Source: an uncultured bacterium (GTDB lineage: Bacteria; Cyanobacteriota; Vampirovibrionia; Gastranaerophilales; Gastranaerophilaceae). Taken from it: DNA of 39,838 bases. Under the pieces are notes generated by a model that was not told where the DNA came from, made no database searches, and saw nothing but the letters and a program-made list of their open reading frames with translations. The translations under genes were made by a program, and so were the position numbers. Location of the stretch: assembly GCA_949298805.1 (NCBI GenBank), contig CASFXY010000018.1, forward strand, positions 1 through 39,838. The letters are read 5' to 3'. This document shows positions 1-39,838 of this stretch, one piece after another (positions within the stretch are counted from its first letter, which is position 1; each line of letters begins with the position of its first letter).

Positions 1-969
1 CGTGCAGAGGCGCAAAGACAAGCACAGTATGCTGCTCAACAAAAACAAATTCAAGAACAAAAACGTATAGCGGCACAAAAAGCTCAACAGGAGGCGCAAA
101 AACGCAAAGAGATACAAAACATTCCTAAAGCGCAAAATACAAACAATTTACAAGTTTTGGATTCTGCCGCAAATAAATATCAAGAGGACAACTCTAAAGA
201 AAAAAAGTCCGGTTCGGAGTTCAATGAGCAAACTCCGAATGAAACACAAAACGAAATAAACCAAGAAAATATAGTAACTCAGGATATTATAAACAATCCA
301 GAAGTCAATAAAACCATTGCGCAAATTCCTGAATTACCAAGCGATATTCAAAATAAAGCAGATATTAAAGAAATAATAAAAGACAAGTTAAAACCTGCAA
401 TATTACATTTAAGACCATATTATTATATAATTAAAGATAACTTAACACTTGTTATAGCAATAATAATTGCCTTTGCAGGAATTTTAATGCTCTTTGCAAT
501 AAATAAAAATAAGAAAAAAGGAACAGCCGAAAATATGGAAGCTCAACAAACAACAGACAATGAAAAACAAAATGTCGAAACTTTGATGAATGATGTAAAT
601 AATGCCCTAAGCGAAGAAAGCAAAGCCGGCATTGATGAAATAAAAGCATTTAAAGATGAGTTTAAAGCTCTTGCGCAAGATGCACCTGAAGAAATATATA
701 TTGAACCACAAGTGCTCTCATCAGTTGAAATTGCACCAAATCGCGGTTTTATGGTAATAGACAGGCAAGGCACAAAGGCGCTTTTCGGCTATATTTTTGA
801 TGATGTATTTTTGCTTTACCAATTCAAAGAATTTATTTCCAATTATGAAATAAAATTCAGAATAAGCGAAAAACAAGATGATAAAACATTTTTTATTGTT
901 AAGGTTGATAAATTTAAATTACTTGTAAGAGTAACAAATAAATCAATGAAACTTGAACTTGAAATGTAA
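1..969 (+). CDS. Gln/Ala-rich single-pass membrane protein, 5' end missing
   Basis: The frame is open from the first base of the window to a TAA at 967-969, so the gene begins upstream; a TTG at 157 is only an internal candidate start. The visible part has about 322 residues. The first 50 are almost only Gln, Ala, Lys and Arg and look like a helical or coiled-coil tail. An acidic, Asn-rich stretch follows, then one hydrophobic segment (about residues 147-167, LTLVIAIIIAFAGILMLFAI), a charged linker, and a compact C-terminal domain of about 80 residues beginning near RGFMVIDRQGTKALFGYIFD. I do not recognise this domain. The design suggests an inner-membrane protein with a charged cytoplasmic part. 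Function unknown; the reading frame itself is secure. Confidence 0.8.
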   Translation, partial: RAEAQRQAQYAAQQKQIQEQKRIAAQKAQQEAQKRKEIQNIPKAQNTNNLQVLDSAANKYQEDNSKEKKSGSEFNEQTPNETQNEINQENIVTQDIINNPEVNKTIAQIPELPSDIQNKADIKEIIKDKLKPAILHLRPYYYIIKDNLTLVIAIIIAFAGILMLFAINKNKKKGTAENMEAQQTTDNEKQNVETLMNDVNNALSEESKAGIDEIKAFKDEFKALAQDAPEEIYIEPQVLSSVEIAPNRGFMVIDRQGTKALFGYIFDDVFLLYQFKEFISNYEIKFRISEKQDDKTFFIVKVDKFKLLVRVTNKSMKLELEM

Positions 970-976
970 AAAATTA

Positions 977-1123
977 ATGGATAAAAAAGATAAAAAGAAA
1001 AAAATAAGATTAAATACGAAAAACTGGGGAATTAATTATAATAAAAACGAATTTTATGAAGTTGTGGAGTCTAATTCTGCAAGACCTGATACATGTTTAA
1101 AAAAATATTTTAATAAAAAATAA
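977..1123 (+). CDS. small basic hypothetical protein, 48 aa
   Basis: A short ATG-to-TAA frame seven bases after the membrane protein. It would encode a Lys-rich 48-residue peptide starting MDKKDKKKKIRLNTKNWG and ending CLKKYFNKK. There is no clear Shine-Dalgarno, but the tight spacing fits translational coupling to the upstream gene. The second half (EFYEVVESNSARPDTCLKKYF) looks protein-like rather than random. No family recognised; this could also be untranslated 3' sequence. Confidence 0.4.
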   Translation: MDKKDKKKKIRLNTKNWGINYNKNEFYEVVESNSARPDTCLKKYFNKK

Positions 1124-1127
1124 TTCT

Positions 1128-1156
1128 TTGACCAATTTAATAAAATAATATATACT
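1128..1156 (+). promoter_or_regulatory. sigma70-type promoter of the prepilin gene
   Basis: A near-consensus promoter: TTGACC at 1128-1133, a 17-base spacer, TATACT at 1151-1156. It lies 26 bases before the prepilin start, leaving room for the AGAGG ribosome site in the leader. Confidence 0.75.
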
Positions 1157-1182
1157 TATTATAAATTTATAGAGGTTGTTAA

Positions 1183-1782
1183 ATGAAAAAAATTATTTTG
1201 AAAAGCAAAGCTTTTACTTTAGCGGAAGTATTGGTAACTCTTACATTAATTGGTGTAGTTGCCGCAATGACAATACCGATGGTTGTAACCAAAGTAAAAC
1301 AACATGAATATAAAACTGCGGGGAAAAAGGCATTTTCCGTCATGAACAATGCTATACAAGCTTTAAGCTTAAATGACGGAATGGTCCCTGAGAGTTATGC
1401 AAATGCTTCTGATTCCGAAAAAACAAATTATTTCAACAATCTTGAAACTAAACTCATTGTTTTAAAAAAAGAAACAAATGCAGACGGTAAAACCGTACTT
1501 TTCACAAGTGACGGTTTTGCATATCACCTTGTAAACCCAAATGAAATATATGTTGACGTTAATGGTGATAATGGTCCTACAAAAATAAACGATCCGATGA
1601 CTCAATGGAAACAGGCTGATTATGAAGACCAAGAAGATTTATTTGATACATCGGGTTGGGAAAATATTACTCTGTCAGATGTATTTTATATCGGTTTTGA
1701 TGAAAATGGTAAAAGCATAATCATGCCATATATACAAAACGTACCTGCGGTTGCTTTCCCTTCGCAACAACCGACACCTTAG
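1183..1782 (+). CDS. type II/IV pilin-like prepilin
   Basis: A 199-residue protein with a short basic leader (MKKIILKSKA) followed by FTLAEVLVTLTLIGVVAAM, the class III signal cut and N-methylated by prepilin peptidase. The expected cut is A^F, with Ala instead of the usual Gly at -1; the Glu at mature position 5 is present. The hydrophobic helix (about 11-30) anchors the protein or packs in the pilus core. The rest is a soluble head without recognisable catalytic residues and with few Cys, ending in a Pro/Gln-rich tail. It is a pseudopilin or minor pilin of a type II secretion or type IV pilus machine; the sequence does not say which. ATG follows AGAGG. Its TAG stop interlocks with the smpB stop (TTAG, 1779-1782). 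Confidence 0.85.
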   Translation: MKKIILKSKAFTLAEVLVTLTLIGVVAAMTIPMVVTKVKQHEYKTAGKKAFSVMNNAIQALSLNDGMVPESYANASDSEKTNYFNNLETKLIVLKKETNADGKTVLFTSDGFAYHLVNPNEIYVDVNGDNGPTKINDPMTQWKQADYEDQEDLFDTSGWENITLSDVFYIGFDENGKSIIMPYIQNVPAVAFPSQQPTP

Positions 1783-2225
1783 TGTTTAATATTTTTTGAA
1801 ATATCTCTTTCGATATCTTTTTTCTTTAGGGCTTCTCTTTTGTCGTAGAGTTTTTTGCCTTTTGCAAGAGCTATCTCGAGTTTTGCCCAACGACCGCAAA
1901 AATACATTTCAAGAGGAACAATTGTATAATTTTCCTGTTTTACCTTACCAAGCATTTTTAAAATTTCTTTTTTATGCAAAAGTAATTTTCTTGTGCGTTT
2001 TTCCTCATGATTAAACCTGTTTCCCTGCTCGTAGGCACTAATATGGGCATTATACAGAAATGCCTCCATATCTTCAATCTTAATGAAACTATCTTTTAAA
2101 TTAATTGCACCTTTTCTTATTGATTTAATTTCAGTACCTGTTAGAACAAGCCCCGCATCAAATTTATCAAAAATCAAAAAATCATGATATGCTTTTTTAT
2201 TTGTTGAAATAATTTTTTTCTGCAT
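1779..2225 (-). CDS. smpB: SsrA-binding protein SmpB
   Basis: SmpB binds the tRNA-like part of tmRNA and carries it to stalled ribosomes for trans-translation. The 148-residue product starts MQKKIISTNKKAYHDF and contains the family's DKFDAGLVLTGTEIKSIR and INLKDSFIKIEDMEAFLYNAHISAY segments, the basic RKLLLHKKEI stretch and the C-terminal Lys-rich tail (KKLYDKREALKKKDIERDI). A seven-codon upstream extension to 2246 is open but falls over the -10 box, so I place the start at 2225, the position where SmpB proteins usually begin. The -10 (TATAAT on the minus strand, 2232-2237) is only six bases from ATG with no Shine-Dalgarno, so the mRNA is probably leaderless. No tmRNA gene was found nearby. 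Confidence 0.95.
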   Translation of the reverse strand: MQKKIISTNKKAYHDFLIFDKFDAGLVLTGTEIKSIRKGAINLKDSFIKIEDMEAFLYNAHISAYEQGNRFNHEEKRTRKLLLHKKEILKMLGKVKQENYTIVPLEMYFCGRWAKLEIALAKGKKLYDKREALKKKDIERDISKNIKH

Positions 2226-2231
2226 AAAAAG

Positions 2232-2260
2232 ATTATAACACAACATTGTTATGCTATAAT
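2232..2260. promoter_or_regulatory. back-to-back -10 boxes for smpB and the histidine kinase
   Basis: ATTATA at 2232-2237 reads TATAAT on the minus strand, six bases before smpB; TATAAT at 2255-2260 is ten bases before the kinase ATG at 2271. They are 17 bases apart, so each sits where the other's -35 box would be. Neither gene has a Shine-Dalgarno. Firing of the two promoters should be mutually exclusive. Confidence 0.6.
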
Positions 2261-2270
2261 ATTGACTGAA

Positions 2271-4277
2271 ATGAACAAAGTTAAATTTGATTTAACAACA
2301 CAAAATAAATTAATCATTACGGGGTTACTTATTTCGACTATTTTAATTGTCTCGGTAGCAGTTTTTGCCATAAGTAAAATTCAGCAAAAATTGTATGACT
2401 CCTACGGCAGCTTTGGGCAAATCTTAACTAAAACACTTGCTATTCAAAGTTATGAACTTACAAAGGATACTCCCGAAGAATACAAATATAATCTTTTAAA
2501 AACACACGCTAATTCAATTCTTACAAGCAATAAAGATATTTCTTTTATAACCTTTAAAAATTCAAAAGGCAAAATAATCTATACCACGGCAGATGCCTAC
2601 AATCGTCGCGCCCAAGATACAAGGATTAATATAAGTTCCCCTATGACAGATTCTTTCGGTAGAATTGTAGGTGTTGTTGAAATAGGTCTTAGTGCCGATA
2701 TGGCAAGCATTGTCGCGAGAACTACAAAAAATTCAATGCTTATTGTTTTTACCCTTGTATGGATAATATTTACAATAGTAATTTTAGTCAATACTTTTCT
2801 AATCACAAGAGAATTAACCCTTTTACATCATGGTGTTAAAGAAATTTCAAGCGGCAAATTCGGCACCGTGCTTGATTATAAACAAGCGTCAGGTGAAATA
2901 AAAGAGCTCTTTAGTGCATTTAATGATATGTCAAAAAGATTGCACGCTTATGAAGAACAAAATGTAGACCAATTAACACTTGAGCGCAACAAACTTGAAG
3001 CAGTACTTATGAGCATTGCAAACGGTGTTGTTGTTTGCGATAACTACGATAAAATTTCAATGATTAACCCTGCGGCACAAAAGATTTTGTCTGTTACGGC
3101 AATGGATATTATCGGAACATCTGTTCAAAATTACTGCGACACCGATGGTGTTCTTTGTTTCAGAGAAAAAATAAGTATTTTTAAAGACACTCCTCTTGAT
3201 GTTATGGAGAAAAAACCGCTTGAATTTAATATCGAAGTAGATAAAAGAATAATAAAAACTCTTATCTCACCAATGTATTCCAAAGTTCATGATTACATGG
3301 GTTATATTATAATTCTTATTGATATAACAAAAGAAGCCGAAGTTGACAAACTTAAAAATGATTTTATTTCAAATGTATCTCATGAATTAAGAACACCTGT
3401 AACAATTCTTACAAGTTATGCCGAAACTCTTTATCATTACGGAAAAGATTTTAATTATGACGAACAAAAAGAATTTATAGGTACCATAAACCAAGAAGTT
3501 ATACGTTTAAATAAAATGGTTAACGATATTCTTGATTTTTCAAAATTGCAAAACGACACCGAGCTTGAAAAAACAATGCAGAGCATTATGCCGGTTATTG
3601 AACGCTCAATTGAAGACCATAAAATTTTGGCACAAGAAAAAAATATAACCTTTTCGGTTATAAAAGAACCTGATTTGCCGGAAATTGAATTTAACGAACA
3701 AAGTATAGAAAGGGTATTATCCAATCTTATTACAAATGCAATTAAATATTCTCCCGATAATTCACGTGTAAAAGTACGTGCTGAAATTGCAAAAGACCCA
3801 AAATTTTTGGAAGTAACAATTGAAGATATGGGTATGGGGATAGCACCTGAATATCAGGAAAAAATATTTGACAGATTTTTTAGAATCGAAAATGCAACTC
3901 ATACAATTAAAGGTACGGGTCTGGGTTTGCACCTTGTAAAAATCGCTATCGAAAAACATCATGGCGGCAAGGTTTTTGTTCACTCAAAACTGGGCGAAGG
4001 CTCGACTTTTGGTTTTTGGCTGCCGCTTAGCACGACTCAAAAACAAGATGAAGCTCAAAAAGAACCTGTTGCAGCACTAAATGTCGAAGTACAAAAAGAA
4101 ACTCAGCAAGAACAAGAAGAAAAAGTATATAAACAGCCTGAAATATCAACAATAAACGATTATGAAACAAAAGCACAAAAAGATGCCGAATTTGTGGATG
4201 TAAAACTTGAAAAACCACCTGTTGACCCTGACGACGGCTGGGAAATAACCTTTGAAGTAAGAGATAAAAACCCGTGA
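2271..4277 (+). CDS. sensor histidine kinase (HAMP-PAS-HisKA-HATPase)
   Basis: A 668-residue two-component sensor. Order: TM1 (about 14-36), a periplasmic sensor of about 120 residues, TM2 (about 156-178), HAMP linker (about 178-232), PAS-like domain (about 240-350, with GVVVCDNYDKISMINPAA), HisKA with phospho-accepting His371 in NVSHELRTP, and HATPase_c with N-box NLITNAIKYS, DMGMGIAPEYQEKIFDRFFR and G-box GTGLGLHLVK. This is the PhoR/WalK (VicK) arrangement. A Glu/Lys/Gln-rich tail of about 75 residues follows. No response regulator lies next to it. ATG 2271 is chosen over the TTG at 2262 because the -10 box ends at 2260. The TGA stop lies inside the first unit of the downstream repeat cluster, so repeat insertion may have set the C-terminus. 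Its signal is not evident. Confidence 0.93.
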   Translation: MNKVKFDLTTQNKLIITGLLISTILIVSVAVFAISKIQQKLYDSYGSFGQILTKTLAIQSYELTKDTPEEYKYNLLKTHANSILTSNKDISFITFKNSKGKIIYTTADAYNRRAQDTRINISSPMTDSFGRIVGVVEIGLSADMASIVARTTKNSMLIVFTLVWIIFTIVILVNTFLITRELTLLHHGVKEISSGKFGTVLDYKQASGEIKELFSAFNDMSKRLHAYEEQNVDQLTLERNKLEAVLMSIANGVVVCDNYDKISMINPAAQKILSVTAMDIIGTSVQNYCDTDGVLCFREKISIFKDTPLDVMEKKPLEFNIEVDKRIIKTLISPMYSKVHDYMGYIIILIDITKEAEVDKLKNDFISNVSHELRTPVTILTSYAETLYHYGKDFNYDEQKEFIGTINQEVIRLNKMVNDILDFSKLQNDTELEKTMQSIMPVIERSIEDHKILAQEKNITFSVIKEPDLPEIEFNEQSIERVLSNLITNAIKYSPDNSRVKVRAEIAKDPKFLEVTIEDMGMGIAPEYQEKIFDRFFRIENATHTIKGTGLGLHLVKIAIEKHHGGKVFVHSKLGEGSTFGFWLPLSTTQKQDEAQKEPVAALNVEVQKETQQEQEEKVYKQPEISTINDYETKAQKDAEFVDVKLEKPPVDPDDGWEITFEVRDKNP

Positions 4278-4490
4278 GCCAAGCGAGCTTAGTACACTGT
4301 ACTTAGCAAGCGAAGGCGAACGCATAGGTGTGTGAAGCCCGTGACGGCTGCGATGAGCAGGCGGACAGGGTTAGCAAGCGAAGGCGAACGCATAGGTGTG
4401 TGAAGCCCGTGACGGCTGCGATGAGCAGGCGGACAGGGCGTAACCGTACCGTGAGCCAAGCGAGCTTAGCGCGAGAGCGCTTAGCAAACA
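4272..4490. repeat. GC-rich repeat cluster: 68-bp tandem pair inside 21-bp direct repeats
   Basis: Two perfect 68-base tandem copies (4303-4370 and 4371-4438, starting TTAGCAAGCGAAGGCGAACG) are flanked by 21-base direct repeats at 4272-4292 and 4449-4469 (CCGTGAGCCAAGCGAGCTTA plus G). Each flank leads into a hairpin with a different stem: AGTAC/GTACT at 4291-4303 and AGCGC/GCGCT at 4468-4481, both followed by TAGCAA. Base composition is far richer in GC than the neighbours. It lies between convergent genes and overlaps the kinase stop. It resembles a REP/MITE-type extragenic element; no transposase is present. Confidence 0.8.
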
Positions 4491-4512
4491 AAAACTTAGA
4501 TTGCACGGGCAA

Positions 4513-5310
4513 CTAAACCCCTTCAACTATTTCATCAAAATATTTAACACTTTCAAAAAGCTCATCTTTATTAAAAATTTCAAAAGTAATTTGCGGATTT
4601 AATTGCATTTCATGCAACGTTTTTATTACAGGTTTAATATCAAGAGAACCTTTTAAAAGCGAACTGTGCGAATCTTCATCTTTAAAATTATTATGAAAAT
4701 GCATGTGATGCAGCATTATACCATAGTTTTTTATCCACTCCGACACAGGTAAATCAGAGTGCAAATTGCAATGTCCTATATCAATTGTGGCTTTTAAATT
4801 AGGTGAATTAATAGTTGCGACAATACTTCTAATAAGCTCCCAATCAGGCTCATGCACATTTTCAATTGTTGCAATTATACCTTCTTTTTCAAAGTATGGA
4901 ATAAACTCATGAAAAAATTCAATATTCCTTCTAAAATACAATTGTCTGTATTCATGGTGTTTTAAAAGATTGTTAAAACATGTATGAAATACAACGGTTT
5001 TTGCCCCAAATTCACATGCTAACTCTAAGCTCTGATAATACCTTTTTTCAGATACTTCACGAATTAAAGGGTCTTTTGCGGCAACATTTAAGTTTGAGAA
5101 AAACCCATGCAAAGTAACTTCGCCTTTAAAATCCTTTAGCGCTGCTTTATACTCTTTTTTTGTTAAATCAAATAAATCTTCAATATCTTTTAATCGTCCA
5201 AAACGACTGATTTCAATACCGCAATTAAGTTCTGATGCAATATCAAGCGCACCTTTAAAGTTATGATAATCAACAGTTGAGGATATAAATTTTTTAAATT
5301 GATTTTTCAT
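4513..5310 (-). CDS. TIM-barrel sugar phosphate isomerase/epimerase-like protein
   Basis: A 265-residue protein with the xylose-isomerase-like (AP endonuclease family 2) fold: GAKTVVFHTCFNN, then IIATIENVHEPDWE with the strand-end Glu, KATIDIGHCNLHSDLPVSEWI with a DxGH metal site, MLHHMHFHNNFKDEDSHSSL with the HxH pair, and ITFEIFNK near the end. The Glu, Asp/His and His residues are the usual divalent metal ligands of sugar epimerases and endonuclease IV-like enzymes. The length fits sugar isomerases of COG1082. Substrate cannot be read from the sequence. The minus-strand -10 (5319-5324) is eight bases before ATG and there is no Shine-Dalgarno. It converges on the repeat cluster. Confidence 0.8.
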   Translation of the reverse strand: MKNQFKKFISSTVDYHNFKGALDIASELNCGIEISRFGRLKDIEDLFDLTKKEYKAALKDFKGEVTLHGFFSNLNVAAKDPLIREVSEKRYYQSLELACEFGAKTVVFHTCFNNLLKHHEYRQLYFRRNIEFFHEFIPYFEKEGIIATIENVHEPDWELIRSIVATINSPNLKATIDIGHCNLHSDLPVSEWIKNYGIMLHHMHFHNNFKDEDSHSSLLKGSLDIKPVIKTLHEMQLNPQITFEIFNKDELFESVKYFDEIVEGV

Positions 5311-5318
5311 ATAATAAA

Positions 5319-5326
5319 ATTATAAT
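5319..5326. promoter_or_regulatory. palindromic ATTATAAT, shared -10 of two divergent genes
   Basis: ATTATAAT is its own reverse complement, so TATAAT reads both toward the TIM-barrel gene (8 bases from ATG 5310) and toward the small Cys protein (14 bases from ATG 5341). Confidence 0.5.
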
Positions 5327-5340
5327 TAAAAAATAAGATT

Positions 5341-5565
5341 ATGTATATAATTGAACTTACTGCAAAACTATACACAAAAATTAAAAATCGGGATTTTAAA
5401 TTTTTACAAAAAGAAAAACCCAAAGAAAACGAGGAAGAACAAACATGTGAGCATATTTTTGTTCCGATTGATTCTACAAAAAAAATCCTTGCCTGCACAA
5501 AATGCGGCTTTATGGTACGGGTTGACCCGACTAAAATTAAAAAACAAAATCCTTTTAAAGGATAA
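5341..5565 (+). CDS. small putative zinc-ribbon protein, 74 aa
   Basis: The product has a basic N-terminal half (MYIIELTAKLYTKIKNRDFKF), an acidic hinge, and a Cys/His motif: CEHIFVPID then, 15 residues further, CTKCGF. C-x-H plus CxxC could hold one zinc ion. It starts 30 bases from the divergent TIM-barrel gene and ends 78 bases before the export operon, but a strong promoter separates it from that operon. A competing frame at 5351-5599 was rejected because this one carries the paired Cys motif and the usual codon choice. No known family recognised. Confidence 0.65.
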   Translation: MYIIELTAKLYTKIKNRDFKFLQKEKPKENEEEQTCEHIFVPIDSTKKILACTKCGFMVRVDPTKIKKQNPFKG

Positions 5566-5580
5566 CGAAATTTTAACAAA

Positions 5581-5609
5581 TTGCCCGAATTTATACTAAA
5601 ATATATAAT
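5581..5609 (+). promoter_or_regulatory. sigma70-type promoter of the export-gate operon
   Basis: TTGCCC at 5581-5586, exactly 17 bases, TATAAT at 5604-5609. The AAGG ribosome site (5635-5638) and the TTG start at 5644 follow. A housekeeping promoter here argues against control by a dedicated flagellar sigma factor such as FliA or RpoN. Confidence 0.75.
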
Positions 5610-5643
5610 AATTACGGATAAGTATAGTTAAATAAGGTAAAAA

Positions 5644-6894
5644 TTGAACGCACAAAGGGGTTTAGAAAACATCTTTGATGAAGAAAAATGCGGTCAAATT
5701 TCAAGTATATCAATGGAATTTGACAGTAAATTTTTGCCTAAAATTATAGAAGCCACACAAACTTTTTGGGAAGATGAATACAAATTCAGGCTTTTTGATA
5801 TAAATAATCACGAAAAAGTTAAAGATGAGAAATATCTTGAAAATGATTCCTTCTTTATAAGTCAGGTGCCCTCAGAATCGACTCCTCCGGTAACAATAAG
5901 GCTAAGTGAAGAATTTGTAAGGTTATTTTTGCATGCTGCATTCGGTTCAAATTTGCCCCTTTTTGAACTTAGTGACTTATCCGAACTGGAAATAAAAATT
6001 TTAAATGCTTATTGCGATTTTATATATAAATCCTTTTCAAACATACTTATCCCTCAAGAGAATCTAAACAAAATTGAACTTAAAAACAAAGATATTTACA
6101 ATTTCACAATTATCATTAAAAACAGTGATGAAAAAAATTCAAAAATTGTAATTACATTACCTGCCTCAAGAATAAAAAGGAAAGAAATCAAAAAAGAAGA
6201 AAATTACTCAGATGATGAATTTAAAAACATAAGTGCTTATGTAGATATTGAAGCCGGAAGTTCAAAATTAACACTTAGCGATTTGAAAAACATCTCAAAT
6301 GGCGACATAATACTTCTTGAGGACAGTTTTGTAAATAAAATGAAAATAATTACAGGTGATAACATAAGGGAATTTAAAATCAATCCCGATCCTGCTCTTA
6401 TGATTGAACTTGATGAAGATGAACATGATGTTGACGGAGAGGAGAATACAAATAAAAATATGTGGGATGATATACAAATAGAAGTCAATGCTCGTTTTAA
6501 AAAAGTTAAAATGACACTGGGCGAACTTAAACATATTTCAAAAGGACTTGTGATTGACCTTGGTTCTGTTTTTGAAAATGAAATTTCACTGCTTGTTGAA
6601 AATAAAACTGTTGCAAAAGGCGAATTAGTTATAATAAATGATAAATATGCAGTTAAAATTAATGAAATTATAAGCGATACACCAAAACCGCAAACCCAGC
6701 AACAAACAGCCAAACCTCAAGCTGCACAGCCACAAAAACCTGCAGCAAAACCTCAAGCCGCACAAGCGCAAAAGCCTCAAGCTGCACCTAAGCCTCAAGC
6801 TGCACAGCCACAAAAACCTGCAGCAAAACCGGCACCTAAAAAAGATGAAATAGAAGAAGATTTTGATTATTCGGATTTTGAAGAAGAAAAGTAG
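5644..6894 (+). CDS. tandem-SpoA C-ring protein (FliM/FliN/SctQ-like)
   Basis: A 416-residue protein. An N-terminal domain (about 1-185) of unclear family precedes two SpoA domains: about 195-265 (SSKLTLSDLKNISNGDIILL) and about 273-345 (VKMTLGELKHISKGLVIDL, then VAKGELVIINDKYAVKINEI). The second matches FliN closely. SpoA proteins build the cytoplasmic C-ring or sorting platform of flagella and type III injectisomes. Flagellar FliM and FliN carry one SpoA each, whereas two in one chain is the SctQ/YscQ arrangement. A Pro/Ala/Gln/Lys linker (about 350-400) with a DNA-level repeat and an acidic end (DFDYSDFEEEK) complete it; neither is typical. Start is TTG after AAGG; the first in-frame ATG would remove 23 residues. 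First gene of a six-gene operon with fliO-, fliP-, fliQ- and fliR-type genes. Confidence 0.82.
   Translation: MNAQRGLENIFDEEKCGQISSISMEFDSKFLPKIIEATQTFWEDEYKFRLFDINNHEKVKDEKYLENDSFFISQVPSESTPPVTIRLSEEFVRLFLHAAFGSNLPLFELSDLSELEIKILNAYCDFIYKSFSNILIPQENLNKIELKNKDIYNFTIIIKNSDEKNSKIVITLPASRIKRKEIKKEENYSDDEFKNISAYVDIEAGSSKLTLSDLKNISNGDIILLEDSFVNKMKIITGDNIREFKINPDPALMIELDEDEHDVDGEENTNKNMWDDIQIEVNARFKKVKMTLGELKHISKGLVIDLGSVFENEISLLVENKTVAKGELVIINDKYAVKINEIISDTPKPQTQQQTAKPQAAQPQKPAAKPQAAQAQKPQAAPKPQAAQPQKPAAKPAPKKDEIEEDFDYSDFEEEK
6715..6830 (+). repeat. in-frame 38-bp direct repeat in the Pro/Ala/Gln linker
   Basis: The 38 bases beginning CCTCAAGCTGCACAGCCACA occur identically at 6715-6752 and 6793-6830, with a related partial copy between them. 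They encode KPQAAQPQKPAAKP-type units. The 78-base period is a multiple of three, so unit gain or loss changes linker length without shifting the frame. Confidence 0.8.
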
Positions 6895-6903
6895 GAAAAA
6901 TTA

Positions 6904-7311
6904 ATGACAACTCATATTATAGCTTTTATTTTTTACACACTTGCAATGCTTGGCGTAATTTTTGTTGCTTTTGCAGTATATAAAAATGTTGTACTAAACC
7001 AAAATACACATTGCTCAAAACTCAGAGTTGAAGATATGTTAAGGCTTAATCAAAGAAAATCGCTATATGTAATAAACTACGAAGGAGAAAAATTCTTAAT
7101 AGCTTCTGATGTAGATTCAACCACCCTTATTTCAAAATTAAATACAACACAGAATGTTATTAAATCAGAACAAAACTTTGAACAAATAAAACAAGAACCG
7201 ACAGATTCTTTTGAGGATAAATTAATTGAGCTTAAAAAAACTTCCGCCGGTTCAAAAAATATGATGAGAACAATTTTAAAAGAAATAAATTCAAAAAAAG
7301 AAAGATATTAA
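6904..7311 (+). CDS. fliO: FliO-like export-gate assembly protein
   Basis: A 135-residue protein with one N-terminal membrane helix (about 4-26, IIAFIFYTLAMLGVIFVAFA) and a small cytoplasmic domain. The segment LRVEDMLRLNQRKSLYVINYEGEKFLIASDVDSTTLISKL matches the FliO pattern (leader to a hydrophobic RxSLxxV strand, then a glycine turn and a fxxGVT-like strand). FliO helps assemble the FliP ring. The C-terminal half is Lys/Glu-rich and not conserved. It lies nine bases after the SpoA gene and one base before fliP, the normal fliN-fliO-fliP order, which supports the call more than the weak sequence match does. Confidence 0.7.
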   Translation: MTTHIIAFIFYTLAMLGVIFVAFAVYKNVVLNQNTHCSKLRVEDMLRLNQRKSLYVINYEGEKFLIASDVDSTTLISKLNTTQNVIKSEQNFEQIKQEPTDSFEDKLIELKKTSAGSKNMMRTILKEINSKKERY

Positions 7312-7312
7312 A

Positions 7313-7951
7313 ATGGACGTACTTTTAAAAGATATGAATCCTGTTATACAATTGCTCGTCGTAATGACTCTTTTTTCATTACTGCCTTTTGTTTTCACTT
7401 GTATGACTTCTTTTTTAAGATTTACAATTGTCTTTTCAATGTTAAAAACCGCACTTGGTACACAAAGTGTGCCTCCTGCGATTGTTCTTATAGGGCTTTC
7501 CATGATTTTAACTTTTTATACAATGTCGCCTGTTTTTGACCAGATGATTAAAGCAGGACAAGGCGCGTATAAAAGCGGAAATATGGTAGAGTGCATTGCT
7601 CAAGGTTCAAAACCTTTAAAAGAATTTATGCTTAAACAAACTCGTCAAAATGATTTAGCTTTTTTTGTAGAAAAAACAAGAAAACAAGCCCCGGCGACTC
7701 CGGATGAACTTACTATGTGGGAAGTTGCGCCTGCTTATATAATAAGCGAATTAAAAACAGCTTTTGAAATAGGCTTTATAATATTCATACCTTTTATTGT
7801 TCTTGACCTTGTTGTAGCAAATATTTTATTGGCCTTAGGTATGTTTATGCTATCACCGACAATTATTTCGCTACCATTTAAACTTTTAATATTTATTGCG
7901 GTAGATGGTTGGAGTCTTATTGTAAAAGGACTTGTGGAGAGTTTTAACTGA
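7313..7951 (+). CDS. fliP: type III export-gate protein FliP
   Basis: A 212-residue polytopic membrane protein. Family signatures: SFLRFTIVFSMLKTALGTQS, PPAIVLIGLSMILTFYTMSP, AYIISELKTAFEIGFIIFIP and FMLSPTIISLPFKLLIFIAV near the end. FliP (SctR) forms, with FliQ and FliR, the helical core of the export gate through which substrates pass. The long cleaved N-terminal signal peptide of many flagellar FliP proteins is missing; the protein starts directly before the first membrane helix. A 60-residue periplasmic loop carries KQTRQNDLAFFVEKTRKQAP. The TGA stop shares its last base with the fliQ ATG. Confidence 0.96.
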   Translation: MDVLLKDMNPVIQLLVVMTLFSLLPFVFTCMTSFLRFTIVFSMLKTALGTQSVPPAIVLIGLSMILTFYTMSPVFDQMIKAGQGAYKSGNMVECIAQGSKPLKEFMLKQTRQNDLAFFVEKTRKQAPATPDELTMWEVAPAYIISELKTAFEIGFIIFIPFIVLDLVVANILLALGMFMLSPTIISLPFKLLIFIAVDGWSLIVKGLVESFN

Positions 7952-8442
7952 TGGAAGTACTTGTAGAATACTTAGCAAAAGGTTTTATGGTAATGTTAAT
8001 GATATCATTACCATGCGTGCTTGTAGCTGCGGCTATTGGTCTTGTAGTGGGTATTTTGCAAGCCGTAACGCAAGTTCAAGAACAAACAATTGCTGCTGCA
8101 CCAAAAATTATTGCCGTATTTTTAACTATTATTATTCTTGGTATGTGGTATATTAAAATTCTAACCGAATTTGTAATAGAAGGGACAGCAGTCGCATTTA
8201 ATGTTATTCCTCACAATCAGGAATATGTGCTTGATTCGAACTATTACAAATACACAAGACCATTTACAAATGAAATGTATGATAAAATAGATGGTTCACA
8301 AAAAGATTTAAAAGAAATTATGAAAAATCCGGGTAAACTCCCTTGGGTAGACAAAGCAGATAAAAATCTATACGGACCAACACGAAAAGGGGCAAACCCG
8401 ACACCAAACTTTATTGAAAGAAATAAAATGATGGGAAGGTAG
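7951..8442 (+). CDS. fliQ: type III export-gate protein FliQ with a C-terminal extension
   Basis: The first 88 residues are a normal FliQ (SctS): two membrane helices with MISLPCVLVAAAIGLVVGIL and QAVTQVQEQTIAAAPKIIAV, then FLTIIILGMWYIKILTEFV. FliQ usually ends here at about 89 residues; this one runs on to 163. The extra 75 residues are hydrophilic, rich in Asn, Lys, Tyr and Pro (LDSNYYKYTRPFTNEMYDKI, then LPWVDKADKNLYGPTRKG). There is no frameshift or internal stop and codon use does not change, so the tail is real coding sequence. By FliQ topology both ends point to the same side of the membrane. The tail could contact other gate or ring proteins; its role is unknown. Confidence 0.93.
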   Translation: MEVLVEYLAKGFMVMLMISLPCVLVAAAIGLVVGILQAVTQVQEQTIAAAPKIIAVFLTIIILGMWYIKILTEFVIEGTAVAFNVIPHNQEYVLDSNYYKYTRPFTNEMYDKIDGSQKDLKEIMKNPGKLPWVDKADKNLYGPTRKGANPTPNFIERNKMMGR

Positions 8443-8445
8443 CAA

Positions 8446-8829
8446 ATGAAAAAGCTAATTACAATTTTAGGAATTTTGTTTTCAATAGGTACGGTTAGTG
8501 CTTATGAAATCGATGCAAACAGTATTTTTAGAGAAGGCGACAATGTCGGTTTAAGACCTTATTCAAGATATACAATCTCTTGTCCTTCCATAATTGAAAA
8601 TGTTAATCTTGGCGACAGAAGCAATTTAAGATTTTTCTTTATGGATAATGAACCTTTTAAAACAGGTGACAGAGCAGCAAGCACACTTGTAATAAGGACT
8701 TTTGATAAATCAAGTTCCTATTTTGAAATATTTACCCAAGACGGTAAATCTCAGTCAATTAAATATAATGTAGATAACAAATACAACAAAATGGGTGCAA
8801 TTGTTGGTAATTGCAGAATTGAACCTTAA
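8446..8829 (+). CDS. secreted protein encoded between fliQ and fliR
   Basis: A 127-residue protein with a standard signal peptide (MKKLITILGILFSIGTVSA, cut before YEID). The mature part of about 108 residues looks beta-rich with two Cys (SCPSIIE and NCRIEP, at the start and end) that could form a disulfide. ATG follows GGAAGG. It sits inside the operon, three bases after fliQ and ten before fliR, so it is very likely made with the gate. No family recognised. Periplasmic location suggests an accessory or assembly factor on the outer face of the export gate; this is inference from position only. Confidence 0.75.
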   Translation: MKKLITILGILFSIGTVSAYEIDANSIFREGDNVGLRPYSRYTISCPSIIENVNLGDRSNLRFFFMDNEPFKTGDRAASTLVIRTFDKSSSYFEIFTQDGKSQSIKYNVDNKYNKMGAIVGNCRIEP

Positions 8830-8839
8830 AAAATAATTT

Positions 8840-9619
8840 ATGGATTTATTTTTGACACAATTTGCAAAACTTTTTCCCGAACTCAACCTTGCGTTGGGTG
8901 CGGGAATTATGGTGTTTAGCAGAATGCTTGGTTTAATGCAATTTGCGCCCCCCTTTAACAGAAAAGAAGTGCCCTCAATGGTTAGAATTTCAATAGCGTT
9001 AATTGTAACCGTTATTGTGACCATGCTCATTAAACCACAACCTATTCCGCCAAATACTTCAATAATGCTTGGTATACTTTTAAATTTTGCCTTTGGTGCA
9101 ATATTAGGATATATTACAAATTGTATTTTAGCTGCAGTAAGTGCAGGCGGAGATATGATAAACACGCAAATGGGTCTTTCTTCTGCTATGGTACTTGACC
9201 CTACAACACGTTCGCAAACTTCAATATTGGGTAATTACTTTACAATTTTGGGATTAATTATTTTTATTAGCGCAGGAGGTACTTATTGGCTTATAAACGC
9301 CTTTATAAGAAGTTTTGATATTTTTGGAATGTATCAAACAGTTATACCGCTTGCAAAAGTTATTAACACAAACTATCTTGTCATAATAACTTCAAATGTT
9401 TTATATTTTGGAATGCAGCTTGCAGCACCTGTTCTGCTTGCTACTTTAGGACAAGATATAATTCTGGGTATAATTTCAAAAACCGCCCCGCAAGTTAACG
9501 TTTTTCAATTAAGTTTTCTTTTTAAACCTGTTATGGGTGCACTTATTTTAATTTGGATTTTGCCGATGCTGATAAATGTTATAACAGATTATATGACTTC
9601 ATACGCAAGTATATTTTAA
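8840..9619 (+). CDS. fliR: type III export-gate protein FliR
   Basis: A 259-residue polytopic membrane protein of the FliR/SctT family: GIMVFSRMLGLMQFAPPFNR at the N-terminus, NFAFGAILGYITNCILAAVS, GGDMINTQMGLSSAMVLDPT and the C-terminal helices ending VITDYMTSYASIF. The SRMLGLMQFAPPF, G-I-GQ-like and MGLSxAxxLDP segments are diagnostic. FliR completes the FliP5-FliQ4-FliR1 export core. Neither flhB, which usually follows fliR and sets substrate specificity, nor a full flhA follows; the operon ends here. Its TAA interlocks with the kdsA stop on the other strand (TTAA, 9616-9619). Confidence 0.95.
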   Translation: MDLFLTQFAKLFPELNLALGAGIMVFSRMLGLMQFAPPFNRKEVPSMVRISIALIVTVIVTMLIKPQPIPPNTSIMLGILLNFAFGAILGYITNCILAAVSAGGDMINTQMGLSSAMVLDPTTRSQTSILGNYFTILGLIIFISAGGTYWLINAFIRSFDIFGMYQTVIPLAKVINTNYLVIITSNVLYFGMQLAAPVLLATLGQDIILGIISKTAPQVNVFQLSFLFKPVMGALILIWILPMLINVITDYMTSYASIF

Positions 9620-10434
9620 ATTGTTTTTGTCAACTCAAAAAGTTTCTTTAAACCGCTAAAAAGCTCATAAGCATCATCAAGTGCAATCATATTATCCCCA
9701 TCACACTTAGCACAATCTGGACACGGATGAATTTCAAAAAATAAAGCTTTTGCCCCTGCAGCAATAGCACTTTTTGCAAGCAGCGGAACAAATTTGCGCT
9801 CACCGCCCGAGCTTTCCCCACGCCCACCCGGCAATTGGACACTGTGTGTTGCATCAAAAACAACAGGGTAGCCCATTTCCTGAATAATTTGAATTGAGCG
9901 CATATCAACAACTAAATTATTATAACCAAAGCTGGTACCGCGCTCGGTTATTAAAATTTTATCATTATTACTGTCTAAAACTTTTTTTGCAAGCGACTCC
10001 ATTTGATAAGGAGATAAAAACTGTCCCTTTTTGATATTTACAATTTTACCTGTTCTGGCAGCAGCAGTGAGCATATCAGTCTGACGACACAAAAAAGCAG
10101 GTATTTGTAAAACATCAGCCACTTGTGCAACGATTTGCGCTTGATAAGGCTCATGAAAATCAGTAACAACAGGTATTTTAAACTTTTGTTTTACTTCGTT
10201 TAACATATTTAAGCCTATCTCAAGCCCCGGACCTCTATAAGAATTAATCGATGAGCGATTTGCCTTATCAAAACTTGCTTTAAAGATATAGTTTATATCA
10301 AGTTCGCTGCAAATTTCTTTTAATTTTTGCGCACATAAAAAAAGCATGTCGGAATTTTCTATGACACAGGGACCTGCAAAAATAGTAAGCTTATCGCCGC
10401 CAATTTCAAAATTGTTAAGTTGTACTGTTTTCAT
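9616..10434 (-). CDS. kdsA: KDO-8-phosphate synthase
   Basis: Condenses arabinose 5-phosphate with phosphoenolpyruvate to give KDO 8-phosphate, the precursor of the LPS inner core sugar, so the organism probably has an outer membrane with LPS. The 272 residues show TIFAGPCVIEN, FKASFDKANRSS, VTDFHEPYQ, LCRQTDML, NIKKGQFLSPYQM, ERGTSFGYNNLVVDMRS and PVVFDATHSVQLPGG. The Cys in GPCVIEN marks the metal-dependent class (metal-free enzymes have Asn). The late loop EIHPCPDCAKCDGDN carries three extra Cys near the expected Glu and Asp metal ligands, where HPxPxxALSDGxN is usual. Minus-strand -10 is seven bases from ATG, so the mRNA is likely leaderless. Confidence 0.96.
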   Translation of the reverse strand: MKTVQLNNFEIGGDKLTIFAGPCVIENSDMLFLCAQKLKEICSELDINYIFKASFDKANRSSINSYRGPGLEIGLNMLNEVKQKFKIPVVTDFHEPYQAQIVAQVADVLQIPAFLCRQTDMLTAAARTGKIVNIKKGQFLSPYQMESLAKKVLDSNNDKILITERGTSFGYNNLVVDMRSIQIIQEMGYPVVFDATHSVQLPGGRGESSGGERKFVPLLAKSAIAAGAKALFFEIHPCPDCAKCDGDNMIALDDAYELFSGLKKLFELTKTI

Positions 10435-10441
10435 AACTTTT

Positions 10442-10451
10442 ATTATATAAT
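10442..10451. promoter_or_regulatory. palindromic ATTATATAAT, shared -10 of kdsA and recA
   Basis: The ten-base palindrome gives TATAAT to both strands. kdsA starts seven bases from its copy (leaderless), recA has a 33-base leader with AGAGGA at 10472-10477. No LexA box of a known type was found upstream of recA. Confidence 0.5.
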
Positions 10452-10484
10452 ATTCATAAAGATTAGGGAATAGAGGATTTTTAA

Positions 10485-11552
10485 ATGGTTGAAACTAAAG
10501 AAAAAGAACTTGATGAAATAAAAGCAGGCAAAGATAAAGCCTTAAAACTCGCTTTAGATAAAATTGAGAAAGATTTCGGCAAAGGCTCAATTATGCGTCT
10601 TGGCGATAAATCTACACTTAATGTTGAATACATCCCGACAGGTGCACTGGCACTTGATATTGCACTTGGCATAGGCGGTGTCCCAAAGGGGAGAGTTATT
10701 GAAATTTATGGCCCTGAATCAAGCGGTAAAACAACTTTAGCTCAACACATCGTTGCAGAATCTCAAAAAAAGGGTGGCATTGCAGCATTCATCGATGCAG
10801 AACATGCACTTGACCCTGAATATGCAAGAAATTTAGGGGTTAATGTAGATGAACTATTGATTTCCCAACCTGACACCGGCGAACAGGCACTTGAAATTAC
10901 CGAAGAACTTGTGCGCTCGGGCGCTATTGATGTTATTGTAATTGACTCGGTTGCAGCTCTTGTACCTAAAGCCGAAATTGAAAAAGCTATGGATGAACAG
11001 CAAATGGGTCTGCAAGCTCGCCTTATGTCAAAAGCATTGAGGAAATTAACGGGTATTGTGGGCAAAACAAACACAACTGTTATTTTTATAAACCAATTAA
11101 GGCAAAAAATCGGCATTATGTTTGGCAATCCCGAAACTACAACAGGCGGTAATGCTCTTAAATATTACGCCTCAGTAAGACTTGACATAAGAAGAATTGA
11201 TTCTGTAAAAAACAAAGATGGCGAGGATATTGGCAACAGAGTAAAAGTAAAAGTTGTTAAAAACAAAGTTGCGCCGCCATTTAGAATTGCTGAGTTTGAC
11301 ATAATCTACGGAAAAGGAATTTGTGCCATCGGTAATATTCTTGATGTTGCCGTTAATATGGATATAGTTAAAAAAGCAGGTGCTTGGTTTAGCTATAACG
11401 ATGAAAAATTAGGTCAAGGCAGAGATAAATCAAAAGAATTTTTAGAGGCAAATCCTGATATTTTAGCTGAAATTGAAACAAAAGTAAGAGAAAAACTTGC
11501 AGCAGCTAAAAAAGCAAGCCAAAAAACAGATGAAGATAAAAAGGAAGAATAA
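10485..11552 (+). CDS. recA: recombinase RecA
   Basis: RecA forms filaments on single-stranded DNA, catalyses strand exchange and triggers the SOS response. The 355-residue product has the Walker A motif GPESSGKTT (about residue 73), [18 protein letters not shown], Walker B-like [17 protein letters not shown], the L1/L2 region [14 protein letters not shown] and [20 protein letters not shown], and a Lys-rich acidic tail. ATG 10485 has AGAGGA seven bases before it. Its stop overlaps the rfbA ATG by one base (TAATG), so the two genes are translationally coupled. Confidence 0.98.
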
Positions 11553-12448
11553 TGAAAGGCATAATCCTTGCAGGTGGCGCAGGTTCAAGACTTTATCCCG
11601 CGTCATTACCAATATCAAAAATTTTACTTCCGGTTTACGATAAACCAATGATTTATTATCCCATAACCACCTTGCTTCTGGCAGGTATCAGGGATATTTT
11701 AATCATCACAAATGCTTCAGACATCCAAAATTTTGAAAAAGTTTTGGGCACAGGCGAACAAATCGGCGTTAAATTTTCATATATGGTGCAAGATGTGCCA
11801 AGAGGAATAGCGGACAGCTTTTTAATTGCTGAAAAATTTATCAATAATGAGCCTTGTGCGCTTATTTTAGGCGATAACATTTTCCACGGTTTTGGATTTT
11901 CTTCAATGCTAAAAAGGGTAAGACAAAAAACTGCAGGCGCAACGGTTTTTGGCTATGCAGTAAATGATCCGCACCGCTTTGGTGTTGTTGAATTTGATGA
12001 AAACAACAGAGCAATTTCAATTGAAGAAAAACCGCAAAACCCACGCTCTAACTATGCTGTAACAGGTCTATATTTTTATGACAGAAATGTTGTTGAATAT
12101 GCAAAAACTCTAAAACCCTCTCAAAGAGGCGAGCTTGAAATTACTGACCTTAATAATATTTACCTTAAAAATAAACAACTTGATGTTGAAATACTGGGCA
12201 GAGGTTTTGCTTGGCTTGATACAGGTACTTTTGAAAGTCTTTTGCAAGCGGGCAACTTCATAAAATCAATGGAGGTTAATACAGGCATGAAAATTGCCTG
12301 TATTGAAGAAGTAGCTTGGAGAATGGGCTATATAAGCACAAAAGAATTATCCAGCCTTGCTAAAAAATATAACAATGGTTATGGTGAGTATATGGAAAAA
12401 ATTATTTTAGCAAGCGTAAATAAACTAAATCGCAATGCAGTTGTTTAA
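11552..12448 (+). CDS. rfbA: glucose-1-phosphate thymidylyltransferase (RmlA type)
   Basis: Makes dTDP-glucose from dTTP and glucose 1-phosphate, first step of dTDP-rhamnose and related surface sugars. The 298-residue protein begins with the nucleotide-binding signature [16 protein letters not shown], followed by SKILLPVYDKPMIYYPITTL, VPRGIADSFLIA, LGDNIFHGFGF, FGVVEFDENNRAISIEEKP, YAVTGLYFYDRNVVEYA, RGELEITDLNN and FAWLDTGTFESLLQA. These match short-form RmlA. The other rml genes (rmlB, C, D) are absent here; pairing with recA in one transcript is uncommon. Its 3' end overlaps the convergent 12425-12733 gene by 24 bases. Confidence 0.94.
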   Translation: MKGIILAGGAGSRLYPASLPISKILLPVYDKPMIYYPITTLLLAGIRDILIITNASDIQNFEKVLGTGEQIGVKFSYMVQDVPRGIADSFLIAEKFINNEPCALILGDNIFHGFGFSSMLKRVRQKTAGATVFGYAVNDPHRFGVVEFDENNRAISIEEKPQNPRSNYAVTGLYFYDRNVVEYAKTLKPSQRGELEITDLNNIYLKNKQLDVEILGRGFAWLDTGTFESLLQAGNFIKSMEVNTGMKIACIEEVAWRMGYISTKELSSLAKKYNNGYGEYMEKIILASVNKLNRNAVV

Positions 12449-12733
12449 ATAGTTTATGGTTTGGACCTTTATTTCATAAAGGTATCTTACAAAATTTAAA
12501 AAACATACACTTTTTGAAGATAATGTAAGACTTATCTCAAAACCATCAGAACAAAAAGGTTCATAGTCATAAACTACATAATTATTATATTTAGAGCGCC
12601 ACTCTTTTTTTTCAATTTTACAGCGGTATTCAAGCGCCAGATCCTCCAGCCACTCAAGATAATCTTTATTAACATCTCTAAATTCCATAAATACACATTC
12701 TTCGTTTTGTAAACATCTTTTTTCGACTAGCAT
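12425..12733 (-). CDS. hypothetical protein, 102 aa
   Basis: Unrecognised soluble protein (MLVEKRCLQNEECVFMEFRD at the start), rich in aromatic and charged residues with four scattered Cys. A good ribosome site, GGGAG, lies six bases before ATG, and a leader of about 40 bases precedes it. It overlaps the 3' end of rfbA on the other strand, so the last eight codons are constrained by both genes. It could be cytoplasmic; no motif points to a function. Confidence 0.65.
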   Translation of the reverse strand: MLVEKRCLQNEECVFMEFRDVNKDYLEWLEDLALEYRCKIEKKEWRSKYNNYVVYDYEPFCSDGFEISLTLSSKSVCFLNFVRYLYEIKVQTINYLNNCIAI

Positions 12734-12850
12734 TGAACACTCCCTTGTTTAAATGTCCTTTCTTGTATATAAGTCTAGCCGTTTTAAAACATAAAAAAAA
12801 TAACCGAAGGGGTAATTTAAAGATTAGACTTTTTAACAAATAAAATAGAA

Positions 12851-13237
12851 TTATTTTGAAAAATTATTTAATGCTGCTTTAAAAAATCCTCTTATAAGTG
12901 AATAAGAAAAAACTTTTTTAAAGAATTTTAATTTAGAAAGCCCTTTATATGTTCTAAATGTTTTAAATAAAAAGAAAAGATTTATAATATCAGCACTCAC
13001 AAGTATAACTTTTTTTATATTAAACCTTTTCACTTTAACAATAAAAGAAGCAACTTTGTTAAATTTTTTAATTAATTTTCTAAAAGTTTTTATGCCGAGT
13101 TCAATTTCATCCTTAAGCAAAATAACTTCACGATTTATTTCTACAATTTTCTTATCAAGCTTGGCAATTGCACTTGCCGCCTGAAAAAACACAATTATTT
13201 CAAGTATGATTGTAAAAATGTATATATATTGTTCCAT
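12851..13237 (-). CDS. hypothetical membrane-anchored coiled-coil protein, 128 aa
   Basis: An N-terminal hydrophobic segment (about 4-23, YIYIFTIILEIIVFFQAASA) leads into a heptad-like helix (AIAKLDKKIVEINREVILLK, residues about 24-60), a basic stretch, a second hydrophobic segment (KVILVSADIINLFFLF, about 75-90) and a basic C-terminal tail. The layout recalls DUF948/YtxH-type stress or envelope proteins, but I cannot assign it. Minus-strand -10 (13244-13249) is six bases from ATG and no Shine-Dalgarno is present, so the mRNA is probably leaderless. Confidence 0.7.
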   Translation of the reverse strand: MEQYIYIFTIILEIIVFFQAASAIAKLDKKIVEINREVILLKDEIELGIKTFRKLIKKFNKVASFIVKVKRFNIKKVILVSADIINLFFLFKTFRTYKGLSKLKFFKKVFSYSLIRGFFKAALNNFSK

Positions 13238-13243
13238 TTGTGT

Positions 13244-13251
13244 ATTATAAT
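13244..13251. promoter_or_regulatory. palindromic ATTATAAT, shared -10 of the coiled-coil gene and murT
   Basis: Reads TATAAT toward the coiled-coil gene (six bases from ATG 13237) and toward murT (seven bases from an in-frame TTG at 13259, 43 bases from ATG 13295). Confidence 0.45.
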
Positions 13252-13294
13252 TTAGGTATTGAAATTATTCCATACGCATGACAGGCGATTTTAC

Positions 13295-14683
13295 ATGAAT
13301 TTTAAACAGGCGATAAACTATACAAATAAATTTTACAAAATCTTAAAAAAAATGAATTCCGAAGGTACATCCTTGCCGGGGAAGTATTTGAGAAGGTTTT
13401 ATCCTGATTTTTTAAGAGAAGCCCAAAATTATGTAGCATCATATAAATTTGCAATAACAGGAACCAACGGAAAAACTACAACTGCAGGACTTTTAGCACA
13501 AATCTTAAAAGAAGCACAAAAAAGCGTTGTTCATAATGAACTGGGGGCAAATATGCCAAATGGAATTGCGACTGCAATTGCGCTTGGTCTTTACCAAAAT
13601 TTCAAAGACAACGGTGAAAATTCAATGGTAGACAATTTTGTAATAGAGTCTGACGAAGCTTATTTAAAAGAAACTTTCGAAAATATAATTTTTGACTACT
13701 TGCTTGTTACAAATCTTTTTCGCGACCAATTGGACAGATATGGCGAGCTTAACACTACAAAAAAGAAAATACAGGAAGGTATAAGACTCAACCCTGATTT
13801 AAAAATAGTTTTAAACGCGGATGACCCGAGCCTTTATGATATTGATAAAAATATAAAAAACGATATGATAGCAGGCAGAAAAAAAAGAAAAATAATATAT
13901 TTTGGGTTTGATAATGTAGAATTTTGCGACTTTGATTCAAAATCAAACAGTCCTTGCGAAGTAATTTATTGCCCTGTCTGCAAAAAACCGCTTAAATATT
14001 CTAAAAGGTTTTATTCTCAACTGGGCATTTGGAGTTGCGCTTGTCATATAAAAAGACCAAAACCCGATATTAGTGCCGATGTTAAAGTTTTTAGAAATTA
14101 TTCAATATTAAATGTAAAATATGACGATAAAAATATTATGTATAAACTTAATTTATCGGGACTTTATAACGCTTATAATGCATTGGGCGCAATAACATGC
14201 GCTTATATGGCAGGCATCGACAGAAAAATAATCGCCAGAGCACTTGATAATTATAAGCCTGTTTTTGGCAGGGCACAAAAAGAAATAATCGAAGGAAAAG
14301 AGATTAATTTATACCTCATCAAAAATCCCACAGGCGCATGTGAAGTACTAAGAGGCTTAAAAAATATTAAAAATACAAAATTAATGATTGCAATTAATGA
14401 CAAATATGCTGATGGCAGAGATGTTTCATGGCTTTGGGATGCAGATTTTGAAATTCTTGAAAAATTTAACAACAAAATATTTATATCAGGTACACGTGCT
14501 GATGATATGGCTTTAAGACTTAAATATGCAGGGGTTAACCCCGGAGTTATGGTTATTGATAATAATATTAAAAAGACATTTGATTATGCACTAAAATCAA
14601 CGCATTCAGGTGAAAAATTAATAATTTTACCTACATACACAGCACTTTTAAAGCTTAGCAAAATTATTAAAGAAAAAATTTAG
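13295..14683 (+). CDS. murT: MurT-like Mur ligase (lipid II isoglutaminyl synthase subunit)
   Basis: MurT, with the glutaminase GatD, amidates the D-Glu of the peptidoglycan stem. The 462-residue protein has the P-loop ITGTNGKTTTAG (about residue 56), NELGANMPNGIATAIAL, FVIESDEAYLKETF, VTNLFRDQLDRYGEL, the MurT-specific four-Cys ribbon inserted in the central domain (CPVCKKPLKY...WSCAC, from about residue 226), LSGLYNAYNALGAITCAYMA, and the C-terminal DUF1727-like part with KNPTGACEVLRGL and INDKYADGRDVSWLWDADFE. No gatD follows; the next gene is convergent. ATG 13295 with weak AGG upstream is chosen; an open extension to TTG 13259 would add 12 residues and be leaderless. The TAG stop interlocks with the next gene's stop (TTAG). 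Confidence 0.9.
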   Translation: MNFKQAINYTNKFYKILKKMNSEGTSLPGKYLRRFYPDFLREAQNYVASYKFAITGTNGKTTTAGLLAQILKEAQKSVVHNELGANMPNGIATAIALGLYQNFKDNGENSMVDNFVIESDEAYLKETFENIIFDYLLVTNLFRDQLDRYGELNTTKKKIQEGIRLNPDLKIVLNADDPSLYDIDKNIKNDMIAGRKKRKIIYFGFDNVEFCDFDSKSNSPCEVIYCPVCKKPLKYSKRFYSQLGIWSCACHIKRPKPDISADVKVFRNYSILNVKYDDKNIMYKLNLSGLYNAYNALGAITCAYMAGIDRKIIARALDNYKPVFGRAQKEIIEGKEINLYLIKNPTGACEVLRGLKNIKNTKLMIAINDKYADGRDVSWLWDADFEILEKFNNKIFISGTRADDMALRLKYAGVNPGVMVIDNNIKKTFDYALKSTHSGEKLIILPTYTALLKLSKIIKEKI

Positions 14684-16125
14684 ATTTGTCCTAAAATCTT
14701 TAGCTCAAACTCGTTTGAAATTTCCTCAAGACAAATAACAGGAATATCGGTGTATATTTGTGAAATAAGTATAAATAAAAGCTGGCGCAAGTGTTGCGGC
14801 GCAACAAGAACCGCTTTTTGTTCAAGCACTTTATTTAATTTTTTCTTAAATTTCGAAAATTTTGTGCCGTCAATTTTAACCACGCCGTTATGTTCGTCTT
14901 CAGACTGGTTTTCAAGCATATTTATCAGTTCATCCGATACTTCATAACCAAAAATTTGTTTATCTTCATTTGCAAGAGAATAACAAATTTGCCTTGAAAG
15001 TGCCACACGAAGCTTGTCTAAGAGGTCTGCTTTACTTGATTCGTCTGAAAAATCATTTATCTTTTCAAAAATAAATACAACATCTTTAACACTTACTCTT
15101 TCTCTTATCAAATTACAAAATATATACTTAAGCTCACTTACGGTAATAAAATCACCTAAAACAGAATCTATCAAAAAAGAATTATGCTCTGAAACAAGCT
15201 CTATATAACGATTTATATCATTATATCCGAATATTTCGCTGACATGAGTTATTGCAAAATATTTAAGGTACTCTACCACATACTCGCAAGGTGTAATCCC
15301 TTTAGCCCAAAAATCCTTACAATATTTTTCTTCAATCCAAACAACTTTTCTGCCGCTCAGTTCGTCTTTGGTTTTAATTGTATTTTTAGGATATTTATCA
15401 ATATTTAATTCATCTTCAAAGTACATTAGATGCTTTGGATATGCCATAGCAGTGACTACAGGGACGGCATGAATAGAAATTGTAAAAGTATATTCATCCA
15501 GCTCGGGATTTTCAACAAATTGAACTTTTGGAATAATAAAACCCAACTCAGAAGTTAAATCCTGACGCGCTTTAATTGTTTGCTCAAGAAGATTATGAAC
15601 ATTTTGTGAATCATTAAGCGAATATAATTCTTCGCTTAAATTAATTGAAAGACGTTCTACACCAAGGTTTTGAGCCATTTTAGAAGGCGATAAAAGACTT
15701 TTAAGTTGCTTTTTCAAGTTGTTTAATTTATCAATTTCTCTTGAAATTTCTTCATTCAAAAATTCACGCTCTGAATCTTTTGCACCTTCAAGAAATTTTT
15801 TAATTTCTTCAATTCTCTCTCTTTTTTCGCGAATTTTCTTTTGAATATTTAAGCACAATTCCCAAGGCTGCTCTTTTGAATAAAGCATTTTTTCCATTTG
15901 AGATTTAAAACCTAAAATATCCTCAAATTCCGCCTCATCATAAATATTTTCAATCTCACGCACAAAAAGACAGTTATAGACAATTTTTGAACCGTTATCA
16001 GATTCATAAATTGAATATAAATCCCAACCTTCTTTGGACATTGCATTTAAAGTGTTTTCAAGAAGCGAAATTTCATCACTCGGACAAACTTTTATTGAAA
16101 ATTCCTGACGTGTAGGTTTAAACAT
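14680..16125 (-). CDS. FlhA cytoplasmic-domain protein without the membrane channel
   Basis: A soluble 481-residue protein. Residues about 155-481 match the whole cytoplasmic domain of FlhA/SctV: VERLSINLSEELYSL, then QDLTSELGFIIPKVQFVENP (FlhA: LAxELGFVxPxVRxRDN), YPKHLMYF, GRKVVWIEE, TPCEYVVEYLKYFAITHVSE (xVVxxHLxxxIxxHaxE), LGDFITVSELKYIFCNLIRE, RVSVKDVVFIFEKINDFS, LRVALSRQICYSLA, and the closing AVLVAPQHLRQLLFILIS. The eight-helix membrane part of FlhA is absent. In its place are a DUF4177-like domain (1-57, EGWDLYSIYESDNGSKIVY) and a coiled coil (about 90-145). In FlhA this domain forms the nine-subunit ring that docks chaperone-substrate complexes. Likely a dedicated soluble ring or adaptor for the export system at 5644-9619. 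A -10-like TAAAAT lies six bases before ATG; no Shine-Dalgarno. Confidence 0.82.
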   Translation of the reverse strand: MFKPTRQEFSIKVCPSDEISLLENTLNAMSKEGWDLYSIYESDNGSKIVYNCLFVREIENIYDEAEFEDILGFKSQMEKMLYSKEQPWELCLNIQKKIREKRERIEEIKKFLEGAKDSEREFLNEEISREIDKLNNLKKQLKSLLSPSKMAQNLGVERLSINLSEELYSLNDSQNVHNLLEQTIKARQDLTSELGFIIPKVQFVENPELDEYTFTISIHAVPVVTAMAYPKHLMYFEDELNIDKYPKNTIKTKDELSGRKVVWIEEKYCKDFWAKGITPCEYVVEYLKYFAITHVSEIFGYNDINRYIELVSEHNSFLIDSVLGDFITVSELKYIFCNLIRERVSVKDVVFIFEKINDFSDESSKADLLDKLRVALSRQICYSLANEDKQIFGYEVSDELINMLENQSEDEHNGVVKIDGTKFSKFKKKLNKVLEQKAVLVAPQHLRQLLFILISQIYTDIPVICLEEISNEFELKILGQI

Positions 16126-16145
16126 ATATTTATTTTAACATAAAT

Positions 16146-16481
16146 TTATGTATTTTTCTTTTCGTCGGCTTTATTTTTCGAAATTCTGTTTGCAATAAAA
16201 TCGGCAATTCCACCGGCAATAAATCCGCATAATGCAGTTATGGCAGCGCTTGTTACAACCAAAGCTGTTTTTCTTGCACCGCTGTAATAATGTTTATTGT
16301 TTTGAGCAGCATCTTTTGCTGCCTTAGCAAGATTTTTTACAAATTCGTCAGAATTCATAAATTTCCTTGCCGTGTATAAACCGTACAAGCCAAAAATGCC
16401 TGTGCCCGTTAACCTTCCCAGTCTTGTAATTTTATATTTGTTACCCTTAGGAGTTGTTGCTTCAGTGCTTAAAACTCTCAT
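16146..16481 (-). CDS. hypothetical small membrane protein, 111 aa
   Basis: Basic N-terminus (MRVLSTEATTPKGNKYKITRLGRLTG), a glycine/aromatic segment GTGIFGLYGLYTARKFM, an amphipathic helix, and one clear membrane helix (about 75-97, TALVVTSAAITALCGFIAGG) before a Lys-rich tail. A TATAAT-like -10 and AAGGAAG ribosome site precede ATG. No family recognised; it looks like one of the many small lineage-specific proteins in such genomes. Confidence 0.7.
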   Translation of the reverse strand: MRVLSTEATTPKGNKYKITRLGRLTGTGIFGLYGLYTARKFMNSDEFVKNLAKAAKDAAQNNKHYYSGARKTALVVTSAAITALCGFIAGGIADFIANRISKNKADEKKNT

Positions 16482-16613
16482 AGTCTTCCTTTTATTCTCT
16501 ATTTATATTATAACCTCATTTTTTTTTAAATTTTGGCATGTATATTATTCTTATATAAACATTGTAATAATATTTAATAATGGAAAAAATACACTTATTT
16601 GTGTTATTATTTT

Positions 16614-16877
16614 AAAGCCACGCTTCACGGGGTGTTGCAAGCCCTCGACCGAAAGCTTATGTCGGGTGCAAAGCCTGCTATGAGGCATTTTAATTGTAAA
16701 TTGAAAGTTAAAATATTGTTGATAGCGCAAGCTGTTGCGGCGATTATGCAATGAACCGTGTCAGGATGGAAACATAGCAGCACTAAATTGAAGTTAACGG
16801 GTGTGATAGTTTGTGAAGTAGATATTTTAATCGTAAGTTTATTTTTACTTTGACGATAGGCAGGGCGTGGCTTTTTT
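16614..16877 (+). ncRNA. ffs: large-type bacterial SRP RNA
   Basis: The signature GTGTCAGGATGGAAACATAG followed by CAGCACTAA is the SRP domain (helix 8): the conserved GUCAGG/AGCAGC internal loops flank an AUG-GAAA-CAU hairpin with a GNRA loop, where Ffh binds. The 5' end AAGCCACGC pairs with GCGTGGCTT at 16865-16873, closing a long RNA of about 260 bases. The 5' third (GGGGTGTTGCAAGCCCTCGA and on) fits the Alu domain of the Bacillus-type 6S/scRNA form rather than 4.5S. TATTAT at 16605-16610 is a plausible -10, and the run of T at 16872-16877 acts as terminator. The 3' end touches the stop codon of the convergent GHL10 gene. Confidence 0.93.
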
Positions 16878-18711
16878 ATTTATTATTTGTGTTATCACAG
16901 TCCCTTGCAAAAACGCAAGCTTTCAGCACATCTGCATATTTTTTATCCAAATGTGCCCAGTCAAAAAGTACAACCCCTTCGAGTCTTTGATTTCTTACAA
17001 TGTGAATTTGTTTCAATAAATCTTCGCTCTCACCTTCCATAAAACCGACAAAAAGTCCGGGGTAAATTTTTGTTTTGGAAGAACTTTTACGCTTTAATTC
17101 TTCAATCATACTATCTGCAAGATTATAATCCGCGGTTAAAATCAAAGGTGTAAGTGCATCTACATAGTTATAAGAACTCCACCTTTGCCAATTTTGCTGT
17201 TTTGTTTCAAGACTTGTTTTATAGTCAGGAAAAACAACCGCAGAAAGCAAAACACCTCTGTCTTTTAAGGCTTCCTTTATACTTGCTACATATTTTGTAA
17301 TTCTATCTTGTCTATATAAATCCCACTTATTCCACATAGAAGAATTTGCGCTTATATTAACGGGGTCAATACCGTATATTTTTTTAAATTCCTCTCTGGC
17401 ATAAGGTGTATAGCCCCAATTACTTGCCTCATAATTTGAAGAAGAAGCTTTAGCCGAAACAGGATATCTTACATAATCAAGATTTACACCGTCAATATTA
17501 TATTTTGCACATATTTCAAGAATTAATTTTGTTAAAAAATCAATAACTTCAGGATTTGCAGGGTCTATAAAATAACCTCTATGCTCGCTAATATGCGCCA
17601 CTGGCTCATTTGATTCGCTGTTTGCCTTATTTCTGTTACCCCAAGCAGGTCTTAGCGCAAGAATATTATAAGCATCTTCCTGCGGAAGTTTATTACCGAT
17701 ATAAAAAGATTCAAACCAAACATGAAGTGTCATATTTCGCTTATGCGCGCCTCGAACCCAAACAGACAAAGGGTCATAGCCTCTAAAATTTTTATTTTGT
17801 CTATCAAAACCGTAACTTCTCATTACATCGGAAGGAAAAATAGTTTTGCCATGGAAATAAGTTTCTAAAAATATAGTATTTATACCAAGTTGCGCCATTT
17901 CATCAAGTGTGCGCTCTACTTCAGCTTCGTTTTTTTGCACAGGGCGCACCCACACACCTTTCAGCTCATTTTTTAAATACGGCAGAGTATAACTAAGGGC
18001 AGTTTGCGAAGAAATTATGGAGTCTTTAGCACTTTGTAATGCTGCATTGGAATTTGATGAGCATGAACGTTTAAGCTGTTTTTTAGCTAATTTTAAATAT
18101 TCCTTTACTTTTTTATCATCACGATTTTTATACTGTTTTCTGGTAGTTTCAAGTATTTGCTCGACTTCATTAATTTTAACTTTTGCACAATAACGATAGC
18201 TGTCTATTGTTGTAAATGAGTGTAAAATATTATTTTTAGAATCAATCCTTACTTTTGTACCGACTTTTAAATTATCGCTAATCCATTTTTTTGCACTGCC
18301 ATGCCCGCTTATTACAAATCCGTCATGCGGTATAATTGAATCCGCACCGGTTAAGCGCACAACCGTATCTCCGACAACAACAGCTTCTTTTCCAAACTCA
18401 TTTGTAAGAGTTCTCCTGCCATATTCTCTTTTATAGATTACAAGCTGATTTGGTCCGCGATTTCCGGGAAAAGATATTCCGAGTTTATTTGAACGACTTC
18501 CGGGATATATAGCATCAATTTTTCTTGAGGATTTTGCAATTACCCTGTCTTTTTTTGAAAGTTTACCATATTCAACTCCGGATTCACTTTCACTGTCCAG
18601 TTTTTGCGCAGTAGTATCCGACACTTGCAAAAGTGCATCTTTTTTTGCAGCATACGCAGGTATGTTCAAAAGTAATACTAAAAATAGAACTATCGCAAAA
18701 AGCTTTTTCAT
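16876..18711 (-). CDS. secreted GHL10-type glycoside hydrolase-like protein (COG1649/YngK family)
   Basis: A 611-residue exported protein: signal peptide (MKKLFAIVLFLVLLLNIPAYA), an N-terminal domain of about 220 residues (possibly a cell-wall-binding or beta domain, GVEYGKLSKKDRVIAKSSRK), then a TIM barrel from about residue 248: LKGVWVRPVQ, INTIFLETYFHGKTIFPS, YDPLSVWVRGAHKRNMTLHVW, FIDPANPEVIDFL, IDGVNLDYVRYPV, LLSAVVFPDY, YVDALTPLILTADY and VVLFDWAHL. The order matches the DUF187/GHL10 family of putative glycan hydrolases; NLDYVRYP carries the conserved acidic residue. Substrate unknown, probably cell-surface polysaccharide or peptidoglycan. ATG has GAGGA seven bases upstream. The stop sits in the T-run of the SRP RNA terminator. 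Confidence 0.88.
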   Translation of the reverse strand: MKKLFAIVLFLVLLLNIPAYAAKKDALLQVSDTTAQKLDSESESGVEYGKLSKKDRVIAKSSRKIDAIYPGSRSNKLGISFPGNRGPNQLVIYKREYGRRTLTNEFGKEAVVVGDTVVRLTGADSIIPHDGFVISGHGSAKKWISDNLKVGTKVRIDSKNNILHSFTTIDSYRYCAKVKINEVEQILETTRKQYKNRDDKKVKEYLKLAKKQLKRSCSSNSNAALQSAKDSIISSQTALSYTLPYLKNELKGVWVRPVQKNEAEVERTLDEMAQLGINTIFLETYFHGKTIFPSDVMRSYGFDRQNKNFRGYDPLSVWVRGAHKRNMTLHVWFESFYIGNKLPQEDAYNILALRPAWGNRNKANSESNEPVAHISEHRGYFIDPANPEVIDFLTKLILEICAKYNIDGVNLDYVRYPVSAKASSSNYEASNWGYTPYAREEFKKIYGIDPVNISANSSMWNKWDLYRQDRITKYVASIKEALKDRGVLLSAVVFPDYKTSLETKQQNWQRWSSYNYVDALTPLILTADYNLADSMIEELKRKSSSKTKIYPGLFVGFMEGESEDLLKQIHIVRNQRLEGVVLFDWAHLDKKYADVLKACVFARDCDNTNNK

Positions 18712-18787
18712 TTCCTCTTAATTTTACACAAAAATTTTACATAGTGCAAAAAATAATATATAATATTTTACATAAAAGGAGTTAAAA

Positions 18788-19138
18788 ATGGTAAACGATA
18801 ATACCCAAACAATGCCCATAGAGGTTTGCATATTAACTAAAGACCATGACATTAAAGGAACAGTGCACGTTTCAAAACTAACAAAGGCAAACCGCGAACT
18901 GACAGAGCTTTTAAATGACAAGGAAAGACGTTTTCTTGCCGTTACTAATGCTGAGATTATGGGTAAAAACTCCTCCAGCGCACCAAGAAGATATGATTTT
19001 CTTGAAATTCACATGGATTCAATTGTCATAATTCACCCTGCAACTCAAGTATTATTCAAAGAAACTTCAAAAGCTCAAGAGGACATCGCAAGGTTTAGAG
19101 AATTAAGAAATAAACTTTCGCAAACAAAACCGTTTTAA
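18788..19138 (+). CDS. hypothetical protein, 116 aa
   Basis: A soluble protein with a perfect ribosome site (AAAGGAG, seven bases before ATG) and TATAAT at 18759-18764. The N-terminal half alternates short hydrophobic strands (IEVCILTKDHDIKGTVHVSK, FLAVTNAEIMG, YDFLEIHMDSIVIIHPA), suggesting a small beta barrel; the C-terminal 30 residues form a charged helix (FKETSKAQEDIARFRELRNK). The closest impression is of small beta-barrel domains of uncharacterised cyanobacteria-related proteins; I cannot name a family. Stands alone between two divergent or convergent neighbours. Confidence 0.75.
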   Translation: MVNDNTQTMPIEVCILTKDHDIKGTVHVSKLTKANRELTELLNDKERRFLAVTNAEIMGKNSSSAPRRYDFLEIHMDSIVIIHPATQVLFKETSKAQEDIARFRELRNKLSQTKPF

Positions 19139-19189
19139 TATAAAAATCGCCAAAGCTTTTAATATGAGAATATTCTAACTTTTAGATTT

Positions 19190-20245
19190 TTAACTTACAA
19201 CTTTATTCAACCCATGCGGTTTATCAACATCACGTTTAAGTTTAAGTGCAATTTTTAGCGCAAGCATTTGTATTACAAAAACAACACTCAAAATTCTTGA
19301 CAATAAATCTTCGCAATAAGGCATAATAATTGAAATTTTTGCCCCAAATTCTTCCTGACTGTCAGTTATAACAACACTTTTTGGCTTATAATCTTTTGTA
19401 ATTTTATTTAGTGTTTTTATTTCAAAATCGCAAAAGTCACTTGTAATAATTTCAATAAGTGTATCAATTTTATTTAAAATTGCAACATGTCCATGTACAA
19501 ATTCGCCCATAGAATATGCATTCACATCAATATAAGATGTTTCTTTAATTTTAAGAGCGCACTCACGCGCAAGTGCATAATTTGCGCCCTGACCAATTAC
19601 AGGAAAGGCTTTATATTTGGATAAAAAATTAGCTGCTTTATCTAAATTTATTGTTAAATCAAGCACATTTTCAATATTTTTTCTAACATCCGTTATATTT
19701 TTTAAATAAGGAGTAACATCTTTTAAATTATTTTGTGCGATTTTAACCGCACAAAGATAAAGCGCACAAAGAGAGGCGCTAAAGGACTTTGTAGCGGCAA
19801 TAGAATTTTCTTTGCCTGCACCTATATTAATTTTGTAATCGCACAAATTCCAAAGTGTAGAATTTTCATTATTAACAATTGCTAAAGTATCAGCGCCAAA
19901 GTCTTTAACTTTTTTTGCTGCAAGTGTTGTATCATAAGTTTCACCAGACTGACTTATAAAAATATAAAGAGCATTTTTTTCAGGCTGTTTATTTTTACAA
20001 ATAAATTCACCCGAAAACTCAATTTTTGTGTCTGTTTGCGCTATATCTTCAAAAAACCTTTTACCCAAAAGTCCGCAATTATATGAAGATCCGCTTGCAA
20101 CAATTTTTATACTTTTTGTATTAGCAGGCACATCAAGCAAGAGCACATAATTTTTAACATACTTTTCGATAAGAGCACCTATAATTGCAGGTTGCTCTAG
20201 TATTTCAACACACATTTGCGCTTGTTTTTGCTTTTTTAAAAACAT
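19190..20245 (-). CDS. double-SIS sugar isomerase, GlmS isomerase domain without glutaminase
   Basis: A 351-residue protein matching only the C-terminal half of glucosamine-6-phosphate synthase. CVEILEQPAIIGALI resembles the GlmS linker (MxKEIxEQPxxL). SIS domain 1: IVASGSSYNCGLLGKRF, ISQSGETYDTTLAAK, NNENSTLW. SIS domain 2: AFPVIGQGANYALARECALKIKETSYIDVNAY, MGEFVHGHVAIL; end LKRDVDKPHGLNKVV recalls GlmS DPDxPRxLxKSVTVE. Lacking the N-terminal Cys glutaminase, it may work with free ammonia, act as a deaminase (GlmD, AgaS) or deglycase (FrlB). ATG is preceded by AGGTGA; its -10 lies in the palindrome at 20265-20272 shared with hemW. A normal glmS was not seen in the window. Confidence 0.85.
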   Translation of the reverse strand: MFLKKQKQAQMCVEILEQPAIIGALIEKYVKNYVLLLDVPANTKSIKIVASGSSYNCGLLGKRFFEDIAQTDTKIEFSGEFICKNKQPEKNALYIFISQSGETYDTTLAAKKVKDFGADTLAIVNNENSTLWNLCDYKINIGAGKENSIAATKSFSASLCALYLCAVKIAQNNLKDVTPYLKNITDVRKNIENVLDLTINLDKAANFLSKYKAFPVIGQGANYALARECALKIKETSYIDVNAYSMGEFVHGHVAILNKIDTLIEIITSDFCDFEIKTLNKITKDYKPKSVVITDSQEEFGAKISIIMPYCEDLLSRILSVVFVIQMLALKIALKLKRDVDKPHGLNKVVS

Positions 20246-20264
20246 AATAAAATCACCTGTCTAT

Positions 20265-20272
20265 ATTATAAT
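20265..20272. promoter_or_regulatory. palindromic ATTATAAT, shared -10 of the SIS gene and hemW
   Basis: TATAAT reads both ways. hemW starts six bases from it (leaderless); the SIS gene has a 19-base gap holding AGGTGA. Confidence 0.5.
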
Positions 20273-20278
20273 ATTAAT

Positions 20279-21358
20279 ATGCCCAAAAGTGTCTATATTC
20301 ATATACCTTTTTGTACTAAAAAATGTAATTATTGCTCTTTTTTATCAGGCATAAATCCGTGCTACAAAAGCATTTATATCGAAAAATTAATTTTGGAAAT
20401 TAAAAACTTTTACAAGGGCGAAATTTTACAAACTGTTTATTTTGGAGGAGGAACACCCTCGCTTTTAGAACCTTTTGAGGTTGAAAAAATACTTAAATGC
20501 TTTAATTACAATGAAAAAACCGAAATCACCCTTGAGGCAAATCCCAAAACATGCAATTTGAATAAATTAAAAGCTTTTTATAATTTGGGAATTAACAGAA
20601 TAAGCCTTGGAGTGCAATCTTTTAACAATGAAATCTTAAAAACCGCAGGCAGAATACATAATTCTGATGATGCACTTAAAAGCATTGAAAACATTAAACT
20701 TGCAGGTTTTGAAAATTTTAGTATTGATTTAATGTATGGTTTAGCGACTCAAACTCTAAAAATATGGCAAAACACTTTAGATATTGCAAAAAAGCTTTCC
20801 CCGCCTCATATTTCATTATACGGGCTAAAAATCGAGCAGGGTTGTAATTTTTACCTGTACCCGCCAAAAAACTTGCCCGATGAAGATATGCAAGCTGATA
20901 TGTATGAAATGGCACTTGAAACCTTTGGAAATTATTACCATTATGAATTTTCAAACTTTGCAGCTGAAAAAAATTTTTGCTCAAAACATAATTTAACCTA
21001 TTGGAATATAAAACCATATTGGGGCTTTGGACTTGGCTCATCAGGTTTTGTAAACAATAGGCGTTACGAAAATGAAGCTGATTTTGATAAATATATAGAA
21101 AATCCGACTGCACAAAAAAAATTTTACAAAACAAATTTACTGGAAGAACACATTTTTTTAGGTTTTAGGAAATTTGAAGGCATAAATATTGAAGAAATTA
21201 ATAAAATTTTTTCAATTGATTTCAATAAAAAATATGCTGCACAACTTGAAAAATTCATCTCAAGCGGACATATTCAAAAAACTTTACAAGGTTATAAACT
21301 TACAAAATCAGGCGTAATGCTTTCAAATACAGTGCTTTGTGAATTTTTGGACTATTAA
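20279..21358 (+). CDS. hemW: radical SAM heme chaperone HemW
   Basis: A 359-residue HemN-like radical SAM protein. The N-terminus has MPKSVYIHIPFCTKKCNYCS, with the CxxxCxxC that binds the 4Fe-4S cluster; then VYFGGGTPSLLEP, ITLEANPKTCN, INRISLGVQSFNNEIL, FENFSIDLMYGLATQTLKIW and HISLYGLKIEQGC. It has the short HemW-type N-terminus without the extra residues that coproporphyrinogen dehydrogenase HemN needs, so heme insertion or chaperone activity is more likely than heme synthesis. The -10 is six bases before ATG and there is no Shine-Dalgarno. Confidence 0.93.
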   Translation: MPKSVYIHIPFCTKKCNYCSFLSGINPCYKSIYIEKLILEIKNFYKGEILQTVYFGGGTPSLLEPFEVEKILKCFNYNEKTEITLEANPKTCNLNKLKAFYNLGINRISLGVQSFNNEILKTAGRIHNSDDALKSIENIKLAGFENFSIDLMYGLATQTLKIWQNTLDIAKKLSPPHISLYGLKIEQGCNFYLYPPKNLPDEDMQADMYEMALETFGNYYHYEFSNFAAEKNFCSKHNLTYWNIKPYWGFGLGSSGFVNNRRYENEADFDKYIENPTAQKKFYKTNLLEEHIFLGFRKFEGINIEEINKIFSIDFNKKYAAQLEKFISSGHIQKTLQGYKLTKSGVMLSNTVLCEFLDY

Positions 21359-21375
21359 CTTTAGCCTGTTGTAAG

Positions 21376-21404
21376 TTGCCAAAGAGAAAAAATAAGTCTA
21401 ATAT
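21376..21404 (+). promoter_or_regulatory. promoter giving a leaderless start at 21411
   Basis: TTGCCA at 21376-21381, 17 bases, TAATAT at 21399-21404, then six bases to ATG. The predicted transcription start falls at the start codon. Confidence 0.6.
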
Positions 21405-21410
21405 TAAAAT

Positions 21411-21755
21411 ATGACAAATTATACCAAAAAACGCTGGTATGATAGTGAGCCTTGGACAGGAGAGGTTCTTGATGTCCTGCAAACACTTACCATTCGCTCT
21501 CATTATGAAATTGCGCGCGAAGTAATTAAAGTAATCGATGTTATAAGAGCAAACAACAGAGAGCGCGATGAAGTGCCGTTAAGCCTTGGACTGGAAAGAG
21601 TTTTGGGACTTTATAAAGAACAAAATAAAAGAAGATGGTATGATAATTCTATGCCGTTATCCAGAATTTTTAAAACCGCATCTTGCTTACCTGATGAAGA
21701 TTTTCAGAATATAATGCAGGGAATATCCCTCAGTTTAAGGAATGAAGTAAAATGA
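21411..21755 (+). CDS. hypothetical protein with two RWYD motifs, 114 aa
   Basis: A soluble helical protein. KKRWYDSEPW near the N-terminus and KRRWYDNSMPL near residue 75 repeat a K-R-W-Y-D unit, each followed by a helix. The middle (IAREVIKVIDVIRANNRERD) is a charged helix. No family recognised. The ATGA at 21752 overlaps the next gene by four bases, so both are translated from one mRNA and may act together. Confidence 0.75.
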   Translation: MTNYTKKRWYDSEPWTGEVLDVLQTLTIRSHYEIAREVIKVIDVIRANNRERDEVPLSLGLERVLGLYKEQNKRRWYDNSMPLSRIFKTASCLPDEDFQNIMQGISLSLRNEVK

Positions 21756-22066
21756 CAGACAAAGAAGAAATTGTTGCAAATATGCAACAAGTCGTAGAAC
21801 AAATGTTTAAGGATGATATTGAGGAAAATCCCGATTCTTTAAATGAATATTTTGACTGCTCTGCTTGTGGCAAAAACGCACCTTTAGCAGGTTCAATTCA
21901 ATATGGCAAATACAGACTCTGTAATTCTTGCGTTTTACTTGCTGAAACAGGCTTTGCCCTTAAAAAATTTGATAATATTCAAACATTAATTGATGCAATG
22001 GAAGATAAACGCCTTGAAGAACTTTGTGATTTTATTAAAAGAGATGAGGCTAAAGAGAATAATTAA
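21752..22066 (+). CDS. zinc-finger-like hypothetical protein, 104 aa
   Basis: An acidic helical N-terminus (MTDKEEIVANMQQVVEQMFK) followed by a treble-clef or ribbon-like motif: CSACGKNAPLAGSIQYGKYR then LCNSCVLLAE, i.e. CxxC-x19-CxxC, which should bind one zinc ion. A helix and charged tail (LEELCDFIKRDEAKENN) follow. Coupled to the RWYD gene by a four-base overlap. The Cys pattern resembles ribosome- or RNA-associated small zinc proteins, but no specific match is claimed. Confidence 0.78.
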   Translation: MTDKEEIVANMQQVVEQMFKDDIEENPDSLNEYFDCSACGKNAPLAGSIQYGKYRLCNSCVLLAETGFALKKFDNIQTLIDAMEDKRLEELCDFIKRDEAKENN

Positions 22067-22069
22067 AGT

Positions 22070-22097
22070 TTGTTTTAAACACTTTTTTTAATATAAT
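22070..22097 (+). promoter_or_regulatory. dxr promoter
   Basis: TTGTTT at 22070-22075, 16 bases, TATAAT at 22092-22097, nine bases to the dxr ATG at 22107. No Shine-Dalgarno between them. Confidence 0.55.
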
Positions 22098-22106
22098 ATT
22101 ATCGTT

Positions 22107-23243
22107 ATGAAAAAGATTACTTTGTTAGGTTCAACAGGTTCAATAGGCACGCAAACTCTTGAAGTTATTGATTTTCTTGAAGATTACAAAATTCACGCAC
22201 TCTCTTGCGGCAAAAACATAGCTCTTTTAATTAAGCAAATTGAAAAATATAAGCCCGAAAGAGTTTGTACAAGCGACTATGAAGATGCAAAAATCATAAA
22301 AGAAAAATTTCCCAAACTGGATGTTTTGCACTCTGGCGAGGGATTGGTTGAAATTGCAAAAGATAAACAAAATAACATTACTCTTGTTGCAACGTCGGGC
22401 AAAGTGGGGTTAAAGCCTACTCTTGCAGCGATTGAAAACAAAATTGACATTGCACTTGCAAACAAAGAAACTCTTGTTATGGCGGGCGATATTGTAATGA
22501 AAAAAGCTCGCGAAAACGGTGTTAAAATTTTGCCCGTGGATTCAGAGCATTCGGCAATTTTTCAGTGCCTTGCGGATAAAAACAATCCGCCCTACAAGCT
22601 TATAATAACAGCGTCAGGCGGCCCGTTTTTAAACAAAACAAGGGAGCAGATGCAAAATTCAAATGCGCTTGATGCCCTAAAGCATCCAAGGTGGCATATG
22701 GGCAGAAAAATTACAATAGACAGTGCAACCCTTATGAACAAAGGCTTAGAAGTAATTGAGGCACACCATTTGTTTAATATGGATTACGATAACATAAAAG
22801 TTGTAATTCATCCGCAAAGTCTTGTGCATTCTTTTGTAGAATTTATTGACGGCTCAATGCTTGCCCAAGTTGGCTTTCCGTCTATGCATATTCCAATTCA
22901 ATATGCTCTTACTTATCCAAAACGCCTAAAGGGTATTAAAACAGACGGTTTTAACCTATATGGACAATCAATGACTTTTGAAAAACCCGATTTTAAAAAG
23001 TTTCGCTGTTTACAAATGGCTTATGATGCGGGTAAAAAGGGTTCAAGCGCCCCTGTTGTGCTTAATGCCGCAAATGAAGTTGCCGTAAATGATTTTCTTG
23101 CAGGAAAAATAAGCTTTTTAGACATAGAAAAAACCGTCGAAAAAGCACTTTTAAACCATAATATTATACATAATATTACACTTGATGACATATTTGAAAT
23201 TGATACAGAAATAAGGAAAAAATACTGTAAGCAAGCACTTTGA
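22107..23243 (+). CDS. dxr: 1-deoxy-D-xylulose 5-phosphate reductoisomerase
   Basis: Converts DXP to 2-C-methyl-erythritol 4-phosphate with NADPH, the committing step of the MEP isoprenoid pathway. The 378 residues show the Rossmann start ITLLGSTGSIGTQTLEVIDF, IALANKETLVMAGDIV, LPVDSEHSAIFQCL (metal-binding Asp/Glu), ASGGPFLNKTREQM, ALKHPRWHMGRKITIDSATL, MNKGLEVIEAHHLF, VVIHPQSLVHSFVEFIDGSM and the C-terminal VLNAANEVAVNDFL. Length and motifs are complete. Monocistronic, probably leaderless. Confidence 0.98.
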   Translation: MKKITLLGSTGSIGTQTLEVIDFLEDYKIHALSCGKNIALLIKQIEKYKPERVCTSDYEDAKIIKEKFPKLDVLHSGEGLVEIAKDKQNNITLVATSGKVGLKPTLAAIENKIDIALANKETLVMAGDIVMKKARENGVKILPVDSEHSAIFQCLADKNNPPYKLIITASGGPFLNKTREQMQNSNALDALKHPRWHMGRKITIDSATLMNKGLEVIEAHHLFNMDYDNIKVVIHPQSLVHSFVEFIDGSMLAQVGFPSMHIPIQYALTYPKRLKGIKTDGFNLYGQSMTFEKPDFKKFRCLQMAYDAGKKGSSAPVVLNAANEVAVNDFLAGKISFLDIEKTVEKALLNHNIIHNITLDDIFEIDTEIRKKYCKQAL

Positions 23244-23397
23244 ACTAATATGTTAAGTTTTGTTACACGAAATATAAAAAATATATCACAAATAGTCAAT
23301 TTTTAAATCAATATATTTTTTATATATGTACGAGAGCTAAATACAGTAAATCCCACATAAAAGAGAATTAGAGAAAATATATTCAAAGGAGAAAAAT

Positions 23398-23586
23398 ATG
23401 GCAAGAGTACTTATTTCAATGCCCGAAAAATTTTTAGACGAAATCGACCAAGTAGCAGATACAGAAAACCGCTCACGCAGCGAACTTATCCGTGAAGCAC
23501 TAAGAACTTACATTCAACGTACAAAAATCAGAGAAAATTCATTTGCATCTAAAAATGCAGCAATCCTTGAAGCGCTTTTAGATTAG
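23398..23586 (+). CDS. ribbon-helix-helix DNA-binding protein, 62 aa
   Basis: The sequence MARVLISMPEKFLDEIDQVA then RSRSELIREALRTYIQRTK fits the CopG/MetJ-type ribbon-helix-helix: a short beta strand that enters the major groove, then two helices. The tail (SFASKNAAILEALLD) is hydrophobic enough for dimer or tetramer contacts. A strong ribosome site (AAAGGAG, seven bases before ATG) and two terminators after it suggest a well-expressed single gene. The 154-base upstream gap may hold its own operator. No toxin partner follows, so an antitoxin role is unlikely; a cyanobacteria-type global or housekeeping regulator is possible. Confidence 0.85.
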   Translation: MARVLISMPEKFLDEIDQVADTENRSRSELIREALRTYIQRTKIRENSFASKNAAILEALLD

Positions 23587-23613
23587 CGGCTACGGATTTA
23601 TGGAGGAGATTTT

Positions 23614-23641
23614 AAAAGCGGGCTTATTTGCCCGCTTTTTT
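23614..23641 (+). terminator. intrinsic terminator after the ribbon-helix-helix gene
   Basis: AAAAGCGGGC, loop TTATTT, GCCCGCTTTTTT: a GC-rich stem followed directly by a T-run. Confidence 0.9.
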
Positions 23642-23655
23642 AGTGAAAAATTAAT

Positions 23656-23683
23656 ACCATGCCAAAAGGCATGGTTATTTTTT
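23656..23683 (+). terminator. second tandem intrinsic terminator
   Basis: ACCATGCC, loop AAAA, GGCATGGT, then TATTTTTT. It stands 15 bases after the first terminator and would stop read-through, or could end transcripts of unknown origin. Confidence 0.7.
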
Positions 23684-23991
23684 GTCAAAAAGTCAAATGT
23701 TTACACTTCTTAATAATAATTTTCACACTTAAATTCATGAAATCATGCACACTGCATGGGTTTTACATGTGTGCGTTCATGAAAACCATGTCAGAAGGCG
23801 GATAACAGATAGGCAAGACCCTCTAAAGACAGACCATGTAAGCCATTGCAAGTTTGTAATAAAGCGTAATATTTACACCAAATTCACTTGTAAAAACACT
23901 CTTAAGGGTTATAATAATATTAAATTCAATTCAGACAAGCCTTTTGAGGTTGTAAGGTTTGTTGCGGACAGAGATTATTGGGGGATTAAAC
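23684..23991 (+). other. gene-free stretch with a strong hairpin; possible leader or small RNA
   Basis: Holds no convincing gene. A 13-bp stem with two single-base bulges forms between CATGGGTTTTACATG (23755-23769) and CATGAAAACCATG (23778-23790) around the loop TGTGCGTT. An 86-codon frame (23745-24005) crosses it, but its first half is His/Val/Cys-rich, unlike neighbouring proteins, and it has no ribosome site; its last 30 codons look more protein-like, so a decayed gene cannot be excluded. The stretch runs straight into the Cys-rich gene and may be its 5' leader. Confidence 0.45.
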
Positions 23992-24210
23992 GTGCTGAAA
24001 AGTAGGGATTTTGGGCGTGCAGTTGCCGTGAGAAGATGGACAACAACGGCAATGGAATGTTATAAAAGAGGTTGCAATTGCGAAGGTTGTTTCTATACAG
24101 ACTTTTTTAATAATTCTTCGCAAAAATGCCAGATGAAGGCCTCAGTGCTGGAGTTAGTGAGAGTGTTGGGTAAACCCGATATAGAAATGCAACAAATTAT
24201 TGAAGAATAG
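23992..24210 (+). CDS. small Cys-rich protein, 72 aa
   Basis: GTG start with GGGGG seven to eleven bases upstream. The product has a basic N-terminus (LKSRDFGRAVAVRRW), then five Cys: ECYKRGCNCEGCFY and, 13 residues on, QKCQMK, followed by an amphipathic helix (VLELVRVLGKPDIEMQQIIE). The clustered Cys suggest zinc or Fe-S binding. An upstream TTG (23959) would add 11 residues. A terminator follows. I recall no named family; it looks like a conserved small protein because codon use and motif density are those of a real gene. Confidence 0.7.
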   Translation: MLKSRDFGRAVAVRRWTTTAMECYKRGCNCEGCFYTDFFNNSSQKCQMKASVLELVRVLGKPDIEMQQIIEE

Positions 24211-24225
24211 TTTGGAAAAAATTTT

Positions 24226-24256
24226 GGCGCAAAGTTAACTTTGCGCCTTTTATTTT
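24226..24256 (+). terminator. intrinsic terminator between the Cys-rich gene and carB
   Basis: Perfect nine-base stem GGCGCAAAG, loop TTAA, CTTTGCGCC, then TTTTATTTTG. It lies 10 bases past the carB stop and may also slow minus-strand polymerase, although that side lacks an immediate T-run. Confidence 0.88.
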
Positions 24257-24266
24257 GTTTTAAATC

Positions 24267-27200
24267 TTAAAAAATTCCTAAAAATTTCTTTTTACGGTAG
24301 TTAGTAATTGTATCTACATCAAGATTTATTTTTTTGTCAAATGTTCTGTATGCCCTCAGGTAGGCACGGGCAGTATCGATAGAAGTAAAACAAGGTACTC
24401 CGTACATTTCGGCAATCGTTCTTATTTGAAATCCGCTAGTTTGTGAATTTTTACCTAAAGTTGGAGTATTGATAATAAAGCTTAAACGTCCGTTTTTCAT
24501 ACGTTTTTGCAATTTATCAATCATAAACTTTTCAATCATTTTTGAAGGCACACCGTTTTGTTCAAGAAACTTATGTGTCCCCCAAGTTGCCATAATGAAA
24601 AATCCTTGAGAGAAAAGTCTTTTTACAATCTTTAACGCGGGTTTTTTATAATGGTCATTTAAAGATACCAGCACCCTTTGTTTTTTACCGCCAAATTTAT
24701 AACCGGCAGCAATAAATGATTTTAAAAGTGCACGCTTAAAGTTTGTATCAACACCCAAAACCTCGCCTGTAGACTTCATTTCTGGTGCCAAAGCAGGGTC
24801 GATTCGGTTAAGTTTTTGGAATGAAAATACAGGCATTTTAACACATATAAGGTTTGTTTTTCTGTAAAGCCCAACTCCAAAACCAAAAGAGCGAATTGAC
24901 TTACCAAGAGCCGCATTAATTGCCATTTTTACCATAGGAACACCCGTTACCTTTGACATTATAGGTACCGTTCTTGAGGCTCTGGGGTTAACTTCAATTA
25001 CATAAACAATGTCATCTTTTATAATAAATTGAATATTCATTAAGCCTTTAATATTAAGTTTTCTTGCTATTGAGCGGGCATAATTTACAAGTTTACGCTC
25101 ATTTTTGCGGCTTATATTTCTTGAAGGGTATATGCTCATCGAATCCCCGCTGTGAACACCTGCACGCTCGATATGTTCACATATTCCGGGAACCAAAATA
25201 TCTTTTCCGTCACAAACTGCATCTAATTCTACTTCTAAACCTTCAATATACTGATCGATTAAAACAGGATGTTCGTTTGAAAATTGTAAAGCTTGATTAA
25301 TATAAGTTAGCAGTTCATCATCATTATACACAACTTGCATGCCGCGCCCGCCTATAACATAAGACGGACGAACCAAAACCGGATATCCAAGTTCGCGTGT
25401 CGTTTCAAGGGCTTCTTGAGCACTCCTTACACCTCTGCCTTTAGGTTGCGGAATTTTTAAATCTTTTAAAAGTTTTTCAAAAACTTTCCTGTCTTCGACC
25501 GCATCAATGCTTTCTAAAGATGTTCCGAGAATTTTTACACCAAATTTTGCAAGTTTTGGCGCAAGGTTAATTGCCGTTTGACCCCCAAATTGCACCATAA
25601 CACCCTTGGGGTTTTCTTTTTTTATAATATTCATTACATTTTCAACATTCATCGGTTCAAAATAAAGCCTTGTAGCGACATCAAAATCTGTTGAAAGTGT
25701 TTCAGGGTTTGAATTTATCATAACAGACTCATAGCCGTTTTCATTTAATGCCCAACTTGCATGTACTGAACAATAATCAAACTCAATACCTTGCCCTATA
25801 CGTATCGGACCTGAACCTAAAACAACGACACTTTCTTTATTTTGGCTATGTTCTTTTTTATGTTCATCAAGTTCGCAACTTTCACAATAAGTTGAATAAA
25901 AATAAGGTGTGGAAGCCCTAAACTCGCCTGCACAGGTGTCTACAATCCTAAAAGAAGCACCAAGATTGAAATCATCGAGCATTTTTTGTTCAACATTTGC
26001 ATAAGCACATATTTCGGAATCTAAAAATCCAAATTCTTTTGCTTTTTTATAGAGCTCAAAATCAAGCTGTTTAATTTCGAGTTCTCGCTCTACATCAGTT
26101 ATATCTTTAATTTTATTAATAAACCATTTGTCAATTTTTGTAATTTTATTTAACTCGTCTATCTCAACTCCTCGCGATAATGCTTCAGCAAGTCTGAAAA
26201 TCCTTCTGTCGTCTTGAATATGGAGTTCTTCCAAAAGTTTTTCTAAAGACATATTTTCAAATTTATAATGTAAAAGTCCGGTTTTTTTACCTTCAAGAGA
26301 AGTTATTGCTTTTTTAAAACCTGAACAAAAAGTTCTGCCAATTGCCATAACCTCGCCTGTAGCCTTCATTTTTGTGCCTAAAATTCTATCTCCCGTTGCA
26401 AATTTATCAAAAGGCCATTTTGGAATTTTAACTACAACATAATCAAGCGCAGGTTCAAATGCTGCAACTGTTTTGCCGGTAACAGAATTTTTAATTTCAT
26501 GCAAATTATAGCCTATGGCAATTTTTGTAGTTATTTTTGCGATAGGATAACCCGTAGCTTTTGATGCAAGCGCAGATGACCTTGATACACGAGGATTTAC
26601 CTCAATTACATAATATTGATTTGACTTTGTGTCAAGGGCAAATTGTACATTACAACCGCCTTCTATTTCCAAAGCTCTTATAATCTTTATGGCAGAGCTT
26701 CTTAACATTTGATATTCATTATTTGTAAGGGTTTGAGAGGGTGCAACAACAAAACTGTCACCTGTGTGAATACCAATAGGGTCAATATTTTCCATATTAC
26801 AAATTATTATGCAGGTATCGTTAGAATCTCTCATAACTTCGTATTCCACTTCTTTAAAACCTGCAATTGATTTTTCAACAAGAACTTGATTTATAGGAGA
26901 TTGCGTTAAACCCGAATATACAATTTCTTCGTATTCCTTTTCATTATGTGCTATGCCACCCCCTGCACCGCCTAAAGTAAATGCCGGACGAATAATTATC
27001 GGAAAACCGATTTTATTTGCAAACTCTAATGCTTCCTCATAGCTTGAAACAATTTCGCTATCCGGAATCGGCTCACCTATTTCATTCATAAGGTTTTTAA
27101 ATAATTCTCTGTCCTCTGCCTTCTTGATGGAATCAATATTTGTACCCAAAACTTTAACTTTATATTTTTCAAGCACACCTGCATCATTAAGTTCGCATGC

Positions 27201-27491
27201 TAAATTTAAGCCTGTTTGACCGCCTAAAGATGCCATGAGTCCTTGCGGACGCTCTTTTTCAATAATTTTTGTTAAAATATCAAGAGTCAAAGGCTCTATA
27301 TAAACTTTATCGGCAATATGTTCATCAGTCATAATCGTTGCGGGATTTGAATTTACAAGAACAACTTCAATTCCTTCTTCTTTTAGCGCGCGACATGCCT
27401 GCACGCCCGCATAATCAAACTCTGCTGCCTGCCCTATTACAATTGGACCCGAACCTATTACTAAAACTTTTTTTATTGAATTATCCTTCAT
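24267..27491 (-). CDS. carB: carbamoyl-phosphate synthase large subunit
   Basis: Makes carbamoyl phosphate from ammonia (supplied by CarA), bicarbonate and two ATP. At 1074 residues it is full length, with the internally duplicated halves each carrying an ATP-grasp: IGSGPIVIGQAAEFDYAGVQ and, near residue 560, LGSGPIRIGQGIEFDYCSVH; FTLGGAGGGIAHN; LVEKSIAGFKEVEYEVMRD; VIEVNPRVSRSSALASKATG; VRPSYVIGGRGMQVVYND; VIEVNPRASRTVPIMSKVTG. The C-terminal allosteric MGS-like domain ends the chain (KRMKNGRLSFIINTPTLGKN). Last gene of the pyr operon, directly abutting carA. Confidence 0.98.
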   Translation of the reverse strand: MKDNSIKKVLVIGSGPIVIGQAAEFDYAGVQACRALKEEGIEVVLVNSNPATIMTDEHIADKVYIEPLTLDILTKIIEKERPQGLMASLGGQTGLNLACELNDAGVLEKYKVKVLGTNIDSIKKAEDRELFKNLMNEIGEPIPDSEIVSSYEEALEFANKIGFPIIIRPAFTLGGAGGGIAHNEKEYEEIVYSGLTQSPINQVLVEKSIAGFKEVEYEVMRDSNDTCIIICNMENIDPIGIHTGDSFVVAPSQTLTNNEYQMLRSSAIKIIRALEIEGGCNVQFALDTKSNQYYVIEVNPRVSRSSALASKATGYPIAKITTKIAIGYNLHEIKNSVTGKTVAAFEPALDYVVVKIPKWPFDKFATGDRILGTKMKATGEVMAIGRTFCSGFKKAITSLEGKKTGLLHYKFENMSLEKLLEELHIQDDRRIFRLAEALSRGVEIDELNKITKIDKWFINKIKDITDVERELEIKQLDFELYKKAKEFGFLDSEICAYANVEQKMLDDFNLGASFRIVDTCAGEFRASTPYFYSTYCESCELDEHKKEHSQNKESVVVLGSGPIRIGQGIEFDYCSVHASWALNENGYESVMINSNPETLSTDFDVATRLYFEPMNVENVMNIIKKENPKGVMVQFGGQTAINLAPKLAKFGVKILGTSLESIDAVEDRKVFEKLLKDLKIPQPKGRGVRSAQEALETTRELGYPVLVRPSYVIGGRGMQVVYNDDELLTYINQALQFSNEHPVLIDQYIEGLEVELDAVCDGKDILVPGICEHIERAGVHSGDSMSIYPSRNISRKNERKLVNYARSIARKLNIKGLMNIQFIIKDDIVYVIEVNPRASRTVPIMSKVTGVPMVKMAINAALGKSIRSFGFGVGLYRKTNLICVKMPVFSFQKLNRIDPALAPEMKSTGEVLGVDTNFKRALLKSFIAAGYKFGGKKQRVLVSLNDHYKKPALKIVKRLFSQGFFIMATWGTHKFLEQNGVPSKMIEKFMIDKLQKRMKNGRLSFIINTPTLGKNSQTSGFQIRTIAEMYGVPCFTSIDTARAYLRAYRTFDKKINLDVDTITNYRKKKFLGIF

Positions 27492-28580
27492 TTACACCCT
27501 CACTTTTTTGTATTCCTTCATTAATTCAATCCACTCATCAAAAATAACTGCCGCATCATTAGGTCCGGGGGCAGCTTCCGGATGAAATTGCACTGCATGA
27601 ATTTTTAAAGAATCAATTTTAAAACCTTCTAAAGTATCATCGTTAAGATTTTTGTATGTAGGTGTCATAATGTCGCTTAATGTATTTATATCAACAGCAT
27701 AGCCATGATTTTGTGAGGACATCATAACTTTATTTGTTTGCAAATTTATAACAGGATGATTTGCGCCCCTATGCCCGTATTTAAGCTTATAAGTCTTTGC
27801 ACCGGACACAATTGCTAAAAGTTGATAACCAAGACAAATACCGAAAATCGGAATTTTGCCTATTAAATTTTTAATTGTTTCAATTTCAATCTTGCAATCC
27901 TGTGGGTCACCTGGACCATTAGATAAGAATACTGCATCAAAATCTCCGTTTAAAATTGACTCTGCATTAACATTTGCAGGGTAAACCTTGACTTCGCAGC
28001 CACGATTAAAAAGACTTTTTACAATGCCATATTTTGCACCATAGTCAATAAAAGCAAGTTTTATGGGATTGCCTTCGCCTCGAGTGTACACCATACGGGT
28101 AGTAACATCAAAAACAACATCAGGATTTGATTTATATTTTTTTGTTTCTTCAATTTTTTCTTTTATTTCATATTCCGATAAATCACGCGGGCTGATAAAA
28201 CAATTCATAGTGCCTGCTTCACGTATTTTTTTTGTTAACGTTCTTGTATCGGCACATTCAATACCTACAACATTTCTTTCTTTTAAATAGTTACCTAACG
28301 ATTTTTCGCTTTTATAATGAGATTCGTTTTTGCAATATTCCTTTACAATTAGTGCCTTTAGAGCAGGATTTAAGGACTCAAAATCATCCTTATTAATTCC
28401 GTAATTACCAATTTCAGGATATGTCATAACTATTATCTGATTTGCATAACTCGGATCGGTTATGATTTCCTGATAACCCGCCATAGAGGTATTAAAAACA
28501 ATTTCCCCGAATACTTCGCGAACTGCACCAAAAGATTTTGCATTCATCACAGTGCCATCTTCCAGTATTAATGTTGCCAT
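27492..28580 (-). CDS. carA: carbamoyl-phosphate synthase small subunit (glutaminase)
   Basis: Hydrolyses glutamine and channels ammonia to CarB. The 362 residues begin MATLILEDGTVMNAKSFGA with FNTSMAGYQEIITDPSYANQ and YPEIGNYGIN; the class I glutaminase half has FLSNGPGDP, IPIFGICLGYQLLA with the nucleophile Cys, YGHRGANHPV and HAVQFHPEAAPGP with the catalytic His/Glu. Stop and carB ATG abut exactly; the ATG shares one base with the pyrF stop. Full length for the family. Confidence 0.97.
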   Translation of the reverse strand: MATLILEDGTVMNAKSFGAVREVFGEIVFNTSMAGYQEIITDPSYANQIIVMTYPEIGNYGINKDDFESLNPALKALIVKEYCKNESHYKSEKSLGNYLKERNVVGIECADTRTLTKKIREAGTMNCFISPRDLSEYEIKEKIEETKKYKSNPDVVFDVTTRMVYTRGEGNPIKLAFIDYGAKYGIVKSLFNRGCEVKVYPANVNAESILNGDFDAVFLSNGPGDPQDCKIEIETIKNLIGKIPIFGICLGYQLLAIVSGAKTYKLKYGHRGANHPVINLQTNKVMMSSQNHGYAVDINTLSDIMTPTYKNLNDDTLEGFKIDSLKIHAVQFHPEAAPGPNDAAVIFDEWIELMKEYKKVRV

Positions 28581-29311
28581 TATATTACTTCTCCTATTTC
28601 TTCGTAGATTTTTTTCATTGCTTCGACCCTATTCTCGGCAGCTGTAACTGCCCTGCCTATTACAAGATAATCTGCCCCGTTTTCAATTGCATTTTTAGGT
28701 GTTGCAATTCGTTTTTGATCATCTTTTAAACTCCAAGAGGGTCTTATTCCGGGGCATAAAACTTTAAAATTCGCGCCGCAAGCTTTTTTTATGGCGCCAA
28801 GCTCATGAACTGAAGCCACAACTCCATCCAACCCTGCTTTTTTTGCAAGTTTTGCAAGGGTAATTGCAAGAGTTTTTACTTCTTTATTTATTTCAATTTC
28901 ATCATTTAAAACTTCTTGAGAAATACTTGTTAAAACTGTTACCGCAAGAATTATTGGCGGTCTTTTACCAATTTTTTCCGCTGCTTTAAGCGCACCTTCT
29001 TTTGATTGTTTCATCATCTCTAACCCGCCCAATGCATGGACATTATAGAAATTTGCGCCACGCAACACAATATTTTCACTTGCTTTTTTAACAGTATTTG
29101 GAATATCCATTAATTTAACATCCAAAAAGAAATTTGAATTTTTATTTTTTATATAGTCTATAATTTCATTACCAAAACCCGTATATAACTGCAATCCGAC
29201 TTTAAAAGTTCCGACATAAGGGGATAGTTCATCTACAAGATTTTTTGCCTCCTCAAAAGTTTCAACATCAAGCGCAAGGACGATTTTCTCTTTTATTTTT
29301 TCATTAATCAT
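28580..29311 (-). CDS. pyrF: orotidine 5'-phosphate decarboxylase
   Basis: Last enzyme of UMP synthesis. The 243 residues contain VLALDVETFEEAKNLVDEL, FKVGLQLYTGFG, FFLDVKLMDIPNTVKKA with the Asp-x-Lys-x-x-Asp catalytic array, GANFYNVHALGG, GLDGVVASVHELGAIKKACG, LCPGIRPSW and ADYLVIGRAVTAA. ATG 29311 is preferred to an in-frame TTG at 29314 because of AAGGAG nine bases upstream. Overlaps pyrC by eight bases and carA by one. Confidence 0.96.
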   Translation of the reverse strand: MINEKIKEKIVLALDVETFEEAKNLVDELSPYVGTFKVGLQLYTGFGNEIIDYIKNKNSNFFLDVKLMDIPNTVKKASENIVLRGANFYNVHALGGLEMMKQSKEGALKAAEKIGKRPPIILAVTVLTSISQEVLNDEIEINKEVKTLAITLAKLAKKAGLDGVVASVHELGAIKKACGANFKVLCPGIRPSWSLKDDQKRIATPKNAIENGADYLVIGRAVTAAENRVEAMKKIYEEIGEVI

Positions 29312-30281
29312 CAATTTTAACTCCTTTTAAAATCATATTTTCATAAGGCGTAACCTTACATTTAGAAGCAAATTCAGCCCCATGTACGGTATAAATTTTA
29401 TCTAAATCAAACTTATTTTTTTGTTTTATTTCAATTCCCAAAATTTTTGCAGGATTATTTGACATTAAATCAAGCGTTTTATCTAAACCAAATTGTCCAT
29501 AAGTCAGCGAAAAAGAGGTTTCAAGTCCTGTTATTCCGTTTGGAGATTTATCATAAATCAAATTTTTTTCATCATTACTATGGGGCGCATGGTCTGTTGA
29601 AATAACATCAATTGTTCCGTCTTTAACCGCTTCGATAACTGCAGATTTGTCAGATTCCTCGCCTAACGGCGGATTCATTTTAAAAACACCGGTGCGTGTA
29701 ACATTTTGCTTAGTAAAAGTAAAATAATGCGGTGCAGTTTCGCAAGTAATCTTCAAACCGCGCACTTTAGCAGCTTTTATCGCTTCAAGACTTGTTTTTT
29801 TTGAAATATGACAAAAGTGCAATCTCGGTTTAAAACCTTCGCGTGTGAGTTCTTCGAATATTTCAATTTGCCAAATAACTTCATTTGTTTCATCTTCACA
29901 GTGTGAAAGTATTAAATAACCTGATTTTAATGCATTGTAAAAAACATTTTTGTCTAAGACAGGCAACCCGTCATTAGAAAAAGCAATGGCACCTGCTTTT
30001 GCAAGTACCTCAAAATCAACCAATATATTTGTATTTAAATTTTTTGTAATTGCACAAACCTGATATAGCTTACATTTATGTTCTTTTGATTTTTCAAGAA
30101 TATAATTTAACGTTTCAATATTATCGCAAACAGGGTTTGTATTAGGCATGGCACAAACTGCACCAAAACCACCTTTCAACGCTGCATTCAGACCTGTTTC
30201 AAGAGTTTCTTTGTACTCATACCCCGGCTCTCTAAAATGGACATGCATATCAACAAAAGCAGGCAGCTCAACTATTTTCAT
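29304..30281 (-). CDS. pyrC: dihydroorotase
   Basis: Cyclises carbamoyl-aspartate to dihydroorotate. Zinc-site motifs: FVDMHVHFREPGYEYKET (HxH), LSHCEDE, LHFCHISKKTS and DVISTDHAPHS; substrate-site NTNPVCDN and AFSNDGLPV. The chain (325 residues) is shorter than class I enzymes of about 420 because the N-terminal beta-sandwich part is cut to eight residues before the barrel and the C-terminal part is also small. Start chosen at ATG 30281 with GAGGGGG six bases upstream; the open TTG at 30296 would place the ribosome site inside the gene. Overlaps pyrB by 14 bases and pyrF by eight. Confidence 0.95.
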   Translation of the reverse strand: MKIVELPAFVDMHVHFREPGYEYKETLETGLNAALKGGFGAVCAMPNTNPVCDNIETLNYILEKSKEHKCKLYQVCAITKNLNTNILVDFEVLAKAGAIAFSNDGLPVLDKNVFYNALKSGYLILSHCEDETNEVIWQIEIFEELTREGFKPRLHFCHISKKTSLEAIKAAKVRGLKITCETAPHYFTFTKQNVTRTGVFKMNPPLGEESDKSAVIEAVKDGTIDVISTDHAPHSNDEKNLIYDKSPNGITGLETSFSLTYGQFGLDKTLDLMSNNPAKILGIEIKQKNKFDLDKIYTVHGAEFASKCKVTPYENMILKGVKIDD

Positions 30282-31173
30282 TTTGAACCCCCTCAAAAAT
30301 CAAATCCAGCACTGCCATACGCACAAAAACACCGTTTCTTGGCTGTTCAATTATTATATTTCCTTTTTTATCAAGCAGTGTGCTTGAAATTTCAACATCC
30401 CTGTTAACAGGTCCGGGATGCATTAAAATAGCACTTTCGGGCATATTTTTTTCATTTATTTGATAATCTGCAATATATTGCGCGTAGGGTACTTTATTTT
30501 CAATTCTTTCCTTTTGAATTCTGAGCCCCATGACCGCATCGGCATCTTTGAGGGCTATATTTATGTTTGGTTCATATTTTATATGCTCAAGTGCCCAATC
30601 TTCAAAATAATCAGGCGAACAACAAACAATATTTGCGCCAAATCTTGAAAGCAGCTCTATATTTGATTTTGCAACACGCGAGTGGACTATATCACCAACA
30701 ATTACTATTTTTTTGTTCTCGACAGTTCCAAGATGTTTTGTTAAAGTATAAAAATCTAAAAGTGCTTGTGTCGGATGAGCAGACTTGCCTTCTCCCGCGT
30801 TAATCAACGAAAGCCCGTAACAATATTCTTTTTGTGCAAGTTCTTCTATAAAACCGTCTGCAGAATGCCTTATAACTGCAATATCACAACCGATTGCATT
30901 TAAATTATTTAATGTGTCATAAAAACCTTCGCCTTTTAAAATTGAGGACTTTTGAACTTCAAAGTTAAACACTGAAAAACCGAGTTTATTTGATGCCATC
31001 TCAAAAGAAAATCTTGTGCGCGTTGAATTTTCAAAAAACAAAAGCACGAGTGAACCTTTTTGTTTTTTCTTTTGAGAACACGAAAGCTCATTTTTTTCAT
31101 AATACTTTGCAAGTTCGATTATTTTAAGAATTTCATCGTTTTTTAAACTTTTAATATTAATTAAATGTTTCAT
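30268..31173 (-). CDS. pyrB: aspartate carbamoyltransferase catalytic subunit
   Basis: Joins carbamoyl phosphate and aspartate. The 301 residues have the carbamoyl phosphate loop FFENSTRTRFSFEMASNKLG, SSILKGEGFYDTLNNL, VIRHSADGFIEEL, LINAGEGKSAHPTQALLDFY, IVIVGDIVHSRVAKSNIELL, VMGLRIQKER and LMHPGPVNRDVEIS. No pyrI regulatory chain is encoded, so the enzyme is probably the unregulated trimer. Two bases separate it from pyrE. Confidence 0.97.
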   Translation of the reverse strand: MKHLINIKSLKNDEILKIIELAKYYEKNELSCSQKKKQKGSLVLLFFENSTRTRFSFEMASNKLGFSVFNFEVQKSSILKGEGFYDTLNNLNAIGCDIAVIRHSADGFIEELAQKEYCYGLSLINAGEGKSAHPTQALLDFYTLTKHLGTVENKKIVIVGDIVHSRVAKSNIELLSRFGANIVCCSPDYFEDWALEHIKYEPNINIALKDADAVMGLRIQKERIENKVPYAQYIADYQINEKNMPESAILMHPGPVNRDVEISSTLLDKKGNIIIEQPRNGVFVRMAVLDLIFEGVQNENS

Positions 31174-31175
31174 TT

Positions 31176-31751
31176 TTATTTGCCTGTTCTGCTGCCCGGT
31201 TTTGTTATTTCAATTCCAAGTTTACAAAGCGGACATTCTTCAGGGGTGTATGCAACAGGGTTAACCTGCAAAAGTGATGTAATATTAAGCTTGTCTTTTA
31301 ATTTTCCGGCAGAACGGTCAACAATACATGCCACCCCTGCAACTTCTATTTCAAAAGGTTTTAAAGCTTCTATTGTTTCAAAAATTGTTCTGGCTGTAGT
31401 AATAACATCCTCTACAATTAAAACTCTTTCACCTTTTTTTAATACATAGCCCCGCCTTAATTGCATTTCACCGTCTTTTCTTTCAACAAAAAGATTTCTT
31501 TTATCAGTTGCAGCCGCAACTTCATAGCCAAAAATTATACCGCCTATTGCAGGAGAAACAACAGTTTCAAATTCAATTCCCTCAAGCTTTTTTGCTAACT
31601 CTGTCGCAATTGTCTTGACAACCGGCGGATATTGGTACAATTTTGCACATTGAAAATAAGTGTCGGAATGCAAACCCGATGTCAGACAAAAATGCCCATT
31701 TAATAATCCGTCAAAATCAATCAGCAACTGTTTTACATCCACTTGTGACAT
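31176..31751 (-). CDS. pyrE: orotate phosphoribosyltransferase
   Basis: Adds ribose 5-phosphate from PRPP to orotate. The 191 residues show FCLTSGLHSDTYFQCAKLYQ, VVSPAIGGIIFGYEVA, FVERKDGEMQLRRGY, the PRPP-binding VLIVEDVITTARTIFETIEAL, and a Cys pair near the C-terminus (PEECPLCKLGIEITKPGSR) seen in one subgroup of the family. One-base overlap with pyrD. Confidence 0.96.
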   Translation of the reverse strand: MSQVDVKQLLIDFDGLLNGHFCLTSGLHSDTYFQCAKLYQYPPVVKTIATELAKKLEGIEFETVVSPAIGGIIFGYEVAAATDKRNLFVERKDGEMQLRRGYVLKKGERVLIVEDVITTARTIFETIEALKPFEIEVAGVACIVDRSAGKLKDKLNITSLLQVNPVAYTPEECPLCKLGIEITKPGSRTGK

Positions 31752-32662
31752 TATTTTATCTCCTTAATTTTTTCTTTCAAATCTTCAAAATCCTTAAAAC
31801 CTTTTGTTTTTATAAATTTTTCAAGGTTGTCTGCCAAAATATTACAAGCATCGCATTGTGTAAAATTATGTGTACCGACTTCAAAAGCATCAGCACCAAC
31901 GCTTATAAATTCAAATAAATCATTCAGGCAAGAAATGCCCCCCATGCCAATTATAGGCAATGTCGTCACTGAACGTATACGCTTTACCATAGAAAGTGCG
32001 ACAGGTTTTATACATTTTCCGGAAAGCCCGCCTTGAACTTCTTTTTTATAGAACTTTCCATTTATAAAATCAATTTTTATACCCAGACCTTTTAGAGTGT
32101 TAATTGCGCTTATCGCATCAGCACCTGCTTTTTGAACAGCTAATGCTAAATTTTCAATGCTTGTAACATTTGGAGTTAATTTAACAATCAAACAGCCGTC
32201 ATAGTTTTTTCTGACACTCAAAACAAGCTCATAGAGCGAATTTGAATCTACTCCAAACTCCAAACAGCCTGATTTGACATTTGGACAAGAAACATTAAGT
32301 TCAATTGCTTCTATTCCGTTTTTATTTGCAATTGTTGCCAATTTTGAATAATCTTCAATTGTGCTTCCGGCCGCATTTAAAATGTATGTTATATTTTTCT
32401 TTTTCAAAATCGGAATTTTTTCATCAATAAAACGCTCAATTCCAATATTTTCAAGCCCTATACGATTAATCATACCCGAATTTGTTTCAAAAATTCTATC
32501 TCCCTCATTGCCTGCTCTTGGCTCAAGAGTAATGCCTTTTGTAGCAATAGCACCAATTTTAGACACATCACAAAAGTCTTCATATTCATCCGCATAACCA
32601 AAAGTACCTGATGCTGCAATTATTGGGTTTTTTATTTCGAAATTTGCTATTTTTATTCCCAT
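31751..32662 (-). CDS. pyrD: dihydroorotate dehydrogenase B, catalytic subunit
   Basis: NAD-linked class 1B enzyme oxidising dihydroorotate with FMN. The 303 residues have NPIIAASGTFGYADEYEDF, IATKGITLEPRAGNE, GMINRIGLENIGIERF, IELNVSCPNVKSG with the catalytic Cys of class 1, VKLTPNVTSIENLA, INTLKGLGIKIDF, GGLSGKCIKPVALSMV and IIGMGGISCLNDLFEFISVG. It works with PyrK, whose gene overlaps it by ten bases. Confidence 0.97.
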   Translation of the reverse strand: MGIKIANFEIKNPIIAASGTFGYADEYEDFCDVSKIGAIATKGITLEPRAGNEGDRIFETNSGMINRIGLENIGIERFIDEKIPILKKKNITYILNAAGSTIEDYSKLATIANKNGIEAIELNVSCPNVKSGCLEFGVDSNSLYELVLSVRKNYDGCLIVKLTPNVTSIENLALAVQKAGADAISAINTLKGLGIKIDFINGKFYKKEVQGGLSGKCIKPVALSMVKRIRSVTTLPIIGMGGISCLNDLFEFISVGADAFEVGTHNFTQCDACNILADNLEKFIKTKGFKDFEDLKEKIKEIK

Positions 32663-33369
32663 ACAACCGCCTTTGCATCAAAAACAGGGCCGTCATGGCA
32701 AATTGTAGCATTTTGAATTTTGCCGTCTTTTAAAATTTTAATTACACAACCCCTACAAACACCGACTTGACAAGCAAAAACTTTTTCCATAGCAATTTGT
32801 GCCTCAAGGTTGTACTTTTGAGCCACTCGAGTAACCAATTTCAGGACAATTTCCGGTCCGCATGAATATATTATCTCGGGTTTAAATTTTTCAATTACTT
32901 CAGGTAAAAAATCAATAACACTACCGCCGATTACTGTTTTATCCGACCCCTCAATTACCTCGTCTTGGGCCTTAAAACCTGTTATTAAAAAGTTTTCTAC
33001 TCCTTTTTTATTCAATTCATCTTTCAAAAATAACATCGGCGCAATTCCAATACCTGCGCCAATAAGCAGTGATTTTTTGTTTTGAATTTTAAATCCTTGT
33101 CCCAAAGGTCCCATAAAATCAATACTATCGCCAATTTGAAGGGCTTTTATATAATTCGTTCCATCTCCTTTAAGTTTAAAAAAAACCTCAAGAACGCCAT
33201 CTTTAAAGCCTTTTATACTAAAAGGGCGCCTTAGAGTTTTCGGCGGACATAAAATTGAAATAAATTGTCCCGAGCAAGCCTGCATTACATTTGAATTTAT
33301 TTCAAGCGCAAAAGTATCCTTGGCTATTTTTTCAATATTTTTAATACTTCCTTTTTGAATTTTTTTCAT
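32653..33369 (-). CDS. pyrK: dihydroorotate dehydrogenase B, electron-transfer subunit
   Basis: Passes electrons from PyrD to NAD. The 238 residues begin with a ferredoxin-reductase-like FAD domain (SGQFISILCPPKTLRRPFSI), a NAD-binding part (LLIGAGIGIAPMLFL, IIYSCGPEIVLK) and end with the 2Fe-2S cluster loop FACQVGVCRGCVIKI and ATICHDGPVF (four Cys). First gene of the operon, with AGGT five bases before ATG. An intrinsic terminator ends 11 bases before ATG. Confidence 0.96.
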   Translation of the reverse strand: MKKIQKGSIKNIEKIAKDTFALEINSNVMQACSGQFISILCPPKTLRRPFSIKGFKDGVLEVFFKLKGDGTNYIKALQIGDSIDFMGPLGQGFKIQNKKSLLIGAGIGIAPMLFLKDELNKKGVENFLITGFKAQDEVIEGSDKTVIGGSVIDFLPEVIEKFKPEIIYSCGPEIVLKLVTRVAQKYNLEAQIAMEKVFACQVGVCRGCVIKILKDGKIQNATICHDGPVFDAKAVVWE

Positions 33370-33379
33370 TTTTACCTAT

Positions 33380-33408
33380 AAAAAAAGAAAGGCAAAAACC
33401 TTTCTTTT
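33380..33408 (-). terminator. attenuator-like terminator in the pyr operon leader
   Basis: On the minus strand: AAAAGAAAGG, loop TTTTTG, CCTTTCTTTTTTT, with the T-run ending 11 bases before the pyrK start. A terminator here, inside the leader, can only reduce operon expression and so points to regulated read-through. Confidence 0.7.
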
Positions 33409-33445
33409 ATTTGTTATATTTAAGTTTTGACATTTTTAATTTCAT
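33407..33445 (-). CDS. possible pyr leader peptide, 12 aa
   Basis: MKLKMSKLKYNK, ATG at 33443-33445, TAA at 33407-33409 overlapping the first bases of the attenuator stem. AAGGA lies 11 bases or more upstream, a long but usable distance. A ribosome ending here would cover the 5' arm and block the terminator, as in UTP-sensitive attenuation of pyrBI. An inner ATG (33433) would give an eight-residue version. Confidence 0.4.
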   Translation of the reverse strand: MKLKMSKLKYNK

Positions 33446-33468
33446 TTAAGCCAAATTCCTTTTTCTAA

Positions 33469-33474
33469 ATTATA
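33469..33474 (-). promoter_or_regulatory. pyr operon -10 box
   Basis: TATAAT on the minus strand; transcription would start near 33462, giving a leader of about 90 bases. The -35 is weak (TTTATT at 33491-33496, 16-base spacer). Confidence 0.5.
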
Positions 33475-33643
33475 ACCTAAAAAAATTTAAAATAAACAAC
33501 TTTTGTAAATATATGTAACAAATATAAATCAAAAACCTAAATATTTTTAAAATTGCGCCGATTAACATTACATAAGGAACAATGGAGTAGAAAGAAACAA
33601 AATGAGTGTTTCAGGACTTGGATTAAATCAAAATTTATTTGCA

Positions 33644-33687
33644 GGAATCGACAGTGTAAATGCTGGGAATCGACAGTGTAAATGCTG
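33644..33687 (+). repeat. exact 22-bp tandem duplication that shifts a reading frame
   Basis: The 22-base unit GGAATCGACAGTGTAAATGC plus TG is present twice back to back (33644-33665, 33666-33687). Twenty-two is not a multiple of three, so the frame opened at ATG 33602 ends at TGA 33749-33751. Removing one unit restores one uninterrupted gene. Confidence 0.95.
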
Positions 33688-34130
33688 CAAAAGTATCTGG
33701 AGAAATTTTCTCCCGTGCTACAGAAAAAACTATCGACCTTTCAAAAGCTGATTTATCTCAATTTAAACGTCCTACTTTAGGTGTTGACCTTTACAATTCA
33801 AAAACAAGCCTTGAATTACAAAGACAAATTGCTATCACTCAATCAGGCTTAAACACTCAAAACATCAACACATCTTATCTAAACTCACAAGCAGCAAGCG
33901 CACTTTACGGTGGCAATAATGTCGCAAAAGCAGTTGATGGCAAGCTTTTTGTACCGACAAATTCTGAGGTTGAAGCAATTAACACTGTTGAACCCCAATC
34001 TCAAAGAGTTGATTTGTATCAAATAGCAAATCTTAACAAAGATGCAAAAGGCTCTAACCCGTTTGCATACAAGCCTCAACAAGAAGAAAGCAAAAAAGAA
34101 GACAGAGAACCTCTAAACATTTTTGCTTAA
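33660..34130 (+). CDS. unknown Asn/Gln/Ser-rich protein, 5' end broken by a 22-bp duplication
   Basis: The visible frame starts at an ATG created by the duplication (156 residues, MLGIDSVNAAKVSGEIFSR), but it has no ribosome site. The ancestral start is ATG 33602, preceded by GGAG; with one 22-base unit removed it reads MSVSGLGLNQNLFAGIDSVN and continues in frame to AAKVSG and the stop at 34130, giving 168 residues. Middle: helical, Gln/Asn/Ser-rich (SLELQRQIAITQSGLNTQNI); end: acidic-basic mix EESKKEDREPLNIFA. No Cys, no signal peptide, no known domain. It might be a substrate or structural protein of a secretion system, from composition only. The copy in this window should make no full protein unless translation restarts. 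A terminator follows. Confidence 0.7.
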   Translation: MLGIDSVNAAKVSGEIFSRATEKTIDLSKADLSQFKRPTLGVDLYNSKTSLELQRQIAITQSGLNTQNINTSYLNSQAASALYGGNNVAKAVDGKLFVPTNSEVEAINTVEPQSQRVDLYQIANLNKDAKGSNPFAYKPQQEESKKEDREPLNIFA

Positions 34131-34176
34131 AAAAAGCATTACTCTGTAATTCTCCTCCTCTATTGTTCAAATATAT

Positions 34177-34201
34177 GCAGCCTTTTTAGGCTGCTTTTTA
34201 T
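34177..34201 (+). terminator. intrinsic terminator after the frameshifted gene
   Basis: GCAGCC, loop TTTTTA, GGCTGC, then TTTTTATTTTTT. It separates this gene from convergent purB. Confidence 0.85.
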
Positions 34202-34204
34202 TTT

Positions 34205-35488
34205 TTACAACCCAAATCGCGAATAAATTAAATTAATATTTTTTAAATATTTTTGTTCATCGAAACACTCGAGAATTTCTTTCTCGCTCAGATGTGAATA
34301 CATATTGTCTTTAAAATTACCGTCATCTCCCATTGAAAAAGCCTTAAGCGCCTCTTTTTGGACAATTTCGTATGCCTGTTCGCGAGTTAGACCTTTTTGT
34401 GTAAGCTTTAACATACACGCTTGAGAATATATTATTCCGCCATATTTTTGAACATTTTTAATCATGTTTTTTTCTTTAACAACAAGGTTATTCACCACAT
34501 TATTAAAGCGATTTAGCATATAATCAATTAAAATTGTCGAATCAGGAAAAATAATCCGCTCAACACTGCTGTGCGAAATATCCCTTTCATGCCAAAGAGC
34601 TATATTTTCAAGCGCTGCAATGGAATTTGACCTTACAACACGAGCAAGACCGGATAAATTTTCGCTTGCTATGGGATTTTTCTTATGAGGCATGGCAGAT
34701 GAGCCTTTTTGCCCGTCTTTAAATCCTTCTTCAACCTCACAAACTTCCCATCTTTGAAGATGTCTGATTTCAATTGCAAAATTTTCAATAACGGCCGCAA
34801 TATGCGCAAGGGCACTAATATAAGCACTATGCCTGTCGCGCGCTATTACTTGTGTTGAAATTTTAGCAGGCTTTAATCCTAAAAATTCACAACTTAGTTT
34901 TTCAACATCAACATCAACATTGGAATAAGTACCGACAGGACCTGAAATTTGACCAACCAGAACATCATTTAGAGCATAATTGAATCTCGCTTGTGCCCGA
35001 GATAGCATATCATACCAGTTTAAAAGCTTAAAACCAAAGGTTATAACTTCTGCACCGATACCGTGAGAACGCCCTAAGCATACCGTATTTTTATGTTTTT
35101 TGGCTAAATTTAAAATAGAATTTAAAAGGATTTCTAAATCTTCATTTATTATCTGCGATACATCTTTTATTTGCAGCGCAAAAGCTGTATCTATGACATC
35201 AGAACTGGTTAATCCCATATGAATATATGGGGAAAATTCAGCCCCGACATTTTCATTCACATTTGTCAAAAAAGCAATAACATCATGGCGCACTTCTTTT
35301 TCTATTTCATCAATTCTATTAATATTAAAAGAGGCTGTTTTTTCAATGTGCTTTAGCGCATTATCAGGAATTTTGCCAAGTTTATTATAAGCCTTGCAAA
35401 CAGCAAGTTCCACTTTTAAATAATATGAAAATTTTTGTTCTAATTCCCAAATAGAGGAAATTTTTTCTCTTGAATATCTTTTAATCAC
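34205..35488 (-). CDS. purB: adenylosuccinate lyase
   Basis: Cleaves SAICAR and adenylosuccinate in purine synthesis. The 427 residues contain RYSREKISSIWELEQKF, EVRHDVIAFLTNVNENVG, YIHMGLTSSDVIDTAFALQ, GRSHGIGAEVITFGFKL, GQISGPVGTYSNVD and the superfamily signature GSSAMPHKKNPIASENLSGL, then ALWHERDISHSSVERIIFPD. Start is GTG (minus strand of CAC at 35486-35488). TATAAT lies seven bases before it with no Shine-Dalgarno, so a leaderless GTG start is predicted. Not linked to other pur genes here. Confidence 0.97.
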   Translation of the reverse strand: MIKRYSREKISSIWELEQKFSYYLKVELAVCKAYNKLGKIPDNALKHIEKTASFNINRIDEIEKEVRHDVIAFLTNVNENVGAEFSPYIHMGLTSSDVIDTAFALQIKDVSQIINEDLEILLNSILNLAKKHKNTVCLGRSHGIGAEVITFGFKLLNWYDMLSRAQARFNYALNDVLVGQISGPVGTYSNVDVDVEKLSCEFLGLKPAKISTQVIARDRHSAYISALAHIAAVIENFAIEIRHLQRWEVCEVEEGFKDGQKGSSAMPHKKNPIASENLSGLARVVRSNSIAALENIALWHERDISHSSVERIIFPDSTILIDYMLNRFNNVVNNLVVKEKNMIKNVQKYGGIIYSQACMLKLTQKGLTREQAYEIVQKEALKAFSMGDDGNFKDNMYSHLSEKEILECFDEQKYLKNINLIYSRFGL

Positions 35489-35495
35489 AAGTTTT

Positions 35496-35503
35496 ATTAT
35501 ACT
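35496..35503. promoter_or_regulatory. overlapping divergent -10 boxes of purB and the metalloprotease-like gene
   Basis: ATTATACT: TATAAT on the minus strand (35496-35501) for purB and TATACT on the plus strand (35498-35503) for the gene at 35546. Confidence 0.45.
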
Positions 35504-35545
35504 ATAAAAAATATTTTCAGGGGTTTTATATACCCAAGGGATATT

Positions 35546-36268
35546 ATGAAAATTAAACCGATAATTTTTAAACTGTCTTATTTTAAATCAAAAACCCTTC
35601 CGGATGGCGCACCGGGGGCAAATCCCGTTTATGCTGCAGTTGAAAAACCTGACATAACTCAAATTTCTACAATTAAAAAGGCTTTGGACGAGCTTGAAAA
35701 AGTAGAATATTTAGAAAACGACCTTTTATATATGAAAATTTTGGGGGCAAATCCACCTTTTAAAAACGGCAAAGAAGCGGTTAGATGGCTTGAAGAAAGC
35801 AAAGCAAGCATTTTGTATGCAGATTTTTCAAATCCCAATGTCCATGCCTGCTTAAATTACAATTCAAAAGAAGGTATAACCATACTTATTAATTCAAATT
35901 ATAAAAATAATTGTTCGCATTCTGATATACTTGCAATTTCTGAAGCAATTTTTCATGAATGCGGGCATGGCAAAGACATGGACAGCGAAAATTCAATTCA
36001 GGAAGAATTAAATTGCCTTAGTTTAAACGTGCTTGCACATAGGTTTTATCAAAAAAAATACAAGGGTATTTTTGAGAATAAAAATTCCTTTTTATACTCT
36101 CAAGGAGTAAGTCTTTATCCTAAATTGTTTTTTGATTTTTATAAAACCGCACTTAAAAACAGAGTAGCAGATAAGTACGGATACTTACAAAGCGGAGATA
36201 ATAAACATCCTGCTACAACCTTAGCAAAGGATATAAAAAGAATATACGAAAGTACAACTTATATTTAA
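35546..36268 (+). CDS. putative zinc metalloprotease (HECGH), 240 aa
   Basis: Contains DILAISEAIFHECGHGKDMD, an HExxH zinc motif at about residue 139 in a helix, and SIQEELNCLSLNVLAHRFYQ about 14 residues later, where EEL could supply the third ligand (Glu) of a gluzincin. The N-terminus (MKIKPIIFKLSYFKSKTLPD) is basic with no clear signal peptide. The C-terminal third is helical with Tyr/Lys. AAGGGA lies five bases before ATG. It may be a small peptidase of cytoplasmic or unconventional location; no known family name is claimed. It stands alone between purB and small ORFs. Confidence 0.75.
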   Translation: MKIKPIIFKLSYFKSKTLPDGAPGANPVYAAVEKPDITQISTIKKALDELEKVEYLENDLLYMKILGANPPFKNGKEAVRWLEESKASILYADFSNPNVHACLNYNSKEGITILINSNYKNNCSHSDILAISEAIFHECGHGKDMDSENSIQEELNCLSLNVLAHRFYQKKYKGIFENKNSFLYSQGVSLYPKLFFDFYKTALKNRVADKYGYLQSGDNKHPATTLAKDIKRIYESTTYI

Positions 36269-36331
36269 CAAAAATTTACAAAAAAAATTCAAAAATAGCC
36301 TGAAAATTAGCCGACAGGATAATAAAAAGGG

Positions 36332-36360
36332 CTTACAAATTTGAAAATTTATGATATAAT
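36332..36360 (+). promoter_or_regulatory. promoter of the 53-aa gene
   Basis: CTTACA at 36332-36337, 17 bases, TATAAT at 36355-36360; the leader to ATG 36415 is about 48 bases and holds GGGAGG. Confidence 0.5.
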
Positions 36361-36414
36361 ACTTTTAAGGTTGTTAGATTATGTGTGTGCTTTAAAAAAT
36401 GGGAGGCAAAATTT

Positions 36415-36576
36415 ATGTCAACTCTTGTAGAAAAATTGAAAGTTAAACCCGCAATCAAATCAAAATTCAACGACGAGTTTCAACATTACCTCAAAAAACA
36501 ATGCTTAAAAACTACATTTAACGGACTTGAACTTGAAACGTTCAGCTGGTACAAAAAAATGTTAGGTTTAATGTAA
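36415..36576 (+). CDS. small hypothetical protein, 53 aa
   Basis: MSTLVEKLKVKPAIKSKFND begins a small basic protein, ending WYKKMLGLM. GGGAGG lies seven to eight bases before ATG 36415; an upstream ATG (36385) has none and would add ten residues. Strong promoter, ribosome site and terminator-like hairpins on its 3' side argue for a real, well-expressed small gene. No family recognised. Confidence 0.7.
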   Translation: MSTLVEKLKVKPAIKSKFNDEFQHYLKKQCLKTTFNGLELETFSWYKKMLGLM

Positions 36577-36620
36577 TTTTAAATTATCAGGTGTTGAATT
36601 CTAAAAATTTAAAAACTTTG

Positions 36621-36651
36621 GCGAGTCTGTAAAATATTTTAACAGGCTCGC
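36621..36651 (+). terminator. hairpin after the 53-aa gene, possible weak terminator
   Basis: Ten-base stem GCGAGTCTGT / ACAGGCTCGC with one T-G pair; after TTAAAG the T-run is CTTTTTG, so termination would be weak. It could also stabilise the mRNA 3' end. Confidence 0.45.
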
Positions 36652-36739
36652 TTAAAGTCTTTTTGCTGTCTTTTATTTTATATATAAGTTTTTCACAAAG
36701 CAGATTAATACTCCACACGCGCACACAAAATTCGGAGTT

Positions 36740-36772
36740 AAAAGCCCCTTCCTAAAATGAAAGGGGCTTTTT
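36740..36772 (+). terminator. intrinsic terminator before the VWA gene
   Basis: AAAAGCCCCTT, loop of ten, AAGGGGCTTTTTA. A strong GC core with T-run; the A-run on the other side makes it potentially bidirectional. Confidence 0.85.
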
Positions 36773-36821
36773 ATATACATAAGGGCAGTTAAAAAAGTCT
36801 GTTTTAATGTATAATTGTTTT

Positions 36822-37568
36822 ATGAAAAGAATTATTTGGATTTTATTTACTTTCGGTTTTTTTATAAATGCGGCAATTTGCGAACCAAACTATAATTACA
36901 ACATTTATACAATGAATCCGGAAAACAAAAATCAAATTGATACCAAACATTTTAATTCTTCCTCCATGATTCTTTTTATAGTAGATTTTTCAAACAGCAT
37001 GAACGAGAAAATGGGCGACAGAACAAAATTACGTGTTGCACTTGACACTCTCACTTCAATCCTTCCGCAAATTCCGTCTAATGTTCAAACAGGGCTCAGA
37101 ATATATGGTCACAGGGGCGGTTTCACGTATATGGACGGTTGTATGGCATCAAAACTTGCAGTGCCCTTAAAAACTAATAATTCAGGTGCAATTTTAAATT
37201 CATTATATCAAACTTCCGCCGTAGGCTGGACTCCGATTACATACTCGCTTAAACAAGCTGTAAATTCAGATTTCGCAGGTTTCAACGGCAAAAAACATAT
37301 TATTCTTTTAACCGACGGAGGTGAAAACTGCGACGAAAGTCCTTGTACTTATGCTATTGAACTTATGAGAACCAGAAATGATATTTCAATAGATGTTATT
37401 GCTTTCGATATTTTTGACCAAGAAGCAAGAAATCAATTACGTTGCACTGCCCTTACGACATCAGGAAAATTTTACAGCGCAAATTCACCAGATGAACTTA
37501 AAAACAGCCTTTTTGAAAGTTTAAATATAGACAAAGATGTTCGCGGAACCATAAAAATAAATCCGTAA
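36822..37568 (+). CDS. secreted von Willebrand factor A domain protein
   Basis: The 248-residue product has a signal peptide (MKRIIWILFTFGFFINAAIC, Cys near the end could make it a lipoprotein but no proper lipobox is present), then one VWA domain: MILFIVDFSNSMNEKMGDR with the MIDAS motif DxSxS (about residue 54), LRIYGHRGG, GWTPITYSLKQAV carrying the MIDAS Thr, HIILLTDGGENCDESPC with the MIDAS Asp, and FDIFDQEARNQL. Cys residues suggest disulfides outside the cell. VWA proteins bind protein partners through a metal ion; partner unknown. Start at ATG 36822 rather than 36807, because TATAAT (36810-36815) overlaps the upstream ATG. No Shine-Dalgarno. Confidence 0.85.
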   Translation: MKRIIWILFTFGFFINAAICEPNYNYNIYTMNPENKNQIDTKHFNSSSMILFIVDFSNSMNEKMGDRTKLRVALDTLTSILPQIPSNVQTGLRIYGHRGGFTYMDGCMASKLAVPLKTNNSGAILNSLYQTSAVGWTPITYSLKQAVNSDFAGFNGKKHIILLTDGGENCDESPCTYAIELMRTRNDISIDVIAFDIFDQEARNQLRCTALTTSGKFYSANSPDELKNSLFESLNIDKDVRGTIKINP

Positions 37569-37571
37569 AAC

Positions 37572-37600
37572 TTGACTAAAATACCTTAAAACCCTATTAT
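37572..37600 (+). promoter_or_regulatory. consensus promoter with start codon six bases after the -10
   Basis: TTGACT at 37572-37577, 17 bases, TATTAT at 37595-37600, then TAAGGA and ATG 37607. The cleanest leaderless-type promoter in the window. Confidence 0.75.
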
Positions 37601-37606
37601 TAAGGA

Positions 37607-39274
37607 ATGAAAGATATTTTTATAGTATCTCCTGTTAAAACTCCGGATAATATTCGGGAATTCTGCAAAAAAACAAAATGCAGAGAATTTTACGTCTATC
37701 ATCATCGTTTTATAAATGATAATTTCGAATACATTGAAGAATATATAAAAGCAGCCCACGAATGCAATGCGCAAATTTATGTTAATTTTAAACATTCTAT
37801 TGATGAAGAAGAAGTTTCAAAAACCAAAAAATTTATAGAATTTTTGCACAATACAAAAATTGACGGAATTTTTGTAAATTCATACGGAATTTTAGAAATA
37901 ATTAAAACTATGGATTTGCCTTTCAAGGTAATCATTGATTCTTATTTTGACATACATAATCTCTGCGGCATTGAATTTATGGAAATGTTTCATAAAATTG
38001 ACCGCTTAATTATAACCGAAGAACTCTACATAAAAAATATTGAAAAAATTAAAAAATACGCAAAAATTCCGCTTGCAATAGATACGGATAATCTGCCTTA
38101 TTTTGCCGATGACATAATAAAATCAGGGGCAATTTCTGCAGTTGTTATAAAAGGTAAATTTAATAACTCGGATGAAATTTTAAACGCTATTAAGTTAATA
38201 GAAAAAATTTTAAGCAAGCCTAAAATGTTTAAAGAGCAAAAATTACCCTTTAGGCATGTCAGAAAAAGTTTTTATCGCACAAATCATTTTTGCGGTGAAA
38301 TTCAAAGCGCACAAGGCGGAGATTTTAAATTTGCAAATAATATTCACAAATATAATTGGAAAATAAAAGGCTCGACAATCAGGAAAAACTGCGATTACAA
38401 AGCACTTAAGCTGCCAAAAATAAACATTAGAATTGCAAGCCTCGAACAACTGAACGAATTAGAAAAATTTATTGAAAAAGTAGGGTTTAATCCGATTAAT
38501 TCAATTGAATACGGTGAAGTTGCCTCTACTGTTGACCTTTACACAAAAAGTTTTGATGAGCTTGTAAATGTTGTAAAAAACTTTTGCAAAAAACATAAAA
38601 TTAAATTAAATCTTTCAACTCCAAGAATACTTATTGAAAGAGATTTTGACAGAGTTTATGAATTAATAAGAACACTTGCCTTGCAAAATCCAAAACCCTC
38701 AACTGTTGTTGTTAATAATATAGGCATGTGGTGGGCAATTATTAATGATTTAAAACTTAATGATATAAATATTGAAATAGGAGGGGGAATAAATCTTTTA
38801 AACAGTTATTCAATAAAATGCCTTTCAAATTTACACCCCATCCGCGCAATAGATTTTTCAACACTGGGAGATGAAGAAAATATAATCTCTTGCATTAAAA
38901 AAACAAAACGCTTAATTCCAAATAAAAAAATGTTTATAGGAGGCGCAAAAAGAGTTGAGAGCATAGGTCTTTGCCCTCTAAATTGCGATAGTGCCGTTAT
39001 TTCAAGACTTTCGTGCTCGGCGCCTTGTCATATAGGACACTGGTGCATTACAGACCCGTTAATTGAAAAAACTTTTCCTATAATGGTTGACGGTTTTTGT
39101 AAAATGCACATGTTTGAAGAAACTATTGTTCAAAATTTCCAAAAAATTCCACACTATTCAAGCCTTGGCATAAACGAATTTATTATTGACTTTTCATCAA
39201 TACATTCCCCTTTAGTACCAAAAATTTTATCCAATTATTTAAACACAATGCAAAAAATATGTATTTTACCTTAA
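37607..39274 (+). CDS. tandem TIM-barrel protein related to peptidase U32
   Basis: A 555-residue soluble protein built of two barrel-like halves. N-half: FYVYHHRFINDNFEYIEEYI, NAQIYVNFKHSIDEEEV, IDGIFVNSYGILEIIKTM, DLPFKVIIDSYFDI. C-half: INIRIASLEQLNELEKFIEK, STVVVNNIGMWWAIIND, NIEIGGGINLLNSYSI, then a Cys-rich end RVESIGLCPLNCDSAVISRL, CSAPCHIGHWC, FPIMVDGFCKMHMFEETI. The Cys run in the last third recalls the U32 family, where four Cys bind a 4Fe-4S cluster (UbiU/UbiV, RlhA, TrhP). Family assignment is tentative; a substrate cannot be named. The stop region overlaps the XRE gene by nine bases. Confidence 0.6.
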   Translation: MKDIFIVSPVKTPDNIREFCKKTKCREFYVYHHRFINDNFEYIEEYIKAAHECNAQIYVNFKHSIDEEEVSKTKKFIEFLHNTKIDGIFVNSYGILEIIKTMDLPFKVIIDSYFDIHNLCGIEFMEMFHKIDRLIITEELYIKNIEKIKKYAKIPLAIDTDNLPYFADDIIKSGAISAVVIKGKFNNSDEILNAIKLIEKILSKPKMFKEQKLPFRHVRKSFYRTNHFCGEIQSAQGGDFKFANNIHKYNWKIKGSTIRKNCDYKALKLPKINIRIASLEQLNELEKFIEKVGFNPINSIEYGEVASTVDLYTKSFDELVNVVKNFCKKHKIKLNLSTPRILIERDFDRVYELIRTLALQNPKPSTVVVNNIGMWWAIINDLKLNDINIEIGGGINLLNSYSIKCLSNLHPIRAIDFSTLGDEENIISCIKKTKRLIPNKKMFIGGAKRVESIGLCPLNCDSAVISRLSCSAPCHIGHWCITDPLIEKTFPIMVDGFCKMHMFEETIVQNFQKIPHYSSLGINEFIIDFSSIHSPLVPKILSNYLNTMQKICILP

Positions 39275-39592
39275 ATATGCTAAATATTGATATAATGGAA
39301 AAATTTTATCCTTATCTTCAAGCGCATTAATGACTTCTTGTTTCATCATTTCCAAATCTTTTTCAGTTTCATCAAAATAAAGCTGCCAAGGTGCAACCTT
39401 AAGAGCACGTGCTATTGCAACAAGGTTTTCACACTGAGGATAATTATGCCCCGATTCTATTCTGGATAAACTTTTCATCTCAATGTTAACTATTTCTGCA
39501 AGCTGAGTTTGAGAAAGACCTTGTTTTTTTCTAAAATATTTAATCCTCTCGCCAAGGATTTTCTTTAATTTTGCAGCCTCGTTATCCTGCAT
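39266..39592 (-). CDS. XRE-family HTH transcriptional regulator
   Basis: A 108-residue protein with a classical HTH_3 domain (about 14-68): LGERIKYFRKKQGLSQTQLA, EIVNIEMKSLSRIESGHNYP, LVAIARALKVAPWQLYFDE. The C-terminal 40 residues are helical and acidic and may dimerise. AAGGGA lies before ATG. It overlaps the 3' end of the U32-like gene and faces away from the next prepilin gene, with 159 bases between them that could hold its operator. Confidence 0.92.
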   Translation of the reverse strand: MQDNEAAKLKKILGERIKYFRKKQGLSQTQLAEIVNIEMKSLSRIESGHNYPQCENLVAIARALKVAPWQLYFDETEKDLEMMKQEVINALEDKDKIFPLYQYLAYLR

Positions 39593-39703
39593 ATAAATTC
39601 CCTTGTGTTTTTATTAATTCTAATTTTAAAAAGGGGTTATAAAAACTTATTTTTAATTAGATTTTTTTATAAAATTCTTATTTAGAGTTGTAATTTATAG
39701 AAT

Positions 39704-39709
39704 TATAAT
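39704..39709 (+). promoter_or_regulatory. -10 box before the second prepilin
   Basis: TATAAT inside the palindrome ATTATAAT; a TTTAGA at 39681-39686 is a possible -35 with 17-base spacing. The leader to ATG 39752 contains GGGGA. Confidence 0.4.
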
Positions 39710-39751
39710 GTAAAATTTTGATAAAAATTATTATCCAAATGGGGAATTTAT

Positions 39752-39838
39752 ATGAAAAGATACGCTTTTACGCTCGCAGAGCTGCTTGTTTCCGTGCTTG
39801 TTATCTCAATTATTATGGTAGTGTTAGCACCTGTGTTA
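39752..39838 (+). CDS. prepilin-like protein, 3' end outside the window
   Basis: Only 29 codons are visible: MKRYAFTLAELLVSVLVISI and on. This is a short basic leader and class III signal with cut A^F, Glu at +5 and the hydrophobic helix, as in the prepilin at 1183. GGGGA lies before ATG. Pilin or pseudopilin of the same type IV or type II machinery; type cannot be decided from the fragment. Confidence 0.85.
   Translation, partial: MKRYAFTLAELLVSVLVISIIMVVLAPVL

Follow-up and report, generated by a model that had tools for sequence, protein, structure and literature searches.

A stand-alone FlhA cytoplasmic-domain protein found nearly throughout the Gastranaerophilales

Gene and domain organization

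The window analysed here, a stretch of 39,838 nt from an uncultured member of the Gastranaerophilaceae, carries an intact gene for a protein consisting of a small N-terminal domain, a helical hairpin, and the linker and cytoplasmic subdomains of the export-gate protein FlhA, referred to below as the stand-alone FlhA-C protein. Genes for FliM/N through FliR are located 5–8 kb away (Table 1). The edges of subdomains D1 to D4 are taken to be those of Salmonella FlhA, mapped by motif.

Table 1. Features of the stand-alone FlhA-C gene and of the second-system gene cluster in the window
Feature	Position	Strand	Remarks
FliM/FliN-type protein, second system	5644..6894	+	FliMN_C, 77.3 bits
FliO-like protein	6904..7311	+	PF04347, 28.5 bits (cut-off 22)
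FliP, second system	7313..7951	+	PF00813, 230.6 bits
FliQ, second system, 163 aa	7951..8442	+	PF01313, 75.2 bits, residues 5-75 only
FliR, second system	8840..9619	+	PF01311, 169.6 bits
Stand-alone FlhA-C protein, whole gene, 481 aa	14680..16125	-	ATG start
FlhA linker and cytoplasmic subdomains D1-D4, residues 146-481	14683..15690	-
Subdomain D3, best-conserved region, residues 297-376	14998..15237	-
End-of-D2 stretch with W273 and G276, residues 269-276	15298..15321	-
Helical hairpin, residues 87-145	15691..15867	-	Helices 87-113 and 117-144 (AlphaFold2)
Linker with short helix, mostly low-confidence, residues 60-86	15868..15948	-	AlphaFold2
Small beta-alpha-beta-beta domain, DUF4177-like, residues 1-59	15949..16125	-

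A sequence-only reading of this locus had assigned the C-terminal part of the protein to the FlhA cytoplasmic domain, and profile and structure comparisons bore this out. The FHIPEP family (PF00771) matched residues 136-473 with 160.9 bits (E = 6.3e-47, cut-off 29.1), covering the latter half only of the profile (positions 321-656 of 657); this is the sole FHIPEP stretch detected by Pfam, and the membrane channel with the FHIPEP loop is absent. A profile built from 18 orthologs found FlhA and SctV cytoplasmic domains in the PDB, with the B. subtilis FlhA domain as its best match (1.7e-44). The AlphaFold2 model (42 aligned sequences, mean pLDDT 80.6, pTM 0.61) was compared to the PDB by Foldseek, and all 50 matches listed were FlhA/SctV cytoplasmic domains or complexes, the best being 6ch1 (E = 3.6e-22, target TM 0.80). 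The protein is thus predicted to adopt the four-subdomain FlhA-C fold. The 59-residue domain and the hairpin stand in place of the channel in this model, with strands at 5-15, 35-43 and 48-59 and a helix at 19-31 in the former; pLDDT drops below 50 at residues 60-74 and 76-83. The second helix of the hairpin (117-144) aligns with the linker of FlhA2 (described below), and the linker region is kept. No match to the FlhB family (PF01312) was listed in the protein at E <= 0.1, and a weak Pfam hit of the hairpin to PCRF (E = 0.022) was dismissed as noise from the coiled coil.

The same reading had the channel replaced by a DUF4177-like domain and a coiled coil. The missing membrane domain and the predicted hairpin agree with this, and the DUF4177 assignment stayed under the Pfam cut-off: the DUF4177 model (PF13783) gave sub-threshold matches in 11 of 18 orthologs, had no hit at E <= 0.001 in the genome of the window, and across 60 whole genomes of the order produced five hits at that threshold, scoring 21.1–23.6 bits against a cut-off of 25. 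All five hits lie inside the stand-alone FlhA-C gene, and this is the likeness to DUF4177, a small domain of unknown function; the domain differs in its lower scores and in being fused to FlhA-C. Its conserved Trp-containing pattern is one that we take to resemble DUF4177. The fold of residues 1-59 had no PDB match at E <= 0.001, and weak matches to KCTD, dodecin and other proteins were not used. The domain is present in all 34 non-redundant orthologs aligned.

Distribution across the order

A survey of related genomes, as the sequence-only reading had suggested, was conducted with the stand-alone FlhA-C protein as query against 146 sampled genomes of the order (Gastranaerophilales). All 146 matched, and in 144, the window's own included, the best match was a stand-alone FlhA-C protein itself (E of 3.8e-83 or lower, no internal stops). 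Genomes G135 and G028 yielded weaker, full-FlhA-type matches only. At least one further match to the query was found in 143 of the 144 genomes carrying the protein. The exception is G122 (draft, 97% complete), in which the stand-alone FlhA-C protein is present and full FlhA was not found; G135, also a draft, keeps full FlhA, FlhB and FliP without the stand-alone gene.

Flagellin was detected in 55 of the 146 genomes and FliG_C in 53, compared to 144 for FlhB, 145 for FliP, 144 for rod-type proteins and 144 for FliI over cut-off, the FliI model covering the flagellar ATPase as well. The stand-alone FlhA-C protein occurs together with FlhB, FliP and a rod-type protein in 139 genomes, and the genomes missing each of these genes differ from gene to gene; because the secretion genes are themselves nearly universal, this co-occurrence has little power. 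By comparison of the lists by eye, 54 of the 55 flagellin-positive genomes and 90 of the 91 flagellin-negative ones carry the protein, and a flagellum-specific role was rejected on the latter count.

Outside the order's sample, a class sample of 146 genomes included 94 from families other than the window's; 42 of these match the query, and none of the matches listed there reaches the N-terminal domain. A wider scan found 334 relatives; the titles of the 80 listed are Candidatus Gastranaerophilales, Galli- or Avigastranaerophilus, Melainabacteria, Cyanobacteria SIG and one Heliobacteriaceae, the rest being without name. The contig titled Heliobacteriaceae (L143, Gx481_bin109) carries an ordinary family member and probably belongs to a misnamed genome.

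FlhA paralogs and origin of the stand-alone protein

FHIPEP matches just three places in the window's genome by profile search: the stand-alone gene and two full-length, intact FlhA genes on other contigs. The FlhA of 875.6 bits is grouped with FliP, FliQ, FliR and FlhB and was taken as the flagellar one (FlhA1); FlhA2, at 717.7 bits, is grouped with FliE, FliF and FliH. Two FlhB are also present, the second on contig C9, so that the full flhA and flhB, whose presence had been posed as a question from the sequence alone, are both there in duplicate. A split or broken FlhA was rejected since both full genes are intact, and the split ring proposed earlier is not supported. The disrupted upstream membrane-domain gene named there as the opposing case was likewise not seen: the next upstream ORF (16146-16481) matched no Pfam family over cut-off, and FHIPEP has no place in the genome beyond the three. 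A sigma-70 region 4 protein (L183:8592-9266) adjoins the second FlhB gene. The usual place of FliG is between FliF and FliH; the gene found there (L035:5071-6015, L165:7233-8249) matched no Pfam family over cut-off, and FliG_C was not found in 93 of the 146 order genomes.

In a tree of 38 cytoplasmic domains rooted on FlhA1, the 16 stand-alone rows form one group (support 100/100) on a long stem branch (1.57), which joins the 14 FlhA2 rows (97/89) apart from the flagellar FlhA1. By this tree, the stand-alone FlhA-C protein is closest to FlhA2 and not to the flagellar FlhA, and the earlier alternative of a duplicated ring, for which two full FlhA besides the stand-alone protein also speak, is supported. 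A topology nesting the stand-alone group within the FlhA2 of the order was not rejected (p-AU 0.256), and the duplication may therefore date from within the order. Compared to its nearest relative, the protein has a dN/dS of 0.049 (dS 1.14) over its whole length and 0.025 for the N-terminal domain; four other pairs lay near or past silent-site saturation. All parts of the protein are under purifying selection.

Gene neighborhood and the second secretion system

FlhA2 is the gate of a second, apparently filament-less flagellar-type type III secretion system present nearly throughout the order. A second FliP-FliQ-FliR set, with FliM/N and a FliO-like gene, is located in the window, where fliP, fliQ and fliR had been noted near the gene (7313-9619). 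A similar FliM/N-to-FliR set occurs in G001, a genome without a flagellin match. The window's FliQ is about twice the length of its Pfam domain owing to a long C-terminal extension that is kept in G001, and the two proteins are 61% identical over the whole length. Between FliQ and FliR, positions 8446-8829 hold an ORF of 127 aa whose start looks signal-like by eye and which matched no Pfam family; G001 has a similar-sized ORF at this place.

The FliPQR neighborhood holds for the window and is local: FliP and FliR lie near the stand-alone gene in nine of 100 loci, with one genome among them twice. In G007, genes for FliJ, FliK, FlgD and a hook-type protein come after the stand-alone gene in the same orientation, with FliI, an FlhA2-type gene and, by similarity, a likely FliH ~13 kb further on. 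The distance to the second-system FliI, assigned by score, is 25 kb or less in 27 of 96 genomes with both places listed, these genomes being mutually dependent through kinship. The neighbors scanned are mostly non-secretion genes, and no order-wide conserved operon was found, as the commonest neighbor family reaches 27 of 101 loci (the window and 100 others, with at least one genome represented twice). The neighbor clustering misses small divergent proteins, such as the FliJ of G007, which was found by Pfam.

Further channel-less FlhA-C copies

An FHIPEP search of 26 order genomes, mostly picked for extra matches to the query or for lack of the usual ones, revealed further FlhA-C paralogs in eight of 11 genomes of genus g11 (the other three had two query matches only), in three genomes of g7, and in G084, G016, G097 (three places), G082 and G088. 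FlhA2-like cytoplasmic-domain paralogs are found at L236-L246 (G045, G073, G142, G084, G016, G097, G049, G078, G088 and G082). All 12 paralogs that were read match FlhA2 rows best. Eight of these, with four near-copies excluded, were mapped on FlhA2: all eight retain D1 and D3, while D2 is missing in 7/8 and D4 in 5/8. Judging from these alignments, D1 and D3 are what survives in detached copies within the order. In g11 and g14 the paralogs have a different domain at the N-terminus, which is similar in part between these genera, as well as hydrophobic stretches which by eye resemble membrane helices.

FlhA-C copies or pieces were also observed in other orders of the class (L187, L186, L199 in G173, and L197 and L198 in G149). 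Those of G173 and G149 (family f11) are closest to an f11 FlhA; the two pieces of G149 sit at contig edges with a common overlap and are probably one gene. In G171 (f9), an FlhA-C copy lies directly beside FlhA2 (L196:4998-5891). Genome G192, outside the order, was discarded as a case, its copy being an FlhA cut by a contig edge. Detachment of FlhA-C is thus recurrent, since further copies occur in several genera of the order and in G173, G149 and G171.

Conserved and lost parts

D1 and D3 carry the ring contacts of FlhA subunits. As mean bits per region over 34 non-redundant orthologs, conservation is highest in D3 (3.05 bits, with 15 of 80 positions at least 90% identical) and second highest in the N-terminal domain (2.82 bits). 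D4 is the least conserved structured region (2.15 bits), and residues 60-83 are the least conserved of all (2.09 bits). The D3 value is weak evidence for a ring, because isolated FlhA-C is reported to be monomeric in solution and the oligomer surface, well conserved in SctV, is described as not notably so in FlhA (PMC5932034).

The FlhA chaperone site comprises Asp456, Phe459 and Thr490, and FliJ binds in a cleft between FlhA D4 domains (PMC8179193). The Asp456 position is Asp in 14 of 16 stand-alone rows. The Phe459 position, which is Phe in 4/4 FlhA1 and Tyr or Phe in 14/14 FlhA2, is Thr, Ser, Asn or Leu in all 16 stand-alone rows, and Thr490, kept in 4/4 FlhA1 and 8/14 FlhA2, is Thr in none of them. 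These replacements indicate that the stand-alone FlhA-C protein has lost the flagellar-type chaperone pocket, and they make the substrate-docking function given to the ring by the sequence-only reading doubtful, though Asp456 is mostly kept. D2 itself is retained (46 of 49 positions), and W273 and G276, which are fixed in 16/16 stand-alone rows whereas neither FlhA1 nor FlhA2 shares them, fall between the Phe459 and Thr490 positions in the alignment, near the flagellar chaperone pocket by sequence.

Interpretation

The retention of D1 and D3, the loss or rebuilding of the docking parts, the relationship to FlhA2 and the persistence of the protein where FlhA2 persists are most simply accounted for if the stand-alone FlhA-C protein serves the FlhA2 export gate as a soluble accessory subunit and co-assembles with the FlhA2 ring, a reading to which we assign a probability of slightly under one half. 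We infer co-assembly because the parts kept, D1 and D3, are those known for packing the ring. The protein would enter a mixed ring together with FlhA2, or form a ring of its own that stacks on or caps the FlhA2 ring, and the DUF4177-like domain and hairpin would occupy the side to which the channel is usually joined; such co-assembly could alter the number of docking sites at the gate or the partner accepted. The linker stabilizes the FlhA nonamer (PMC8213127), and in a preprint (PMC13308203) the FlhA ring is seen in a tilted position beneath the channel, topped by a density into which the FlhB tail fits, an arrangement that leaves room for extra parts. Counting against an accessory subunit are genomes G135 and G122, the non-secretion neighbors in most loci, and D2, which is still present. 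The flagellar chaperone site is, moreover, not conserved in the injectisome SctV either, and SctV still docks chaperones (PMC5932034).

The persistence of D2, with its own fixed W273 and G276, would also suit a separate soluble docking platform, i.e., a ring of its own or a monomeric adaptor whose rebuilt D2 takes up a particular type of cargo or chaperone for delivery to FlhA2. Chaperones do dock on FlhA-type domains (PMC8179193, PMC5932034), and the linker region is retained here; however, D2 is the subdomain missing in seven of the eight mapped paralogs, the flagellar-type pocket residues are gone, and no neighbor family is common to more than 27 of 101 loci, making this a somewhat unlikely alternative. 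A further alternative is a decoy or brake, a soluble competitor that would keep the gate from binding FliJ, FliI or the tail of FlhB. FliJ directly follows the gene in G007 and binds between FlhA D4 domains (PMC8179193), but D4 is the least conserved structured region and is absent in five of eight paralog rows, and we regard this role as improbable.

The non-secretion neighbors in most loci, the presence of the protein in G122, where full FlhA was not found, and the long stem branch (1.57) are what would be expected of a repurposed scaffold, steered by the DUF4177-like domain to a function other than secretion. Set against this are the occurrence of the protein across the order together with the second system, the nearby secretion genes in G007 and the window's genus, and the repeated emergence of FlhA-C copies, one of them beside FlhA2 in G171; such a scaffold is unlikely. 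A decaying relic or assembly artefact, to which the missing membrane half and nothing more would point, is scarcely credible given a gene without internal stops in 144 of 146 genomes, a dN/dS of 0.049 at a dS of ~1.1, and an N-terminal domain in every one of the 34 orthologs.

With regard to the accessory-subunit reading, sister copies keeping mainly the putative ring-building parts suggest a new kind of accessory subunit for the secretion machine. More tentatively, channel-less FlhA2-derived ring subunits may constitute a new class of type III secretion component, forming mixed or capped gate rings that tune the non-flagellar system of the gut Gastranaerophilales, relatives of cyanobacteria; one subunit of this class would be near-universal in the order, and others, from which the docking subdomain has been removed, would be lineage-specific. 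An order-wide channel-less copy together with ring-part copies makes mixed gate rings directly testable, as well as the need for D2 and D4 in every gate subunit. The finding also points to a filament-less secretion system kept by the order while many of its members lack flagellin.

Relation to described systems

FlhA and SctV (FHIPEP, PF00771), the flagellar and injectisome export gates, are single chains that form a uniform nine-fold ring. The stand-alone FlhA-C protein resembles them in its linker and D1-D4, by sequence and predicted fold, and differs in its lack of a membrane channel, in the other N-terminal domains and in a flagellar chaperone pocket that is not kept. FlhX is a small processing domain that is not known to assemble into a ring and carries no extra domain at its N-terminus; a 2006 paper by Wand et al. 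reportedly presents, in its title, the FlhX of Helicobacter as a "spare part" for FlhB. FlhX/HP1575 of Campylobacterota (gene list in PMC9321776) is likewise a duplicated export-gate cytoplasmic domain without a membrane part, differing in its derivation from FlhB instead of FlhA, and this spare FlhB domain is the nearest idea in print. Searches among open-licence papers yielded no account of a stand-alone FlhA domain, or of the second system as such, in keeping with the earlier remark that no protein of this layout had been described. The flagellar genes of the order have been treated as flagella, complete or partial (Di Rienzi 2013, Soo 2014), with complete flagella gene sets in only three of nine Gastranaerophilales genomes (Soo 2014). 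The MEL-COG list includes two flhA among its 13 flagellum-related genes (Di Rienzi 2013), and one of these two may be the stand-alone FlhA-C gene.
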